A stretch of DNA of 64,000 bases, taken from Methanothermococcus okinawensis IH1 (lineage in GTDB: Archaea > AGJL01 > Methanococci > Methanococcales > Methanococcaceae). Shown piece by piece: positions 1-64,000 of the stretch (its first letter is position 1; every line of letters starts with the position of its first letter). Location of the stretch: positions 721,495-785,494 of the forward strand of contig NC_015636.1 in NCBI RefSeq assembly GCF_000179575.2, given 5' to 3'. The position numbers were made by a program, and so were the translations under genes. The notes below the pieces were generated by a model. It saw nothing but the letters and a program-made list of their open reading frames with translations. It was not told where the DNA came from and ran no database searches.

Positions 1-31
1 TTAAAATGGTATTATTACTAAAAGGGATAGA

Positions 32-2053
32 ATGGATGAAAAAAAGATAGAGCAGTTAAGGCCCTATATTGTCAATTATATAAGAAACTTCCATAGTGAC
101 GATATTATATCGGAAAAAGAAAGGGTAGTAATAGATTTAGAAAAATTATACAACTATGGGATAGTGGATTTTGTAGAATACATCTGTGAAAATCCATACG
201 GCGGATTAAAAATTATAGAAGAGGCATATTCAGAAGCATACTATGCACTAAAAAACGAAAATCCAAACTGCTCCATATCAATAAATAATATACCTAATGT
301 ATTCAAAAAATACAACAACAAATCCCTAACAATTAAAGACATTAAAAGTAGCACATTAGGAAAACTCATAGAATTTGAAGGAATTATTGTTTTAGCTACC
401 AAGATAAAATCAATATTAAAAAAAGCAGTATATGTATGCAATAACTGTGGAAATAGGGTTGTTATAAATATTGACAATCCTTATGAATATAATCCAGAAT
501 CCAAACCTTGTAATAATGAAAAATGCAATGGGACACTTCAATTGGTAGAAAATGAATCAGAATATATAGATTTTCAAGAATTAAAAGTCCAACAGCCGTT
601 AGATTTAATGGATGACCCAGAAGAACCTCCGAAATACATATCAGTATTTTTAGAAAATTCACCAGGCATATTCTGTGGAAGGGTAAAAATAATAGGAATT
701 CCCATCAAATATCAAAGTAGCAAAAAACTACCTATTTATGATATACATATAAGAGGATTAAATTGTGAAATAATAGATAACAGATTGGAAAGTGAGCTCA
801 GTGAAGAGGATATTGAAAATATAAAAAAAGTTGCCAAACATCCAAAGGTATTGGATATATTATCAAATGAGCTCATATCTGAGATAAAAGGATACGATAT
901 TATAAAAAAGGCCATATTTTTACAGCAGATAAAAGGGGTTAAAAAAGGTAATAAAAGGGCCGATAGCCATATACTTTTAATTACAGACCCAGGTATTGGA
1001 AAAAGTGTTATGTTAAGAAAAATAGCTGAGCTCCCGGGAAACTTATATGGTTCTGTAACCACGGCGTCGGGAGTTGGTTTAACCGCAGCAGTTGTACGAG
1101 AAAGAACAGAAATTGGAGATGATACCTGGGTTATAAAACCAGGTTTATTGGTTAAGGCAAATAAAGGGACTGCATGTATTGACGAGCTCACCGTTAATAA
1201 AGACCTTCAAAGTTTTGTGTTGGAGGCTATGGAAAGTCAGACAATCCACATCAATAAGGGGGGCATAAATACAAAACTTCCAGCAGAATGTGCAATTCTT
1301 GCTGCGTGTAATCCTAGATGGGGAAAATTTGACCCAAATGTTTCAATACCTGAACAGATAAATATACCTGCACCTATGTTGAGCAGATTTGACATAATAT
1401 TTCCAATAAAGGATGAGGTGGATAGAGCAAAGGACAAAGACATAGCAAAACATATTATAAATATCCATAGGAAATACTTAAAAGAGGATAAAGGCGAGGC
1501 AAAAAGTGAAAAAACCAAAATCAACGGTGTAGAAATTGACGATGAATTTATCATAAAATATATATTATACGCCAGACAAAAAAAACCAATTATATCAAAA
1601 AATGCAGAGGACATATTGATAGAGTATTACACAAATATGAGGAGGAGTTCTATACAAATAACAGCAAGACAGCTCGAAGCTGCAATTCGACTTGCCGAAG
1701 CTCATGCAAAGGTGAAATTAAAAGATGTTGTAGATGAAGAGGATGCAAAAGAGGCTATAAATATAATAATGGAATCACTAAAAGAGATAGCTTATGACCC
1801 AGAAACTGGTATGATTGATATAGGTAAGATTACAGGAGAATCAAACAAAGACAGAAATAAAATGAAAGAACTATATTCGATTATCAAAAAACTTTCAGAA
1901 AAGAACAGTGAAGGATTGGTGTTATTTGAAGACATATTAGAAGAAACCAAAAAGAAGGGAATGGATGAGGAGGAAACAGAAAATATTATTAAAAAATTAT
2001 TGAAAAGAGGAGATATTGACGAACCAAGAAATGGAAAATATCGGATTATATAA
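32..2053 (+). CDS. mcm: MCM replicative DNA helicase
   Basis: A 673-residue minichromosome maintenance ATPase, the hexameric helicase that unwinds DNA at archaeal forks. An N-terminal OB/zinc region has a four-Cys site (CNNCG near residue 137 and a CNNEKC pair about 25 residues later). The AAA+ core follows with Walker A TDPGIGKS near residue 320, Walker B ACIDELT near 382, sensor-1 LAACNPRWG near 430 and the arginine-finger motif LSRFDIIF near 452. The C-terminus is a winged-helix-like tail. The Walker B motif reads IDEL where most MCMs have IDEF. The start is the ATG that follows GGGATAGA. Methanococcales often carry several MCM paralogues, so this need not be the only one. It lies next to an Orc-like gene and a candidate origin. 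Confidence 0.95.
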   Translation: MDEKKIEQLRPYIVNYIRNFHSDDIISEKERVVIDLEKLYNYGIVDFVEYICENPYGGLKIIEEAYSEAYYALKNENPNCSISINNIPNVFKKYNNKSLTIKDIKSSTLGKLIEFEGIIVLATKIKSILKKAVYVCNNCGNRVVINIDNPYEYNPESKPCNNEKCNGTLQLVENESEYIDFQELKVQQPLDLMDDPEEPPKYISVFLENSPGIFCGRVKIIGIPIKYQSSKKLPIYDIHIRGLNCEIIDNRLESELSEEDIENIKKVAKHPKVLDILSNELISEIKGYDIIKKAIFLQQIKGVKKGNKRADSHILLITDPGIGKSVMLRKIAELPGNLYGSVTTASGVGLTAAVVRERTEIGDDTWVIKPGLLVKANKGTACIDELTVNKDLQSFVLEAMESQTIHINKGGINTKLPAECAILAACNPRWGKFDPNVSIPEQINIPAPMLSRFDIIFPIKDEVDRAKDKDIAKHIINIHRKYLKEDKGEAKSEKTKINGVEIDDEFIIKYILYARQKKPIISKNAEDILIEYYTNMRRSSIQITARQLEAAIRLAEAHAKVKLKDVVDEEDAKEAINIIMESLKEIAYDPETGMIDIGKITGESNKDRNKMKELYSIIKKLSEKNSEGLVLFEDILEETKKKGMDEEETENIIKKLLKRGDIDEPRNGKYRII

Positions 2054-2174
2054 TCATATATAAAAATTAAAAAAATATAATAAATAATAATATACAATAA
2101 ATAATAAAATAGATTAAATTAAATCATGTATTAAATCTATTACATATATACATATAAGAATAACTGGGATAATA

Positions 2175-3224
2175 ATGGACATAATATATCAAACTGCATC
2201 GGATTTTTTAACAAATGATTTATGGGTTATGCCAACAGATAGGAATATACTTGAATTGGATGAAAGTGGGGAACTTAAAGCATCCAACAACATTCCAGTT
2301 TTAAGGGTGCTTGCAACACCATCTTTAAAAAAAACAATTAGTAGGTTAGTTTATACTATAAAAGATAAAATGGTTTTATTTAAAAATAAAGAGGAAGATA
2401 TTAATTTAAACATATTTAAATATTTAAATAAAATATATTTTAATACACCAAACAAAAATTATTATAGAGCAAAAAAAGCATGGTATCGATTCATTGGAGA
2501 TTTATTTGAAGATATCAACAATTGGAATTTTAAAAAGGTAATGTCTAAAACAATAATATTACTTAAAATATTAAAACCACTGTTGGTATTTGATGTTCAT
2601 GATGTATCAAAATGGAATCATATAGAAGGTTTTAAAAAATTTATAAACACGCTCCGCAAGCATAATATAAATATTATAATAAGATGCCCTGTTGAATCCA
2701 CAAACTATGTAAAAAAAACTTTTGAAAACATTAAAATAAATAATATTGCTGTGATGAAATACTACGGAAAATCAAATGGATATAATATTTCAACAAAAGT
2801 GGCAGAATATCTATTAAAAATATCCAATGGAAATATAAATATTTTAAAATTAATATTGAGGTATTCAAAAAGAGATTTAAAAACATTGCGTGATTTAAAA
2901 ATACCTTGGTTAAAAATAATTCCATCAATTGTTCCAAAAAAATATAAAAAAATAATGGAAATAGCATGCAATATAAAAAAATTTAACATAAACTGTATTA
3001 ATAACTATTTAGATTTAAAGATACCAACAATATACGCTTATTTAAGTGATTTAGTGGATATGAAACTTCTAAAAAAGAGAAGAATCGGGAAAAACTTAGT
3101 ATATAAATTAAATCTTGATAAAGAAGAGTTATTCCAAATAATAAAAAACATCGATTATAAGGACTTACATTATAGTGTCTTTTTAGAATCTCAGCAAAAT
3201 TATAAGTTTCGACTTTTCGGATGA
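2175..3224 (+). CDS. Unknown protein with C-terminal winged helix, possibly a degenerate AAA+/Orc-like protein
   Basis: I do not recognise this 349-residue protein. The middle has a strand followed by acidic residues (LLVFDVHDVSKW, near 138) that resembles a Walker B strand, and a later helix (GNINILKLILRYS, near 226) recalls an AAA+ lid, but I see no P-loop. The last 90 residues look like a winged helix (LKIPTIYAYLSDLVDMKLLKKRRIGKNLVYKL). The gene is very Lys/Asn/Ile-rich. It sits between MCM and the A+T-rich repeat region and its last codons contain a TTTCGACTTTTCGG repeat. A role in replication initiation is inferred from position only; a transcription regulator is equally possible. Confidence 0.6.
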   Translation: MDIIYQTASDFLTNDLWVMPTDRNILELDESGELKASNNIPVLRVLATPSLKKTISRLVYTIKDKMVLFKNKEEDINLNIFKYLNKIYFNTPNKNYYRAKKAWYRFIGDLFEDINNWNFKKVMSKTIILLKILKPLLVFDVHDVSKWNHIEGFKKFINTLRKHNINIIIRCPVESTNYVKKTFENIKINNIAVMKYYGKSNGYNISTKVAEYLLKISNGNINILKLILRYSKRDLKTLRDLKIPWLKIIPSIVPKKYKKIMEIACNIKKFNINCINNYLDLKIPTIYAYLSDLVDMKLLKKRRIGKNLVYKLNLDKEELFQIIKNIDYKDLHYSVFLESQQNYKFRLFG

Positions 3225-3371
3225 TGTGCTATTTTATCGAATAATAAATAACATTGTTTTTTTATTAAAAAATGTGTTTTGTGCATATTTGTGGCATAAC
3301 ATTATTTTTACAATATGGTTCTAAAATTATATAATAAGAAATTAAGTATATAAATAATTTTCTTAAAAGTG

Positions 3372-3386
3372 TTTCGAGTTTTCGAG
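3372..3386 (+). repeat. Origin-type repeat, forward copy
   Basis: The sequence TTTCGAGTTTTCGAG forms two half-repeats of TTTCGAG spaced 8 bp apart. The same unit recurs at 3207-3220 (TTTCGACTTTTCGG), inverted at 3727-3740, and as a triple array at 4844-4868. A role as initiator-binding site is inferred. Confidence 0.55.
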
Positions 3387-3726
3387 CTTAATGTATATAT
3401 GAAAAATAAAAATGTATATCCAAAAATAAAAAAACAAAATTATTCCAAATGTTTTATATTATATTATTTTTCTGCTCTTAATGTGGTTATTATTAATAAA
3501 AAATTTGCTATATGATGTAATATAATTTTATAAATTATTATATATCATAAATTAAATAAATACATCATAAATAACTAAAATAACTGATAAAAACTACTAT
3601 TTTTTATGTTGGTTTAATATATTGCTACTTATCCAAAATATAAGCGTTTTTCATCGAATAATTTTCTACGAATAATTAAAAATTATAATTTTCTTAGACA
3701 CTTTCCAAACCTATACATACATTACG

Positions 3727-3740
3727 CTCGAAAACCCGAA
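3727..3740 (-). repeat. Origin-type repeat, inverted copy
   Basis: Read on the minus strand this is TTCGGGTTTTCGAG, one mismatch from the forward copy at 3373-3386. The two face each other across about 340 bp of A+T-rich DNA. A looser inverted relative (TTCGGGTCTTTTCGAAA on the minus strand) lies inside the adjacent gene near 3982-3998. Confidence 0.55.
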
Positions 3741-3746
3741 TTACTA

Positions 3747-4265
3747 CTATTTTTGATTATCATAATACTTTTTCAGATAGTTAATATGCCTACAATCAGA
3801 GGATTGGCATGCTACACACCACCATGTACCAGTTTTTGATTTAAAAACTGTTGATATCTCTTTTCCGTCTTCATCGTAAAATTTAAATGAGATTCCACCA
3901 AATTCATCGGTTAATTTCTTTATTTCAAAACCTATTCTATTCACAGGGTAATACTTAGTTCTAAATTTCTTTTTCGAGAGACTTTCGAAAAGACCCGAAA
4001 AACTAAGGTCAAATATTTCAGGGCATACTCTCTTTAAAATTGCAATTCCTTTTGTAGTTAATGAGTATAATACTTTATGACCATTTCTATCCCTTTTACT
4101 TAAATTTAAAGCAGTACAAAGTCTTAAAAATTGTGATGGAATGCCCTTAGATACTTTTAGGTTTTCGGTTATTTGCTGGGGATAGGCTGTGCCACGAATT
4201 AACACATAATGCAAAATCAACTTTCTTAGGGGAGTAGATACTGTTTTATTTATGATGTATTCCAT
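3747..4265 (-). CDS. HTH protein with C-terminal SWIM-like zinc motif
   Basis: This 172-residue protein has an N-terminal winged-helix domain (LRKLILHYVLIRGTAYPQQI, then a recognition-helix region and LYSLTTKGIAILKRV). It ends in WWCVACQSSDCRHINYL, which has the C-x2-C-x4-C-x-H pattern of a SWIM-type or similar zinc-binding motif. Both parts suggest DNA binding. It is transcribed leftward between the two repeat-bearing spacers, so it lies inside the presumed origin region and its own sequence contains one of the repeats. I do not recognise an orthologue with a known role; a regulator or origin-associated factor is inferred from position. Confidence 0.6.
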   Translation of the reverse strand: MEYIINKTVSTPLRKLILHYVLIRGTAYPQQITENLKVSKGIPSQFLRLCTALNLSKRDRNGHKVLYSLTTKGIAILKRVCPEIFDLSFSGLFESLSKKKFRTKYYPVNRIGFEIKKLTDEFGGISFKFYDEDGKEISTVFKSKTGTWWCVACQSSDCRHINYLKKYYDNQK

Positions 4266-4955
4266 TATATCACCCTTTTTTTATAAATTAAGTGCTAATA
4301 ATTTATAATTTATAATTTAATAAATTGTTAAATGCTATTTACTATATTATATCATTAGATTCATTTAACGATTTTTTTACATCGTGATTTATTATAAAAT
4401 TCCATCCTATATATATTTTTTTATTGGATTATTAGTTTGTATCTAAGTTTTTATTTAATATTTTAATTTATTAGCAATTTATATTTTTTATTTTTTTATT
4501 TTATAATATATATTATGTTTTATATTGTATTATATTATTTATTCATAGTTATTTATATTATAAATATTGTATTCACGATTTTAATTTTAGTATATATACT
4601 AAAAATACAATTAAAAAAAACTTTATAATCATAGTGATAGTTTATATACTTTTTAAATTTTTATTAAAGTTATTTTTATAGCATTTTTGAGAATGTATTT
4701 TAAATATTTTTTAATTTTAATAATATATTCACATTTTAATTTATTTTAATCTTTTTATTCACATTTTAATTAATTTAGGGATAGTATTCATATATTCATA
4801 TAATTAGATATATATAATAATAGATATATATACTACTAAGGAGTTTCGGAATTTCGGAGTTTTCGAATAAATAAATGCTCAAAATATTAGAAATATCCGA
4901 AAAGTATAAAAACAGGTTATGCACTAAGATGATATACTCTAATATTGGTGGTATT
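4266..4955. other. A+T-rich spacer upstream of the Orc-like gene
   Basis: About 690 bp without a convincing gene, almost entirely A and T between 4266 and 4830. It contains a purine/TATA-rich stretch near 4805-4835 that could hold the promoter of the Orc-like gene, and at 4844-4868 three tandem copies of TTTCGGA/TTTCGAA spaced 8-9 bp. An upstream in-frame ATG at 4875 lacks a ribosome-binding site and is not used here as the start. Confidence 0.45.
4844..4868 (+). repeat. Triple TTTCGGA/TTTCGAA array near the Orc-like gene start
   Basis: Three units (TTTCGGA at 4844, TTTCGGA at 4852, TTTCGAA at 4862) lie about 90 bp before the start codon of the Orc-like gene and belong to the same repeat family as 3372 and 3727. 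Placement between promoter and gene could allow autoregulation by the initiator; this is inference. Confidence 0.5.
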
Positions 4956-6188
4956 ATGTTGGACCCTATTGAATTTATACAAAATGCTTCATCAATAACA
5001 AAAAAATCAATGAATAGATTAAAATTAAAGGCTAATCCTTTTTCCGAAAAACCCATAAGAGGCAATACTAAGTTCTTTGTAGGTAGGACCACAGAATTGA
5101 TGGAAATTGCTGATATATTGGGTGCTGCTCAGTATGGTAGTGTTGCCAATGCAGCCATAGTAGGGACAAAGGGAATTGGGAAGAGTTCACTTTTGAATGT
5201 AATATACTATGCAGCAAAGCGACAGAATCACTGGGCTGTGGAATTGGAAGCATCCCAAATTACACCGAGACAATTTTTAATACAATTAATGCATGGAATT
5301 ATAAGGGACAATTTATTTACTATGGATGGCACATTATCAACGGATTATTTGGAACACTCTCAAAAGATAATAGATATATATAGAAGATTGGATTCATATT
5401 CTGATAAAACTCCTGTTCATTACCCAAGGGAAAAAATAGAAAGGGATTTGGATTATCTCCTAAATAATGTAAAAGAAGATGGTAAATTATGTATAATATT
5501 AATTGATGAAGCAGACCAATTTGCTAGAAAAGGATGTTTAAGACTTTTACAATTTTTCCACTCATTTTTGTATGAAGATGGTATTTTGGCGTTTTTTGCT
5601 GGTTCTCCTACACTTATGGAAAATTTAACTAAGGTATCACCTGCAATGAGGGATAGATTACCTAAAATAATAAACATGCCTCCATTATCAAACGAAGAAT
5701 CTTATGATTTAATACTGAGAAGATTGAAAGATGCTCAAATTCCCAAAGCGAAAGATTATGAACCATTCACAGAAAATGCAGTGGATGTGATTGTTGAAGA
5801 ATGTGATGGTATCCCAAGGAAGATAATTATGACCTGCTCAGAGGCCATATCCATAGGTCTGAAAAAAGGATTGAATGAGATAGACGAGGATATTGTTAAA
5901 ATGGCTATGAAAAAATTGGGAATAAGTGTAGGCCATCAAATCCTAAATCATTTAACACCAGCTCAATCAAAAATCGTTAAAGCACTGGCAAGTTTTGGAG
6001 GAAAATCAACAGTAACTGAGCTCGCAAAAGTTTTAAATAATTCACCAGGTACTGTGGGAACCCATCTTTCAGATATATATGAAATGGGATATATCTATAA
6101 AGAACGCTCTGGAAATAATGTATATTATATGTTATCAAAAGAATTAAATGATGTTTTAATAGATAAGGATAATGAGGATTTGGATTAA
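4956..6188 (+). CDS. Divergent Orc1/Cdc6-like AAA+ ATPase, candidate replication initiator
   Basis: A 410-residue P-loop ATPase of the Orc1/Cdc6/STAND type. It starts with an NPFSEKP...FFVGR box typical of this class, then Walker A VGTKGIGKSS, Walker B CIILIDEADQF and a sensor-like FFAGSPTLM. An AAA+ lid follows (CDGIPRKIIMTCSEAI) and a C-terminal winged helix (STVTELAKVLNNSPGTVGTHLSDIYEMGYI). I chose the ATG at 4956 because GGTGGT precedes it at 4947-4952; an in-frame ATG at 4875 has no such site. Methanococcales lack a classical Cdc6, and the distant homologue next to mptA (MJ0774 in M. jannaschii, from memory) has been proposed to fill the role. The neighbouring MCM and repeats fit this. 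Confidence 0.72.
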   Translation: MLDPIEFIQNASSITKKSMNRLKLKANPFSEKPIRGNTKFFVGRTTELMEIADILGAAQYGSVANAAIVGTKGIGKSSLLNVIYYAAKRQNHWAVELEASQITPRQFLIQLMHGIIRDNLFTMDGTLSTDYLEHSQKIIDIYRRLDSYSDKTPVHYPREKIERDLDYLLNNVKEDGKLCIILIDEADQFARKGCLRLLQFFHSFLYEDGILAFFAGSPTLMENLTKVSPAMRDRLPKIINMPPLSNEESYDLILRRLKDAQIPKAKDYEPFTENAVDVIVEECDGIPRKIIMTCSEAISIGLKKGLNEIDEDIVKMAMKKLGISVGHQILNHLTPAQSKIVKALASFGGKSTVTELAKVLNNSPGTVGTHLSDIYEMGYIYKERSGNNVYYMLSKELNDVLIDKDNEDLD

Positions 6189-6306
6189 TCCTTATTAGTA
6201 TAATATAAAATAAAAAATCCTAAGATATACCTAAGATATTATATATTATATCATAAATAAATCAAATTATAAACAGTAATATTAAATATTAAAAAATGGT
6301 GAGTCT

Positions 6307-7248
6307 ATGTTTTGTGATGTTCAAGCAACAGAACCAGATATAAAAGTTTCTCTTACAAGGGTTGGTGTAACCAATCTGAAAAAACTTGTTAAAATAACGA
6401 GAGAGTCTAAAAGACCCATAATATTACTACCAACTTTTGAAGTTTTTGTGGATTTACCGAGCTCCCAAAAAGGAATACATATGTCGAGAAGTCCTGAGGT
6501 AATTGAGGAGGTAATAGAAAATCTTGTCAATAAAGAAACCTATGGTATAGAGGAGCTCTCAGTGGATATTGTAAAAAAACTTTTTGAAAGGCATGAATAT
6601 GCCAGCAGGGCTGAAGTTCTAATGCACAGCGACTATATGATGGAAGAAAAATCGCCGATAACTAAGAAAAAATCTCAGGAAATCTGTAAGATTATTGGGA
6701 GAGCATACGGTATAAAGGATTCAGAAGGCAACATTGTTATCAAAAAAATGGTGGGTGCAGAAGTTGTTGGTATTACCGCATGTCCCTGTGCTCAGAATCT
6801 TTTAAAAGAAAAAGCAGTCAATAATTTAAAGGAAAAAGGATTTTCAGATGAGGATATTGCTAAAATATTGGATTCAGTTGCCATTGCAACCCATAATCAA
6901 AGGGGTATTGGAACTATAATGATTGAAGTACCTGATGGTTATGATATAAGCATAAGCACAATTATAGATATTATCAAAAAATCCATGAGTGGAGAAGTGT
7001 ATGAATTATTAAAAAGGGTTGATGAAGGTTATGTTGTGGAGATGGCACATAAAAATCCAAAATTTGTTGAAGATTGTGCAAGGGCGATGATTAAGCAGGT
7101 TGTTGATGAATTTAGCTACCTTCCAGATGATACTGAGGTTTTGGTTAGGCAGGTAAATAAAGAAAGTATTCATAGACATGATGCTTTTGCAGAGAGATAC
7201 TCCAAAATGGGTGATTTAAGGGCTGAATTAAAATTAAATAATAAATAA
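6307..7248 (+). CDS. mptA: GTP cyclohydrolase MptA
   Basis: A 313-residue member of the archaeal GTP cyclohydrolase family related to FolE2. It catalyses the first pterin step of tetrahydromethanopterin synthesis, converting GTP to 7,8-dihydroneopterin 2',3'-cyclic phosphate with Fe(II). Diagnostic stretches are FVDLPSSQKGIHMSRSPEV near 50, the metal/substrate Cys motif GITACPCAQNL near 155 and the C-terminal NKESIHRHDAFAER, all conserved in the family; the length is also typical. The ATG at 6307 follows GGTGAG. It stands alone between the Orc-like gene and an ATP-grasp gene in a block conserved in Methanocaldococcus. Confidence 0.93.
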   Translation: MFCDVQATEPDIKVSLTRVGVTNLKKLVKITRESKRPIILLPTFEVFVDLPSSQKGIHMSRSPEVIEEVIENLVNKETYGIEELSVDIVKKLFERHEYASRAEVLMHSDYMMEEKSPITKKKSQEICKIIGRAYGIKDSEGNIVIKKMVGAEVVGITACPCAQNLLKEKAVNNLKEKGFSDEDIAKILDSVAIATHNQRGIGTIMIEVPDGYDISISTIIDIIKKSMSGEVYELLKRVDEGYVVEMAHKNPKFVEDCARAMIKQVVDEFSYLPDDTEVLVRQVNKESIHRHDAFAERYSKMGDLRAELKLNNK

Positions 7249-7401
7249 TAGTAATAATGGTTATATTCATATATTTATACATTATTTTATTTAATCTTAT
7301 TTTTCTATCTATTTATCTACATTATATTATTTTAGCATATTATTTATTTTTATTTTATACATTTTATTAATTTTATTTAATATTTAATTTAATGTGGTAT
7401 T

Positions 7402-8616
7402 ATGAAAGTGCTTGTTGTTGGAGTAAATACCAGACCTGTTGTAAATTCTGCTAAAAAATTAGGATATGAGGTCTATTCTGTTTCATATTATCACCCAGCT
7501 GATTTAAAGGCAGATAAATGCGAATACCTCATAAATGATAAATATCATGGGCATTTTAAGGATAATTATGATGAGAGAAAATTAATATCCATAGCCAATA
7601 ATTATGTGGATGATGTAGATTATATATTCCTTTGTTCAGGTATATTTGAGGGTAAGTATTCAAAAACACCAGATTGGGATGTTGTTGGAAATTCCCCAAA
7701 AAAGATTAAAAGGATGAGTGATAAATATTACATTACAAAAAAACTAAAAAATTTAGGGTATAATGTTCCTACAACATATCTTGCCCATAATTACACTCAA
7801 CTTGAAAAATATCTATATAATTTAAAATCCATTGTTGTAAAACCACCCTGTGGAAGTGGAGGTATAAATGTTCATACTATATCTTTAAATACTTTTAATG
7901 ACAAAATATATTATTTGCTGAAAAATTTAGAATATCCTGTAATTGTTCAAGAAATGATAAATTCAGATAGTTATAGTGCCTCATTCGTAGGTTCAGATTT
8001 TATTACATTTAATAAACAGATTATTAAAAATAACATGTATATTGGAAATATAACTCCTTATGTCCCAACTTTAAAAATAGATAAAAATAGTAAATATGGT
8101 AAAAACGGCAATAGTAGTAAGTATAATAATAGTAATAGTAATAAATGTAATAGCCATGATAACGGAGCTCATATTATAAATTCATTTCAAGAAATTATAG
8201 AATCTTTTGAGTTATCTGGAATGAATGGTATTGATTTTATGATTAAAAACGGAGCTCCCATTATCATTGAAATAAATCCTAGGATATTGGGAACTTTTGA
8301 AACAATAGAATTGTCGTCAAATAAAAATCTTGTAAAATATATATTAGAGCATTCAAATTCAAAAAACCAAGGAGTTTCACAGGGTAATATAAAATATAGT
8401 GAAATAATAAAGCCAAAGGTTCAATACATAAAAAGAATACTGTTTGCAGAAAAAAGACTTATAAGCTATATTAAAAAACAGCAAAATATTTTTGATATTC
8501 CAATGTATGGTGCAACAATTGAAAAAAATGAACCAATAGCAACAGTAATTGGAAAAAATAATAGTAATGAAATAAGCAAGGCGATTGATAGTATCTCAAA
8601 GATGGTGGTTATATGA
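7402..8616 (+). CDS. ATP-grasp ligase of unknown substrate
   Basis: A 404-residue ATP-grasp enzyme. The N-terminus is a Rossmann-like pre-ATP-grasp domain ([22 protein letters not shown]). The ATP-grasp core has the lysine strand [15 protein letters not shown] near 148 and the metal-ligand strand [16 protein letters not shown] near 290. Between them, around residues 225-255, is an Asn/Ser/Lys-rich low-complexity insert encoded by AAT/AGT triplets at about 8083-8160, probably a surface loop. Such enzymes join a carboxylate to an amine or thiol with ATP; the substrate is not evident. Its stop overlaps the start of the TFE gene (ATGA), so the two are probably cotranscribed. Confidence 0.8.
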
Positions 8617-9212
8617 AATTAAACAAAGAAGACATATACAACATGCTTGATAATCCATTAGTTCAGCAAGTTTTACTTGAAATATTAAATGATGATACAA
8701 GTGGATTTGATGTTTTGGCTGTGCTTATAGAATTGGAAGAAGTTACCGATGATGAGATTTCAAGGCAGTTGGATTTAAAATTAAATACTGTTAGAAAGTT
8801 GTTGTATAAGCTATATGATGCGAGACTTGTGGATTACGACCGAGAAAAAGATGAAGAAACAAACTGGTATACCTATACATGGAAACCAGCCCTTGAAAAA
8901 CTACCTTCACTTGTTAGGAAGAAGACTCAACATGTATTAAAAGAACTTAAAGAGCAGTTAATTGTTGAAGAAAATAACATGTTTTTTTACTGTCCAAACT
9001 GCGAATTTAAATATACCTTTGAAGAAGCCATGGATTATGGATTTAGATGTCCTCAATGTGGTGGGATTCTTAAAGAATATAATAATAAAAATGATATAAA
9101 GATAATTAAGGAACAGATAAAATTCTTAGAAGATGAATTACGATTAAATCCATTATTTTCTACTTCAGAAGGGATAAAAAACCAGAAACGAGATAAAGTA
9201 GCAGTCGTTTAA
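8613..9212 (+). CDS. tfe: Transcription initiation factor E alpha subunit (TFE)
   Basis: A 199-residue archaeal homologue of TFIIE-alpha, which helps RNA polymerase open promoters with TBP and TFB. The N-terminal winged helix ([39 protein letters not shown]) is followed by a coiled-coil stretch and a C-terminal zinc ribbon with CPNC near 129 and CPQCGG near 149. The length is slightly above the usual 160-180 because of a Lys/Asn-rich tail. The start overlaps the stop of the ATP-grasp gene by 4 nt. Confidence 0.92.
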
Positions 9213-9337
9213 TTAAGTAATGTATAAATTTATAATTATAATTTAAATTTGCGAAAATTATTTTTTATGTTATTTTTACAATAATAAGTATATAGATACA
9301 CCACTATGGCAAAGAGAATAATTTTTTTGGTGATTAT

Positions 9338-10024
9338 ATGGATAACTCTTTTTTTAATATATTGGAGGGGCTCCCCAATGATATTAAATATATATTTAAT
9401 TCCTCAAAAATGGATGATGGTGAAAAATTATTAATTTCTGATATTCCTATATTCAATAGTCCTGAATTCATAAAATCCTATAATCTTTTATCAAAATTAT
9501 GTGAAAAAAATGTAGTTATGCATTGTTTGGCGGTATCTGTATATGTATATGAGCTCGGTTCTAAAATAAAAAATAAGGGACATAATATCAATCTTGAATT
9601 GGCAGTTATAGGAGCTCTTCTGCATGATATAGGGAGAAGTAAAACACATGATATAAGGCATGGTATAGAGGGGGGGCATATATTAAGGCAATATAATTTT
9701 GATGAAAGGCTTGCCTTAATTGCTGAAAGACATATTGGTGCAGGAATTCCAAAAAATGAAGCTGCTGAATTGGGACTTCCAGAGAAGGATTATATACCTC
9801 TTACTTTGGAAGAAAAGCTTGTAGCACACTGTGATAATCTAATAAGTGGAACAAAACGAGTGGATATAGATTTTGTAGTAAATAAATTTAAAAATAGGAT
9901 GGGTGTTGATGGTGAAGGACTTAATAATATAAAAAATAATAAAAATAATAAGAATCAACATTTACCTCCTGTTATAATCCGTATTTTGAATTTAAATAAT
10001 GAAATAAATAATTTATTAATTTAA
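9338..10024 (+). CDS. HD-domain phosphohydrolase family protein
   Basis: A 228-residue HD-superfamily protein. The metal-binding residues are visible: H in VVMHCLAVSVYVYELG near 60, the HD pair in GALLHDIGRSKTHDIRH near 93, and the downstream H in AERHIGAGIP near 130. It resembles the archaeal TIGR00295 group, whose substrate I do not know. The C-terminal 35 residues are Asn/Lys-rich low complexity. The gene follows TFE after a 125-bp gap that holds a possible TATA-like stretch, and it ends 4 nt into the 3' end of the convergent pilus gene. Confidence 0.72.
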   Translation: MDNSFFNILEGLPNDIKYIFNSSKMDDGEKLLISDIPIFNSPEFIKSYNLLSKLCEKNVVMHCLAVSVYVYELGSKIKNKGHNINLELAVIGALLHDIGRSKTHDIRHGIEGGHILRQYNFDERLALIAERHIGAGIPKNEAAELGLPEKDYIPLTLEEKLVAHCDNLISGTKRVDIDFVVNKFKNRMGVDGEGLNNIKNNKNNKNQHLPPVIIRILNLNNEINNLLI

Positions 10025-10908
10025 AACAGTATTTTAGCAAGGTAATATACACCATAGAATGAGGCTAAACCAAAGGTCATGCAGAAAGCACAAGTTATTA
10101 TCATCCTATTTACCTTTAAACCAAATATTGGCACGGCAAATAAAATACCAAAAATTCCTGTACCTATCTGGACATTTTCCATGCATTTTGCAAGCTGTTC
10201 CGGCGTAACCGCAGCGATATTTGGAGCTACCTGGGAGATTGCATTTAGATACCCACCTATGATACCAGCTGTTGCTGGAATAACGCCACATATTATTATT
10301 AATCCCACTGCAAGACCATTTGCCGTAACACTAAGTAATTGATTTTTCAAATTTTGCAAATCTTCAAGCGTTTTTGCAAGCGTTTTAAGAACCTCTGCTA
10401 ATTCTCCGCCATGTTTTCTATTTTCTATAATTAATCTTCCAATTTGCCGAAATATTTTTGAGTCAATACTGTTTGAAACCAGTATTATAGAATCTTCAAA
10501 GCTTAGTTTTTTTTCAGTCATTAATGCAACAATCTTTAAAAAAATAACATCTACTTCTTTAATACCACTATTTATAACTTCGTTAATTGCATCAATTACT
10601 GAACGACCCGATTCTAATGATAGTATCATTACATAAAGGGCTTTTGGTAAATTACGTTCGAATTTTTCTATTTTAGACTCATACATTATACTAGGAATGG
10701 ATAATATGGAAAGACTATATAATACAATTAATATAACAGTGCTTTTTGAACTAAGATGCATAATATATTTTAATACGATTGGCAGTATGAATGAGAGAAA
10801 TACCACTATTATAAAATAAGATTTTTCATTTAAATTTATACCTGCCCGTTTTAATATTATGATATTACGTTTTATAGTATAATTGTATATTTCGTGAATA
10901 TTCACCAT
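10021..10908 (-). CDS. TadC/FlaJ-type membrane platform protein of a type IV pilus-like system
   Basis: A 295-residue polytopic membrane protein of the type II secretion F (GspF/TadC) superfamily. Membrane segments are visible near residues 30-48, 50-68, 200-225, 245-262 and 268-290, and the soluble loop between 70 and 195 has the typical pattern (LPKALYVMILSLESGRSVIDAINEV ... FRQIGRLIIENRKHGGELAEVLKTLAKTLEDLQ). It forms the inner-membrane platform for a pilus or secretion ATPase. It is the last gene of a leftward trio with 10913-12067 and the KlbA ATPase; similar trios next to tfb are required for Epd-type pili in Methanococcus maripaludis. The pilus role is inferred from that context. Confidence 0.75.
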   Translation of the reverse strand: MVNIHEIYNYTIKRNIIILKRAGINLNEKSYFIIVVFLSFILPIVLKYIMHLSSKSTVILIVLYSLSILSIPSIMYESKIEKFERNLPKALYVMILSLESGRSVIDAINEVINSGIKEVDVIFLKIVALMTEKKLSFEDSIILVSNSIDSKIFRQIGRLIIENRKHGGELAEVLKTLAKTLEDLQNLKNQLLSVTANGLAVGLIIICGVIPATAGIIGGYLNAISQVAPNIAAVTPEQLAKCMENVQIGTGIFGILFAVPIFGLKVNRMIITCAFCMTFGLASFYGVYYLAKILF

Positions 10909-10912
10909 AATT

Positions 10913-12067
10913 TCACTCTATTTTCATTTTGATAAATATAGTAAATACTATAGTAGCCATTGGAGCTATTTTTGTTAATAATAAATTAGTGGTATTGATT
11001 ATCCCGCTAAATCCCATGCCACCTTGAAGGGAGGATAATAGCATACCTGCAAATGGAAGTATCATTCCAACCCCAAATACAAGATTCCCTAGATTTGATA
11101 TTTGAAATTTTGATGAATCAATTTTGGATATCGATTCTCTAATAACCTCATTATATAAATTTTTTAAAAGTAATTGGGCTCCCCCCTTATTTGCAGATAT
11201 TATAAGTTGGGCGTATAATTTTTTCATCAATGGTATTTTAGTTCTTATTTTAGCCCTTTCAAGTGATTCTTTAAAACTATACCCTCCCCTATTAATATCA
11301 TAAATTATATTTTTGAATTCAAAAGAGGCTATACCATATTCAGGATTTTCTGAAATATTTTTCATGGCTTCTTGCAATGACATACCAGAATTTAATGAGG
11401 AAATCATATGCAATATTGATATTAATATCTGAATCTTTATTTCCCCACGAGATAACAATAATAATTTTATTTTTGGATAAAATATACCTGCAATGAATAA
11501 AATAGCACTTGCAAATACTCCATTAATAATACCATATAATATATTTTCATCATATACTCCATTTACAAAATATATTACTCCAACACCCATGGATACAAAC
11601 ATTAATTTTAGAAAATATACTTTTACATCCCTAATTCCTGCATATTGAAAGTCTATTTTTGAAGGTAAATATTTAGTATGGGTCACAAAATATGAAAGAT
11701 TTTTAGAATACTCATTAAGCATATTAAAATAACTTTTTTCAATTAGTTCATCCAAATCAATATCTACATCAACCTTCACATCTGGTTTTTTTTCAACATA
11801 TACATCATAAAATTCCGTAAGTCCAATATCCTGTTCCTTATGAGCCTCTATTAGTTTTTTTACATGTGTTATTGACACTCTTCTTTTTTGTATTCTCCTC
11901 CTTCTGCCACCAATTTTTAAATCCATATATAATATATTATCTATTAATTTCCTTAATTCATCATAATATTTTAACATTGAGGTATGTATTTTTCTAAATA
12001 ATAATGTCCTTTTTAACCTCAATTGTTTATATGATTCTCGCAGTGATTTGTGGGTTGATTTTTTCAT
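10913..12067 (-). CDS. TadB-type membrane platform protein of a type IV pilus-like system
   Basis: A 384-residue protein with a strongly basic N-terminal region (residues 1-70, many Lys/Arg), a Val/Asp-rich linker and a C-terminal type II secretion F domain. Membrane segments lie near residues 172-210 and 330-380, and the platform signature ISILHMISSLNSGMSLQEAMKNISENPEYG is in between. It ends 4 bp before the next platform gene and starts 14 bp after the KlbA ATPase gene stop, so all three form one transcript. Two different F-domain proteins with one ATPase is the Tad/Epd arrangement. Confidence 0.75.
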   Translation of the reverse strand: MKKSTHKSLRESYKQLRLKRTLLFRKIHTSMLKYYDELRKLIDNILYMDLKIGGRRRRIQKRRVSITHVKKLIEAHKEQDIGLTEFYDVYVEKKPDVKVDVDIDLDELIEKSYFNMLNEYSKNLSYFVTHTKYLPSKIDFQYAGIRDVKVYFLKLMFVSMGVGVIYFVNGVYDENILYGIINGVFASAILFIAGIFYPKIKLLLLSRGEIKIQILISILHMISSLNSGMSLQEAMKNISENPEYGIASFEFKNIIYDINRGGYSFKESLERAKIRTKIPLMKKLYAQLIISANKGGAQLLLKNLYNEVIRESISKIDSSKFQISNLGNLVFGVGMILPFAGMLLSSLQGGMGFSGIINTTNLLLTKIAPMATIVFTIFIKMKIE

Positions 12068-12081
12068 AAAATCACCAGATA

Positions 12082-14517
12082 TTATAATATTATATTTTTT
12101 AATAAATTTTCTGGATTTTCTTGATACTGCCTAATTAAATTCCCTACACCATTTACATCCCTTATATTGTTTTTAACAGCATATTTGAGCACTTCTATTC
12201 TATTTAATCTATCTTCTATGAGCTCATCCCTTGATATGCCTGCAATATTGCAAGCTTCTTCTTCCCACATACATATTCCTTCTTTTTTAATGCTGTCAGT
12301 AACACCCTCATACTTAAATATGCCTGTTTTTGAAATATCTTCCCCAGAACCTGTAATTTCCATAACACCCAATACTCTTCTCACAGTTTTTCTATTTCTT
12401 TTGATTCTTTGCTGATTTATAATAAAATCCAGGGAAGAAATCATAACTTTTGGAACATTCATGGGAGGATTTATTAGTCTGATTATTGCCTCATCTGCAC
12501 TATTTGCGTGAAGTGTTCCGGAGCAGTTTGAAACAATGAATCCACCATATTTACCTGCAATATATGTATGGTTATCATTAACTGTCAAATCATATAGATA
12601 TCCGTTGTAATTAATTTCCTCAACACTTACAACTTTGTCCCATTGCATATCTGAATTTGCAATAACCTTTAAATCTTCGGCATTCAATATTTCTGCTATT
12701 TTATTTAATATTGTTCTTGGAGGATTATTTACCCCTAATTCATAATCTCTTATTAAACTTTTGGTTTTTAATCCGAGCTCATCCAACAACTCTTCCTGTG
12801 TTAGTTTATTTTTTAATCTATAATATTTTATCAATTTTCCAATATTGGGTATAATTTCTAAATCATTACTACTACTGTCCTTACTATGTTCTTCAATGAT
12901 TATTTTATTATCTTGGTATTTATTGCTATTAACATCTAATCTAGGTAGTGCAATATAATCATTAATATTTATCATTTCAGAATTAATTTCAAATATCCTA
13001 CTATTTTTTATAATATATACAGGATGGTCATGAGTAAGGGTTATTTCTTTACCGCTTTTTGTTTTTATTTTTATTAATTTTCCAGAATATTCTTTTCTCC
13101 AAACTCTTGATATTAATTTATCTTCAATTTTTAATGTAGTTTTATTAAAACTTTTGATGAATATGTTTTCATCAGATATATCTATCCATTCAAATCCATT
13201 ATTTTCTTTAATTCTTATTAAATTATATTTTTTAAAAAAGTTATCTACAAATTTTCCAATGTTAATGATATTTCCATTAGCTAAATATATTGGTTCATCT
13301 TTCACCAATGCACCATCATGACCTGTATTCATAGCAACTAAAAGAGAATGGGCCTCTTTACCTCTAACCTCTCCAACAAATATTCGGTCAGGCCTCATCC
13401 TTAAAGCATTTTTAATTAAATCATCCATTGTGATTTCATACTCTGGAATTCCAGGTCTCGGAGGCCTTGTAATCATTTTTATTACATGGTCATGAGGAAT
13501 TTGCAATTCAGGAGTATCTTCAATAGTTACAATCCTGTCGGTATACATCGAAAACATTGAAATAACATTAAGAGTGGTGGTCTTTCCTGAACCAGTCCCC
13601 CCTACAATCAGAGTATTAGCAGGTTTAGCTCCGAAATATCCTTCAACAGCCTGCCATAAGAACGCTGCAAGTTCAAGGTCAAAAGTTCGGTATTTAATTA
13701 AATCAACAACAGTTAATGGGTCAGCTGAAAACTTACGAATTGTTAATGTGCTACCATTTAATGTAACATCTTTTGTCGTGGCATTAACCCTGCTGCCATC
13801 GGGTAAAAAGGCATCCAACATTGGCGTTCTGGCATCTATCGTTCTTCCAGCAAGCATAGCAATATTTTCAATAATTCTTGTTAGTTCACTATCATCAAGT
13901 TTGATATTCGTCTTGCACATTTGGTATTTTTTATGAAATACAAAAGTAGGCTGATTAACCCCATTTACCATGATTTCTTCTAAGTTATCATCATGTAATG
14001 GAACTTCTAAGAATCCGAGTTTTCCAATAGTTAAATAAAAATATTTGGCCAAATTTTGAATTTCAATATTTTTGAGCATCAGATTATTCTTTTCAGAGTA
14101 ATTTAGTAAATACCTCTGAATTTCTTCGATTTTTTGAAAACCTCCATTTGAAATATCAGCTTTTATCTCAGATATATTTTTATCAGAAAGTTTGGAAAGT
14201 GCATCTATCATCTGGCTAACTTCTGGAATATTGTAGTATATTTGCCCCTCTTTTTTCCCTATAATTATGTTAAATACAACCCCATCAATATTCAAAAAAT
14301 AATTATCAAATACATTAGATGGCATAATTTTAATAGTTTGATTGGTAATTTTCTTATCATATGAAACTTTCTGAGTTTCACTCTTTGAAGCAAGATTTCG
14401 AAGAACTATATTGGGCTCAGTTTTTGCACTCTCCTTTTCTATTTTTTCATTTTTTTTACTGCTGGGTTTAGAGACGGATTTAACATCTTTATTTTTAATT
14501 CTATCAAAAAGACTCAT
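12082..14517 (-). CDS. klbA: KlbA/TadA-type secretion ATPase interrupted by an intein
   Basis: An 811-residue precursor. The host protein is a VirB11/TadA-family ATPase that powers pilus or secretion assembly: an N-terminal disordered basic tail, the N-domain (LEVPLHDDNLEEIMVNG near 170), Walker A IVGGTGSGKTT near 305, Asp box TIEDTPELQIPHDHVI near 335, Walker B RMRPDRIFVGEVRG near 380 and the His box SGTLHANSADEAI after the intein. An intein of 262 residues splits the conserved NTGHDG^CSGTLHANS segment; removing it leaves 549 residues. Inteins at exactly this site are known in archaeal KlbA proteins. Two platform genes follow in the same operon and tfb lies just upstream. Confidence 0.9.
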   Translation of the reverse strand: MSLFDRIKNKDVKSVSKPSSKKNEKIEKESAKTEPNIVLRNLASKSETQKVSYDKKITNQTIKIMPSNVFDNYFLNIDGVVFNIIIGKKEGQIYYNIPEVSQMIDALSKLSDKNISEIKADISNGGFQKIEEIQRYLLNYSEKNNLMLKNIEIQNLAKYFYLTIGKLGFLEVPLHDDNLEEIMVNGVNQPTFVFHKKYQMCKTNIKLDDSELTRIIENIAMLAGRTIDARTPMLDAFLPDGSRVNATTKDVTLNGSTLTIRKFSADPLTVVDLIKYRTFDLELAAFLWQAVEGYFGAKPANTLIVGGTGSGKTTTLNVISMFSMYTDRIVTIEDTPELQIPHDHVIKMITRPPRPGIPEYEITMDDLIKNALRMRPDRIFVGEVRGKEAHSLLVAMNTGHDGALVKDEPIYLANGNIINIGKFVDNFFKKYNLIRIKENNGFEWIDISDENIFIKSFNKTTLKIEDKLISRVWRKEYSGKLIKIKTKSGKEITLTHDHPVYIIKNSRIFEINSEMININDYIALPRLDVNSNKYQDNKIIIEEHSKDSSSNDLEIIPNIGKLIKYYRLKNKLTQEELLDELGLKTKSLIRDYELGVNNPPRTILNKIAEILNAEDLKVIANSDMQWDKVVSVEEINYNGYLYDLTVNDNHTYIAGKYGGFIVSNCSGTLHANSADEAIIRLINPPMNVPKVMISSLDFIINQQRIKRNRKTVRRVLGVMEITGSGEDISKTGIFKYEGVTDSIKKEGICMWEEEACNIAGISRDELIEDRLNRIEVLKYAVKNNIRDVNGVGNLIRQYQENPENLLKNIIL
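12526..13311 (-). mobile_element. KlbA class-2 intein (Ala1) with an XRE-type HTH insertion
   Basis: The intein runs from Ala1 (GCA, 13311-13309) to Asn262 (AAC, 12528-12526) and is followed by Cys+1. It begins ALVKDEPIYL, so the usual Cys1/Ser1 nucleophile is replaced by Ala, as in the M. jannaschii KlbA intein. Block B is TLTHDHPVYI (91-100), block F YLYDLTVNDNHTYIAG, and the C-terminus is FIVSN. Class-2 inteins splice by direct attack of Cys+1. The M. jannaschii KlbA mini-intein is about 168 residues; the extra ~95 here (about 125-220) contain no LAGLIDADG motif but a clear XRE/Cro-type helix-turn-helix (156-212: IGKLIKYYRLKNKLTQEELL...). Splicing activity is inferred from conserved motifs. 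Confidence 0.88.
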
Positions 14518-14533
14518 TATACCGCCCCATTTA

Positions 14534-15559
14534 TTATAAGGTTACATCAATATCCAAATGTTCCGTTAGTTCTTTGTATCTATTTCTAATAGTTACCTCA
14601 GTAACACCTGCAACATCTGCAACTTCTCTCTGAGTCCTTCTCGTGCCATGCAAAACACTTGCGATATATATGGCAGCAGCTGCAACTCCTGTTGGTCCTC
14701 TACCACTTGTTAAGCCTTTTTCATTGGCTTTTTGAAGTATTGCAATTGCTTTTGACTCTACTTCCCCAGGTAATTTAAGTTCGGATGCAAATCTTGGAAC
14801 ATAATCTATCGGATTTGTTGGAGCAAGTCTTATTTTCAATTCTCTTGAAATAAACCTGTACGTTCTACCAATTTCTTTTCTATCCACTCTGGATATTTCT
14901 GCAATTTCGTCAAGGGTTCTTGGAACTTTACATCTTCTACATGCAGCATACAGAGCTGCGGCGGCTACCCCCTCAATACTTCTACCCCTTATTAATCCTT
15001 TTTCTACGGCGCCCCTATATAGAACTGCGGCATTTTCTCTAACATTTCTTGGAAGTCCCAATTTTGAAGCTATTCTATCCAATTCAGAGAGGGCAAATGC
15101 TAAATTTCTTTCAGAAGCATCTGAAACCCTTATTCTTCTCTGCCATTTTCTCAATCTATATAATTGAGCTCTCTTATCTGCTGATATATCTTTACCATAA
15201 CTGTCTTTATTTCTCCAATCGATTACTGTGGATAAACCTTTGTCGTGTATCGTGTATGTCATCGGAGCTCCGACTCTACTCCTTTTAACTCTTTGTTCAT
15301 GGTCAAATGCTCTCCATTCAGGACCTACATCAAATAAATTTTGCTGTAAAACACATCCACAATCTGCACAGACGATTTCAGCCCTTTCATAATCTTTAAT
15401 AACATTTTTGCTTCCACAGATTGGACATATTAATTCTTCTTCTTTTTCGACAATAACATTTTTAGAGGAATCTTCATTAATTGGAGGTCTTTCCATTATT
15501 TTCCTTTCCTCTTTTTTTTCTTCGCTCTTTTTTTGTTTTGACATTAATTTCATTTCCAT
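14534..15559 (-). CDS. tfb: Transcription initiation factor B (TFB)
   Basis: A 341-residue homologue of TFIIB, which bridges TBP and RNA polymerase. An N-terminal Lys/Glu-rich extension of about 40 residues precedes the zinc ribbon (CPICGSKNV ... CADCGCVL near 43-67). The B-finger/linker follows ([23 protein letters not shown]), then two cyclin-fold repeats ([25 protein letters not shown] near 150 and the second near 245, ending in [15 protein letters not shown]). No intein is present. The ATG follows GGTGTAATT. It lies directly upstream of klbA in the same direction, only 16 bp away, so the two could share a transcript. Confidence 0.95.
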
Positions 15560-15709
15560 AATTACACCATCATGGAATCATAATGATTTTATATATTATA
15601 ATATAATCTATATGACTAATAAATCTGGTTAAATAATTGATAATTAAATAATAACCAATATTATAACTACTAAACTAATAATAATCAATATGACTAAATT
15701 TTATTGACA

Positions 15710-15985
15710 TTATCTCGACCGTTTTTTATATCTCTTCTTTTGCCCTCTCTTAGCATCTGAAATAATAGCTTCCCCAACTTCAAGAGCTCTACTGCCAACT
15801 TTGCTGTTAAATGGTATTATCTCTACATAAGGTTTATTAACAGGTCCAAAAACATCATAAATCTTCCCAAGCTTAGTCTTATCACCAGTTTTTAAAAAAA
15901 CGATAGCATTTAAAGGAGGTTGGCGGTCTGTTCTTCCGATTATTCTCCCCTTAGGAGTTTTATGTAATATCTTTATTTTTTTCAA
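15710..15985 (-). CDS. gar1: H/ACA RNP protein Gar1
   Basis: A 91-residue Gar1-type protein, a component of H/ACA ribonucleoproteins that direct pseudouridylation and support tRNA/rRNA processing. The sequence shows the Gar1 six-stranded barrel (GRIIGRTDRQPPLNAIVFLKTGDKTKLGKIYDVFGPVNKPYVEIIPF) and a basic tail (RGQKKRYKKRSR). The start appears to be TTG at 15985-15983, preceded by GGAGGAG at good spacing; no ATG fits. In many archaea gar1 is next to tfb, as here (150-bp gap). Confidence 0.88.
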   Translation of the reverse strand: MKKIKILHKTPKGRIIGRTDRQPPLNAIVFLKTGDKTKLGKIYDVFGPVNKPYVEIIPFNSKVGSRALEVGEAIISDAKRGQKKRYKKRSR

Positions 15986-16274
15986 AATAACTCCTCCGAG
16001 CTCCTTTACTTAAATCATGTATTTAAAATAATTAATTTATCATTATATATACTATTTTTATAATAATATGCAATCATTACTACTATTTAAAGGTTTCGAA
16101 AAATATATAAATGAATTTCTAAATTTGACAATTAATTCATATATAATGAACAATATAATAATGTAAAAATAAAATATATATTAGTAAATAATATATCATA
16201 TATTAATACAATATTATTTATCTATATAATATCATTATAATAGAAATTAAGGTTAAAACATAAAAAGGGATATT

Positions 16275-17552
16275 ATGGATTATTTAGAACTAGGATATGA
16301 ACCAAAAGACAACGAACTACTTTCATGCATGGTTGTAAAAGCTGAAAATCTTAAAAAAGCTGCGAATGATATTGCAGGTGAGAGCTCTATTGGAACATGG
16401 ACCGAATTAAAAACAATGAAAAGCGAAATATATAAAAAACTTAAACCAAGGGTATATGAAATAAATGAGATGGGAAAAGAGGGGGATACTAATATTGGAT
16501 TGATAAAAATAGCCTATCCATTAGATACATTTGAACCAAATAACATGCCGGGAACTCTTGCAGGAATAGCAGGAAATATTTTTGGAATGAAGTCATTAAA
16601 TGGATTAAGGATATTAGATTTCAGGTTTCCAAAAGAATTTATAAAATGTTATTCTGGACCAAAATATGGAATAAAAGGCATAAGAAAGCTATTGAATGTA
16701 ATGGAAAGACCCTTGGTTGGAACAATAGTTAAACCAAAAGTTGGATTGAATTCCGAAGAACATGCAAAAGTGGCATACAACTCATGGATTGGTGGTTGCG
16801 ATATAGTAAAGGACGATGAAAATCTTGTTTCACAGGATTTTAACAAATTTGAAGGCAGATTGCATAAAGTGTTGGAGTGTAGGGATAAGGCAGAGTCTGA
16901 AACTGGTGAAAAGAAAATATACATGCCAAACATCACAGCACCATATAGGGAAATGGTAAGGCGGGCTGAGCTCGTAGAGGATGCAGGATGTGAGTATGCT
17001 ATGATTGATGTTGTGGTGCTTGGATTTTCAGCAGTTCAGCAGATTAGGGAGGAAGGTTTTAATTTTGCAATTCATGCCCATAGGGCAATGCATGCGGCAA
17101 TTACTCGTTCCAGAGAATGGGGTATATCAATGCTTGCACTTGCAAAAATATACAGATTGTTGGGTGTTGACCAACTTCATATTGGAACAGTTGTTGGGAA
17201 GATGGAAGGAGGCAAAGATGAGGTATGCAGTATAAGGGATGAAATAGTATTGGAAGATGTTAAAGAGGATAATAAAAATAAATTCTTTAACCAAAAATGG
17301 CATGGGTTAAATAATACATTTCCAGTATCATCAGGAGGGGTTTATCCTAAATTAGTTCCAGAAATTGTAAATATCTTTGGAAAGGATGTAATTATTCAGG
17401 CAGGAGGTGGTATCCATGGACATCCAGAGGGCACTGTTGCAGGAGCTCGGGCAATGAGGGCATCTGTTGAGGCATCTATTGAAGGTATCCCACTGAGTGA
17501 AAAAGCAGAAGAAGTTTCAGAACTTAAAAAAGCATTAGAATATTGGAAATAA
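16275..17552 (+). CDS. rbcL: Archaeal (form III) RuBisCO large subunit
   Basis: A 425-residue archaeal RuBisCO. The active-site signature with the carbamylated lysine reads GGCDIVKDDENL near 172, the catalytic loop-6 region PVSSGGVYPKLVP is near 350, and the phosphate-binding QAGGGIHGHPEGTVAGA is near 378, so it should be a true carboxylase rather than a RuBisCO-like protein. In methanogens form III enzymes act in the AMP/ribose-1,5-bisphosphate route or, with phosphoribulokinase, in the reductive hexulose-phosphate pathway. The window also carries 6-phospho-3-hexuloisomerase (31591). The upstream gap has a TATA-like stretch (AAAAATATATAAA near 16099). The ATG follows GGGATATT. Confidence 0.93.
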   Translation: MDYLELGYEPKDNELLSCMVVKAENLKKAANDIAGESSIGTWTELKTMKSEIYKKLKPRVYEINEMGKEGDTNIGLIKIAYPLDTFEPNNMPGTLAGIAGNIFGMKSLNGLRILDFRFPKEFIKCYSGPKYGIKGIRKLLNVMERPLVGTIVKPKVGLNSEEHAKVAYNSWIGGCDIVKDDENLVSQDFNKFEGRLHKVLECRDKAESETGEKKIYMPNITAPYREMVRRAELVEDAGCEYAMIDVVVLGFSAVQQIREEGFNFAIHAHRAMHAAITRSREWGISMLALAKIYRLLGVDQLHIGTVVGKMEGGKDEVCSIRDEIVLEDVKEDNKNKFFNQKWHGLNNTFPVSSGGVYPKLVPEIVNIFGKDVIIQAGGGIHGHPEGTVAGARAMRASVEASIEGIPLSEKAEEVSELKKALEYWK

Positions 17553-17696
17553 TTTTTAATATCCCTATGGTTATTATATTTATTATTTTATTATTTTATT
17601 TCTTATATTTTAATTTTTATATCTTTTATTTTTATTTTCGTTATTAATTTATACTATAAAAGAATATTATTTTAATAAAATATTTAGGAGATTAAA

Positions 17697-18755
17697 ATGG
17701 ATGTCGTAGAAGTATTGGAAAACTCAATTAAAGCATATAAATTAACAACAAAATATCATGGAAATTTCACTGATTTAAAGAGAGCTCTATTTTTAGGATG
17801 GTATTGTAATTTAACCAAACCTTGCAAATTTTGCTATATGTCATCTCAAAAGTCAAAAATAAAAAACCCAAAATCTGCGAGAAGAAGAATAGAATCCATA
17901 CTTGCAGAGGCTGTATTGATGAAGAGAATAGGTTGGAAATTAGAGTTTATCTCTGGCGGGTATGGATATACTGTGGAGGAATTAAATGATATTCTTGAAA
18001 TGGTTTCCTATGTTCAAAAATCAAAGCAGTATTTAAATGTTGGAATAGTGGGTTTTGAGAACTTAAATTTAAATGTAATTGAGGGAGTAGTTGGAGCAGT
18101 AGAAACAGTAAATGATGAGCTCCACGATTACCTATGCCCACAAAAACCTATTGATAAAACAAAGGAAATGCTTTTAAAAGCAAAGGAGTATAATTTAAAA
18201 ACTGGAATTACCATAATATTGGGCATGGGTGAAAAGGAAGAAGATATCGAAAAACTTTTAAATTTGATTGAAGAACTCGACCTAAATAGGATTACATTCT
18301 ATTCACTAAATCCACAAAAAGAAACCATATTTGAAGGAAAACCATCTATTGCCACATTGGAGTATATGAATTGGGTTTCGTCGGTTAGATTGAATTTTCC
18401 AAAGATGGAAATAATCACAGGAACATGGGTGGATAAACTTACAAATATAGGTCCGTTAATAATGAGCGGTTCAAACACCATTACAAAATTTCCACTATTT
18501 AGTATATTTGGAAAAAAGGAAGGAATTACCGTAGAAAATGAAATAAAATCCACTGGGAGAGAACTTCTAGGGACTTTTTCAGATATTGAAGCTTTGGAAG
18601 GAAAAAAGGATTTAAGGGATTTAAAACGCTCTCCTTATGTTGATGAAGATATAGAAATAAGTGATAAAAACATTGAAAGATTAAGGTTTCTTGAAAGTAG
18701 AATAAATAATAAGATAGATAGCTATGTCAGGAAGACATTAAAAAACTTAAAATAA
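17697..18755 (+). CDS. hcgA: HcgA (HmdB) radical SAM protein of [Fe]-hydrogenase cofactor synthesis
   Basis: A 352-residue radical SAM enzyme. The cluster-binding motif is CNLTKPCKFC near residue 36, a C-x5-C-x2-C spacing that departs from the usual C-x3-C-x2-C and is the hallmark of HcgA/HmdB. The rest matches a biotin-synthase-like barrel (SGGYGYTVEEL, GIVGFENLNL, TGITIILGMGEKEEDIEKL). HcgA takes part in building the iron-guanylylpyridinol cofactor of Hmd, the H2-forming methylene-H4MPT dehydrogenase. No hmd or other hcg gene lies in this window. The start ATG follows GGAG. It is followed within 9 bp by the NIP7-like gene. Confidence 0.82.
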   Translation: MDVVEVLENSIKAYKLTTKYHGNFTDLKRALFLGWYCNLTKPCKFCYMSSQKSKIKNPKSARRRIESILAEAVLMKRIGWKLEFISGGYGYTVEELNDILEMVSYVQKSKQYLNVGIVGFENLNLNVIEGVVGAVETVNDELHDYLCPQKPIDKTKEMLLKAKEYNLKTGITIILGMGEKEEDIEKLLNLIEELDLNRITFYSLNPQKETIFEGKPSIATLEYMNWVSSVRLNFPKMEIITGTWVDKLTNIGPLIMSGSNTITKFPLFSIFGKKEGITVENEIKSTGRELLGTFSDIEALEGKKDLRDLKRSPYVDEDIEISDKNIERLRFLESRINNKIDSYVRKTLKNLK

Positions 18756-18764
18756 GGGATATTT

Positions 18765-19295
18765 ATGAAACATAGACCTTTAAATAGGGAAGAAATAAAA
18801 TCTGTTAAAAATCATCTTATAACTTATCTTGGAAATAATATAGAAAATTTTAAATTTGAGAACTTATATGTTTTAGAGGATAAAGATAAATATGATGTAA
18901 TATATGCAAATAAAGAAGTTCTCGAAATTCTTAAAAATTTTGCCAAAAATATCTACGGTGTAGGTATATCATTTGGAAATTTTGAAATTAAACATTCTAA
19001 TAGTGGAAATAAAATAAATAAAATAAATAAAATTAAATTTTCAATATCGTTAGAAGGCATGTCTTTGATTTCAAAAGATATTGTAAAAAACTATATAATT
19101 GTAAATAAAAAAGGCGAAACTTTATTTTTATATGGTAGGGATATATTTAAATCATCAATTTTGGAGATGAATGGTGGAGGAAAGGTTGCAGTATTTAATA
19201 AGAATAGGGAGCTCTTGGGTATTGGTAACTATGGTGGCGGAGATATGATAAAAAATATTATAGATAAAGGATGGTATTTAAGAAAAGGAGGATAA
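18765..19295 (+). CDS. NIP7-like PUA-domain RNA-binding protein
   Basis: A 176-residue protein resembling archaeal NIP7-like ribosome-biogenesis factors. The N-terminal alpha/beta domain begins RPLNREEIKSVKNHLITYLG and the C-terminal half is a PUA domain (YIIVNKKGETLFLYGRDIFKSSILEMNGGGKVAVFNKNRELLGIGNYGG). A short Asn/Ile/Lys repeat (NKINKINKIK, near 83) reflects an AATAAA-type tandem in the DNA. PUA domains bind structured RNA; a role in rRNA or tRNA maturation is inferred. It is in a probable transcript with hcgA and the next gene. Confidence 0.65.
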   Translation: MKHRPLNREEIKSVKNHLITYLGNNIENFKFENLYVLEDKDKYDVIYANKEVLEILKNFAKNIYGVGISFGNFEIKHSNSGNKINKINKIKFSISLEGMSLISKDIVKNYIIVNKKGETLFLYGRDIFKSSILEMNGGGKVAVFNKNRELLGIGNYGGGDMIKNIIDKGWYLRKGG

Positions 19296-19329
19296 TTATT
19301 ATTTTAAAAAAAGAATAGATGTGAAAAAT

Positions 19330-20142
19330 ATGGATTCAAAAACATTAGTAAATAAGATTTTAAATGATATTTATAAGAATTTAGACGAATATTCAAAAGA
19401 TTTAATAAGAGCTTGCAATTTTGATGTTCAATTTAAAAATTTGTATATTACAGATGATATGACAGGAAAAAAATATTATATAAGAAATTTAATGGATTGT
19501 GAAGATATTCCATTATTTGAGGCTCAAAATAGGATATATAGAGTTAAAAAAGTCAGTTTAGAAAAAATAATTGATGAGGTTATAATATTATACCTATCAT
19601 CGAGAAAATCAAAAGATGGTTATTCTTTTGAAGTGGATAGTAATTATAAGGTTGTTGAACCTATGGTATTTATAAATTATGAACATAAGGAAAGAATATT
19701 GATGTGGAATGAGCTCACCGAAGAGGAGCTCGATGAAAAACTTGCAGATTTTGATATGAAAATAGACGCAATAACTGAGGATATTTTAAAAAAGATAGGA
19801 TGCATTGACAATAATAATTTTGTAGTGTATGTGGATGTATTTATGGATTTAGAAATTATTAAGAACATTACTGAAAAGGAAGGAAATATGGTAATGATTT
19901 GGATACATCCTCTGTTTATATTTTCGGACAATAATGTGGTAAAAGGAATTATTGCATATGAGCTCTCAAAATATAATAAAAATATATTGGAAATGTTCTA
20001 TAAAGATATTATAGAATACTGTAAAGAATATAAAAAGCTTTGCAGTAAAAATTTAAAGATATTGGATAAAATAAAGGAAATAGCAATAAAAAGAAATGAT
20101 AAAAAGGTTATTGAAGAGCTTAAAGAGATGGAATTTATTTAA
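19330..20142 (+). CDS. Uncharacterised methanococcal protein
   Basis: I do not recognise this protein of about 270 residues. It is acidic/lysine-rich and predicted soluble. One central stretch (IWIHPLFIF...VVKGIIAYELSKYNK, near 198-222) has the shape of a zincin-type helix (normally HExxH) but the first His is replaced by Tyr-Glu (AYELSKY), so a protease function is not supported. The ATG at 19330 is chosen because GTGA lies 5 nt before it; an in-frame GTG at 19321 is the alternative. It follows the NIP7-like gene by 34 bp and is probably cotranscribed with it. Confidence 0.55.
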   Translation: MDSKTLVNKILNDIYKNLDEYSKDLIRACNFDVQFKNLYITDDMTGKKYYIRNLMDCEDIPLFEAQNRIYRVKKVSLEKIIDEVIILYLSSRKSKDGYSFEVDSNYKVVEPMVFINYEHKERILMWNELTEEELDEKLADFDMKIDAITEDILKKIGCIDNNNFVVYVDVFMDLEIIKNITEKEGNMVMIWIHPLFIFSDNNVVKGIIAYELSKYNKNILEMFYKDIIEYCKEYKKLCSKNLKILDKIKEIAIKRNDKKVIEELKEMEFI

Positions 20143-20660
20143 TTTATAATCATTAAAAATAAATAAAAATAGAAATCTAAATCTTATTAATTTCCTTAGA
20201 TTTTTTAAAAATTAAATTTAATCTTTATTTATTTATTTTTTTTAATCTTTTATTTTTTAAGATTTTTGGATATTATTCTTACAATAGTGGTTATTATTGC
20301 CTAAAACTACCAATAATGCTAAGATATAATAAAATATTACTAAAATATTTACCGATATAATATTAATATTGTCAAATATAGGGAATATCCTTTTATAAAA
20401 CCATATATCAGTAAATAACCTACACAAAATGCTAAAAGTGTCCATAAAATATTAAATTTTCTCATTTACCTCACACCCCTAACAATAAATAATGCTATGT
20501 TTATATAAATGATATTAGTATTAATTATTGTGACCTACACTATTTTATTAATAACTATTTTTTTAATAAATTTAATATTGTCCAAACTCTTGCCATTGTG
20601 CGTTTATATGATAATAATAGATTATTATTGCAGTAATAATAAATAGTTATATAAGCATAA
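20143..20660. other. Gene-poor spacer between convergent operons
   Basis: About 520 bp of A+T-rich DNA between the hcgA transcript and the leftward exporter operon. T-rich runs near 20195-20265 could terminate the rightward transcript. The only coding signal is the short membrane ORF at 20349-20465 described separately. Confidence 0.5.
20349..20465 (-). CDS. Possible small membrane protein, perhaps frameshifted
   Basis: A 38-codon frame starting at an ATG with a good GAGGTAA ribosome-binding site encodes MRKFNILWTLLAFCVGYLLI followed by YGFIKGYSLYLTILILYR, i.e. one hydrophobic helix and part of another. The reading continues in a different frame down to 20257 with a second hydrophobic segment (VNILVIFYYILALLVVLG) and a polar tail, so the locus may be a two-helix protein with a frameshift near 20360-20400. 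Unlike the other two frameshifts in the window there is no long homopolymer here. Function unknown; it could also be spurious. Confidence 0.35.
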   Translation of the reverse strand: MRKFNILWTLLAFCVGYLLIYGFIKGYSLYLTILILYR

Positions 20661-21782
20661 TTATTCATATTTAAGAGCTTCTATAGGGTTTAACTTGGAT
20701 GCTTTATATGCAGGATATAGTGCAGATATTATAGAAATACTTATACCAATTATTACACTTTTTATTAAGATATAAATTAAATCTATCATAGGTAATATCA
20801 TACCATTGCCATAGTAATATAATACAATTTGACCAACAATTAAACTAAGTATTATACCAATTAAACTACCAACTGCCCCTAGTATTGCTGATTCATAAAG
20901 AAACAAAACTATAATGTCCATTTTAGACGCCCCAATACTTTTCATAATTCCAATCTCTTTTGTTCGTTCGATTGTTCCCATGATTGTTATATTTGCAATA
21001 CCCATTCCTGAAATTATTAAAGATATTGCACCTATTGACGATAAGAAATTAGTTATGGTATTTAGTGTAGAGCTCATAACTTTAAATAAATCTTTCATTG
21101 TTATTATCGATATTTTATTATTATTTTTGTCCATTGCTTTTTTCAATTTAAATATTGTGTTGTTGATTTTATGCTTATCATTTACAATTACTACGATATT
21201 AGAACAATTACTCCTGCCATAGAATCTATTGTATGTTTTTTGTGATAAGATAGCATCACTATATGGAATTGTTAAGTGGCATATTCCAGCAATTCTAAAA
21301 GATATATTATTTATATACACCATATCTCCTTTTTTTAGTCCATATCTTTTTGCAGTGATATTGTTAAATATGATTGATGTGTCCGTTAATTTTGGTATTT
21401 CGTTGCTTTTATCATTTTTGATGTTTTCTGATTTTTCCAATATATACATATCTCCTTTTTTAATTCCAGAGATTTTTATGTATAGTTTTGTCCCATTTCT
21501 TAAGCAAATTATGTTATCTGTGGAATATATCGGAATTGATTTATCTGATAATTTATTTATGATTTCAATATCCTTTTTTGTAAATCCTTGATTATCCAAA
21601 GATGATAAAATAAGTATATTATTAGCAAAGTTTTCATTTGAAACATTTTTATTAACACTTGTTCCAATAATTCCAAAAATGGTAACCATAAAAATTCCTA
21701 TTATAACCCCTAACACTGCCAAAGTGGTTCTTAACCTATTACTCTTTAAGTTTCTTACTGCCATTTTTAGATATATTTTCAT
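20661..21782 (-). CDS. MacB/FtsX-type ABC transporter permease
   Basis: A 373-residue permease of the MacB/LolC/FtsX type. It has an N-terminal membrane helix (LRTTLAVLGVIIGIFMVTIFGIIGTS, 18-43), a large extracytoplasmic MacB-like domain (about 44-240), and three C-terminal helices containing the FtsX signature (IERTKEIGIMKSIGASKMDIIVLFLYESAILGAVGSLIG). It ends in YPAYKASKLNPIEALKYE, the typical coupling tail. Such permeases work as mechanotransmitters or exporters of peptides and lipoproteins with a LolD/MacB ATPase, which is encoded two genes upstream. It is the last gene of the operon and a paralogue of the preceding gene, about 29 bp away. Confidence 0.88.
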   Translation of the reverse strand: MKIYLKMAVRNLKSNRLRTTLAVLGVIIGIFMVTIFGIIGTSVNKNVSNENFANNILILSSLDNQGFTKKDIEIINKLSDKSIPIYSTDNIICLRNGTKLYIKISGIKKGDMYILEKSENIKNDKSNEIPKLTDTSIIFNNITAKRYGLKKGDMVYINNISFRIAGICHLTIPYSDAILSQKTYNRFYGRSNCSNIVVIVNDKHKINNTIFKLKKAMDKNNNKISIITMKDLFKVMSSTLNTITNFLSSIGAISLIISGMGIANITIMGTIERTKEIGIMKSIGASKMDIIVLFLYESAILGAVGSLIGIILSLIVGQIVLYYYGNGMILPMIDLIYILIKSVIIGISISIISALYPAYKASKLNPIEALKYE

Positions 21783-21810
21783 AGTTATCCCAACTATCCT
21801 TACTATACAC

Positions 21811-22899
21811 TTATTTTCTAAGAGCTCCTATTGGGTTTAATTTAGATGCCTTGTATGCAGGATATATTGCCGAAATTAAAGTTAGTAATAGTCCAATGGA
21901 AATTCCATAAACGGCATATTTTAGTGCAAATAAGGGCATATCCAAGCCAATTATATATTTAACTATAATATATCCAGTAGCATAACTTACAATAGTCCCA
22001 ATAATACAACCAATTAATCCTAAAATAAATGCCTCATATAGAAATAGCATCATAATATCTTTTTTTGAAGCTCCAATACTTTTCATAATTCCAATTTCTC
22101 TTGTTCTTTCCACCACATTCATTATCATCACATTTCCTATGCAGACAGATGCTACAATTAATGAAACTCCCCCAATGGCAGACAAAAATAATGATAATTT
22201 ATCTATTATTGAAGAAAGCATGGTTAAAGAATTATACACCACTGCTTTGTTTTCTTTGTTATTTAACAATTTTATAGATTCATTTTTTATTTTCGATTTC
22301 GAATTTTTACTGGTTTTTATTATTATTTTTGAATAACCTGCATTTCCACATATTTGTTTAAATGTATTATCTGAAATAATATAATCCAACCCCAAATTAC
22401 TTAATATATTATTGTTATTCTTTAGTTTTATTATCCTTAATTTTGAATTTTTTAATTTAATATAGTCCCCATTTTTTAAACCGAGATTTTTTAGGCAATA
22501 TGAGTTTATGCCAATTGATGTATCAGATATTTCTTTATTTGTTAATTTTTTCATATTGATTTTGTTTAATCCATATACTGTTATTATCGTTTCATTTCGT
22601 CCTCTATTATATTTCATAACCTCATCGCTGGATAATATAGGAATTATTTCACAGTTGAATTTTTTAATTTCAAGTTTTTTAACATCCTTTTCTGAAAAAT
22701 AAAAATAACCTTGTTTTTTATTAGGTATTATCTCAATATATGATATTTTACCATTTTGCTCATTTAGACCATTTTTTACACTTTCCCCAATTATTCCAAA
22801 AATAGACAATGAAACTACTCCAATTACAATACCCATAAATGCTAAAAAGCTCATAAGTTTATGTCTTTTTAAATTCCTCTTAGCCATTTCAAAATACAT
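21811..22899 (-). CDS. MacB/FtsX-type ABC transporter permease (paralogue)
   Basis: A 362-residue permease with the same plan as its downstream neighbour: N-terminal helix (LMSFLAFMGIVIGVVSLSIFGIIGES), extracytoplasmic domain, and three C-terminal helices with VVERTREIGIMKSIGASKKDIMMLFLYEAFILGLIG and a C-terminal YPAYKASKLNPIGAL. I place the start at ATG 22899, one base after the ATPase stop, because GAGG precedes it at the right distance; an in-frame TTG lies 4 codons upstream. Two paralogous permeases suggest a heterodimeric channel served by one ATPase. Confidence 0.87.
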   Translation of the reverse strand: MYFEMAKRNLKRHKLMSFLAFMGIVIGVVSLSIFGIIGESVKNGLNEQNGKISYIEIIPNKKQGYFYFSEKDVKKLEIKKFNCEIIPILSSDEVMKYNRGRNETIITVYGLNKINMKKLTNKEISDTSIGINSYCLKNLGLKNGDYIKLKNSKLRIIKLKNNNNILSNLGLDYIISDNTFKQICGNAGYSKIIIKTSKNSKSKIKNESIKLLNNKENKAVVYNSLTMLSSIIDKLSLFLSAIGGVSLIVASVCIGNVMIMNVVERTREIGIMKSIGASKKDIMMLFLYEAFILGLIGCIIGTIVSYATGYIIVKYIIGLDMPLFALKYAVYGISIGLLLTLISAIYPAYKASKLNPIGALRK

Positions 22900-22900
22900 A

Positions 22901-23578
22901 TTATTCCTCAACTAATTCTCCATCCCTAATATTTATTATCCTATCGGCAACCTTTCCAACATTTATATCGTGGGTAACCATAACAACCGTTTTTCCAGAT
23001 TTGTTTAATTTTTTTAGGAGCTCCATAATTTTAGCACCAGTCTTTGAATCCAATGACCCTGTTGGTTCATCGCATAATAAAATAGGTGGGTCATTTGCAA
23101 GAGCTCGTGCTATTGCCACCCTCTGTTGCTGACCCCCACTTAATTGATTGGGTTTGTGATTTGCAAATTTTTCATCCAATTCAGCCATTTTTAAACATTC
23201 CAATGCTCTTTTTCGTTTTTCTTCCGAGCTCATATTACTTCGATATTTAAATATTAGGGGGAGCTCTACATTTTCTAATGCACTCAACAATGGAATAAGA
23301 TTAAACTGTTGAAATACAAATCCAATTTTCATTCTCCTAATTTCCGTTAATTGGTTATCGTTTAAATCACTTGCTTTTACACTATCTATATATACCTCTC
23401 CATTATCTGGTCTATCCAAACAACCAATAATATTTAAAAGTGTAGATTTCCCACTTCCACTTGGTCCCATAATTGAGACAAATTCTCCCTCTTCTATTCT
23501 TAGATTTACATTATTTAGTGCGTATATTACTTCTTCCCCCATTTTGTAGGATTTTACAACATTTTTTAATATAATCAT
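22901..23578 (-). CDS. LolD/MacB-type ABC transporter ATPase
   Basis: A 225-residue ABC ATPase with all motifs: Walker A GPSGSGKST near 38, Q-loop VFQQFNLIP near 88, signature LSGGQQQRVAIARAL near 143, Walker B ILLCDEPTGSLD near 163 and the switch His in VMVTHDINVG near 198. It belongs to the LolD/MacB group whose structural model is M. jannaschii MJ0796, and probably is its orthologue. It energises the two FtsX-type permeases encoded immediately downstream. The ATG follows GGGGAATT. Confidence 0.93.
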   Translation of the reverse strand: MIILKNVVKSYKMGEEVIYALNNVNLRIEEGEFVSIMGPSGSGKSTLLNIIGCLDRPDNGEVYIDSVKASDLNDNQLTEIRRMKIGFVFQQFNLIPLLSALENVELPLIFKYRSNMSSEEKRKRALECLKMAELDEKFANHKPNQLSGGQQQRVAIARALANDPPILLCDEPTGSLDSKTGAKIMELLKKLNKSGKTVVMVTHDINVGKVADRIINIRDGELVEE

Positions 23579-23599
23579 AATTCCCCTTTATTATTATTT

Positions 23600-25114
23600 T
23601 TATTCCTTTTTTCTTATAAATCCCCTATAAATTAAATAAATCACTCCAATACAAAATAAAAGACCTATTCCAATAACTGCATAATTAATTCCCTCTTTTT
23701 TTCCATTATAATCATTATACGATACTACCTGACCATTATCTATTTTTATCTCCTTGTTTATTGTTATTAAATTGTTGTTTTCATCCCTGTATGTAATTAC
23801 AATTGGAATTTCACTTACATTTCCATTTATCACACAGTGCAATTCAAAACTTCCATAATCATCTGCATTTAATGTTCCTACAAAATAATTTTCGTATGGT
23901 CTTTTTGGGATAATATTCTTTGTTCTTTTAATGCTAACCAATACACTTTTTGCCTTGGTAGTTCCTATATTGGATAAATCCCCAGTAATTGTTTTTTCGG
24001 TTATTCCCTCTATATTTATTCCAGTTAAAACTAAATCAGCCCTTCCTATAACATTTACAGAGATATTTTTATCCACTTCATTTCCATCAAAAATTATTTT
24101 TATGGGGATTTCTTTAACTCCTATCTCATTTACCTTTATTTTAAATGAAACATTTTTGGTTTTTCCATAAGGTATAAAGATAGTTTTTTGATTATTTCCT
24201 AAATAATATTTTTCAATAGATATAATAAAATTAGCATCCTTGTAATTGTTTTTTAGGGATAATGTGAAATTATTCACCTCTCCAACGGGATAAGTGTAGT
24301 TAATTACATTTAAATCAACGGCATTATCTGGAATTACTTTAAATACTAAATTTCCTTTCTCTTCAACAATTTTTTGATTTTTGTAGTTGTATGTGATTGT
24401 ATTGGAATGCCCCTGTTCTGTTTCTGTTTTATCCATTAGTTGTAAATTATCATATGGATTATTATATGTTAGTTCATAGGGTAGTTTTAAAATACCATCT
24501 CCACTTGCATAAATTTTAATCTCCATCAATTTTGTTTGGTGTGGTTTTAAGCCGTCTATATAACCCTCCGATAATGAAAAAATATTACTATTATCGTTGT
24601 TAAATTGCATCTTTATGTTTTTTGCTACCCCTGTTCCCTCATTTGTTATTTTTAAATAGATGGTATTTTCGCCTTCTTTTATTGTTGGTGGATTTTCAAT
24701 TGTAAGTATTGGTTTTCCCCTAATTGGAATAGTAAATATTCTATTTTCTGAATGTTGTTTATTATCCTCTGTATAGTTGCAATATGCCACAATTTTATAG
24801 TCCTTTGACGGAGTATTATCTTTAATTTTTATTATAAAATGACCTACTCCTTTTTCAGATGGAAATAATTGCCCCTCATAATCCTTTCCTTTAATTATTT
24901 GTATGTAATTCTTACTTTCCCCATAAGGATATATGCCTATTACGGTGTTGTTTATCTCCTTTTCTGGTGTGATTACCACCCATAAATCATAGGTCTTTGA
25001 TGGTTCCAAATATTGATTTTTATAGTCAATGCTTGTAAATTCCACTGCATCTATTGTGTTTAAAATTAAAAATAAAGATAAGATAGATAAAAAAATAAAA
25101 AAGGATTTTTTCAT
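23600..25114 (-). CDS. Secreted, membrane-anchored beta-sandwich (CARDB/NEW3-like) protein
   Basis: A 504-residue protein with a signal peptide (KSFFIFLSILSLFLILNTIDA, 3-23), an extracytoplasmic region of about 440 residues made of repeated beta-sandwich-like units (e.g. ENTIYLKITNEGTGVAKNIKMQFNND and VNNFTLSLKNNYKDANFIISIEKY), and one C-terminal membrane helix (AVIGIGLLFCIGVIYLIYRGFI) with a basic stop. The units look like CARDB or NEW3-type domains. In the operon it could be the extracytoplasmic adaptor, a MacA-like role, passing substrate to or from the ABC permeases; that is inference. It starts 4 bp after the previous gene and ends 21 bp before the ATPase. Confidence 0.75.
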   Translation of the reverse strand: MKKSFFIFLSILSLFLILNTIDAVEFTSIDYKNQYLEPSKTYDLWVVITPEKEINNTVIGIYPYGESKNYIQIIKGKDYEGQLFPSEKGVGHFIIKIKDNTPSKDYKIVAYCNYTEDNKQHSENRIFTIPIRGKPILTIENPPTIKEGENTIYLKITNEGTGVAKNIKMQFNNDNSNIFSLSEGYIDGLKPHQTKLMEIKIYASGDGILKLPYELTYNNPYDNLQLMDKTETEQGHSNTITYNYKNQKIVEEKGNLVFKVIPDNAVDLNVINYTYPVGEVNNFTLSLKNNYKDANFIISIEKYYLGNNQKTIFIPYGKTKNVSFKIKVNEIGVKEIPIKIIFDGNEVDKNISVNVIGRADLVLTGINIEGITEKTITGDLSNIGTTKAKSVLVSIKRTKNIIPKRPYENYFVGTLNADDYGSFELHCVINGNVSEIPIVITYRDENNNLITINKEIKIDNGQVVSYNDYNGKKEGINYAVIGIGLLFCIGVIYLIYRGFIRKKE

Positions 25115-25118
25115 TATT

Positions 25119-25649
25119 TCACCTTATAGTATATAATACTAAATTAATTATACCAACCACTATCGCTAGAATTAGTGATTTGTTAAATTTTAGAGAATAG
25201 GTATATTGAATGCCTTTTGCCCATATTAAGCATGCCCATATTGTAAATATAATATATATTAAATAATTCAGCCATTGAGGCATTGGTGAACCCCCATTTA
25301 TATAATTCAACATATCTATTATGATATCACTAAATGCTGTTATTATGTAACCATATGCAATAATTTCAAATATCTTTTTAAATGAAATATCTTTTAATTT
25401 TGTAACATATAATAATACATCTATTATCATTGTATCTAACAATATAAGTAATAATAACACCATAATTGAAATAATTACAACGATTATTGTTGTTGTAGGT
25501 TGGCAATTTCCTTTAAGGGTAAGTAGGGATAACGCAGATGCAAATGTATTTAATAATATTGCAATTAATGGGACATAACGATTATAAGGTCTAACCCCTA
25601 CATTTTGAAAGAATTTATCTGGATTTATTATTAAATCTATTATCTTCAT
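25119..25649 (-). CDS. Yip1-like polytopic membrane protein
   Basis: A 176-residue protein beginning MKIIDLIINPDKFFQNVGVRPY, the amphipathic lead-in of Yip1/DUF1282-type proteins, followed by five likely membrane helices (around 28-45, 52-76, 92-115, 128-144 and 155-174). Function in archaea is unknown. It lies between the SpoIIM-like gene (16-bp gap) and the large secreted protein (4-bp gap), so it is part of the same exporter operon. The ATG follows GAGGT. Confidence 0.7.
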   Translation of the reverse strand: MKIIDLIINPDKFFQNVGVRPYNRYVPLIAILLNTFASALSLLTLKGNCQPTTTIIVVIISIMVLLLLILLDTMIIDVLLYVTKLKDISFKKIFEIIAYGYIITAFSDIIIDMLNYINGGSPMPQWLNYLIYIIFTIWACLIWAKGIQYTYSLKFNKSLILAIVVGIINLVLYTIR

Positions 25650-25665
25650 GGTATACCTCAGTTAT

Positions 25666-26220
25666 TTATGTTAATGACAGCAATGTTGGTGTTATATATG
25701 CTTCTATAAATGCGGCTATTATAATTAATGATAATGAAAGTAGGGACATGCAAAAAATTTCACAAATGTCTTCTTTTGTCATTAATTTTTCTTTTTTATC
25801 CAATAGATATAATATTAGGTTAGATGGTATTTTTAACCCTACTGCACCAGCTAAAATAAATCCTGCAAATTCCAATATACCATGTGGAAGAATACCTGCA
25901 ATAATATATGTTATTTTTGTTCCAGAAGCGATAAATGATACATAAAATCCATTTATAAACAATAGATAAATATCCAATATGCCAAATACTAACACACCAG
26001 ATATGAGTTTTATATATACCGTAATGTTATTATATAATATATCCCAAAAAGATAATGTTGTTAACGAATTCAAATGCATATAATTGATAGATGATTCGTT
26101 TATTGGAAAATTGTGGGATGATGATATATATAATACATGCCCCATAAATATTCCGAAGGTAAAACTTAATATTGCGATAATAATTGGAATTGAAACTTTA
26201 TATTTACCATATATGTCCAT
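25666..26220 (-). CDS. SpoIIM/DUF95 family membrane protein
   Basis: A 184-residue polytopic membrane protein with about five helices. The pattern FWDILYNNITVYIKLISGVLVFGILDIYLLFINGFYVSFI ... ILPHGILEFAGFILAGAVGLKI is characteristic of the SpoIIM/DUF95 family (the PHG/E-x3 turn is the family hallmark). Members of this family are found in sporulating bacteria and, relevantly, in circular-bacteriocin clusters, where a DUF95 protein is needed for production and immunity. Here it directly follows the small secreted peptide gene (48-bp gap), which is the basis for the system proposed under findings. Confidence 0.82.
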   Translation of the reverse strand: MDIYGKYKVSIPIIIAILSFTFGIFMGHVLYISSSHNFPINESSINYMHLNSLTTLSFWDILYNNITVYIKLISGVLVFGILDIYLLFINGFYVSFIASGTKITYIIAGILPHGILEFAGFILAGAVGLKIPSNLILYLLDKKEKLMTKEDICEIFCMSLLSLSLIIIAAFIEAYITPTLLSLT

Positions 26221-26268
26221 ATTTTTACCCTTGCCTCTAAAAAATAAAAAATAAAAACTAAAATATTT

Positions 26269-26610
26269 TTACCATATTAGTGCATTTATGGATGGGTTCC
26301 ATATATATGAAATATATTTTGCTGCCATAGATATAATTCTCCCGTATTTTGTTGGGAGTTTTGCTTTTGATATATCATTTAGTGTTTTATAGCCCTCTTC
26401 TTTTAAATATTTTAAGAAATCTATAACTGCAAGTCCCGTGTCCATATCTACATATCCCTTAGCAATTAATATGTATATTGCATCCCCTGTATCTTTGGAT
26501 ATAGTTGATACAGATGTTTCGCTTGAAATACTTGCAGGTGTAGCAAATACCGCTCCTACCATACATAGCATAGCCACAGCAGCGAAACCTTTAAGTATAT
26601 TTAAGTTCAT
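26269..26610 (-). CDS. Small secreted peptide precursor ending in NALIW, bacteriocin-like candidate
   Basis: A 113-residue precursor with a strong signal-like N-terminus (basic K7, hydrophobic FAAVAMLCMVGAVFA to about residue 23, then TPAS). The remaining 90 residues are mostly helical with two hydrophobic stretches (AIYILIAKGYVDMDTGLAVIDFL and RIISMAAKYISYIW) and end PSINALIW. The mature parts of the circular bacteriocins AS-48 (VIAW) and uberolysin (AVIW) end similarly with a Trp used in head-to-tail closure. The ribosome-binding site AGGAGGTGA is the strongest in the operon, consistent with an abundant product. It heads the DUF95-Yip1-adaptor-ABC operon. Alternatives are a structural or signalling peptide; no homologue with known function is recognised. 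Confidence 0.55.
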   Translation of the reverse strand: MNLNILKGFAAVAMLCMVGAVFATPASISSETSVSTISKDTGDAIYILIAKGYVDMDTGLAVIDFLKYLKEEGYKTLNDISKAKLPTKYGRIISMAAKYISYIWNPSINALIW

Positions 26611-26654
26611 GGTTTATTCACCTCCTTTAATTTTAAGGGAGTAATTTTCTCTAA

Positions 26655-26727
26655 GGCTCAGAACCCTTTGGGTTTATCATCGCCAAGGTCGGCTCCGAAT
26701 AGTTCCCACCTATTCATCATCGCCGAC
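26655..26727 (-). ncRNA. Structured leader with two tandem K-turn (box C/D-like) hairpins
   Basis: On the minus strand two hairpins follow each other. Hairpin A (26727-26688): stem GUCGGC/GCCGAC, internal loop GAUGAU opposite GGA, upper stem GAAUAG/CUAUUC. Hairpin B (26684-26655): stem GGC/GCC, internal loop GAUGAUA opposite CUGA, upper stem AACCC/GGGUU with an AAA loop. The GAUGA/CUGA internal loops match K-turn or box C/D motifs, which bind L7Ae in archaea. The island is far richer in G+C than its surroundings and ends 45 nt before the peptide gene start, so it is most simply a 5'-UTR regulatory element; a free-standing C/D sRNA is the alternative. Confidence 0.6.
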
Positions 26728-26829
26728 TTTTCATTTTTTCTTCAATGTTTTTAAACAATCATTTAATAATGTTTTTAATATCGTAATTAATTTTTACTTT
26801 TTTCGTAATTATTATATATGCAAAACTCC

Positions 26830-26857
26830 TATATATATATATATATATATATATATT
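26830..26857. repeat. (TA)14 dinucleotide repeat
   Basis: Fourteen uninterrupted TA units in the divergent spacer upstream of the peptide operon. A perfect repeat this long is prone to slippage and could vary in length between strains. Confidence 0.9.
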
Positions 26858-27143
26858 ATGATTTAAATTAAATAGAAAAGTATTTAAAATAAGTTTAATT
26901 TATGAAATTTTGTCAATTGATATTTTTATTAATTAAAATACATAAAATTAATTTAAAATGAGAAATAACCAAACCAGAGCTCCTATTAAATATAACCAAA
27001 GACGAAATTTTATGACCCTTAACTATTTAAGATTATAATTATAATCAAATATTATATTATATGATTAGATAGGACATATTAAATTAGTAATTTCATTAGT
27101 TCTGTCTGAACTATATATAATAAACTATATAATAGGGCATATT

Positions 27144-28397
27144 ATGAAAATTAGACAACTTCCAGAGGATTTTACTGTTGATGAGATTTTGGATGATGAT
27201 ATTTTATGTAATGAGGTATTAAATGATATAGATAATAGTATTAAAGATACTAAAAATACTAAAAATATTGATGATACAAATTTTAACTTATATACTTTAA
27301 AAAAAACAAATATTGAAAATTTGAAGGCGTTATCCTATGTTTCAAAAGAATTCAATATCCCGTTGAAGAACATAGGATACTGTGGTTTAAAGGATAGACA
27401 TGCTATTACTAAACAGTATATCACCATTCCATCAAACTATGGTGTATTATCCATTAATGAAAAAAATTTAGAATTAAAGTATATTAAAACCATAAAAAAG
27501 CCACTAAAAATAGGGGATTTAAAGGGAAACAGGTTTGAAATTACAGTTAGGGATATAGATAAAAATGATTTTTTAAAAATAGGCGAAAATTTAAGAAATT
27601 TATATATCGGAGCTCCGAATTATTATGATGAGCAAAGGTTTGGAAGCGTATTTCATAATAAATTTATAGCAAAAGAGTATTTAAAAGGAAATTATGAGAA
27701 TATATTAAATATACTGCTTACAAATTATAAAAAAAGCGAAAATAAGAGAATAAAGGATTTAAAAAGATATATAAAAAATAATTGGAACAATTGGGAAAAG
27801 ATTTTAAAATATATCAAAGACAACAGAATAAAAAGCAAAATGTTTGTAAATATAATAAAATACTTAGCTTATGAAAACAATCAGGTAAATTATAAAGAAG
27901 CCCTTAAATATGTAGATGATAGATTAAAAAAGCTTTTTATATCTGCTTACCAGAGTTATCTATGGAACGAGTGTGTAAAGGAGCTCCTAAAAAATTACAT
28001 TCCAAAGGATGAAAGAATTTATTTAGATTATAGTTGTGGAACATTTCTATTTTATAAAAAAATTGATGATAATTTGCTAAATGAATTAAAGAATAAAACA
28101 TTTCCCACCATTGCACCAGATATTAATTATAATAAATTTAATGAAGAATATAAGGCTATAATTTCAAAAGTTTTAAAAAAGGAAGGAGTTAATTTAAATG
28201 ATTTTAATAAACTAAATGAATTGGGAAAATTATCCTATTCTGAAAGATATATACTATCCATTCCAAAAAATATCAACTACGGGACATTTAAAAAAGATGA
28301 ATTGAACAGTGGTAAATATAAAATAACTGTTGAGTTTGAATTAAATAAAGGCAGTTATGCTACAATAATAATAAAAAGAATATTTAATTTAATATAA
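27144..28397 (+). CDS. truD: tRNA pseudouridine(13) synthase TruD
   Basis: A 417-residue TruD-family enzyme that converts U13 of certain tRNAs to pseudouridine. It begins MKIRQLPEDFTVDEIL, has the nucleotide-flanking motif NIGYCGLKDRHAITKQYI near 76 with the catalytic Asp in KDRHA, and NYYDEQRFGS near 158, plus the C-terminal LSYSERYILSIPKN. Residues 27-48 form a Lys/Asn/Thr-rich insert (IKDTKNTKNIDDTN) that is probably a surface loop. The start ATG follows a GGGC/AT-rich leader without a strong ribosome-binding site. Confidence 0.92.
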   Translation: MKIRQLPEDFTVDEILDDDILCNEVLNDIDNSIKDTKNTKNIDDTNFNLYTLKKTNIENLKALSYVSKEFNIPLKNIGYCGLKDRHAITKQYITIPSNYGVLSINEKNLELKYIKTIKKPLKIGDLKGNRFEITVRDIDKNDFLKIGENLRNLYIGAPNYYDEQRFGSVFHNKFIAKEYLKGNYENILNILLTNYKKSENKRIKDLKRYIKNNWNNWEKILKYIKDNRIKSKMFVNIIKYLAYENNQVNYKEALKYVDDRLKKLFISAYQSYLWNECVKELLKNYIPKDERIYLDYSCGTFLFYKKIDDNLLNELKNKTFPTIAPDINYNKFNEEYKAIISKVLKKEGVNLNDFNKLNELGKLSYSERYILSIPKNINYGTFKKDELNSGKYKITVEFELNKGSYATIIIKRIFNLI

Positions 28398-28440
28398 ATA
28401 ATTTATCCATTTCATTCATTTATTTTAGTTTTATTTATGT

Positions 28441-29124
28441 TTATTTGGATTTATATAGGTTATAGATGTATTCATTCCACTTTAACCACATATTGTTTAT
28501 ACATTCATTTGTTTCGTTAAATCCCATGGTAATATGATAATTGCCTATATTTCTATAATAGCAATAACTTATTTTTGTGCTGTTGGCATATTCCGATGTG
28601 TAGGTGTATTTGTAATAATTTCCATATTTAAAGTGTAATTTGGTTTTTGAAACTTTTATATACTCCGGGTTGTCTAAATTAGGTTTATAATTTCTAACAT
28701 CAAAATTTATTTTAATACTATTTTTGATGTATGTTTTTATTTCTCCCTTTTTATTTCCTTCTGATATATCTATTGCATTTGAATAGGGCAAATCCATAAA
28801 TAAGTCATCCAAAGCCACAGTTTTTGAATAATCCACATAGTAATTTGAATTATTGTTGGATGTATTGTTATATTCATAGCCTATTGAATTGTTGGTGTAA
28901 TTGTTAGTATTTGTTATATTATTTATTAGGAGCTCCCCCTTGTAGCTTGAACAGTTATTAACCGATGTATTGTTATAGTCTAAATTATTTAAATGGATAT
29001 TTTGGTTATTATTTTGGTTATTGGTTGTTGTATATAGTTTATCATATACAATATACCCCCCCAACAGTAAAACAATCGATAAAAGCATAATAATAGTAAT
29101 ATCTTTTGATGATGGCATAACCAT
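28441..29124 (-). CDS. Unknown membrane-anchored protein with Asn-rich linker
   Basis: I do not recognise this 227-residue protein. An N-terminal membrane helix (ITIIMLLSIVLLLGGYIVYDKLY, 10-32) is followed by about 80 residues very rich in Asn, Tyr, Ser and Thr (many NNT/NYT sites that could be N-glycosylated), then a folded C-terminal domain (GEIKTYIKNSIKINFDVRNY ... WNEYIYNLYKSK). The layout fits a signal-anchor surface protein. It ends 43 bp from convergent truD and is divergent from nothing obvious; it may be monocistronic. Confidence 0.6.
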   Translation of the reverse strand: MVMPSSKDITIIMLLSIVLLLGGYIVYDKLYTTTNNQNNNQNIHLNNLDYNNTSVNNCSSYKGELLINNITNTNNYTNNSIGYEYNNTSNNNSNYYVDYSKTVALDDLFMDLPYSNAIDISEGNKKGEIKTYIKNSIKINFDVRNYKPNLDNPEYIKVSKTKLHFKYGNYYKYTYTSEYANSTKISYCYYRNIGNYHITMGFNETNECINNMWLKWNEYIYNLYKSK

Positions 29125-29214
29125 ATACTATCACATCGTAAAAATTAAGGATAATTACATAATTACATAATATTAATATTATTTAATAAAAAATATAAAT
29201 TTATTAATAAATAT

Positions 29215-30312
29215 TTATTCCAAAACTAAGGCCTTTAATTCCTCAGGTCTGTGGAGCTCACCACCGATTTTATCGCTAAGCACCACATCGCATTTGGCAT
29301 ATTTCATTACTTCCCCAACAATCTGTCCTAAATTCATTTCAGGCACTATAATTTTAGAAGCCTTTAAGTTTTTTATGAGCTCATCAGGGAATGGATAAAC
29401 CGTAATTAGTCTAATATATCCTACATCATAACCTTCTTTTCTCATTTCCTCAACTACATGCTTTACCGTTCTTGAAGGAGTTCCATAACATACAAACATC
29501 GTTTCGCTGTTAATATATTTTGCCTCGTATTTTATAATGTCATTCTTATTATTCAGTATTTTATTGCAGATTCTTTTAATTAATTTTTCATGGGTTTCAG
29601 AGGATACATCGGGATATCCTCTTTCGTCATGAGTTAAACCTGTAACATGGACATTATACCCTTCTCCAAATATGGGCATTTCAGGAACTTCCTTATCAAA
29701 GGGATATGGTTTTTTACATGGCTTTTCATCTGGAAGAACTCTGTTTATTATAGGTATGTTATCGTGGAAAATTACCTTTTCCCTCATATGTCCAACAATT
29801 TCATCAGCCATAACAAATACAGGAATTCTGTATTTTTCTGCATAGTTAAATGCCATAATAGTATAATCGTACATCTCTTGAACAGATGATGGAGCTAATG
29901 CTATTGGTTCGTAATCACCATGGCTTCCCCATCTTATCTGCATCATGTCCCCCTGACTTGCAGATGTTGGCTGACCGGTTGATGGTCCCCCCCTCTGAAC
30001 ATCAACTATGACACATGGAGTTTCAGTCATAAAGGCATATCCTATATTTTCCATCATTAGACTCAATCCTGGACCTGATGTTGCTGTCATAGATTTTAAA
30101 CCGCCCCAACTAGCGCCTATTATACTTGCCATACTACCGAGCTCATCCTCCATCTGGATATAGTATCCTCCAACCTTTGGGAGTTCCCTTGCCATGCCCT
30201 CGGCTATCTCTGTTGATGGTGTGATAGGATAACCTCCAAAAAATCTACAACCTGCTTTTAGAGCTCCTTTTACACATGCTAAATTACCCTGGATAAAATT
30301 TATATCAGCCAA
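29215..30312 (-). CDS. korA: 2-oxoacid (2-oxoglutarate) ferredoxin oxidoreductase alpha subunit
   Basis: A 365-residue KorA-type subunit containing the pyrimidine-binding domain of a thiamine-dependent oxidoreductase that makes 2-oxoglutarate from succinyl-CoA, CO2 and reduced ferredoxin in the incomplete reductive TCA path. Motifs include GCRFFGGYPITPSTEIAE, a ribose/TPP region MEDELGSMASIIGASWGGLKSMTATSGPG (split by the ordinary family spacing) and VQRGGPSTGQPT. No korB, korC or korD is adjacent, which fits the scattered arrangement known in M. jannaschii. The start is TTG preceded by GGTGATATT. Confidence 0.85.
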   Translation of the reverse strand: MADINFIQGNLACVKGALKAGCRFFGGYPITPSTEIAEGMARELPKVGGYYIQMEDELGSMASIIGASWGGLKSMTATSGPGLSLMMENIGYAFMTETPCVIVDVQRGGPSTGQPTSASQGDMMQIRWGSHGDYEPIALAPSSVQEMYDYTIMAFNYAEKYRIPVFVMADEIVGHMREKVIFHDNIPIINRVLPDEKPCKKPYPFDKEVPEMPIFGEGYNVHVTGLTHDERGYPDVSSETHEKLIKRICNKILNNKNDIIKYEAKYINSETMFVCYGTPSRTVKHVVEEMRKEGYDVGYIRLITVYPFPDELIKNLKASKIIVPEMNLGQIVGEVMKYAKCDVVLSDKIGGELHRPEELKALVLE

Positions 30313-30446
30313 AATATCACCTTATTTATATTTTTTATCGTATTATCATATTATATTTTAATTTTTATTTTAACTTAATTAAATTTTTGACTTATTTTAA
30401 TTTATTTATTATATCACTATTTATTTTAATTTTTTACCTATCTTTT

Positions 30447-31367
30447 TTATTTTTCCACTATATACTTATATATAGCATCTAAATTTTCATTTATTCCATA
30501 TTTTTTGAAGTATCTCAATAGGTTTTCTAAATCCCTCTTTAAATAAAATTCTATATCTACCTTAAACTCTCCTGGTAATTTATTTAGTTTTAATTTTTCA
30601 TCTTTATCTTCTTTTATTTTTATAGCCTGTGGGAAATCAATTATAGTGAAATTTCCATCTTCATCAATTAATATGTTGAATTCACTTAAATCCCCATGAA
30701 TATATCCGAGCTCATACATTTTCTTTACTTCATTAATTATGCCCCAAAATAATTTATTAATATCTATATCCAATTGTTTTAAATCCACTCTTTTTAATTC
30801 ATCCCCCTTTAGTTTTCCCATAATAATGGCGTGCCTGTTTTGTTCAATTGGTTCTGGAACTTTCACAATTGGAAATAAATCAGTTAATACTTCAAATTCC
30901 TTTTCCGCCGTTAATCTTGAAGCATATAACCAACTGATATGTCGCTTATCTGCTAAATAACTTCTGTATCTCTTTCCTCTTGTAAAGCATGTTCTTCCTA
31001 AATTATGGAATTTTAAAACTGCTTCTCTATTGTTGCTTAATAGTATATTATAAACATCGCCTTCTTTTCCAACGCCTAATTTACCACCTATCGCAGTAAT
31101 AATTCCTTTTTTTACAAAGGCATTTAATGCCAATGCATCATATCCCCTATGGGAGAGTCTATATCCATAACTGCTTCTATTTATGAGTTTGAATTTATCC
31201 AATATTTTTAATCTATATAATATCTCTTTTTTATCGAGTTTTGTTTTTTTGATTATTTCAGGCATTGGCACCCATTCATAATACCTCATAGATATCTCAA
31301 TGATTTTTAAAACTCTCCAATCCTCTTCTTTCATCTCATGCAATGTGCTGATTAGTTTTTCTATAAT
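30447..31367 (-). CDS. rio2: RIO2-type atypical protein kinase
   Basis: A Rio2 kinase of about 306 residues; it matures the small ribosomal subunit. The N-terminal winged helix (EEDWRVLKIIEISMRYYEWVPMPEI) precedes the kinase fold: flexible P-loop GGKLGVGKEGDVYN, Lys in AVLKFHNLG, catalytic loop YIHGDLSEFNILID and metal-binding IIDFPQAI. The reading frame has an in-frame TTG at 31343, but the only good ribosome-binding site (GGAGGTG) sits 5 nt before an ATT at 31367-31365, giving IIEKLISTLHEMKEED. I extend the gene to that AUU as the likelier start; this is inference. Confidence 0.85.
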   Translation of the reverse strand: MIEKLISTLHEMKEEDWRVLKIIEISMRYYEWVPMPEIIKKTKLDKKEILYRLKILDKFKLINRSSYGYRLSHRGYDALALNAFVKKGIITAIGGKLGVGKEGDVYNILLSNNREAVLKFHNLGRTCFTRGKRYRSYLADKRHISWLYASRLTAEKEFEVLTDLFPIVKVPEPIEQNRHAIIMGKLKGDELKRVDLKQLDIDINKLFWGIINEVKKMYELGYIHGDLSEFNILIDEDGNFTIIDFPQAIKIKEDKDEKLKLNKLPGEFKVDIEFYLKRDLENLLRYFKKYGINENLDAIYKYIVEK

Positions 31368-31590
31368 GATTGCACCTCCATAAATCTATGTAATAATTTT
31401 ATATTATATGCTAAATATATCGGTTATACACTTAACAATATTAATTTTAACCTTAATCTATTAAAAATAATATAATACTTTTAATGTTTTTAATGTAATT
31501 TTTATTTTATAAATATATTTATAATAAAATATGAAAAACATAAAAAATAAGAAAGAATATTTCTTTAAAATATAGACCCTGGTGGTTAAA

Positions 31591-32220
31591 TTGTTTTCTA
31601 AATTTGTGAATCATCTGATAAAAAATTTGGAGGTTTTGAAGAAATTTGATGAGGAGTTAATAACTATTTTTATAAATGCTATTATATCTACCAAATATAA
31701 CAATTCTAAGATATTTATATACGGGGTTGGGAGAAGCGGATATGTTGGAATGGCTTTTGCTATGAGATTGATGCATTTAGGATTTAATTCACATTTTATT
31801 GGAGAACCCACCTGTCCAGCTATTGAAGATAATGATTTGTTGATAGTTATATCGGGGAGTGGTGAAACATGCTCAGTGGTTAATGTATTAAAAAGGGCAA
31901 ATGAACTTAAAATGGATGAAAATAAAGATAATAATAAAAATAACAAAGATAATAGTAATAATAAATATAATAAGAATAATAAGAATAATAAATATAATAA
32001 TTTAAAAATAATATCCATTACTTGTAAAAAGGAAAATACTGTAAAAGAACTTTCTGATATACATATCCATTTAGGAACTCATAATAATAAATGCTTTCCA
32101 ATGGGGACTTTATTTGAAGAGATGGCTTTTATATTTTTAGATGGAATTATATATTTATTGATGGAAAGATTAAATATTTCTGAAAATGAAATGAAAAAAA
32201 GACATTGCAATTTGCAGTAA
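31591..32220 (+). CDS. 6-phospho-3-hexuloisomerase (SIS domain)
   Basis: A 209-residue SIS-domain protein of the 6-phospho-3-hexuloisomerase family, which interconverts 3-hexulose-6-phosphate and fructose-6-phosphate. In methanococci it works with hexulose-phosphate synthase to make ribulose-5-phosphate. Signatures are IYGVGRSGYVGMAFAMRLMHLGF and VISGSGETCSVVNV, and FPMGTLFEEMAFIFLDGI near the end. Residues around 113-142 are a long Asn/Lys run encoded by AAT/AAA triplets at about 31918-32000, an insert in the middle of the SIS fold. The start is TTG at 31591, placed by GGTGG at 31581-31585. Confidence 0.85.
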   Translation: MFSKFVNHLIKNLEVLKKFDEELITIFINAIISTKYNNSKIFIYGVGRSGYVGMAFAMRLMHLGFNSHFIGEPTCPAIEDNDLLIVISGSGETCSVVNVLKRANELKMDENKDNNKNNKDNSNNKYNKNNKNNKYNNLKIISITCKKENTVKELSDIHIHLGTHNNKCFPMGTLFEEMAFIFLDGIIYLLMERLNISENEMKKRHCNLQ

Positions 32221-32392
32221 TTATAAAAATAAAAATAAGATAAAAATTAATATAAATAAAAGTAAATAAATTAAATAAATTAAAAAAATGTTAAATACCT
32301 CATGTAATACTGTAATATAATTTTATATGTATTTTACTATTTAATATATTTATTTTATAGTATTAATGCTAAAAAAAGGAATGGTGAATTTT

Positions 32393-33478
32393 ATGAAATT
32401 TGGATGGATATTGGCAAACGATGAAGATTGGGAAGAAAGAAAAGAAACTGTAAAAGATGCTCTTGAAAGCTCAATTCCTGCTGTTATGGTTCCAAAGGAT
32501 GATATAGAAAAAGTAAAGGAGCTCGGAAATATAAAAATTATTTCAAATGATTTAGACGCAGATATTGTGGTAATAAATAAAGACGAGGATTTGGACATCC
32601 TACTCAACGCAAAAAAGCTTGGAAAGGAAACTGGTGTTTATGTGCCAATAGAGAGTAAAGAGGATGAAGAATATGCTTCGGATGTTAGTAAATACGATTA
32701 TATAGATTATATTATTTTAGAGGGAAAGGATTGGACAATTATTCCGTTGGAAAATCTTATAGCAGATTTATTCAATGAAAATGTGAAAATTGTATCTGTG
32801 GCAAACAGTATTGAAGATGCAAAAACAGCATACGAAATACTTGAAAAAGGTGTGGATGGAGTTCTTTTAATTCCAAACGATACCAACGATGTTAAGGACT
32901 TTTCAAGATTAATAGAAAAAATGAATTCCGAGAAATTAAAATTGGATTATGCTGTTATAAAGAAGGTTGAACCTGTTGGTAGTGGTGATAGAGTATGTAT
33001 TGATACATGCTCAATGATGGAGCTCGGAGAAGGCATGTTAATAGGTTCATATTCAAGAGGTTTATTTTTAGTGCATTCAGAAACAGTAGAAAACCCTTAT
33101 GTTGCCACAAGACCATTTAGAGTAAATGCAGGACCTGTTCATGCTTACATATTATGTCCTGGAAATAGAACAAGATATTTAAGTGAGTTAAAGGCAGGAG
33201 ATAGCGTATTGATAGTAGATAAGGAAGGAATGACAAGAGAAGGAATTGTTGGTAGAGTAAAAATAGAAAAAAGACCATTAATGCTCATAGAGGCAGAATA
33301 TAACGGAGATATAATAAGAACAATATTGCAGAATGCTGAAACTATTAGGCTTGTTGGTGAAGATGGAAAACCAATATCAGTGGTTGATTTAAAAGAAGGC
33401 GATAAAGTTTTAATAAAAGCAGATGAAAATGCGAGACACTTTGGAATGGCAATAAAAGAAACAATTATTGAGAAATGA
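32393..33478 (+). CDS. 3-dehydroquinate synthase II (archaeal type)
   Basis: A 361-residue enzyme of the archaeal aromatic pathway that converts 2-amino-3,7-dideoxy-D-threo-hept-6-ulosonate to 3-dehydroquinate with NAD+. The N-terminus MKFGWILANDEDWEERKETV and C-terminal domain (DTCSMMELGEGMLIGSYSRGLFLVHSET, VNAGPVHAYILCPGNRTRYLSEL) match the family throughout. The ATG at 32393 is chosen over upstream in-frame ATGs because GGTGA precedes it and it gives the family length. Confidence 0.93.
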   Translation: MKFGWILANDEDWEERKETVKDALESSIPAVMVPKDDIEKVKELGNIKIISNDLDADIVVINKDEDLDILLNAKKLGKETGVYVPIESKEDEEYASDVSKYDYIDYIILEGKDWTIIPLENLIADLFNENVKIVSVANSIEDAKTAYEILEKGVDGVLLIPNDTNDVKDFSRLIEKMNSEKLKLDYAVIKKVEPVGSGDRVCIDTCSMMELGEGMLIGSYSRGLFLVHSETVENPYVATRPFRVNAGPVHAYILCPGNRTRYLSELKAGDSVLIVDKEGMTREGIVGRVKIEKRPLMLIEAEYNGDIIRTILQNAETIRLVGEDGKPISVVDLKEGDKVLIKADENARHFGMAIKETIIEK

Positions 33479-33586
33479 CTATAAAGTATAATATATTAAT
33501 TTTAATTAATTAAATATTTTAATATTTTTTTCTATTTTATAAGTTATAATATTTTTATATAATTATAATATATGTGTGGTGTAATG

Positions 33587-34354
33587 ATGGTCATTGGAGA
33601 TGTTGAAAAGAGATTGAACAAAATTCTTGAAAAAGAAGGAGCTCTATATTTTATACTAATAGACCCCGATGAAAAAAATTGTATTGATATAGTAAAGAAG
33701 GTAAAGGATTACGCCGATGCTATAATAATGGGAGGTAGCATAGGTATTACTAATTTAAATGAAATTACAAAAGAGATTAAAGAAATTATTGGAGATATGC
33801 CAATTATTTTATTTCCCGGTAATGTGGATGGTTTGACCCCCTATGCAGATGCTGTTTTTTTCATGTCTTTGATGAACTCAAACAATACCTATTGGACAAC
33901 TATGGCACCTACATTGGGAGCAATTACTATTAAAAAATATAACTTGGAAGCAATACCTATGGCATATTTAGGAATAGAGCCTATTAAAAGAACTGCGGTT
34001 GGTTTTGTAGGTGAAGTAAATGAAATACCTCAGAGAAAGCCAGAAATAGCTGCATTATACTGTTTATCTGCTAAATACTTTGGTATGAGATGGGCATATT
34101 TAGAGGCAGGAAGTGGTGCCGAGTTTCCTGTAAGCAATGAAATGGTAGCAGTATCAAAAAGATTAAGTGATATAAATATCATCGTAGGCGGTGGTATAAG
34201 AACGCCAGAAGTGGCATATAAAAAGGTTATAAGTGGTGCCGATGCAATTGTAACTGGAACGCTTATTGAGGATAACCCAAATATGGTAAAAGAAATGAGG
34301 GATGCCATAAAAAAGGCAGGTATGGAAAAAATAAAAATGAAAGAAAATAAATAA
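33587..34354 (+). CDS. Geranylgeranylglyceryl phosphate synthase
   Basis: A 255-residue TIM-barrel prenyltransferase that joins geranylgeranyl diphosphate to sn-glycerol-1-phosphate, the first ether bond of archaeal lipids. Motifs are YFILIDPDEKN near 20, ADAIIMGGSIGI near 48, PIILFPGNVDGLTPYADAVFFMSLMNS, YLEAGSGAEFPV near 180 and IIVGGGIRTPE near 205. The ATG at 33587 is 5 nt after GGTG; other in-frame ATGs at 33572 and 33584 fit worse. It follows the dehydroquinate synthase gene by about 108 bp. Confidence 0.93.
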   Translation: MVIGDVEKRLNKILEKEGALYFILIDPDEKNCIDIVKKVKDYADAIIMGGSIGITNLNEITKEIKEIIGDMPIILFPGNVDGLTPYADAVFFMSLMNSNNTYWTTMAPTLGAITIKKYNLEAIPMAYLGIEPIKRTAVGFVGEVNEIPQRKPEIAALYCLSAKYFGMRWAYLEAGSGAEFPVSNEMVAVSKRLSDINIIVGGGIRTPEVAYKKVISGADAIVTGTLIEDNPNMVKEMRDAIKKAGMEKIKMKENK

Positions 34355-34408
34355 AAAAATAATTAAATAAAAAATTAAAATAACATAATAAAAAATAAAA
34401 AAATATCT

Positions 34409-36196
34409 TTATCTAACCTCTATTTTTCCATTATTCCATTCTATATATTGACTACCTGGTTTTGATAAATCCAATATAGGCACTCTTGCAGGTGTTGGAT
34501 GAATACCCATTCTTTTCTGGAAATCAGTCTGTTCTTGGAATGTTCCACTGTTTATCATTACAGTTCCTTTATAGACACCATGCCCGTTTATATGGATATG
34601 TCCTGTGTGAAATATGTCTGGCTCATTATGGATTACCAAATAATCCTCCTGTTCAGGAGCAATAGGGCATCTTCCACCATAGGTTGGACATAGGTGCCTT
34701 CTTTTTAGGAGCTCCTTCATGATGGATGTAGGTTCGCTATATTTTGCCGAAGAAATTTGTCCTATTACATCGTCAAAGCTTCTACCATGATACAATAAAA
34801 AATCCAATCCATGAACATTCACAAATCCGGGATTACTTAAAAATGTAATATTATCCATGCCGTTAAATAATTTTAAAATTCTTTCTGGAAAAATAGGCTG
34901 AGGTTCAGCAGGTCTAAGGGCATCGTGGTTTCCAGGAGATATTATTATATGAATATGTTCAGGAATCTGTTCTAAATATGTTGCAATTTCTTTATATTGG
35001 GATATAATATCTACATCGTATAAATCATACTCTTGACCAGGGTATATACCAACACCATCTACTAAATCTCCGGCAATGGATATATACTTTAATCTACTAA
35101 CTATTTTTTCCTCTAATCCATTATTTACATTTCCATTTAAGAATTCTACAAATTTTTTAAATGATTTATCTAAAAACTCATAACTCCCAATGTGAATATC
35201 TGATAAAAATGCAGTATATATTTTCTCATCAATACATTTTGGTTTTTTTGGGGTTATGTCTGGTCTTATACATTCATTTGCAAACATTACATTCCCACTA
35301 TCTGGTATAAATCCACTAAATCCCACGACCTCATCTAATAATATATCATCGGGCAACTCATTACTTGCAATTTTGTCCTTCATCATAATTACTGTAAAAG
35401 TTGTGTTTTCATCTTCTATCTCTACCCTTTTATGACCTTTTTTTGTAGAGCTCACATCCGATACAATACCCACAACAAATACATCACTTTCTTTTTTCAG
35501 TTTATAAACTTTGTTTAATGGATATGCTTTTCTATTTACCTTTCTTTCAATCATTGCCTTGATTTTGTTATATCTATCTCTAAAATATTTTACAAAGTCA
35601 TCAATAGTTCCTTCACAGGTGGATTTTCCCGATATATCCCATTCATCATATACCTTAATTTTAGATTCAATATCCTTAGATATATAGTTTATTTTTTTAT
35701 TTATGCTATTTTTTATGGATTTTATCTCATTTAATCGTTTTTCTCTTTCTTTTATTAAATTATTTAACTTTTCCATTTCTTCCGAATTTTTAGATGTTAA
35801 TTCTTCAATTTTATTATTACATATATTTTTATCATTCTTACTTATATCTATATTTTTATTATTACATACTATAGTTTCTTCTTTTTGAATATTTTGGGAT
35901 TTTACTTTTTTATTATTTTCAAATTCATTATGGTGATTATCTACTTCTAAATTAACATCTGATGTATAATATGCTAAAAAGTCAAAATCTTCATAATTTT
36001 TTTTAATTTCGTCCAAACTATGATTTAAAAAAATATCTAAAAAATGGGCATCCAGCAGTATAAATTTATCATTTGTATTTTTAAATTCTTCGATTTTATT
36101 TACTAAATTGTTCCTTTCATTTTCAGGGAGTTTTTTAATCCTATTGTATGAGCTCGGTGATAAAAGAACTTCAATATTTAAAAAGTCATTAATCAT
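34409..36196 (-). CDS. polB: DNA polymerase II (PolD) small subunit DP1
   Basis: A 595-residue DP1 subunit of the archaeal PolD replicative polymerase, carrying the 3'-5' proofreading phosphoesterase. After an N-terminal domain and a charged coiled-coil/low-complexity linker (about 85-185) come an OB fold (VFVVGIVSDVSSTKKGHKRVEIED) and the Mre11-like nuclease core with AFLSDIHIGS, ISIAGDLVDGVGIYPGQ, IIISPGNHDALRPAEPQ, LLYHGRSFDD and FHTGHIHINGHG. All metal ligands are present. The large subunit is not in the window; priL is 260 bp upstream on the same strand. Confidence 0.94.
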   Translation of the reverse strand: MINDFLNIEVLLSPSSYNRIKKLPENERNNLVNKIEEFKNTNDKFILLDAHFLDIFLNHSLDEIKKNYEDFDFLAYYTSDVNLEVDNHHNEFENNKKVKSQNIQKEETIVCNNKNIDISKNDKNICNNKIEELTSKNSEEMEKLNNLIKEREKRLNEIKSIKNSINKKINYISKDIESKIKVYDEWDISGKSTCEGTIDDFVKYFRDRYNKIKAMIERKVNRKAYPLNKVYKLKKESDVFVVGIVSDVSSTKKGHKRVEIEDENTTFTVIMMKDKIASNELPDDILLDEVVGFSGFIPDSGNVMFANECIRPDITPKKPKCIDEKIYTAFLSDIHIGSYEFLDKSFKKFVEFLNGNVNNGLEEKIVSRLKYISIAGDLVDGVGIYPGQEYDLYDVDIISQYKEIATYLEQIPEHIHIIISPGNHDALRPAEPQPIFPERILKLFNGMDNITFLSNPGFVNVHGLDFLLYHGRSFDDVIGQISSAKYSEPTSIMKELLKRRHLCPTYGGRCPIAPEQEDYLVIHNEPDIFHTGHIHINGHGVYKGTVMINSGTFQEQTDFQKRMGIHPTPARVPILDLSKPGSQYIEWNNGKIEVR

Positions 36197-36456
36197 ATTT
36201 TCCCTTTTAAAAATTATAATATTTATATCTTATACTTAGTATCTCTTTTCTTTTCTTTTATTGTTTTTTAAATAGTGTATGTAAATATTAAAACTAAAAC
36301 TTACTTTAAAAAATTAAAGGAATTATTTTTATTTTAATTAGTTTTTACTATATTAACTGTATCTCTTTAAATAATGCTTATGATTTATGTATGTATTTAT
36401 ATATATTTTTAATTTATTTAATTTAATATGCTGTTATTATTATTTTTAATTTATTT

Positions 36457-37542
36457 TTATTTTTTCTCTTTCTTTTCTTTTTTGCTATTCTGATATTTAT
36501 TTATATTATAACACAGATAATCCAAGGGATGAATTATTACAGGTTTTCCATTTTTATTTTTCATTCTGCATATATCATCTGGTTTGCAGTAATAACTAAG
36601 CCCTTTTCCGCCATCCTCTTTCCAATTTTTGCAGTATTCGCAATGGGTAATGTGGTTTGCTACCTTGTATCCTATGTTATGGCTTATATAGTATTTTGTT
36701 TTATCTGCATCAAAATCCCCTACTGTGTTAAACATTGCAACAATTTCATTTAAAAAGTCCTCTATTTCATTGTCCTTTGCAATATCCAATGCACCAATAT
36801 TTACCAATTCTCCATTTTCAATAGGTCTTAAATTTGGATTGAATTTTGCACAGAACCAATAAACTACAAAACTTCTTCTTGCATAATGGGATGGAGAACC
36901 TCCACTTAGTATATCTTCCAATATGCCTCTAATACATGGTGGATGCCATTCCTTTGGTATATCTCCCTTAAATCCTGATATTTTTATTCCTTCGGCTATT
37001 CCTTCAAATTTAACGATACTTCCTATAAAGGTTATAATATCTTTTATTTTTTCGTTATTTTTTACTTCCTTTGGGAGCTCATATGATTTTATTCTTTCAA
37101 CCATCTCTTTAAGTTTTACCCTTATGAGCTCTATGGCATAGGTTTTTTTTACACGGTATATATTTACAAATCCCTTATCCAAATCCATTCTTTCGAGATG
37201 TAGGTCATTGTTTCGGGATAGTGATGCAGTATCTATAAATTCCCATATAGAAATTTCATTTGGTAATTTGTTCATAACATCTTTATAGTTTTTTTCAGCA
37301 TATTTCTTAATATATAAATTGTAATATTTCGTATTTGCTATAATTATAAGTGTTAAATAATTGATTAATATATTTTTAAATTCCTTATCTATGCCGATAT
37401 ATGCATTTAAAAGTTCGTGATATGAATCGTCATCTTTAAATATGTATTTTAAAAAGTATTTAATTAATTTTATGTTATGATTATCGGTAATTTCATCAAA
37501 AAAGTCTAAATCCTTTATTTTATTAAGATTTTCCCAAAACAT
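36457..37542 (-). CDS. priL: DNA primase large subunit PriL
   Basis: A 361-residue PriL, the regulatory iron-sulfur subunit of archaeal primase. The C-terminal domain holds the four conserved Cys that bind 4Fe-4S: C in HPPCIRGILEDILSGGSPSHYARRS, CEYCKNW (two nearby Cys, one a ligand), YYCKPDDIC and the following Cys near the end. The N-terminal half is helical (IKLIKYFLKYIFKDDDSYHELLNAYIGI). The start ATG follows GGTGTAGT. It precedes the PolD DP1 gene on the same strand, separated by 260 bp of A+T-rich DNA. Confidence 0.9.
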   Translation of the reverse strand: MFWENLNKIKDLDFFDEITDNHNIKLIKYFLKYIFKDDDSYHELLNAYIGIDKEFKNILINYLTLIIIANTKYYNLYIKKYAEKNYKDVMNKLPNEISIWEFIDTASLSRNNDLHLERMDLDKGFVNIYRVKKTYAIELIRVKLKEMVERIKSYELPKEVKNNEKIKDIITFIGSIVKFEGIAEGIKISGFKGDIPKEWHPPCIRGILEDILSGGSPSHYARRSFVVYWFCAKFNPNLRPIENGELVNIGALDIAKDNEIEDFLNEIVAMFNTVGDFDADKTKYYISHNIGYKVANHITHCEYCKNWKEDGGKGLSYYCKPDDICRMKNKNGKPVIIHPLDYLCYNINKYQNSKKEKKEKK

Positions 37543-37699
37543 AAATACTACACCAAATGAATAATATTATTATATAATTTATATTTTATAACTATTTATA
37601 ATTTAATTTTATAAGTTTATAATAATCTATTAAAATTCAATAATTTTTTATTTATTGTTTATTTCTTATTTTTTATTTATGAAGATTACGGTGATATTT

Positions 37700-39163
37700 A
37701 TGAACAATAATATTTTAAGAAGGGGAAGACTTGGGAGCTCCGTAAAAGAGGATGTAATGCTATATACAACAAGTCTAAATTTCGATAAAGAGATATTTGA
37801 AAGCGATATACTTTGTGATATTGCCCATACAAAGATGTTAATGGAAAAAAACATTGTTTCAGAAGAGGATGGAAAAGAAATAATAAAAGAATTAATAAAT
37901 ATATTTAAAAATGGAATGGAATCTTTGAATTTAGACCCTTCTCTCGATGATATACATATGGTGATTGAAAGTGAGCTCATAAAAAAACTTGGGGAAGATA
38001 TTGCAGGAAGAATGCATACAGGAAGAAGTAGAAATGATGAGGTTGCAACAGATTTAAGAATGGCACTTAGAGAAAAGATACTTCAAATATTAAAACAACT
38101 AATAAATATGGAGAAAAATATTTTAAATCTTGCAATGGAACATAAGGAGACGCTTACAATAGGATACACCCATTTACAACATGCACAACCTACAACCTAT
38201 GCACATCATCTTTTAAGCTATGTTTCAGCAATAGAAAGGGATATTTTAAGGTTATTGGATGCATACAAAAGAATAAACATTTCACCACTTGGATGCGGTG
38301 CAATGGCAACAACAGGTTTTGATATAGATAGGAAAAGAACAATGGAACTTTTGGGATTTGATGCCCTTATAGAAAATTCAATGGATGGGGTTTCTTCAAG
38401 GGATTTTATAGTGGAAACAATGTCTAACCTATCAATATTGGGAATAAATCTGTCAAAAATTTGTGAAGAATTGGTGCTTTTTTCAACCTATGAATTTGGA
38501 ACTATAACCTTGGCAAATGAATATACTTCAACCTCATCAATAATGCCTCAAAAAAAGAATCCAGATGTGGCAGAGATTGCAAGGGCAAAGTTATCAACCT
38601 TAAACGGAAATTTAGTTAGTGTTTTAACCATATTGAAGGCACTTCCAAATACTTACAATAGGGATTTACAGGAAATAAGTCCTCATTTATGGAAAAGCGT
38701 TTATACAGTAAGTGATACGATAAACATAATCGATGGAATGATTTCAACATTGAAGGTAAATACTGATAGAATGAAAGAACTTGCAGAGAAGAATTATTCC
38801 ACAGCAACGGAGCTCGCAGATACTCTTGTTAGAGAGTGCGGTATTCCATTTAGAACAGCCCATGGAATTGTTGGAGAGGTTGTAAGGATAGCTATTGAAA
38901 GGAATAAAAATATGGATGAAGTAATTGATGAGGTTTTGAATAGGTATGGTTTAGAGCTCGATAAATCCATGATAGAAAAGGCACTTAATCCTATGGAAAA
39001 TGTAAAAATGAGAAAGGTTATTGGAGGTCCAGCTCCTGAGGAAGTTGAAAGAGCTATATATTCCTACAAAGAAAGGGTATCCAATTATGAGAACGAGATA
39101 AATGAAAAAATTGAAAAAATTGAAAGGGTTAAAAAAGAATTATTAAGTATATTTAATGAATAA
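37700..39163 (+). CDS. argH: Argininosuccinate lyase
   Basis: A 487-residue fumarase/aspartase-superfamily lyase that cleaves argininosuccinate to arginine and fumarate. Signatures: GRMHTGRSRNDEVATDLRM near 108, HLQHAQPTTYAHHLLSY near 157 and the mobile-loop TSSIMPQKKNPDVAE near 277. An upstream in-frame ATG (37655) exists, but GGTGATATTT precedes the ATG at 37700 and gives the usual N-terminus NNNILRRGRLGSSVKEDV. It is divergent from priL with about 157 bp between. Confidence 0.95.
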   Translation: MNNNILRRGRLGSSVKEDVMLYTTSLNFDKEIFESDILCDIAHTKMLMEKNIVSEEDGKEIIKELINIFKNGMESLNLDPSLDDIHMVIESELIKKLGEDIAGRMHTGRSRNDEVATDLRMALREKILQILKQLINMEKNILNLAMEHKETLTIGYTHLQHAQPTTYAHHLLSYVSAIERDILRLLDAYKRINISPLGCGAMATTGFDIDRKRTMELLGFDALIENSMDGVSSRDFIVETMSNLSILGINLSKICEELVLFSTYEFGTITLANEYTSTSSIMPQKKNPDVAEIARAKLSTLNGNLVSVLTILKALPNTYNRDLQEISPHLWKSVYTVSDTINIIDGMISTLKVNTDRMKELAEKNYSTATELADTLVRECGIPFRTAHGIVGEVVRIAIERNKNMDEVIDEVLNRYGLELDKSMIEKALNPMENVKMRKVIGGPAPEEVERAIYSYKERVSNYENEINEKIEKIERVKKELLSIFNE

Positions 39164-39298
39164 TAATGGTGTAATTCCATCATCATTAATTATATCATTA
39201 AAATAAAAAATTAAATTTATATTTTTAATTAATTTTTATTTATTATCTATTATATTTATTCTCATTATTATTTCCATATTTTTATTTTATTTAATACA

Positions 39299-40366
39299 TT
39301 ATATTCTTGAATTGATAATGGCATTAATTATATAATCATCAGTTAGTCTTTTGGCATCTTTTGAACAGAAGTCTATTCTTAATGTTTTGCTTGCACCGGG
39401 CATTCCTGCTGCGGTGATTGTAATTATTCCATAGTTTTCAAGCATTTTCAAAGCAACATTGATATATTCCTCTTCTGAAAGATTTTTTATAATAAATCCA
39501 GTGGGGGTTTTTTCACATTCAAAACCTGCATTAATTAATGGGCTTAAATCAATATTTTCTGTTCTTTTTAAAGCCTCTTTTAAATTGTCCAATTTGAAGC
39601 TTTTTAATGCATTTACCATAGCTGCTAAAATGGGTGCCTGAGCCTCTAAGCCAAATTTTAAACCTTCGTTATATATTTTATCAACTAAATCCTTTTTTCC
39701 ACACAACAAACCAGCCCTTGGACCATCCATTAATTTATCGGTGCTTGTAACCGCTAAATCAGCATTAATTTTAAGTGCTGGGGGCTGATTGTATAATAAT
39801 CTCAATCTTGCACCTGAGGCGTCGTCTATAAATACAATGCTATTTTTTTCATTACATGAGTTTATTATTTTCTTTAAATTTTCTAACTCTACGATTTTAT
39901 GGTCCATCGTAGCTCCTGTAATAATAGTTAAGGTTTTTTCATTTATTCTATTTAATATTTCATCCACATTATCGCTTTCAAAGTAATAGAGGTTAAATAT
40001 TTTGCAACTTCTTGGAATTGATGGATGAGATGGTTTTTTTGGAACATAATGAATTACATTAGTTATATCATTTGATAAAGCCATTATTGTGGAGAAAATT
40101 GCCGCAGATGTTCTGTTAAATCCCACAGCCTTATGAATTGAAGGAGCTCCTCCAAAGTGTAAAACTCCTACTTCATTTAATTTTTCTGAAAATATGGCTG
40201 GACCAACATAAGTTTCTAATAATTCCAAATCTGTTTTGTGAATAATAAATCCTCCTGCAATACCTGTTAAATCATATAAATATTCCCGTCCCTTTTCTTT
40301 TATTATGTCACGGATTATTTTTCTGGCTTTTTCCAATCTATTTAATTCAGATGTATTATTGTTCAT
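39299..40366 (-). CDS. SelA-like PLP enzyme (MJ0158 family)
   Basis: A 355-residue fold-type I PLP protein of the archaeal SelA-related group (MJ0158 family). It has [22 protein letters not shown] near 75, the acidic PLP-ring contact in [15 protein letters not shown] near 186 and the Schiff-base Lys in [20 protein letters not shown] near 218. The related M. jannaschii protein was reported not to behave as selenocysteine synthase; the substrate remains unclear to me. The ATG at 40366 is 4 nt after GGTGAT; the upstream ATG at 40387 lacks one. Confidence 0.8.
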
Positions 40367-40533
40367 AACATCACCAACGTATATCATTTAATTATATAAT
40401 GTAATATAATATAATTGCACTGAAAATTTAACATAGTAAAATTAATATAAAAATAAATTAAAAATATTAATAATTTTATAAAAAAATTTTGATAATATAT
40501 TGTAAAATAAAAAATATAATAAAAATGATTATA

Positions 40534-40815
40534 TTAACCTGCACCACAGGCATCTATGTTTGTATCAACGCCAGATATTTCTTCTCTTTTGAGTAGGTCT
40601 TCTACTTCTTCTTCATTAATTTCTTTTTCTTCTTTTTTCTCTTTAAATTCTATGATTTCTAATGTATGTGGTTTATACATCAAATCATTGTCTAATAAGA
40701 CCCACTCCGTGTCATCTTCTTTTTTTATGTCTTTGACAATACCCTTGGTTCCAGTGTTAATATATTTTACATAAGAACCTACTGTAATCTCTTTATGGTT
40801 TATGTCAAGTGCCAT
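40534..40815 (-). CDS. DUF2098-like methanogen protein
   Basis: A 93-residue protein with a small beta-barrel-like N-terminal domain (ITVGSYVKYINTGTKGIVKDIKKEDDTEWVLLDNDLMYKPHTLEII), then an acidic Lys/Glu-rich helix and a tail ending NIDACGAG. It matches the DUF2098 family of methanogens as I remember it; function unknown. The ATG follows GGTGATATT. It lies just upstream of, and is divergently transcribed from, the rRNA operon. Confidence 0.7.
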   Translation of the reverse strand: MALDINHKEITVGSYVKYINTGTKGIVKDIKKEDDTEWVLLDNDLMYKPHTLEIIEFKEKKEEKEINEEEVEDLLKREEISGVDTNIDACGAG

Positions 40816-40894
40816 AATATCACCAATTCTAAATAAACTAAATAATATATTATAATTTAAATAATAAATAATATTGTTCCAAACCTAAAAACAA

Positions 40895-40925
40895 TACATT
40901 ATCCAAACCACCATCATATTATGCA
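40895..40925 (+). promoter_or_regulatory. Putative rRNA operon promoter
   Basis: A TATA-like box (TACATTAT, 40895-40902) lies about 25 bp before ATGCA at 40921-40925, matching the methanococcal box A/box B arrangement in which transcription of stable RNA starts within the ATGC-like initiator. The assignment is by pattern only. Confidence 0.45.
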
Positions 40926-40979
40926 GTCAATGATAGCCTGAGAAAAGATAGAAAAATATAGGAGCTCAGGTTTGATGTA

Positions 40980-41012
40980 AGCCCGCAACCAAGTGATACT
41001 TAGTAACGACCT
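40980..41012 (+). other. 16S rRNA processing stem, 5' strand
   Basis: This 33-nt strand pairs almost completely with 42554-42586 (AGCCCGCAACCA... and ...TTAGTAACGACCT against GGTCGTTACTAA... and ...TGGTTGCGGGCT), bracketing the 16S gene. Unpaired bases in the middle of both strands form the bulge-helix-bulge that the archaeal splicing endonuclease cuts. Confidence 0.85.
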
Positions 41013-41074
41013 AGTCAATTCCAAAACTTTTTGACCGACTCCAAAGAGTGTTTGCTAAGCTATGCTTAGCAAAT

Positions 41075-42546
<1,472 letters not shown>

Positions 42547-42553
42547 GAAAAAA

Positions 42554-42586
42554 AGGTCGTTACTAAGCACTAAATGGTTGCGGGCT
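42554..42586 (+). other. 16S rRNA processing stem, 3' strand
   Basis: Complement of the strand at 40980-41012, located just after the 16S 3' end and before tRNA-Ala; together they form the long pre-16S processing helix. Confidence 0.85.
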
Positions 42587-42593
42587 GAGGACT

Positions 42594-42666
<73 letters not shown>

Positions 42667-42727
42667 TAGCGAGGTTCATAATCCATAGGGTTATGAACTG
42701 AAAACCTGATTTTAGATGATGGTTTGT

Positions 42728-42767
42728 ATAAGCCTCTGTATCTGGTGATATCCAAGTATCCTATATA
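42728..42767 (+). other. 23S rRNA processing stem, 5' strand
   Basis: Pairs with 45730-45769 (ATAAGCC..., CCAAGTATCCTATATA against TATTTAGGATACTTGG ... GGCTTAT). The mispaired middle provides the bulge-helix-bulge cleavage site for pre-23S maturation. Confidence 0.8.
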
Positions 42768-45729
<2,962 letters not shown>

Positions 45730-45769
45730 TATTTAGGATACTTGGACACTTAAAGATATGGGGGCTTAT
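45730..45769 (+). other. 23S rRNA processing stem, 3' strand
   Basis: Complementary to 42728-42767. After it the sequence becomes A+T-rich down to the convergent cdhC end at 46019; I see no 5S rRNA or tRNA there. Confidence 0.8.
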
Positions 45770-46018
45770 GCGTTTGGAAATTATATTTTTTTAAATATAT
45801 AATCCATGTATCTAAATATAATAATATAATGTTTATAAAATCTATAAAGTTTGTAAATTTTGCTATTTTTTTCATGTTTAATTTTATTTTAAAAACTCTT
45901 TAATGAAATGTTAAAATTTGTTCAGCAACATTATGCTATACATGCTATTTTAAAAATATTAAAAATACTAAAAGAAAAAAGTATAAAATAGAGGATAAAA
46001 AGGAAAGAAGATAAATCA

Positions 46019-47434
46019 TTATTTTTTCTTAGATTTTTTATCTTCTCTCATTATTATTATCTTTTCAGCTTTTATAGTTGCATTTTTTAAGATTATTTTT
46101 ACATTTGATGGTAGCCCACCAAATCCAGCAGGCATTGTCATGGTAGGGAGTGATATTCCAGTTTCTTCACTTTCATAGGATTCTTCTCCTTCAACTTCTT
46201 CTTTATCCATTACAATTTCTTCTTCCACAGCTCCCCAGTTCTCAACAACAGGATGGTTTTTATTTTTTAAGAATTCCTGTAATTCACCTATATTTGAGAC
46301 ATCTTCTTCTGTTGCTATCTTATCAACCATTTCTTCTAAAATTCCATCTTTTACTTTTTCTTTTAATTCCCTGGGTAGCCAAACTACCCTTTTCCAACCT
46401 CCATCGGCCTGAAAGAATTTAGGCGATTTCATGTAGGCTACACTTATACCACAAAATCCTTCAACCTGCCTTCCACCACTGCACTGCCCAGCAAGTGCTG
46501 AAAATGGTACCCCTATTGGAGTTTCTCCTTTATAACTCCTATCAACTATTCCAAATCCATCAACTTCTGGAATATAAAATGTAATAGCCTCAAAACAGCC
46601 ACATGATGTAGAAGGTCTATCCATAACACTGTGTAATGTTATCTCCTTGATAGCACCTCCGGACTTTTCATAAACTACTTCATTCACATTATCATATATC
46701 CCCTTAATTTCATCTAAACAATTTCCTTTTGGAATTTCAAATATTGGTCCCTCAGGGTCTATTTTAGCCGCAGCTCTTGCATCGAAATAATTTATACCAC
46801 CACACAATGCAGGTTTATCGGGTGTAATTACGCATACATGCGTTGGAGCAAAACTCTGACACATGATACAACCGTAGAATGTATCAACATCCTCCTCATG
46901 TAAGTTTTTTGTTTTTTCGTCTCTTTTATTATATATTTCTCTTGCTTTTTCCAATTCTTCCTTAACTACATCTGGTTCAGTTATTAGCCTAACATCCACA
47001 TGTTTTATGAATGGGAATTCTGCCTTATATATATCTTGAATTACCTTACCGATATGTTTTAATCTTAATCCTTTATTGTAAGCATCTTTATTTATTCTAA
47101 TCCAAACACTATCTCTTTGATTTAAATGCATAACTCCTTCTATGTAGTTAAATATTTCATGAACCCTTCTTTCCAATACTCCTTCCAAATCTTCTTCTAA
47201 GGAGTCACCGCTAACATTTATTATTACTGCAAATGGTGTTCTACTGCCTTCCTCCATTTCATCAATATCCTTTCCGATAACTTCAATTTTGTCCGATGCA
47301 CCATCTACAACCTTAACCAATTCAAATCCATAAGATTTCGGTCCAGCCAATTCCACTTGCATATCTGGACCTCTAACTCTTTCTCCTTCATTCATTGGAC
47401 CTACTGAAACAGGAATTTCAATATTTTCAGCCAT
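46019..47434 (-). CDS. cdhC: CODH/ACS beta subunit CdhC (acetyl-CoA synthase, short archaeal form)
   Basis: A 471-residue acetyl-CoA synthase subunit of the archaeal ACDS complex. It carries the Ni-Fe-S A-cluster and makes acetyl-CoA from CO, a methyl group and CoA. A-cluster Cys are seen in YGCIMCQSFAPTHVC (near 188), ALCGGINYFDARAAAKIDPEGPIFE and TSCGCFEAITFYIPEVDGFG (near 278). It lacks the N-terminal CODH-contact domain of bacterial enzymes, as usual in archaea, and starts directly at NIEIPVSVGPMNEGERVRGPDMQVEL. It has its own promoter region containing the 27-bp element shared with cdhA. The adjacent acsB is a longer paralogue. The ATG follows GGTGAAAAG. Confidence 0.93.
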   Translation of the reverse strand: MAENIEIPVSVGPMNEGERVRGPDMQVELAGPKSYGFELVKVVDGASDKIEVIGKDIDEMEEGSRTPFAVIINVSGDSLEEDLEGVLERRVHEIFNYIEGVMHLNQRDSVWIRINKDAYNKGLRLKHIGKVIQDIYKAEFPFIKHVDVRLITEPDVVKEELEKAREIYNKRDEKTKNLHEEDVDTFYGCIMCQSFAPTHVCVITPDKPALCGGINYFDARAAAKIDPEGPIFEIPKGNCLDEIKGIYDNVNEVVYEKSGGAIKEITLHSVMDRPSTSCGCFEAITFYIPEVDGFGIVDRSYKGETPIGVPFSALAGQCSGGRQVEGFCGISVAYMKSPKFFQADGGWKRVVWLPRELKEKVKDGILEEMVDKIATEEDVSNIGELQEFLKNKNHPVVENWGAVEEEIVMDKEEVEGEESYESEETGISLPTMTMPAGFGGLPSNVKIILKNATIKAEKIIIMREDKKSKKK

Positions 47435-47461
47435 CTTTTCACCATTACCAATATAATACTA

Positions 47462-47488
47462 AATTATCATTATTAATCATTATAATTT
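47462..47488 (-). promoter_or_regulatory. CODH/ACS shared element, copy upstream of cdhC
   Basis: A 27-bp sequence identical to 53552-53578. On the plus strand it contains two 10-bp units, ATCATTATTA and ATCATTATAA, in tandem. On the minus strand it lies 19 bp downstream of a TATA box (GGTATATATA, 47516-47507) and so overlaps the expected transcription start, a position suited to a repressor or a start-site element. It is 28 bp before the cdhC ATG. Confidence 0.6.
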
Positions 47489-47657
47489 GAATATTTAATA
47501 ACTAAATATATATACCTTATTGTGAAAAAAATTAAAAATTGTATTACTCAATAAAATAAAAGTTAAAAAAGCTAAATAACTTAAATAATATCAATTGAAC
47601 TGATTAATATTTAATAATAAAATTTAATAATATTAATACTAAAATTTATTTATATTT

Positions 47658-49918
47658 TTATATTTTTTTAGATTTGGTTTTTAAATCTTCTCTTGTAATT
47701 ACCAATTCCTCCGCTTTTATAACTACATTTTTTAATATTATCTTCATATTAGATGGCAAACCGCCAAACCCAGCAGGTAGGCTTATTGTAGGAACAGTTA
47801 ATTCGGTTTTAGATTTTGATATATCAACAGGTTTTTCTTCTGTTTCTATTTTATCTTCAATTTTATCATGTTCTTCAAGTTTCTCTATTACTGGATGTTT
47901 TTTATCCATTAGGTATTTTTTTAACTCCTCAGTATTTGAAATATCCTTTTCTGTTGCTATTTTATCCCTTAATTTTTTTGGAATAGCATCCTTAACTTTT
48001 TCTTTTAGTTCTTCTGGAAGCCAGACAATTTTATTCCAGCCCCCATCTCCTTTTAAGAATCTTGGAGACCTCATATATTCAACTGATATACCAACAAATC
48101 CTTCAACCTGTTTTCCACCACTGCATTGTCCGGCAATTGCAGAGAATGGTAGTCCATATGGAGTTTCTCCTTTAAAGTGCCTATGAACTACACCAAAACC
48201 ATCTACCTCAGGAATATAAAAAACAATAGCCTCGAAACAACCACAGGATGTGCATGGTTTTATCATAGCACTGTGAAGGGCAAATTCTTCAACAGCTCCT
48301 CCGGACTTTTCCTGAACAACTTTATTGACACCATCGTATATGCCAAGTTTTTCATCTAAACATTCTCCTTTTGGAACTTCAAATATTGGTCCCTCAGGGT
48401 CTATTTTAGCCGCAGCTCTTGCATCGAAGTAACTTATACTACCACAAAGTGATGGTCTATCCGGTGTAATGATACATACATGCGTTGGAGCAAAACTCTG
48501 ACACATAACACAGCCGTAGAATGTATCAACATCATCTTCACTTAATGCCCGAGCTCTTGCATCTCTTTCTTTGTATCTACTTTGTGCCATTTCAATAGCT
48601 TCTTTAACCTTTTCAGGTTCGGTGATAAGTTTAACATTGCAGTTTTCGATTATTGGGAAACTCTCTTTAAATAGATTTATTAAAACTTCTCCAATATGTC
48701 TTAACCTTAGTCCTTTATTGTATGCATCTTTATTAATTCTAATCCAAACTTGGTCTCTCTGGTTTAAGTGCATAACACCTTCTATATAGTTTAAAAATTC
48801 ATGCACTCTTCGTTCTAAAACTCCTTCAATATCGCTTTCAAGACCTTTTCCACTTATTTCAATGACTATTGCAAATGGTATTCTACTTCCTTCTTCTATT
48901 CCATCAATATCATTACCTATAATTTCAACACCATTTTTGGCATTTTCATTAACAAGAACAATTTCACAACCATAAGATTTCGGTCCAGCCAATTCCACCT
49001 GCATATCTGGACCTCTAACTCTTTCTCCTTCATTCATTGGTCCTACTGATACTGGGATATCGATTTCTGCAACTTTTACTTCGACTCCTTTCATTTTCAA
49101 GGCATTTTCTACAATGTCCTCTATATCGGAGCTCTCCAATGAACCTTTTATTTCAGGCACTGGATTATTAGTAATTACAGGAACCCCCGCTTTAATGCAT
49201 CCTGCACCTGCTGCAAGTGTAATATCATCAACAGGCCCTAATGCAACTACAATAGCAGGAACCCTATTTGTGATATATTCAATAATTTCATCCGTTTTAC
49301 CAGGTTCAATGCCACCATATATAAGTGGAACACGAACTGCAAGGTTTGCGGCATGTGCAGCAGATGTAATGCTATCCCCCACTGGAACAAGAAGTTTATC
49401 CAATCCAAACTCTAATTTAGCCTCTTCCATTTCTTTAACAATATCTCCAATAAATAAGCCCAATATATTTCTTTTCTGAATATCTTCAATTAATTTTTTT
49501 AATTTTTCTTTATCTCCTACTTTACCTACAACTACAAGTACAGCAGGAATTTTGCCTTCAACAAGTGGAACACCTAAATCCCTTATAATTTCATCAGGAA
49601 TAAATCCTGTATATGGAGGTTTATATGGCGTTTCATTTTCTGCATATTTTAATGCCTCAATGGCTTCAGCACATAATAATGTTTTAACCCCCACATCAAG
49701 GGCATTATCTAATGTTTCATCTTCGCTGATTTCAAGAGAATTAATTAACCCTTTTAACTGCTCAATATTTTCAATTTTTTTCCCAATAAACCATATATTA
49801 TTGGAAGATTGTAATTTGTTGAAGGATATCCAACATTTTTATTTTCTTTATCAGTTAAAAGTTCCTTAGTTAAATTTAATACTGATTTTCCACCAGATAT
49901 TATATTTTTAACCACCAT
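47658..49918 (-). pseudogene. acsB: Long (bacterial-type) acetyl-CoA synthase beta subunit, frameshifted near the 5' end
   Basis: The frame from 49694 downward encodes 678 residues of acetyl-CoA synthase with all A-cluster motifs (YGCVMCQSFAPTHVC, SLCGSISYFDARAAAK, TSCGCFEAIVFYIPEVDGFG). About 205 residues precede the CdhC-like part and resemble the N-terminal CODH-contact domain of bacterial AcsB. The natural start is the ATG at 49918 (after GGTGAGATA), encoding VVKNIISGGKSVLNLTKELL, but that frame hits a stop after about 55 codons. One extra A in the A7 run (T7 at 49775-49781) would join both frames into 753 residues. It may be a sequencing error, programmed -1 frameshifting on A-AAA-AAA, transcript slippage or a real mutation. 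The rest of the gene shows no decay. Confidence 0.8.
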
Positions 49919-50141
49919 TATCTCACCAATTTCATTTTTATATAGGTATTCATGATTTGGTTATGACACAGCCAATAATTAATACACTTAAATTTCCAAA
50001 AATAATATAAATAATTGTTTAATACATAAAACAAGATAATAATAACATTTAATAAAAAATAAAATAATATAATATTTTTTGTAATAAAATATAATGTAAT
50101 AAAATATAGGACGGATATGGAATAAATATTTAGACATTTAA
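49919..50141. other. Spacer between ferredoxin and acsB genes
   Basis: About 220 bp of A+T-rich DNA inside the otherwise compact CODH/ACS cluster. A hydrophobic 80-codon frame spans it but looks like translated A+T-rich noise. The gap is long enough for a separate promoter for acsB, though I could not single one out. Confidence 0.4.
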
Positions 50142-50597
50142 TTAAATTTCCTGCCTCCATTCTTCGGATATTATTTTTATTAATTTATTTCTTCTATCGT
50201 CTTTTATCATATCAAGACACTCATCACATATTAATTTTAAGGCATTATCCTTACAAGCCTCCACACATGCAGGAGTAATTCTGTCTGTATCTAAACACAA
50301 TGTGCATTTATGTGCTACCTTTTCCTCGATAAATATTGCCCCAATAGGACAGGCAATTTCACACATTCCACATCCTATGCATCTCTCTTTATTTACAATA
50401 GGAATATTTTCTTTTAAATATATGGCATTGACTGGGCAAATGTTCATACAAGGAGCATTTTCACACTGCATACAGAATATTGGAATATTTCCTGCTTTTT
50501 TAACTCTGCTTATACCGTGGATTTCTTTACATTTATTGATACAATCATTACATCCTGTGCATTTTGAAGGGTCAAGAACTATTAGCTTTGGGTTCAT
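50142..50597 (-). CDS. Four-cluster ferredoxin-type electron transfer protein of the CODH/ACS cluster
   Basis: A 151-residue protein of the CooF/HycB type with four iron-sulfur binding segments: CTGCNDCINKCKEI near 15, CMQCENAPCMNICPVNAI near 42, CIGCGMCEIACPIGAI near 73 and CTLCLDTDRITPACVEACKDNAL near 99. Such proteins pass electrons between ferredoxin or hydrogenase and CO dehydrogenase. It lies 17 bp after cdhB and before acsB, so it probably serves the CODH complex. The ATG follows GGTGGTAAA. Confidence 0.85.
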   Translation of the reverse strand: MNPKLIVLDPSKCTGCNDCINKCKEIHGISRVKKAGNIPIFCMQCENAPCMNICPVNAIYLKENIPIVNKERCIGCGMCEIACPIGAIFIEEKVAHKCTLCLDTDRITPACVEACKDNALKLICDECLDMIKDDRRNKLIKIISEEWRQEI

Positions 50598-50614
50598 TTT
50601 ACCACCAATATATT

Positions 50615-51052
50615 TTATGGATTATTTAATAACATTACAAGCCGTTTTATGGCCTCCAAATGTTCTTCTTTTTCCATATTTGGAAAAGAATATTTGGCAT
50701 TTGGGTGATATTTTCTATCAATGGTTAATGTAATTGAATCTGAAAAATGTTTTAGATGAGTTAGTGCCTGAGCAAGATAATAATATGTTATACCTGAAAA
50801 TATTACCAAATCATGTTTTTTTTCATCAGAAATCTTTTTTATAGCATCTAATAAGTTCATATCTCGTGGAGTATATATTTTTTCAATATTAAGATGTTCT
50901 AAATATTCGAGCTCTTCCTCCTTAGGTCCCAATATCAATATTGGATTTTTACTTCTTTTAATCATACTAACGGCTATTTTTGTGCTCACAATTTCGGCAT
51001 GGTTTAAATTTGAACCAGCAGTAGGCTGATAAGGTGTAGTTTTTCCAAGCAT
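50615..51052 (-). CDS. cdhB: CODH/ACS epsilon subunit CdhB
   Basis: A 145-residue epsilon subunit that forms the alpha2-epsilon2 CO dehydrogenase component with CdhA. It has the DHS-like Rossmann fold seen in the family (NPILILGPKEEELEYLEHLNIEKIY, HDLVIFSGITYYYLAQALTHLKHF, SITLTIDRKYHPNAKYSFPN). It lies 126 bp downstream of cdhA and 17 bp upstream of the ferredoxin gene. The ATG follows GGTGAAAAT. Confidence 0.88.
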   Translation of the reverse strand: MLGKTTPYQPTAGSNLNHAEIVSTKIAVSMIKRSKNPILILGPKEEELEYLEHLNIEKIYTPRDMNLLDAIKKISDEKKHDLVIFSGITYYYLAQALTHLKHFSDSITLTIDRKYHPNAKYSFPNMEKEEHLEAIKRLVMLLNNP

Positions 51053-51178
51053 ATTTTCACCAGATAATAAATATTTGACATTATATATTGCTTAATCGTA
51101 TAGTATATTGTTTAAAGGTAAATTAAGATAAATTAATATAAATTAAAATAAATAATAAAAATTAAATAAATTAATGAA

Positions 51179-53503
51179 TTAATATATTAAGGTTGGGTCT
51201 TTTGGTATTTTTTCCCTAGGTTTCCAATTTTTCTCTTTTAAATAATTTAATATTTTGTCTTTCATCATAAATGGTATATCTGCTTCTGTTCTAACGAATT
51301 TTTCTAAATCTGGTGGCATGCATCCGAAATATTTTTCATATACGCTTACATAATGATATACTTTCATACCTCGTCCCTTTGGTCCATCTGATGCCCTCAT
51401 ACAAAGTTTTGGAATCATACAGATGCATTCTTTCATATTTTCAGCAGATGTTATAAGATGTTCTGGCACAGGACCTATTTTCATATATTCTTTGCTGGCT
51501 TTGTCAAATACCTCAAAGTCCTTTCCATCACTTAAATACATCCTTCTATATTTTGTTGAGTGGGGTCCTGTAATAACAGGAACTCCCCACCTATTTGCCC
51601 CTGTGGCAATTGAAGCAGCTTTTTGGGACATAGCACCCCACGCTACACCAACAGCTCCAACTTTGTTTAATATATAATCTGCAACTTCTTCATAATTGCC
51701 CCTTAATGGAAGTCTTGCAAATATGTTTGCCACTTTTATGGCAGCTCCGGTAACATGGCAATTACTTAAACAGCTTCCACAATTTACAAGACCGCCTGCT
51801 TTAAATTCCCCCGGATATTTATCGTATAATGTTTTGCCATCTTTATCTTTCCACATTCCTATTGCCATTGCTGCACATCCCGTTGTTACAACTATGTATT
51901 TTCTCTCTAAGAACTCTTTGGCAATCATTGCAACCTCTTCTTCACCATTTGGATGATTGGAACATCCTACCAATGCCACAATTCCTGGAATATCACCAAA
52001 TACAATCGGAGCTCCTACGTTTCTTATTTCAACATCTTGAACAGGTCCTCTACCTGCCCTCATTTTAAAGTCCCAATCCTTAAAGAAGTAATCTCCAACC
52101 TTTGTAGTCATGGATACAATTGGAAGTTTTCTTTCACATTCACATTCACATCTTCCACAGCCATAACATTTTCTATATAATTCTTTAAATTTATCGAAAT
52201 TACCTTCTTTTGCCCCTATCATGGCATTCATTACCTCGAAGGAGTTTGGACATACTCTATCACACCATCCACATTCTGTACATTTGTTTGCAAGAACTCT
52301 AACCTCTTCTAATGTAGGCAGACATTTATCTTTTTTATCCTTTCTCTCTTTTGATATAATTCTTGCGAGCTCAGTTGCCACTTTTCCAACTTTATATTCG
52401 TCAAGTATCAAACCAGCCCTATCTCTCAATATTTTGGCTATTATTTCATCTTCGCTTAAATGGGATAAATCTTCCAGCCCTAAACACATTTTTTCATTGG
52501 TGGCTATTAAAACAGCCCCCGTATTAATGGATTCTTCAAGAATATCAGTTCTTATGCACTGTTCATCCACTACCACAACATCTGCCACCCCACTTCTAAC
52601 AAACATTAACTGTCTTGAAAGAGGACCTATCACTTTTGCCCTGTCATTGTATCTACTTACATCTATTGCAGTGCAGCATATTCCACATACCTCTATTTCA
52701 TCTTCTAAATTATTGTTTTCTATATAATCCATTATCTCGGCACCAGGAACGACATTATGCCCTATGCACAATATTACAGGTTTATTTTTATTAACGCATT
52801 TAAGCCCCATTTCTATAAGTGGAGCGTCTATGTCTCCTTTCGGCATATTATATCCAACGATTTGAGCGAGGTCTCCAACTTCCCGTGCTAAATCATCTAT
52901 CATACCAGCATGTAAGGATTTACTTTCAAAATCTAAATAGCTACCTTCTTGACCTGTGTGTGCAGCTGAAAGTAAATGGGTAATCTGTTCTTCACAGTAG
53001 TCCAATACCTTTTCTAAGTCTCCAAGTGTTTTTGGTTTTATGCCCATAACGGTTCTGGTAATTGGAGCTTCTACATCTATGCTGTTTCCTAAGTCTATTG
53101 GGTAATCTTTTCCTAATCGTTCTATTAATGAATGTAAAACATGCCTACTATGACCAGCATGACATGCTGCCCCTATACAGCAGGCTATCAATACTATTCT
53201 TGACTGTTGGGCTTTTATATTGATACCGCAGGCTCCCTTTTTTCCCCTACTTAAATCACACTTTCCAAAGGTGCATAAACAGCACATATCACAGATTGGC
53301 ATGTAAAATGGAGGATATCTTTTTAAAAGTTTGAAATCCCATTTTCTTAAATCAGGTATTTTTGGTTTAGGGGTAGGTCCCATAGGCTCCCAATCTTCAT
53401 GGAATTCTTCATTATCTCCTATTTTTATACTACCTGTTATTTTAAGGTTTTTAGATTTTAATAATGGTGATACTATTTTTTTTATATCTCCTTCTACTTT
53501 CAT
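51179..53503 (-). CDS. cdhA: CODH/ACS alpha subunit CdhA (CO dehydrogenase)
   Basis: A 774-residue Ni-Fe-S CO dehydrogenase subunit that reduces CO2 to CO for acetyl-CoA synthesis. The D/B-cluster Cys lie in CDMCCLCTFGKCDLSRGKKGAC near 70 (written here as CDMCCLCTFGKCD then KGACG). Two extra archaeal 4Fe-4S motifs are CTECGWCDRVCPNSF near 415 and CYGCGRCECECERKLP near 450. C-cluster ligands include HAGHSRHVLHS near 117, ICCTAIDVSRYN, VGCSNHPNGE near 525, TTGCAAMAIG and NCGSCLSNCHV. It heads the CODH/ACS cluster and has a strong BRE/TATA promoter. The ATG follows GGTGGAATC. In autotrophic methanococci the enzyme works in the biosynthetic direction. Confidence 0.95.
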   Translation of the reverse strand: MKVEGDIKKIVSPLLKSKNLKITGSIKIGDNEEFHEDWEPMGPTPKPKIPDLRKWDFKLLKRYPPFYMPICDMCCLCTFGKCDLSRGKKGACGINIKAQQSRIVLIACCIGAACHAGHSRHVLHSLIERLGKDYPIDLGNSIDVEAPITRTVMGIKPKTLGDLEKVLDYCEEQITHLLSAAHTGQEGSYLDFESKSLHAGMIDDLAREVGDLAQIVGYNMPKGDIDAPLIEMGLKCVNKNKPVILCIGHNVVPGAEIMDYIENNNLEDEIEVCGICCTAIDVSRYNDRAKVIGPLSRQLMFVRSGVADVVVVDEQCIRTDILEESINTGAVLIATNEKMCLGLEDLSHLSEDEIIAKILRDRAGLILDEYKVGKVATELARIISKERKDKKDKCLPTLEEVRVLANKCTECGWCDRVCPNSFEVMNAMIGAKEGNFDKFKELYRKCYGCGRCECECERKLPIVSMTTKVGDYFFKDWDFKMRAGRGPVQDVEIRNVGAPIVFGDIPGIVALVGCSNHPNGEEEVAMIAKEFLERKYIVVTTGCAAMAIGMWKDKDGKTLYDKYPGEFKAGGLVNCGSCLSNCHVTGAAIKVANIFARLPLRGNYEEVADYILNKVGAVGVAWGAMSQKAASIATGANRWGVPVITGPHSTKYRRMYLSDGKDFEVFDKASKEYMKIGPVPEHLITSAENMKECICMIPKLCMRASDGPKGRGMKVYHYVSVYEKYFGCMPPDLEKFVRTEADIPFMMKDKILNYLKEKNWKPREKIPKDPTLIY

Positions 53504-53551
53504 GATTCCACCAAGTAGTAACTGTTATGAATATTATTATAAAAAATAATC

Positions 53552-53578
53552 AATTATCATTATTAATCATTATAATTT
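53552..53578 (-). promoter_or_regulatory. CODH/ACS shared element, copy upstream of cdhA
   Basis: Identical over 27 bp to 47462-47488, with the tandem ATCATTATTA/ATCATTATAA core. On the minus strand it follows a BRE/TATA box (AAAAAGGTATATATA, with TATA at 53602-53593) by 15 bp and so covers the expected start of transcription, 49 bp before the cdhA ATG. Two copies, each before a CODH/ACS transcript, suggest one regulator. Confidence 0.65.
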
Positions 53579-53592
53579 ACACATAAATAAGA

Positions 53593-53607
53593 TATATATA
53601 CCTTTTT
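53593..53607 (-). promoter_or_regulatory. cdhA promoter (BRE and TATA box)
   Basis: The minus strand reads AAAAAGGTATATATA, a purine-rich BRE followed by a TATA box, about 90 bp before the cdhA start. The matching box before cdhC (GGTATATATA) is at 47507-47516. Confidence 0.6.
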
Positions 53608-53818
53608 ATTATTTTATAAAAAAATAGTATTATTGTTAATTTTGAGTATAATTTAAAAAAATAAATAAAATAAATATTTAAAGGTAATAAATAGATACAC
53701 TTAATAGTATATTTTATATTGTATAATATATAACAATAAATTACGGAAACACATAATAATAAAAAGATATATATTGAGAAATAACATATACTAACTTATA
53801 ATAAACTGAGGTGTGAAA

Positions 53819-54808
53819 ATGAAAGTATATTATGACCAAGATACAAATCTTGATGCAGTAAAAGATAAAACAATAGCAGTAATTGGATACGGTAGCCAAG
53901 GTAGAGCTCAGGCTTTAAACATGAAAGATAGCGGTTTAAATGTAATAGTAGGTTTGAGACCAAACGGAGCTTCATGGGAAAAGGCAAAAGCAGATGGACA
54001 TACTGTAATGACAATAGAAGAAGCCGCAGAAAAGGCAGATGTAATACATATACTTATACCTGATGAAGTTCAGGCAGATGTTTATAACAAACAGATAAAA
54101 CAGTATTTAACAGAAGGAAAAACATTAGGATTTTCACATGGATACAACATACACTACGGATATATTGTTCCACCAGAAGGAGTAAATGTAATTATGGTTG
54201 CTCCAAAATCACCAGGTGCTATGGTTAGAAAAACATACGAAGAAGGTTTTGGTGTTCCAGGTTTAGTATGTGTTGAAAAGGACGAAACAGGAGATGCATT
54301 GGATATAGCTCTTGGAATGGCTAAGGCAGAAGGTTTAACAAGAGCAGGAGTAATTAAAACAACATTTAGAGAAGAAACAGAAACAGACCTCTTTGGAGAA
54401 CAGGCTGTATTATGTGGTGGAGTAACAGAGCTCATAAAAGCAGGATTTGAAACACTTGTTGAGGCAGGATATGCTCCTGAAATGGCATACTTTGAAACCT
54501 GCAACGAGTTGAAATTAATCGTTGATTTAATATACCAAAAAGGACTTGCTGGAATGTGGCATGATGTTTCAAACACCGCTGAATATGGTGGAATATCCAG
54601 AAGAGAAAGAGTTGTAAATGAAGAATCAAGAAAAGCAATGAAAGAAATCTTAAAAGAAATACAGGATGGAAGATTTGCAAGAGAATGGGCATTAGAAAAT
54701 ATAAGTGGCAGACCTCATTTAAATGCTATGAGAAGATTGGAAAATGAACATTTACTCGAAACAACAGGTAAAAAATTAAGAAAAATGTGTGGATTAGAAA
54801 AAGATTAA
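53819..54808 (+). CDS. ilvC: Ketol-acid reductoisomerase
   Basis: A 329-residue class I ketol-acid reductoisomerase of branched-chain amino-acid synthesis. The NADPH-binding Rossmann motif [16 protein letters not shown] is near 20, and the metal-binding KARI domain contains [28 protein letters not shown] near 190 and [19 protein letters not shown]. It ends [10 protein letters not shown]. The ATG at 53819 follows GAGGTG by 5 nt; an in-frame GTG at 53813 is part of that site. It is divergent from cdhA with about 310 bp of promoter region between. Confidence 0.95.
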
Positions 54809-54819
54809 GAAGATTAATA

Positions 54820-54942
54820 TTAGGGTGGGTCATTTTGTATATTCTTTAAATATCAACACTAAATATTAAAACAAATTTAATCGTTATTATATAAATGAAA
54901 ATTAAAAAGTTAATGGAAACGAATTATTATGACCCACGCTAA
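54820..54942. mobile_element. Possible MITE with 14-bp terminal inverted repeats
   Basis: The ends TTAGGGTGGGTCAT (54820-54833) and ATGACCCACGCTAA (54929-54942) are inverted repeats with one mismatch, enclosing about 95 bp of A+T-rich non-coding DNA. The flanks GATTAATA (54812-54819) and GATTAAAA (54943-54950) match at 7 of 8 positions, as expected for an 8-bp target duplication. It lies 11 bp after the ilvC stop. No transposase or second copy is in the window. A transcription terminator or regulatory hairpin is less likely because the loop is long. Confidence 0.5.
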
Positions 54943-55127
54943 GATTAAAATTATAATATTAATTATTTAATTATTATTTTTTATTCATACCTTTAAATGT
55001 TTATTGTTTATTTAATTATTTAGTTAATTATTTAGTTAATAGTTAATTATTGGTTATTTATTTGCAAAATGTAAGGTTCTTAGTTTTTATTAATTTTATT
55101 AGTGTTAATATTAATTTTAGTGAAATT

Positions 55128-55955
55128 ATGGATTTAATCATTATCTTTTCACTGGTTATTTTGGGAATGTTCATTGGTTTTATATCAGGCTTATTAGGAA
55201 TAGGTGGCGGTTTTATAATTGTGCCTGTATTGATATATCTATTTGATTTTATAGGCATTCCTACGGATATTTCTGTAAAAATGGCAGTAGGAACAAGTTT
55301 ATTTGTAATCTTTTTGACATCGCTTGCAGGAGCTCATAAACATAGTTTGAACAAAAATGTGATATGGAAATATTCTTTAATTCTCGGATTATTTGGGATA
55401 TTTGGTTCAATTGTAGGTGTTAATATTGTTGTAGGTTATTTGAGTGGAAATTTACATAAAATGTTATTTGGTATATTTTTGATTTTTGTTTCATTGCACA
55501 TATTGTATAGTAATTTTAAAAATAAGAATAATTTGAGTATAATTGAAAACAGAAATATTTCCGATATCAAATGTAAATGTAAAGATATTGGTGTTGTAGG
55601 TTTTTTAACGGGCTTTTTATCGTCTGTTTTTGGAATAGGTGGTGGAATAATAATTGTTCCATTCCTAAATATTTTTTTAAAATTTCCAATAAAATCGGCA
55701 ATTGGAACATCTCTTGGCATGATGATAATCGTTTCATTTGTTGGGTTGTTGGGATATATGTTTAGCTCCTGTCCATTTAACCAGAATATTTATAATATAG
55801 GTTATGTTTCGCTACTTACGGGATTAATTATATCACCTACTGCCATGATATTTTCTAAATATGGAGCAAAAATTGCTTATAAAACAAAATCAGAAAGTTT
55901 AAGGATCGTGTTGTCAATTATACTGATGATTGTTGGTATTAAAATGATAGTATGA
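55128..55955 (+). CDS. TauE/SafE family membrane permease
   Basis: A 275-residue polytopic protein of the TauE/SafE (sulfite/sulfonate exporter-like) family with about eight helices and two internally repeated glycine-rich signatures: FIGFISGLLGIGGGFIIVPVL near 14 and FLTGFLSSVFGIGGGIIIVPFL near 160. Substrates in this family include sulfite and organosulfonates; here it is unknown. The next gene is a PAPS-reductase-like protein, so a link to sulfur metabolism is conceivable. I start at ATG 55128 (MDLIIIFSLVIL) since it begins the first helix; an in-frame start at 55050 adds 26 hydrophobic residues without a ribosome-binding site. Confidence 0.82.
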   Translation: MDLIIIFSLVILGMFIGFISGLLGIGGGFIIVPVLIYLFDFIGIPTDISVKMAVGTSLFVIFLTSLAGAHKHSLNKNVIWKYSLILGLFGIFGSIVGVNIVVGYLSGNLHKMLFGIFLIFVSLHILYSNFKNKNNLSIIENRNISDIKCKCKDIGVVGFLTGFLSSVFGIGGGIIIVPFLNIFLKFPIKSAIGTSLGMMIIVSFVGLLGYMFSSCPFNQNIYNIGYVSLLTGLIISPTAMIFSKYGAKIAYKTKSESLRIVLSIILMIVGIKMIV

Positions 55956-56074
55956 TAATTTAGTTTAAAAATAAATGAAAAAGAATAATAAAAAATTATA
56001 AATATAGATATATAAATATAAAAAATATAACTATAACAATATGTAATAGTATAAATATAATATCCGGTGAATTT

Positions 56075-57550
56075 ATGAAAACAATACTTGGAAAGATTCA
56101 TTTAAAATGGTGTAAAAATTGCAATGTGCCTGTTCTTGATAAAAAATGTGGAATTTGTGGAAATGATACAACACCTGTAAAATTAACGCCCCCCGCCGAT
56201 GCAAGACCTGCATTTAAAGAAGATATATTTATGATTAACAATATATTAAAAAATAATTTTGGAGTTAATGAAAATATTTTTAAAAATAAAATAGTTTTAA
56301 TAAATAAAATCCCAGGAAAAGACTATATGAAGGAGATAATATACGATGGATTAGTTTTTGGGATTTTGAAGTATAATGAAGAAATTAAAGAAGACAATGA
56401 CAATGAAAAAAAGTGGTCAATAATACCTACTGTTGAAGGAGCTCGGAGAATAATAAATGCAGGAGCTAATAAAAAAATAATTGTTATAAAAAAAGATGTT
56501 GTTCCATTCATTCTAAAAAAACATGCATCGGTTTTAAGACCTGGGGTTTTAAAGGTATCTGAAGATATAGCAAAAGATGATGATATAATCATTTTGGTTG
56601 AAAATGAAGAAAAAAATAATTTTAAAGATATACATGTGTTAGGGGTTGGAAGAGCCAGAATGAATTATAACGAAATAATCAATTCAGAAAAAGGTATGGT
56701 GGCAAAGGTCAGGCATGCCGAAACACCGAAAGAGGCAAATTACCTAAAAGAGACAGGAAATTTCGAAGAGTCCATAAATAAAATGATTGAAGCAAATGAG
56801 GATGCAATAAATAAATTTGAAAGTAATTCAGTAGGTTTTATGAGGAATACTATAAAAGATAGAACAAATATGCCACCCGTAGTTGCGTATTCTGGTGGAA
56901 AAGATAGTCTTGTAGTGCTTTTACTTGCATTTAAGGCATTTAATAATGAAAATATAAATTTTGAGGTATTATTTACAGATACAACATTGGAGCTCCCTGA
57001 AACTTTAAAAAATATAAATGATGTTGAAACCAAATATAATATAAATATAATTAAAGCAAAATCAGACGATTTTTGGGAGAAACTTGAAGAATATGGACCT
57101 CCTGGAAGGGATTACAGATGGTGCAGTGAAGTATGTAAGATGAAGCCCCTTGAAAAGATAATAAATAATATATATCCAAATGGTTGTTTAACATTTGTAG
57201 GTTTAAGGAAGTATGAATCTATGAACCGTTCAAAAAAGCCGAGAATTTGGAAAAGTCCCCACATTGAAAAGCAAATGCTTTCTGCTCCAATATTAAATTG
57301 GTCTGCTATGCATGTATGGATATATTTATTTAAAAACAAAGCACCTTATAATAAGTTATATGAAAAATGTTTTGATAGAGTAGGATGCTATATGTGTCCT
57401 GCTATGGAGCTCGGAGAAATTGAATTGATTAAAAAATTATATCCTGAGCTCTGGAAAAAATGGGAAGATTTTTTAATAAATTATGCAAAGAGAAATAATT
57501 TAGATGAGAAATGGGTAAAAAGCGGTTGGAGATGGAAATATAAAAATTAA
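56075..57550 (+). CDS. PAPS-reductase-like adenine nucleotide alpha hydrolase with zinc ribbon and PUA-like domain
   Basis: A 491-residue multidomain protein. The N-terminus is a zinc ribbon (WCKNCNVPVLDKKCGICGND). Residues 20-210 include a PUA-like region (GARRIINAGANKKIIVIKKDVVPFILK), and the C-terminal half is a PAPS-reductase/N-type ATP pyrophosphatase domain with the PP-loop VAYSGGKDSLVVLLLAFKAF near 271. Cys clusters follow (YRWCSEVCKMKPL and CFDRVGCYMCPAMELGEI), probably for an iron-sulfur cluster. Similar archaeal proteins are annotated as PAPS reductase, but the PUA/ribbon fusion suggests an RNA or thiolation role. Substrate unknown. The ATG follows GGTGAATTT. Confidence 0.8.
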   Translation: MKTILGKIHLKWCKNCNVPVLDKKCGICGNDTTPVKLTPPADARPAFKEDIFMINNILKNNFGVNENIFKNKIVLINKIPGKDYMKEIIYDGLVFGILKYNEEIKEDNDNEKKWSIIPTVEGARRIINAGANKKIIVIKKDVVPFILKKHASVLRPGVLKVSEDIAKDDDIIILVENEEKNNFKDIHVLGVGRARMNYNEIINSEKGMVAKVRHAETPKEANYLKETGNFEESINKMIEANEDAINKFESNSVGFMRNTIKDRTNMPPVVAYSGGKDSLVVLLLAFKAFNNENINFEVLFTDTTLELPETLKNINDVETKYNINIIKAKSDDFWEKLEEYGPPGRDYRWCSEVCKMKPLEKIINNIYPNGCLTFVGLRKYESMNRSKKPRIWKSPHIEKQMLSAPILNWSAMHVWIYLFKNKAPYNKLYEKCFDRVGCYMCPAMELGEIELIKKLYPELWKKWEDFLINYAKRNNLDEKWVKSGWRWKYKN

Positions 57551-57741
57551 GGATAAAATATTAAATAAAATAAAAATAATAAATAAAAAATAAATTAAAT
57601 ATTATTAAAAATAAAAATTAAAAATAAAAAATAATCTTATAAATATTTTAAATTAGATTATGATAAAAAATATAAAAAACAATTGACATATCTAATTCTA
57701 AATAATATAAAAAATAAAATATAAACTCAGGAGTTGATAAA

Positions 57742-58023
57742 ATGCCAAAGATGGTTTTACTTCCAAAACTTACAATGGCTCTTGGAGGATATATAAGGGA
57801 AACAGTAATGCCTTATGGTGAGGATGAGGCAAAACCATTTCCTTATAGAAATGTAATTGTTGGTAATCCTACGGATGAACCTATAAAGATAGATGTGCCT
57901 GTATATGATGATGAGTGGGTAGAGAGGCATAAAAAACTTGGTTTAATAGTAGTTCCAGTAAGTGTTGAAGACGATTTTGTAGGTTTATACAAAATGGTGC
58001 AGGAAAGGGTAAAAAAAGCTTAA
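57742..58023 (+). CDS. Probable EhbP-like subunit of energy-converting hydrogenase B
   Basis: A 93-residue soluble protein (MPKMVLLPKLTMALGGYIRETVMPYGEDEA ... PYRNVIVGNPTDEPIKIDVPVYDDEWVERHKKLGL). From memory it matches the small methanogen family named EhbP, tied to the Ehb membrane hydrogenase that supplies low-potential electrons for anabolic enzymes such as CODH/ACS and KorA. No other ehb genes are in the window; ehb genes are scattered in methanococci. The family assignment is recollection, not search. The ATG follows AGGAGTTGATAAA. Confidence 0.5.
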   Translation: MPKMVLLPKLTMALGGYIRETVMPYGEDEAKPFPYRNVIVGNPTDEPIKIDVPVYDDEWVERHKKLGLIVVPVSVEDDFVGLYKMVQERVKKA

Positions 58024-58136
58024 TTATAATAATCAAATAATTTAATAATAATTTATTAGGTAGTAGTAAAAAGTAATGTAATAATAAAAATAAATAATAA
58101 AAATAATAAAATAATTTTTTAAATTTGGTGGATTTT

Positions 58137-58817
58137 ATGATAAAAGGAGTGTTATTTGACTTAGATGACACACTCTACGACTCTTCGAGTTTTGCAGATA
58201 GAGCTCGGAGGGAAGCAATAAAAATGATGATAGATGCAGGATTAAAAGCCACAGAGGAGGAGGCTTATAATGTCCTTCAAAGAATAATAAAACAAAAAGG
58301 TTCTAATTATAACAAACATTTTGATGACCTTGTGAAAGCTATTATGGGACATTACGAACCAAAGATAATAACCATGGGGATAATTACATACCATAATGTA
58401 AAATTTGCCCTTTTAAGACCATATCCCGATACTATAAAAACACTTATAGCCTTAAAAAAAATGGGATTAAAATTAGGTGTAATTACCGATGGTATCACAA
58501 TAAAGCAATGGGAAAAACTTATACGATTGGGTATTGTGGATTTTTTTGATGAAGTAATAACCTCGGAAGAATTTGGATTAGGAAAGCCCAATAAAGAGTT
58601 CTTTGAATACGGTATTAAAAAGATGGATTTAAATCCAGATGAGGCAGTATATGTTGGAGATAGGGTGGATAAGGATATAATTCCTGCCAATGATGTTGGC
58701 ATGCATGCTGTAAGGATATTAAAGGGAAAATATAAAAATTTAGACGGTAATTGTGCCTATGAGGTAAATAATTTGTTTGAAGTAGTCGATATTATAAAAA
58801 AACTTAAAAAAAGCTAA
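58137..58817 (+). CDS. HAD-superfamily phosphatase
   Basis: A 226-residue HAD hydrolase with motif I GVLFDLDDTLYDSS near 4, motif II VITDGITIKQWEKL near 117, motif III Lys in GLGKPNKEFFEYG near 147 and motif IV VYVGDRVDKDIIPANDVG near 173. A helical cap lies between motifs I and II. It looks like the archaeal CTE7/TIGR02253 group; the physiological phosphate ester is unknown. The ATG at 58137 follows GGTG, and a TTG 12 nt upstream is less likely. Confidence 0.85.
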   Translation: MIKGVLFDLDDTLYDSSSFADRARREAIKMMIDAGLKATEEEAYNVLQRIIKQKGSNYNKHFDDLVKAIMGHYEPKIITMGIITYHNVKFALLRPYPDTIKTLIALKKMGLKLGVITDGITIKQWEKLIRLGIVDFFDEVITSEEFGLGKPNKEFFEYGIKKMDLNPDEAVYVGDRVDKDIIPANDVGMHAVRILKGKYKNLDGNCAYEVNNLFEVVDIIKKLKKS

Positions 58818-58861
58818 TTATACACTTAAAATAACCTATTGATATAAATTATGGGATTATC

Positions 58862-59662
58862 ATGTTCAAAAACATATTAATTAAAATAAACGGTGCAGTG
58901 GATGGTATAAGGGGGTTAATATCGTTCATGACAAGAATACCTATGGGAAATTTTAAAAGTGGTTTTGAGGAGATATCCAAATATTTTGTATTTGTTATAT
59001 TCATAGGTATGTTTATTGGTTTTATAGGTTCAATTGTAGCATATCCATTTTTTTATTTGGGTATTAAATCCTATATGCTTATAGGAGCTCTTGTATTGTT
59101 TGTTATGTTATATATTCAAGGATTTCATCATGTTGATGGATTGGGTGATTATGGCGATGCCTGGATGGTTATGGGAATTGCAAGAAAGAAGTTGGAGGTA
59201 ATGAGAGATAAAAATATGGGTGTTGGGGCATTTATGTTTATATTTTTTACAGAGCTCATATCGGTGGCCTCAATAGGATATCTGTATGAAATAACATATT
59301 CGAATTTTTTACTATTTGCGAAATTTATTATATTGGTGGAATCCTGTTCAAGATTAGGATTATTGACTTGTGCATGCTGTGGAATACCTTCAAAAGACGG
59401 CACAGGTAGATATTTTGTTAAGAACACTGATGAGTATCATTTATTTATAGGATATTTGATATTGATGATACTTTCATTTGTTATGAATATTCCAAAAATA
59501 GGGGTGATATGCTCTACATTTACGGTGTTTTTTGGCGTGTTTATGGCATGGAATTCAAATAAATCTCTAAAATGCGTTACAGGTGATGTATTAGGGGCAT
59601 CCACCGAATTAACCAGAGCTCTGGTATATATAGTCCTTATATTTTCATTATATATTTATTAA
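58862..59662 (+). CDS. cobS: Adenosylcobinamide-GDP ribazoletransferase (cobalamin synthase)
   Basis: A 266-residue membrane enzyme that joins AdoCbi-GDP to the lower-ligand nucleoside in corrinoid assembly. Family motifs are GLISFMTRIPMG near 20, HHVDGLGDYGDAWMVMG near 92 (the metal-binding DGLxDxxD), and the paired SRLGLLTCACCGIPSKDGTGRYF near 161. There are about six membrane helices. Methanogens need corrinoids for methyl transfer to coenzyme M and in CODH/ACS. It follows the HAD gene by 44 bp, and the two may be cotranscribed. Confidence 0.9.
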   Translation: MFKNILIKINGAVDGIRGLISFMTRIPMGNFKSGFEEISKYFVFVIFIGMFIGFIGSIVAYPFFYLGIKSYMLIGALVLFVMLYIQGFHHVDGLGDYGDAWMVMGIARKKLEVMRDKNMGVGAFMFIFFTELISVASIGYLYEITYSNFLLFAKFIILVESCSRLGLLTCACCGIPSKDGTGRYFVKNTDEYHLFIGYLILMILSFVMNIPKIGVICSTFTVFFGVFMAWNSNKSLKCVTGDVLGASTELTRALVYIVLIFSLYIY

Positions 59663-59784
59663 ATATATATTAAAACTGTTATAACTGTAATATTTCTAAA
59701 AATAAGTAAAAAAAGAAAAGAAAAAGATTATTTTTATTTATTATTTTATTGACATTCATTTATTATTTTTTTTATTTTATTTTT

Positions 59785-60660
59785 TTATTTTTTGCATATA
59801 ATATGATTTATTGCCAATGGTATATCCTTTCCTTTTATTTTTAAGCTTCCATCTTCGATTAATACGACATCTCCATCTTCGACATCTCCTTCAATTTCTA
59901 TTTCGTTAAACAGTTTTGGATTTGGACATACCTTGTCTATTGCAATATGGTTATCATCCAAAACAAGTTTTCCATTTTTAATAATTCCAACTTCCCCGTT
60001 ATTTTCTATTTTATCTGCTATAATCATTACTTTTTTAAAATCTATCATCTTTTGTTTTAAGTCATTTCTGTATTCTTTTAAGTCATTTAAATCTTTTTCA
60101 ATAATTTCTTCGAGGTTAAATACCTTTTTATTGGTATGTAAAATGTCGAGCTCAGGAGATAGTGTAGGACCATCGCATTTTTTCAAGGCATTTTCAATGG
60201 TATTTTTTACATCCAAGATATCCATTTTTCCAAAATTATTCATATATTTTTTTAATTCTTTTTGGACAATATCTTTTAGATATTTATTTCCAAAGATTAT
60301 TATACTACTTCCATTTTTGATAGATTTATTTGTAATTGTATCATTCAATATATCTACAATTGCACAATTCCCCTTTGTTAGATACATTTTTCGTCTTTTG
60401 GAGTCTGCCCCTATGGATTTAACTTCACCAACAAGGACATCGCCTATCTTTTTTACTTTTGTTCTTTCATCTTCTATAAATATTTTAACGCCTAATTCCT
60501 CTGCCCTATTTTTTAATTCTTCTTCATTTTTTATTTTTCCACAATATAGGTCTTTTTCGAGCTCTGCTCTTTTTTCAGGATTGCCCCTAAACATTATATT
60601 TCGTCTATCTCCTGCTACCACTGCCCCATTATTTCCATAATAGCCTATTACAATACTCAT
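59785..60660 (-). CDS. DUF2121-like, proteasome-resembling methanogen protein
   Basis: A 291-residue protein whose N-terminus (MSIVIGYYGNNGAVVAGDRRNIMFRG) echoes the start of proteasome beta-type Ntn hydrolases, but without a catalytic N-terminal Thr at the processed position. The rest is charged and ends ILEDGSLKIKGKDIPLAINHIICKK-like. I recall this as a methanogen-specific family (DUF2121) of unknown function. The ATG follows GGTGATAAT. It is convergent with cobS, with a 122-bp T-rich gap, and divergent from nikR across 428 bp. Confidence 0.6.
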   Translation of the reverse strand: MSIVIGYYGNNGAVVAGDRRNIMFRGNPEKRAELEKDLYCGKIKNEEELKNRAEELGVKIFIEDERTKVKKIGDVLVGEVKSIGADSKRRKMYLTKGNCAIVDILNDTITNKSIKNGSSIIIFGNKYLKDIVQKELKKYMNNFGKMDILDVKNTIENALKKCDGPTLSPELDILHTNKKVFNLEEIIEKDLNDLKEYRNDLKQKMIDFKKVMIIADKIENNGEVGIIKNGKLVLDDNHIAIDKVCPNPKLFNEIEIEGDVEDGDVVLIEDGSLKIKGKDIPLAINHIICKK

Positions 60661-61088
60661 ATTATCACCTTAAATCTTAAACTTTTAAATGCACTGCTAT
60701 TGATTAAGAATTTTTTTAATAAATTTAGTAAATATTGAATAAATTATTATTTTAAATAGATTATTGTTAAAATATATACCACTTATTAAATTTTAATTTA
60801 ATATATATAAAATATTCCTTAATATGTAATTATTATTAATGATATATATAGATTTTTATTAGATTGGTATATTACGCAATATTTAAATACTCATAACTAA
60901 ATATTATTAATTATTAAAAAAGTGAAAGTAATAAAAATATAATCTGTAATATATCAAAAATAATAATAAAAAATAATAACAAATATCATAAAAAATAAAT
61001 AAATATAATGAAAAATAATAATTAATAATACTTGAAAATAATTAAAAATAATTAAGAATATATTATAAAAAATTAAGGGGTAGATAAT
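60661..61088. other. A+T-rich divergent spacer upstream of nikR
   Basis: About 430 bp with many AAT/AAAAT runs, no convincing gene and no stable structure seen. It should hold the promoters of nikR and of the leftward DUF2121-like gene; TATA-like stretches such as TTTAATATATATAAAAT near 60801 are candidates. I could not identify a NikR operator. Confidence 0.4.
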
Positions 61089-61514
61089 ATGGTAGATATG
61101 GATAGGATTAGCATATCTTTGCCTACTAAATTACTTGGAGAATTTGATGAAATAATTGCCGATAGAGGTTATGCAAGCAGAAGTGAAGCAATTAGGGATG
61201 CTATAAGGGATTATATTATAAAGCACAAATGGATACATAGTTTAGAAGGAGAAAGAGCAGGAACTATTACTGTAATATATGACCACCATGCTTCTGACTT
61301 AATGGAGAAAATAACGGAAATACAGCATGAATATATGGATTTAATCGTGGCAACGCTCCACATGCATTTAGACCATGACCATTGTATGGAAGTTGTGCTT
61401 GTGAAGGGGGATGCTAAGAAAATAAGGGAATTAACTGATAAATTAACCTCTCAAAAAGGAGTAAAACAGGTAAAATTAACCGTTATGGTTCCGGGGGGAA
61501 ATATTCCAGAATAA
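61089..61514 (+). CDS. nikR: Nickel-responsive regulator NikR
   Basis: A 141-residue ribbon-helix-helix/ACT regulator. The N-terminal RHH DNA-binding part is MDRISISLPTKLLGEFDEIIADRGYASRSEAIRDAIRDYI. The C-terminal ACT domain keeps the nickel ligands: H in TVIYDHHASDLMEKITEIQHEYMD, HMHLDHDHCMEVVLVKG with the ligand Cys. It represses nickel uptake genes when nickel is ample, which is sensible in a methanogen with many Ni enzymes (CODH/ACS, Mcr, hydrogenases). It has the usual length. No nickel transporter is adjacent in the window. Confidence 0.92.
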   Translation: MVDMDRISISLPTKLLGEFDEIIADRGYASRSEAIRDAIRDYIIKHKWIHSLEGERAGTITVIYDHHASDLMEKITEIQHEYMDLIVATLHMHLDHDHCMEVVLVKGDAKKIRELTDKLTSQKGVKQVKLTVMVPGGNIPE

Positions 61515-61519
61515 GAAAA

Positions 61520-62352
61520 TTAATAATATTCAACAAGTTCAAATCCTCTATTTTCTATCTCTTTTTTCTTACTGCTAACAATATGGTTAATTAATTTTTC
61601 ATAGCTTTCGTTTGAGGCTATAAAATTTAAAGTATGCTTTGTTTTTTCATAAAAATGAGGTTTTTTAATAATGTAGTCTTTTTTTAGATATTTTACAAAA
61701 CTTTCATTTAAAAATAAACTGTATCCATCTTCAATTAAATCAATAGCGTAGAATGGATTTTTAACAACCTTTGTTATTTTAAAATCTATATTTTGGTTTT
61801 TTAATATATTCCAGATTATTCTTTGTGAGGAATACCTTATCCCTATAAGATTTTTTACATCAAATTTTTTTTATACGCCATAATAAAATGGTCATAAGCC
61901 ACAGGTATAGGCTCTCCAAGTCTAAAACTCCAATATGGGTCATCTATGCCTATAATACTCGTTAAATCCATCTCATGAAGTTTTATTATGTTATCAAATG
62001 AGGATATCACCACATCATCAAATAGTATTTTGCCCAACTCCCCACTTATATATCCACAGGCGATAAATGGGTTTTTAGATATCCTTTTCTGCACAGATTC
62101 GTAATATTTTACTATATTTTGAGCAGATTCAGTCAATATTGTGCCAGATGTTGAAGAATATATAAGCTTTACACCAAGTTTTTTTTCAAGCCTTTTTATT
62201 TGGATATTTACAGAAGATGGAGGTATATTTAATATTTTTGCAACTTTGTTTTGAGATTTATTTTCAGAGATTAATTTAAGTATTTCTATTTGTTTTTCGG
62301 TTATGGATTTATTATTGTATTTTATATTAAGTGTTGTGGTTAAGTTTGGCAT
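61520..62352 (-). pseudogene. LysR/ModE-like transcription regulator split by a frameshift
   Basis: The first 165 codons (62352-61855) encode an N-terminal HTH (EILKLISENKSQNKVAKILNIPPSSVNIQIKRLEKKLGVKL) and the start of a substrate-binding-like domain. The next frame continues without gap to 61520 with DVKNLIGIRYSSQRIIWNIL ... NRGFELVEYY, the rest of that domain. Adding one A to the A8 run (T8 at 61865-61872) would give one 277-residue protein. The break is therefore a single-base deficit in a homopolymer: sequencing error, slippage-dependent expression or a recent mutation. The gene is convergent with nikR (5-bp gap); the effector is unknown, and a metal or oxyanion is a guess from the neighbour. 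Confidence 0.75.
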
Positions 62353-62621
62353 AATATTACCTATAATATTATAGTATACATTATGGTATTAATGTGATAA
62401 TAATATCCAATGTGATAATATAAAGTGTGATATATCTAAAATGTTAATTTAAAATTATATATACTATTAGTTATTTTTTATTATTTGAATTAAGTGGGAA
62501 TTTTTATATATTATATCTATATTATTACCATTGTTATAATATTGTATTTAAATTTATGGATTATTATATTGGCTATTATATTGGGCTATAAAATAGGTAA
62601 TCTTATATATCAGGTGGTTTA

Positions 62622-63689
62622 ATGAATAATAATAGTATAGAATTTCGGAAACTTGAACACCTTTTGGTGTGCAATTACTGTGATGTTGAATATAAAAAAG
62701 GAACACTTCTTGATGATGTTGAATTAATCCACAGAGGAATATCCAATTGTGATTTAAATAATATCGATACCTCAATTGAACTTTTTGGAAAAAAATTAGA
62801 TGCTCCATTGATTGTAGCTGCAATAACTGGTGGTCATTCAAAGGCTAGGGAGATTAACAAAAATATAGCAAAGGCTGTGGAAGAACTTAACTTAGGTATG
62901 GGCGTAGGCTCTCAAAGGGCAGGATTGTTAAACAGTAGTTTGATAGATACCTATTCAGTTGTAAGAGATTATACCTCATCACTTGTTATTGGCAATCTTG
63001 GGGCAGTTAATTTTATAGAAGATGGTTGGGATGAAGATATAATTGATAAATCTGTAAATATGGTAGATGCAAATGCCATGGCAATCCATTTTAACCCACT
63101 TCAAGAGGCAATCCAGCCAGAAGGGGATGTTAATTTTAAAGGGATATATATATTAAAAAATACTATAGAGGATTATAAGAAAAAATATAAAAATATCCCA
63201 TTTATAGCAAAACAGGTTGGAGAAGGCTTTTCAAGAGAGGATGCAGAGATTTTAAAGAACATAGGATTTGATGGGATTGATGTTGGGGGAAGTGGAGGCA
63301 CATCATGGGCAGCTGTTGAATACCATAGGATAAAAGATGAAAATCTTAAAAATTTCTCAAAACAATTTTTGGAGTGGGGGATTCCAACAGCAGCATCTAT
63401 ATTGGAAGTTAGAAGTGTTTTTGACGGCACAGTAATTGGAACAGGAGGTATAAGGTCTGGAATGGATATTGCAAAATCCATGGCAATAGGGGCAGATTGT
63501 TGCGGTGTGGCACTACCTATATTAAAAGCTGCATTGCGGAGCTCCGATGAAGTAATAAATGTTCTTGAAAAAATGATAAAAGAATTAAAAACAGTCATGT
63601 TTTTAGTGGGCTGTGATAGTATAGAGGATTTAAAAAAATCTCGTTATATTATAAAAAATGAGTTGAAGGAATGGATTAGTAGTAAGTAA
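62622..63689 (+). CDS. fni: Type 2 isopentenyl-diphosphate delta-isomerase
   Basis: A 355-residue FMN-dependent isomerase converting isopentenyl diphosphate to dimethylallyl diphosphate for archaeal lipid synthesis. Motifs: RKLEHLLVC at the N-terminus, APLIVAAITGGHSKA near 50, GVGSQRAG near 90, MAIHFNPLQEAIQPEGD near 150, GFDGIDVGGSGGTSWAAVE near 212 and GTGGIRSGMDIAKSMAIGADCCGVALP near 270, the FMN-phosphate site. The ATG follows GGTGG. The following RNase J gene is in the same direction, as in other methanococci. The product feeds the GGGP synthase also encoded in this window. Confidence 0.94.
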   Translation: MNNNSIEFRKLEHLLVCNYCDVEYKKGTLLDDVELIHRGISNCDLNNIDTSIELFGKKLDAPLIVAAITGGHSKAREINKNIAKAVEELNLGMGVGSQRAGLLNSSLIDTYSVVRDYTSSLVIGNLGAVNFIEDGWDEDIIDKSVNMVDANAMAIHFNPLQEAIQPEGDVNFKGIYILKNTIEDYKKKYKNIPFIAKQVGEGFSREDAEILKNIGFDGIDVGGSGGTSWAAVEYHRIKDENLKNFSKQFLEWGIPTAASILEVRSVFDGTVIGTGGIRSGMDIAKSMAIGADCCGVALPILKAALRSSDEVINVLEKMIKELKTVMFLVGCDSIEDLKKSRYIIKNELKEWISSK

Positions 63690-63803
63690 ATTAATAGTCT
63701 TGTTGTTGTTTTATTATTGTTTATGATATTTATATTATTGTATTTAGCGAAAAAATTTAGAATGAAAAATAAAATAAAAAATAAAGTAAAAGGAAGTGAT
63801 ATT

Positions 63804-64000
63804 TTGCAATTAGAAGTAGTAGCTATTGGCGGATATGAAGAAGTCGGAAGGAATATGACTGCTGTTAATGTGGATGGAGAAATAATCATATTTGATATGG
63901 GATTAAGACTTGATAGAGTTATGATACATGAAGACAGCGATGTTTCAAAAATGCATAGCTTAAATTTAATAGAAATGGGTGTAATTCCTGATGATACTGT
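63804..64000 (+). CDS. rnj: Ribonuclease J (5' part, runs off the window)
   Basis: The first 65 codons of an archaeal RNase J, a metallo-beta-lactamase/beta-CASP exo- and endoribonuclease. They read LEVVAIGGYEEVGRNMTAV followed by GEIIIFDMGLRLDRVMIHEDSD; the GGYEEVGRNM and IIFDMGL strands are the usual start of the lactamase domain. The likely start is TTG at 63804, after GGAAGTGAT. The HxHxDH active site would lie beyond the window end. Confidence 0.82.
   Translation, partial: MQLEVVAIGGYEEVGRNMTAVNVDGEIIIFDMGLRLDRVMIHEDSDVSKMHSLNLIEMGVIPDDT

Follow-up and report, generated by a model that had tools for sequence, protein, structure and literature searches.

A candidate bacteriocin-like peptide operon in Methanothermococcus okinawensis, its relatives across the Methanococcales and their putative kink-turn leader

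The window analysed here is a stretch of 64,000 nucleotides from Methanothermococcus okinawensis IH1 (contig NC_015636.1, positions 721,495 to 785,494), in which positions 20661-26727 carry seven minus-strand genes encoding a secreted peptide, a SpoIIM/DUF95 protein, a Yip1 protein, a CARDB-like protein, a MacB-type ATPase and two FtsX permeases. Intergenic gaps, in operon order from the peptide gene, are 48, 16, 4, 21, 1 and 28 nt, where the 1-nt gap between the ATPase and permease 1 assumes the ATG at 22899 as the permease 1 start. The initial annotation had described a seven-gene operon, and all its genes were indeed found on the minus strand and matched the families given for them. From the upstream end, the features are:

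26729..26922, minus strand: conserved upstream block, comprising an A+T-rich promoter-like part and the start of the 5′ leader (DNA identity to the array)
26687..26728, minus strand: kink-turn hairpin 1, GTCGGC-GAU-GAUGAAUAG...CUAUUCGGA-GCCGAC (model R1, 52.9 bits)
26655..26684, minus strand: kink-turn hairpin 2, GGC-GAU-GAUAAACCC...GGGUUCUGA-GCC (MFE fold)
26618..26644, minus strand: predicted hairpin pairing the RBS (MFE fold)
26269..26610, minus strand: secreted peptide precursor, 113 aa, ending NALIW
26542-26610, minus strand: signal peptide, 23 aa, ending VFA (predicted cleavage site from AxA-type motif)
26272-26541, minus strand: predicted mature peptide, 90 aa, ending NALIW
25666..26220, minus strand: SpoIIM/DUF95 membrane protein, candidate factor for maturation or immunity (PF01944, 1.4e-22)
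25119..25649, minus strand: Yip1-domain membrane protein, YknW-like (PF04893, 3.8e-13)
22817..25128, minus strand: near-identical tract (blastn vs array locus, 99.4%)
23600..25114, minus strand: signal-peptide, C-terminally anchored CARDB-like protein (CARDB 0.0087, below cut-off; family alignment A2)
22901..23578, minus strand: MacB/LolD-type ABC ATPase, MJ0796 relative (best PDB match 1F3O/1L2T, E 8e-116)
21811..22911 (ATG start 22899), minus strand: MacB/FtsX-type permease 1 (FtsX 5.1e-23, MacB_PCD 3.4e-6)
20661..21782, minus strand: MacB/FtsX-type permease 2 (FtsX 2.5e-19, MacB_PCD 4.3e-10)

The Sec-type signal, NALIW end and strong RBS (GGAGGTGA, at 26618-26625) reported earlier for the peptide gene are all present, and we consider it a real gene because conservation of its first 23-35 residues extends to paralogues and to other species; the AxA-type motif suggests that the signal is removed after VFA. 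Six further genes in the same genome carry this signal peptide, and a second, larger array locus there holds five cassettes, each unit of the repeat running from a peptide through a variable small membrane protein to a SpoIIM; arrays usually close with a single Yip1-CARDB-ATPase-FtsX module. Peptide genes were found in 16 of the 36 Methanococcales genomes that made up the survey (a phylum-wide search yielded these same 36), and the window operon is an outlying member of this family. Its SpoIIM, permease 1 and Yip1 are 45%, 44% and just 21% identical, respectively, to array counterparts, and no small membrane protein adjoins its peptide gene. The tract at 22817..25128, which spans the CARDB gene, the ATPase gene and the start of permease 1, is 99.44% identical to the array locus over 2312 bp (blastn), against next-best matches of <=85% in the flanking sequence, which points to recent gene conversion or duplication. 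A genome-wide DNA-pattern search relied on one degenerate motif and for that reason recovered a single locus.

Across the family, signal peptides are near-constant and cores are hypervariable, ranging from 53 to 104 aa, largely hydrophobic and in the majority net anionic; the window core is mildly hydrophobic (GRAVY 0.07). The last residue is hydrophobic in most of 33 cores (A in 13, L in 7, W in 3), and with W at 3 of 33 a terminal Trp, which had been put forward as a hallmark and does end the window peptide, was dropped as a family feature. Such a Trp is not universal among known circular bacteriocins either. The proposed kinship with known circular-bacteriocin families likewise found no support, as 19 peptides searched against Pfam and NCBIfam gave zero matches to bacteriocin family profiles (including TIGR03651, PF09221 and PF12173), and the archaeal peptide profile matched a Geobacillus peptide without significance (E 0.11). 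SHOCT-like and glycine-zipper identities were rejected for some cores, all such matches being sub-threshold. Structure models of the window peptide and one paralogue core, considered with the compact saposin-like helical fold of circular bacteriocins in mind, had low confidence (pLDDT 55 and 53); the predicted structure is all-helical, with five mature helices, and Foldseek searches with these models returned no significant fold match.

Array-type SpoIIM occurs in 15 of 16 peptide-bearing genomes vs 0 of 20 others (Fisher 3e-9, for genomes that are related and hence not independent). The best-scoring bacterial plasmid match to SpoIIM sits in a Priestia circular-bacteriocin locus, and the array SpoIIM profile scored the Priestia circular-bacteriocin SpoIIM and the Geobacillus circular-bacteriocin-like SpoIIM at 70 and 61 bits, vs 37-56 bits for stand-alone archaeal SpoIIMs, in a small comparison set of two bacteriocin-type and four stand-alone sequences. 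A SpoIIM tree, with long branches, gave no resolution. In the transporter module, the window Yip1 matched NCBIfam YknW_fam at 1.1e-5 (25.1 bits, under the 110-bit cut-off), and permease 1 matched MacB in the PDB at 2e-23. The CARDB-like gene occupies the slot of YknX/MacA adaptors; searches for an adaptor-family match or a solved homologue of its product found none. MJ0796 is a textbook ABC structure, and the link to it drawn in the initial annotation was borne out, since PDB 1F3O is identical to the ATPase that Methanocaldococcus jannaschii encodes in its homologous operon. Homologous operons without a peptide gene, which had been named as evidence against a peptide system, do occur, limited to the transporter module: Yip1-CARDB-ATPase(-FtsX) is present in four genomes that have it without peptide or SpoIIM.

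In the arrays, small membrane proteins travel with particular cores beside them. Closely related cores keep the same adjoining membrane protein even across genera, the similarities of the two being correlated (r = 0.78), and nine cassette pairs were similar in both, compared to a permutation mean of 1.4 and maximum of 6; this test includes cassette g16a, which was read in the wrong frame and therefore counts against linkage. In a cross-genus comparison, cassette identity reached 76% for the core, 71% for the membrane protein and 89% for SpoIIM, vs 39% for the signal peptide. At L032:14038-14379, a membrane protein with 67% identity to one encoded next to a peptide gene of G016 has no peptide of its own, in the manner of an orphan immunity gene.

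Upstream DNA, up to 26922, is 76-85% identical to the upstream regions of array peptide genes, and a MAFFT alignment of 17 such regions contains the conserved stretches CTATTYAATTYAAATC and AGTTTTGCAT; the A+T-rich part of the 26729..26922 block is a candidate promoter. Between this block and the gene, positions 26655-26728 form a predicted RNA leader of two tandem kink-turn hairpins (fold z = -3.4). An alignment of 30 leader sequences contains compensatory changes in the inner stem, with 92% of cells paired vs 77% when shuffled and covariation of 0.439 vs 0.198, and kink-turn features (a 3-nt bulge, tandem G.A/A.G pairs and two helices with covariation; alignment A3); in array genes, the tandem copy that corresponds to hairpin 2 reaches as much as 38.5 bits against R1. 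Pairing of the window RBS lay above shuffles, of which 4% were as high, and over the family RBS pairing lay only weakly above them (mean 0.69 vs 0.62, Wilcoxon p = 0.004). The best Rfam match was sR46, and we rejected a C/D-box guide RNA in favour of a leader because this score was far below gathering (21.6 vs 50 bits) and the closed hairpins lie directly upstream of genes. A kink-turn hairpin before the peptide genes suggests L7Ae-type translational control, resembling L7Ae-regulated mRNA leaders in which a k-turn hairpin lies in the 5′ leader near the RBS (PMC5539422). Those leaders serve ribonucleoprotein genes, whereas the Methanococcales leaders precede a secreted-peptide gene family, are often tandem and are putative L7Ae sites.

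Circular-bacteriocin clusters are defined by SpoIIM, precursor and transporter, often with Yip1 (PMC8659200, PMC13289728). We compared AS-48, the uberolysin/circularin A family (TIGR03651/PF09221), the gassericin A type (PF12173) and the Priestia megaterium p2 locus (L125), which share with the Methanococcales loci small hydrophobic precursors, a dedicated SpoIIM, Yip1, an ABC pump and tandem peptide copies; the Priestia locus is composed of parts of these types, its Yip1 being YknW-like, and shows the SpoIIM affinity. The Methanococcales loci differ in their archaeal host, conserved Sec-type signal peptide, structured RNA leader and a CARDB protein in place of an RND-type adaptor, and their cores fall outside all models, are mostly anionic and are candidates for cyclisation. 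Their transporter module also resembles the YknWXYZ pump, which expels the SDP toxin in Bacillus (PMC4887032), and AS-48EFGH/Mr10EFGH, each combining a Yip1-type protein, an exported or anchored partner, an ATPase and a MacB-type permease in one operon; peptide-free copies are common to both sides (PMC4887032, PMC10598978), as orphan immunity transporters also known for enterocins illustrate (PMC10598978). Against these pumps, the third component is CARDB-like with no recognisable YknX/MacA adaptor, and the window has two permeases.

The archaeal clusters of arCOG01996 (SpoIIM), arCOG02054 (Yip1) and SalXY described by Makarova et al. in 2014 and 2015 (PMC4158269, PMC5898192) are, as regards Methanococcales, in all likelihood identical with the loci described here, having SpoIIM, Yip1, small variable membrane proteins and a SalXY-type ABC transporter, and were there read as membrane defence or membrane remodelling. 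Constant-leader secreted peptides, core/partner linkage and an RNA leader are absent from the available text of those descriptions, though archaeal antimicrobial-peptide reviews may mention them.

We consider it moderately likely that the window operon, like the paralogous array, produces bacteriocin-like peptides that leave through Sec, are mostly hydrophobic and seek out membranes; their maturation would depend on SpoIIM, and a YknWXYZ-like system would protect the producer. Counted for this reading were the constant-leader/variable-core arrays, core/partner linkage, the peptide-less membrane protein, SpoIIM co-occurrence and affinity, what is known of circular-bacteriocin clusters and YknWXYZ, and leader covariation; counted against it were the missing profile matches, low-confidence models, mostly anionic cores and mildly hydrophobic window core, the lack of a small membrane protein in the window, the peptide-free modules of four genomes, the unresolved SpoIIM tree and the small SpoIIM comparison set. 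A narrower sub-case, scored separately, holds that these are true circular bacteriocins, with a head-to-tail bond closing the mature core (T24 to W113 in the window) in a reaction that requires SpoIIM. Gene content like that of circular-bacteriocin loci, the SpoIIM profile affinity, the hydrophobic last residues of most cores and the low-confidence all-helical model make cyclisation plausible, yet with no circular-bacteriocin profile or fold match, terminal Trp in 3 of 33 cores, and mostly anionic cores of up to 104 aa, the full sub-case is doubtful.

The peptides could instead be pheromones with matched receptors, signalling rather than killing, with the small membrane proteins as receptors or sensors; a constant leader, variable core and linked partner would suit such types too, but the length and largely hydrophobic character of the cores, the lack of any sensor kinase or regulator found in the cassettes, and the better fit of a peptide-less membrane protein and YknW/MacB-type pump to self-protection make this unlikely. 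We judge equally improbable the published proposal for archaeal SpoIIM/Yip1 cassettes (Makarova et al. 2015; PMC5898192) of a membrane-remodelling or vesicle-forming complex with the peptide as subunit or cargo. Membrane-shaping relatives of Yip1 and SpoIIM speak for it, but it leaves hypervariable secreted cores, cross-genus core/partner linkage and peptide-less relics unexplained, and array-type SpoIIM tracks the peptide. Less probable still is the 2014 suggestion of 'membrane-associated defence', in which peptides would act within the producer to counter viruses or mobile elements. Strong variability and a position in dark-matter islands favour it (PMC4158269), whereas the peptides have Sec signals, PADLOC gave no meaningful match for the four proteins tested, and no virus-borne cassette or relative was found among viral contigs.

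Of the matured antimicrobial or signalling peptide originally envisaged, what stands is a secreted-peptide system of bacteriocin character, supported by SpoIIM co-occurrence, the SpoIIM profile and the YknW-like Yip1. The shared signal and RNA leader, differing cores and circular-bacteriocin-type membrane proteins make it probable that this thermophilic methanogen makes peptide weapons and protects itself against them. Under this bacteriocin-like reading, the precursor would pass through Sec and lose its signal after VFA; SpoIIM would, as has been suggested for circular bacteriocins, help either to mature the peptide, perhaps by joining it head to tail, or to provide local immunity; and the core would attack the membranes of rival archaea. 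The MacB-type pump and the cognate small membrane protein would shield the producer by expelling the peptide from its own membrane. The window operon lacks that small protein, for which its SpoIIM, its divergent Yip1 and its second permease may stand in. The kink-turn leader, a likely L7Ae site near the RBS, would tune translation.

More tentatively, and with somewhat less than an even chance of being right, Methanococcales genera may exchange toxin cores along with their immunity proteins, while each genome keeps its own constant unit of promoter-like block, kink-turn leader and signal in front of them; L7Ae would then control a regulon of archaeal bacteriocins that SpoIIM matures, perhaps by cyclisation, and that an MJ0796-type pump serves. 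If true, methanogens would possess a varied arsenal of peptide weapons together with genes for immunity, the MJ0796/MJ0797 transporter would gain a role, sequences from another domain would become available to probe SpoIIM in circular-bacteriocin maturation, and a kink-turn RNA leader family would be added to archaeal gene regulation.

The seven-gene operon proposed in the initial annotation (minus strand, 20661-26727) is present as described, with all seven genes at the positions and in the families assigned to them: a peptide, a SpoIIM/DUF95 protein, a Yip1 protein, a CARDB-like protein, a MacB-type ATPase and two FtsX permeases. Residues 1-23 to 1-35 of the peptide recur in related species and, within this genome, in six more genes, and a profile search of 36 Methanococcales genomes recovered the family in 16, spanning four of five genera and not found in genus g3. 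Signal peptides of the family are near-invariant in alignment and the cores that follow them (53-104 aa) lack this constancy; these cores are usually Gly/Ala-rich and hydrophobic, and mostly anionic. A second locus of the same genome (L032, hereafter the array) carries five consecutive cassettes ordered as peptide, small membrane protein and SpoIIM (the middle protein of one cassette is without clear membrane segments), then a Yip1-CARDB-ATPase-FtsX module at the end, and similar arrays occur in genomes G003, G010, G025, G027, G029, G030 and G033. Among family loci the window operon is an outlier, with one peptide, no small membrane protein, two permeases, a divergent Yip1 (21% identity to the array copy) and a peptide core that is only mildly hydrophobic. 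The anatomy of these loci supports well, and makes reasonably probable, their reading as peptide weapons; cyclisation of the peptide is a more tentative proposition, on the doubtful side.

Across 34 cassettes, similarity between cores tracked similarity between the adjacent small membrane proteins (r = 0.78), and nine cassette pairs were alike in both core and small membrane protein, compared to 1.4 on average and 6 at most in permutations. One cassette is common to the genome of the window and to G030, which belongs to a different family of the order: identity is 76% in the core, 71% in the membrane protein, 89% in SpoIIM and 39% in the signal peptide, and the signal peptides of the two copies resemble others of their own genome. 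Furthermore, the array holds a membrane gene without a peptide of its own (L032:14038-14379), which is 67% identical to a G016 gene adjoining a peptide reading frame and is preceded by fragments similar to other small membrane genes. The combination of core-partner linkage, a shared cassette and a peptide-less membrane gene is the pattern of toxin-immunity loci, a function that we infer from sequence.

Window and array also share a tract (22817-25128 in the window) of 99.4% identity, suggestive of recent gene conversion or duplication. The array CARDB gene (L032:2028-3541, about 456.0-457.5 kb on contig C2 of this genome) lacks one base of an A run and is thereby split, and the near-identical window copy is intact; the deletion could be either real decay or a sequencing error.

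The homologous operon of genome G028 encodes an ATPase (L078:10539-11246) identical to MJ0796, the MacB/LolD-type ABC ATPase of known structure (PDB 1F3O), and G028 is therefore most likely M. jannaschii. The neighbours of MJ0796 are a peptide gene, a small membrane protein, SpoIIM, Yip1 and a CARDB protein. Four genomes carry the Yip1-CARDB-ATPase(-FtsX) module without peptide or SpoIIM, and these peptide-free copies are reminiscent of Mr10EFGH pumps, which occur as orphans (PMC10598978). In G008, a CRISPR-resembling repeat array (L091:4800-8060) lies immediately before a peptide-free Yip1-CARDB-ATPase-FtsX module.

Array-type SpoIIM was present in 15 of the 16 peptide-bearing genomes and in none of the remaining 20; the sole peptide-bearing genome without it (G012) has a truncated locus. 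Compared to plasmid records, the window SpoIIM gave only five matches. One is a Priestia megaterium locus encoding a Yip1 protein like YknW (of the Bacillus SDP-toxin pump), four uberolysin/carnocyclin-type peptides, SpoIIM, an ATPase and an RND-type adaptor. Another, on a Geobacillus plasmid, has an unannotated, signal-bearing hydrophobic peptide with a YknW-like protein, SpoIIM and an M48 peptidase downstream:

L123:2350-2616, circular-bacteriocin-like peptide of Geobacillus lituanicus plasmid pLDW-3, annotated as hypothetical only, with a weak PF12173 match

The array SpoIIM profile scored 70 bits with the Priestia protein and 61 bits with that of Geobacillus, and the archaeal stand-alone SpoIIMs compared scored 37-56 bits; branching in a SpoIIM tree was not resolved. 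On the Methanomethylovorans hollandica plasmid pMETHO01 (L124), a SpoIIM scoring 119 bits with the same profile lies near a Yip1 protein, small hypothetical proteins and ABC permeases, possibly a related system outside Methanococcales.

A hairpin precedes the peptide genes. It carries a bulge of three nucleotides and tandem G.A pairs that are conserved, and its inner stem shows compensatory changes. As judged from these sequences, the hairpin fits a kink-turn, an L7Ae target that represses translation in archaeal leaders (PMC5539422). Strong matches to a covariance model were confined to peptide-bearing genomes, and all but one (C2:445699) of those whose position was determined lay directly upstream of either a peptide gene or the gene for a larger protein that carries the family signal peptide. 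The window leader contains two tandem kink-turn hairpins; an additional hairpin covering the ribosome-binding site received weak support. In the portions of the published accounts that we compared, SpoIIM clusters are already described as dark-matter or membrane-remodelling loci; relative to these, the secreted peptides, the partner linkage and the RNA leader appear new, one relevant review lying outside the comparison.

The exceptional leader at C2:445699 (L031:9700-9849) is nearly identical to the kink-turn leader at C2:441095, and the reading frame that follows it (L031:9811-10173) is without a canonical signal peptide; leader and frame together are possibly a decayed copy. The larger secreted proteins that carry the family signal peptide behind a kink-turn leader measure 270-387 aa and have no assigned function; some are encoded next to small membrane proteins. 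They include:

L031:5207-6085, larger protein with family signal peptide and kink-turn leader
L038:10338-11150, larger protein with family signal peptide and kink-turn leader
L039:2550-3713, larger protein with family signal peptide and kink-turn leader

At a further locus (L041), DUF4870 proteins lie near another such larger-protein gene.

Follow-up and report, generated by a model that had tools for sequence, protein, structure and literature searches.

In Methanothermococcus okinawensis IH1, an operon headed by a gene for a small protein is preceded by two consecutive hairpins, which raises the question of whether this element is a leader acting on the operon mRNA through the kink-turn (K-turn) protein L7Ae, a riboswitch, or a box C/D-like small RNA. 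All three readings had been put forward in the initial annotation of the window (the whole stretch of 64,000 nucleotides analysed here), where twin hairpins with K-turn loops were placed 45 nt before the peptide gene with the strand unstated. The element is present at that place on the minus strand, running from 26728 to 26655 (Table 1), and the measured distance to the peptide ATG (26610) is 44 nt.

Table 1. Features of the leader and its operon, with positions in the window.
Feature	Position	Strand	Description	Basis
K-turn hairpin 1	26688..26727	minus	outer stem GUCGGC/GCCGAC (6 bp), bulge GAU, G.A/A.G, U.G; apical part: inner stem GAAUAG/CUAUUC, loop GUGGGAA	sequence, folding, covariation
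K-turn hairpin 2	26655..26684	minus	GGC/GCC, bulge GAU, G.A/A.G, U.U, inner stem AACCC/GGGUU	sequence, alignment with 8 other twins
TATA-like run, presumed promoter	26830..26858	minus	about 100 nt upstream of hairpin 1	sequence
Shine-Dalgarno (SD) sequence	26618..26626	minus	AGGAGGUGA, complementary to the 16S 3' end GGATCACCTCCT	
Shine-Dalgarno helix	26622..26641	minus	CUCC (26638-26641) with GGAG (26622-26625)	
Proposed regulated gene, 113-aa small protein	26269..26610	minus	conserved signal-peptide-like start MNLNILKGFAAVAMLCMVGAVFA	
SpoIIM-like membrane protein (PF01944)	25666..26220	minus	second operon gene	domain match
Yip1-like membrane protein (PF04893)	25119..25649	minus		domain match
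Exported protein	23600..25114	minus	CARDB similarity weak, under the curated cut-off	domain match
ABC transporter ATPase	22901..23578	minus		domain match
Two permease genes	20661..22911	minus	20661-21782 and 21811-22911	

Hairpin 1 reads AGUCGGC-GAU-GAU-GAAUAG-GUGGGAA-CUAUUC-GGA-GCCGACC, with GAU.GAU opposite GGA, and hairpin 2 reads GGC-GAU-GAU-A-AACCC-AAA-GGGUU-C-UGA-GCC, where the first inner pair (4b:4n) is an A.C mismatch. Both have the standard kink-turn layout, that is, a C stem, a 3-base bulge ending in U, the pairs G.A and A.G, and a second (NC) stem. The folding energy of the 83-nt region is -27.1 kcal/mol against -18.2 (sd 2.8; z = -3.2), none of 200 dinucleotide shuffles being as good, and when four other copies in the same genome served to build a covariance model, the window copy, which had been left out, scored 77.9 bits (E = 2.4e-15). 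The twin K-turn hairpins are thus confirmed by sequence, folding and covariance.

DNA similarity alone identifies eight copies of the element in this genome, seven of them at C2:441-466 kb, and all eight stand upstream of genes: seven precede proteins with a common signal-peptide-like start (six small, one of 292 aa) and one precedes a DUF4855-like protein. The first covariance model, made from four copies, found the element in 4 of 22 genomes of the family; a single-hairpin model then reached the sister family, and a third model the short-stem type. Read in context, the covariance searches place leaders adjoining genes in 15 of 36 Methanococcales genomes, and peptide genes are present in 16, the sixteenth (G019) having a truncated K-turn fused to the gene. 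At 42 of the 51 places matching the peptide profile a strict K-turn lies within 230 nt of the peptide gene, and at two more (G030, G026) the model found a K-turn with a single mismatch. Two of the 51 are cut by contig ends, one of which retains the 3' half of a hairpin, and the leader is therefore found upstream of 44 of the 49 testable peptide-family genes. The five testable places without an intact K-turn are G019 (truncated), G021 (in-frame stop), G028 (degenerate) and two marginal protein matches (E = 0.008). Five further copies, which were found via the RNA and so are no test of the gene association, precede DUF4855-like genes (G000, G026, G031) or genes for a secreted surface-like protein (G028, G033). 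In total, the strict search, which itself fixes positions 2b, 2n and 1n, was positive in 47 of 56 leaders.

The DUF4855-like protein behind the K-turn leader (L009:9697-10646, L146, L147) has no signal peptide and occurs in two Methanococcales families; in G000 its gene is split into two frames. The secreted proteins preceded by a K-turn hairpin (L145, L148) include one with WxLIP_PGBD/Fn3-like domains (L145). One copy in G024 (L059:1538-1720) retains the K-turn leader, but its peptide is out of frame with the closest ATG, and the gene is probably decaying.

Beyond the order, model R3, run with stricter filters, matched 16 of 394 archaeal genomes at E <= 0.001, of which 13 are Methanococcales; the other three fall within or beside reading frames that belong to unrelated genes and appear to be chance matches. 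The phylum-level search covered the same 36 genomes, and four weak R3 matches came from genomes without peptide genes (G006, G012, G023, G034). Among the weak 52-73 nt matches of model R2, L052 is a true leader, six (L040, L042, L053, L054, L055, L057) have no peptide gene and look like ordinary C/D sRNAs, and three (L044, L045, L058) look like chance. Five of these six (L040, L042, L053, L054, L055) correspond to a conserved box C/D sRNA-like RNA of 65-73 nt, closed by a UUGGC/GCCAA stem, in Methanocaldococcaceae-type genomes.

In 31 distinct inner-stem segments, chosen by their K-turn letters only, so that pairing was not selected for, pairs 1-5 are 94.8% Watson-Crick, whereas 2000 shuffles of the partners gave 54.3% on average and 70.3% at most. 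In these segments pair 2 is A-U, C-G or G-C, pair 3 is A-U, C-G or U-A, and pair 4 is C-G or U-A. When the two groups are aligned with MAFFT, pairing of the inner helix is complete (100%) in each, and double-sided changes affect 2 pairs in one group and 3 in the other; the outer stem includes a change from C-G to U-A. Across the nine twins 95.2% of the cells pair, slid controls reaching at most 45.5%; the exceptions are three cells of one outer pair, which are C.A, and the mismatch of the window's hairpin 2. The conservation of pairing, for which a covariance check in Methanococcales had been suggested, is therefore found in the relatives, with compensatory changes, and on this comparison of sequences the paired positions are under selection while the stem sequence and the loops change freely.

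What does remain constant across the family is the GGC stem, the GAU bulge with L3 = U, and the tandem G.A/A.G, which together form the L7Ae recognition surface. In 34 distinct strict hairpins L3 is always U, the bulge is GAU in 30 and UGU in four, -1b is C in 31 and 1b is G in 33 (two copies of the window's genome carry A at 1b), and the pair 3b.3n is U.G in 17, U.U in seven, U-A in five, C.U in four and A-U in one; 2b = A, 2n = G and 1n = A were required by the search and are not independent evidence. The loops, of 4 to 9 nt, are unconserved. A fixed K-turn with free loops and stems is the pattern expected of a site for a K-turn-binding protein, and L7Ae would be the candidate binder.

An anticodon-mimic or T-box-like role was considered because the 7-nt loop of hairpin 1 in this genome resembles or complements an anticodon loop; the loops of the relatives have no common pattern, and the idea was rejected. 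A short upstream frame MKNYRDNKENIKTLFKNIKEK is open in some leaders, upstream of hairpin 1 (L020 and relatives), and might be a relic or an A-rich coincidence; as a conserved feature an upstream reading frame was discarded, its frame and stops not being kept across copies on inspection by eye.

The same K-turn letters occur in archaeal box C/D sRNAs (Rfam sR46 and others), which have GAUGAU(GA)...CUGA and GGC/GCC closing stems, and a guide sRNA that overlaps the leader, or arises from it by processing, has to be weighed. No Rfam 15 family matched at or above its gathering threshold; the top matches were C/D sRNAs on the correct strand, namely sR46 (21.6 bits, E = 0.006) and sR-tMet (16.8 bits), both below the gathering value of 50, and the twin does carry C, D, C' and D'-like boxes. 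However, its 'guides' are self-complementary and fold back on themselves, the longest complement to 16S or 23S rRNA is 8 nt, no better than in shuffles, and the tandem fold is more stable than the closed C/D fold in all nine twins at 37 C, with one tie at 65 C. Moreover, the family includes many single-hairpin leaders, which have no second K-turn, so that the C/D plus C'/D' set exists in twin copies only, and unlike the sRNAs its members stand in front of genes. This option, which the initial annotation had left open, is disfavoured, and we regard it as very improbable.

The reading of the K-turns as part of a leader does hold. In none of 47 leaders does a TATA-like site separate the hairpin from the gene, and the intervening stretch could not accommodate one together with a ribosome site; the element should therefore, as judged from the sequences, lie inside the peptide mRNA as part of its 5' UTR.

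The linker between hairpin and gene has a structure of its own. In the window the SD sequence lies 28 nt past the last hairpin and is paired in the SD helix listed in Table 1. Taking the 47 hairpin leaders, minus three without ATG at the given place and with identical linkers merged, 35 distinct leaders are obtained (one without a recognisable SD); an SD helix of at least four Watson-Crick pairs is present in 23 of these 35, which are related to each other and not independent events, compared with 6.1 expected from shuffled linkers and with 2 of 46 ordinary genes in the same DNA. Matched variants of the helix are CUCC/GGAG, CACC/GGUG, UCACC/GGUGA, CCACC/GGUGG and CCAC/GUGG. A partition-function test of SD pairing gave a weak result (mean paired 0.70 vs 0.59; 3/34 below 0.05), and in the four leaders of other genes with a located start (G026, G028, G031, G033) no SD helix was found.

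A leader position combined with an SD helix would also suit a riboswitch, and K-turn-containing riboswitches are known (PMC3124441), so that a small-ligand riboswitch, tandem or single, could use the K-turn as a scaffold. Nevertheless, in the 34 distinct hairpins the inner stems and loops vary and no nucleotides suggestive of a ligand pocket are conserved beyond the K-turn; Rfam returned no riboswitch match. A switch in which a K-turn stem pairs alternatively with the linker is not apparent either, with no excess complementarity and no mutually exclusive pairing (5' strand mean 4.65 vs 4.81 shuffled, 0/40 below 0.05; 3' strand 4.13 vs 3.51, 1/38). The riboswitch suggested at the outset is thus kept as an improbable reading.

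By analogy with known systems, the element is probably a cis-acting leader that is bound by L7Ae and controls the translation of the export peptide. In Sulfolobus, L7Ae acts through leader K-turns to repress other mRNAs as well as its own (PMC5539422), and the addition of L7Ae folded every k-turn analysed in the experiments described in PMC6298567. The genome studied here encodes two PF01248 (L7Ae-family) proteins. Its own l7ae leader (L149) contains AUGAUGAUAUGAGUGG and an upstream CCACUC, and perhaps has a k-turn of its own.

The mRNA of the peptide operon would start about 70-100 nt upstream and carry, in this order, one or two K-turn hairpins, the SD helix and the start codon. Abundant L7Ae, which is able to bind any standard K-turn, would bind the hairpin or hairpins, and plentiful free L7Ae would, most likely, by the Sulfolobus precedent, lower translation, so that the output of exported peptide would depend on the status of ribosome and sRNP assembly. 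What the sequence comparison itself establishes is the conserved pairing with its K-turn letters, the leader position, the SD helix and the confinement of the element to one set of genes; L7Ae as the binder, translation as the controlled step and a negative effect are all three postulated by analogy, the negative sign being the least certain.

The l7ae autoregulatory leaders of Sulfolobus, Archaeoglobus and others, as presented in the parts concerned of PMC5539422 and PMC6298567, are likewise archaeal 5' UTR elements with a GAU bulge and G.A/A.G near the SD. In those leaders, however, the ribosome site lies in or next to the k-turn, which by prediction or experiment does not fold unless protein is present (PMC6298567), whereas in the present family the SD is separate from the K-turn and has a helix of its own further downstream, the stems are longer, the hairpins may be one or two, the targets are exported peptides, and the family is conserved with compensatory changes. 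Applying the folding rule given in PMC6298567, as set out there, protein-free folding is predicted for most copies (3b = C or 3n = G in 21/34, -1b = C in 31/34), and therefore the on/off logic proposed for l7ae would be removed here. The sRkB RNA of P. abyssi, as described in the section of PMC3124441 dealing with it, is also derived from a 5' UTR and has two K-turns, and its gel shift with L7Ae is abolished by mutation of G.A; it differs in being 216 nt long, in having its K-turns in separate stems of one fold, and in adjoining an ATPase gene.

The main rival to translational control is that the K-turn RNP acts on the stability, processing or localisation of the mRNA, for example by protecting its 5' end. 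The last hairpin lies mostly 23-48 nt before the start codon, at or beyond the limit of the ribosome footprint, which together with the predicted pre-folding of most K-turns (by the same rule, in the part of PMC6298567 that gives it) fits such a role. Against it, most peptide leaders combine the K-turn with an SD helix, which points to translation, and we consider this rival unlikely, though a serious one.

With regard to the genes under the presumed control of L7Ae, the scanned peptides match no family of Pfam, NCBIfam or PHROG at a meaningful score, and so no bacteriocin family. An AlphaFold model of one peptide (L068) had a mean pLDDT of 61 and was unusable; a search of genome contigs for peptide relatives returned one locus, and none was found in viral contigs. 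We provisionally take the two permeases to be MacB/FtsX-like, and the combination of SpoIIM, ABC and MacB genes presumably resembles that of circular-bacteriocin operons, which is only suggestive. Cassettes of the SpoIIM-like arCOG01996 with a SalXY-type transporter nearby have been described as archaeal dark matter (PMC5898192, PMC4158269, in the passages devoted to them). As in the operon studied here, these cassettes comprise SpoIIM-like, Yip1-like and small membrane proteins with a SalXY-type ABC transporter in Methanococcales; the difference is that those passages (PMC5898192, PMC4158269) describe proteins only and make no mention of a leader RNA.

In the window's genome (L010, C2:456000-470000) there is a tandem array of five short peptide-SpoIIM cassettes, in which the signal peptide is near-constant and the mature peptides are strongly diverged; the genome also carries a broken duplicate of the 504-aa exported protein encoded in the window's operon (20661-26610). 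It might be argued that the leader has no RNA function and has been copied together with the promoter and the signal-peptide region as a recombination cassette, given that copies within this genome have promoter, leader and signal peptide in common, as gene conversion predicts. Across genomes, however, the flanks diverge and the K-turn persists with compensated stems, and it also precedes genes without that signal peptide, which makes this explanation scarcely credible.

Translational control through L7Ae could extend to a whole regulon, in which the free L7Ae pool, read by pre-folded single or tandem K-turns, would set the output of an entire, rapidly evolving class of antimicrobial-like peptides that are exported, together with that of a few cell-surface proteins; this wider proposal is tentative, and we put it at somewhat less than an even chance. 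If true, peptide warfare or surface remodelling would be tied to ribosome assembly in Methanococcales. Control of mRNAs by L7Ae has so far been shown for few genes, mainly l7ae itself, and here one K-turn leader with compensated stems stands before dozens of exported-peptide genes in two Methanococcales families, so that the leader family offers a ready-made candidate for an archaeal post-transcriptional regulon. No description of such a leader was found in the open-licence papers searched. Moreover, the family supplies naturally occurring K-turns, single and tandem, in which the ribosome site has a helix of its own, and these would provide a model for translation control without covering of the ribosome site.

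The tandem arrangement, which had been singled out as the point of interest of the locus, is real, but most relatives have a single hairpin, and the broader finding is the candidate regulon of K-turn leaders. Twins are a variant, with two strict hairpins in 9 of 47 leaders, and single hairpins are more common; in the window copy and two of its array neighbours the second hairpin has one mismatch. The stem sequences of the twins fall into two unrelated sets, the first in G000, G009, G015 and G020 and the second in G029 and G035, and the tandem form may therefore have arisen more than once.
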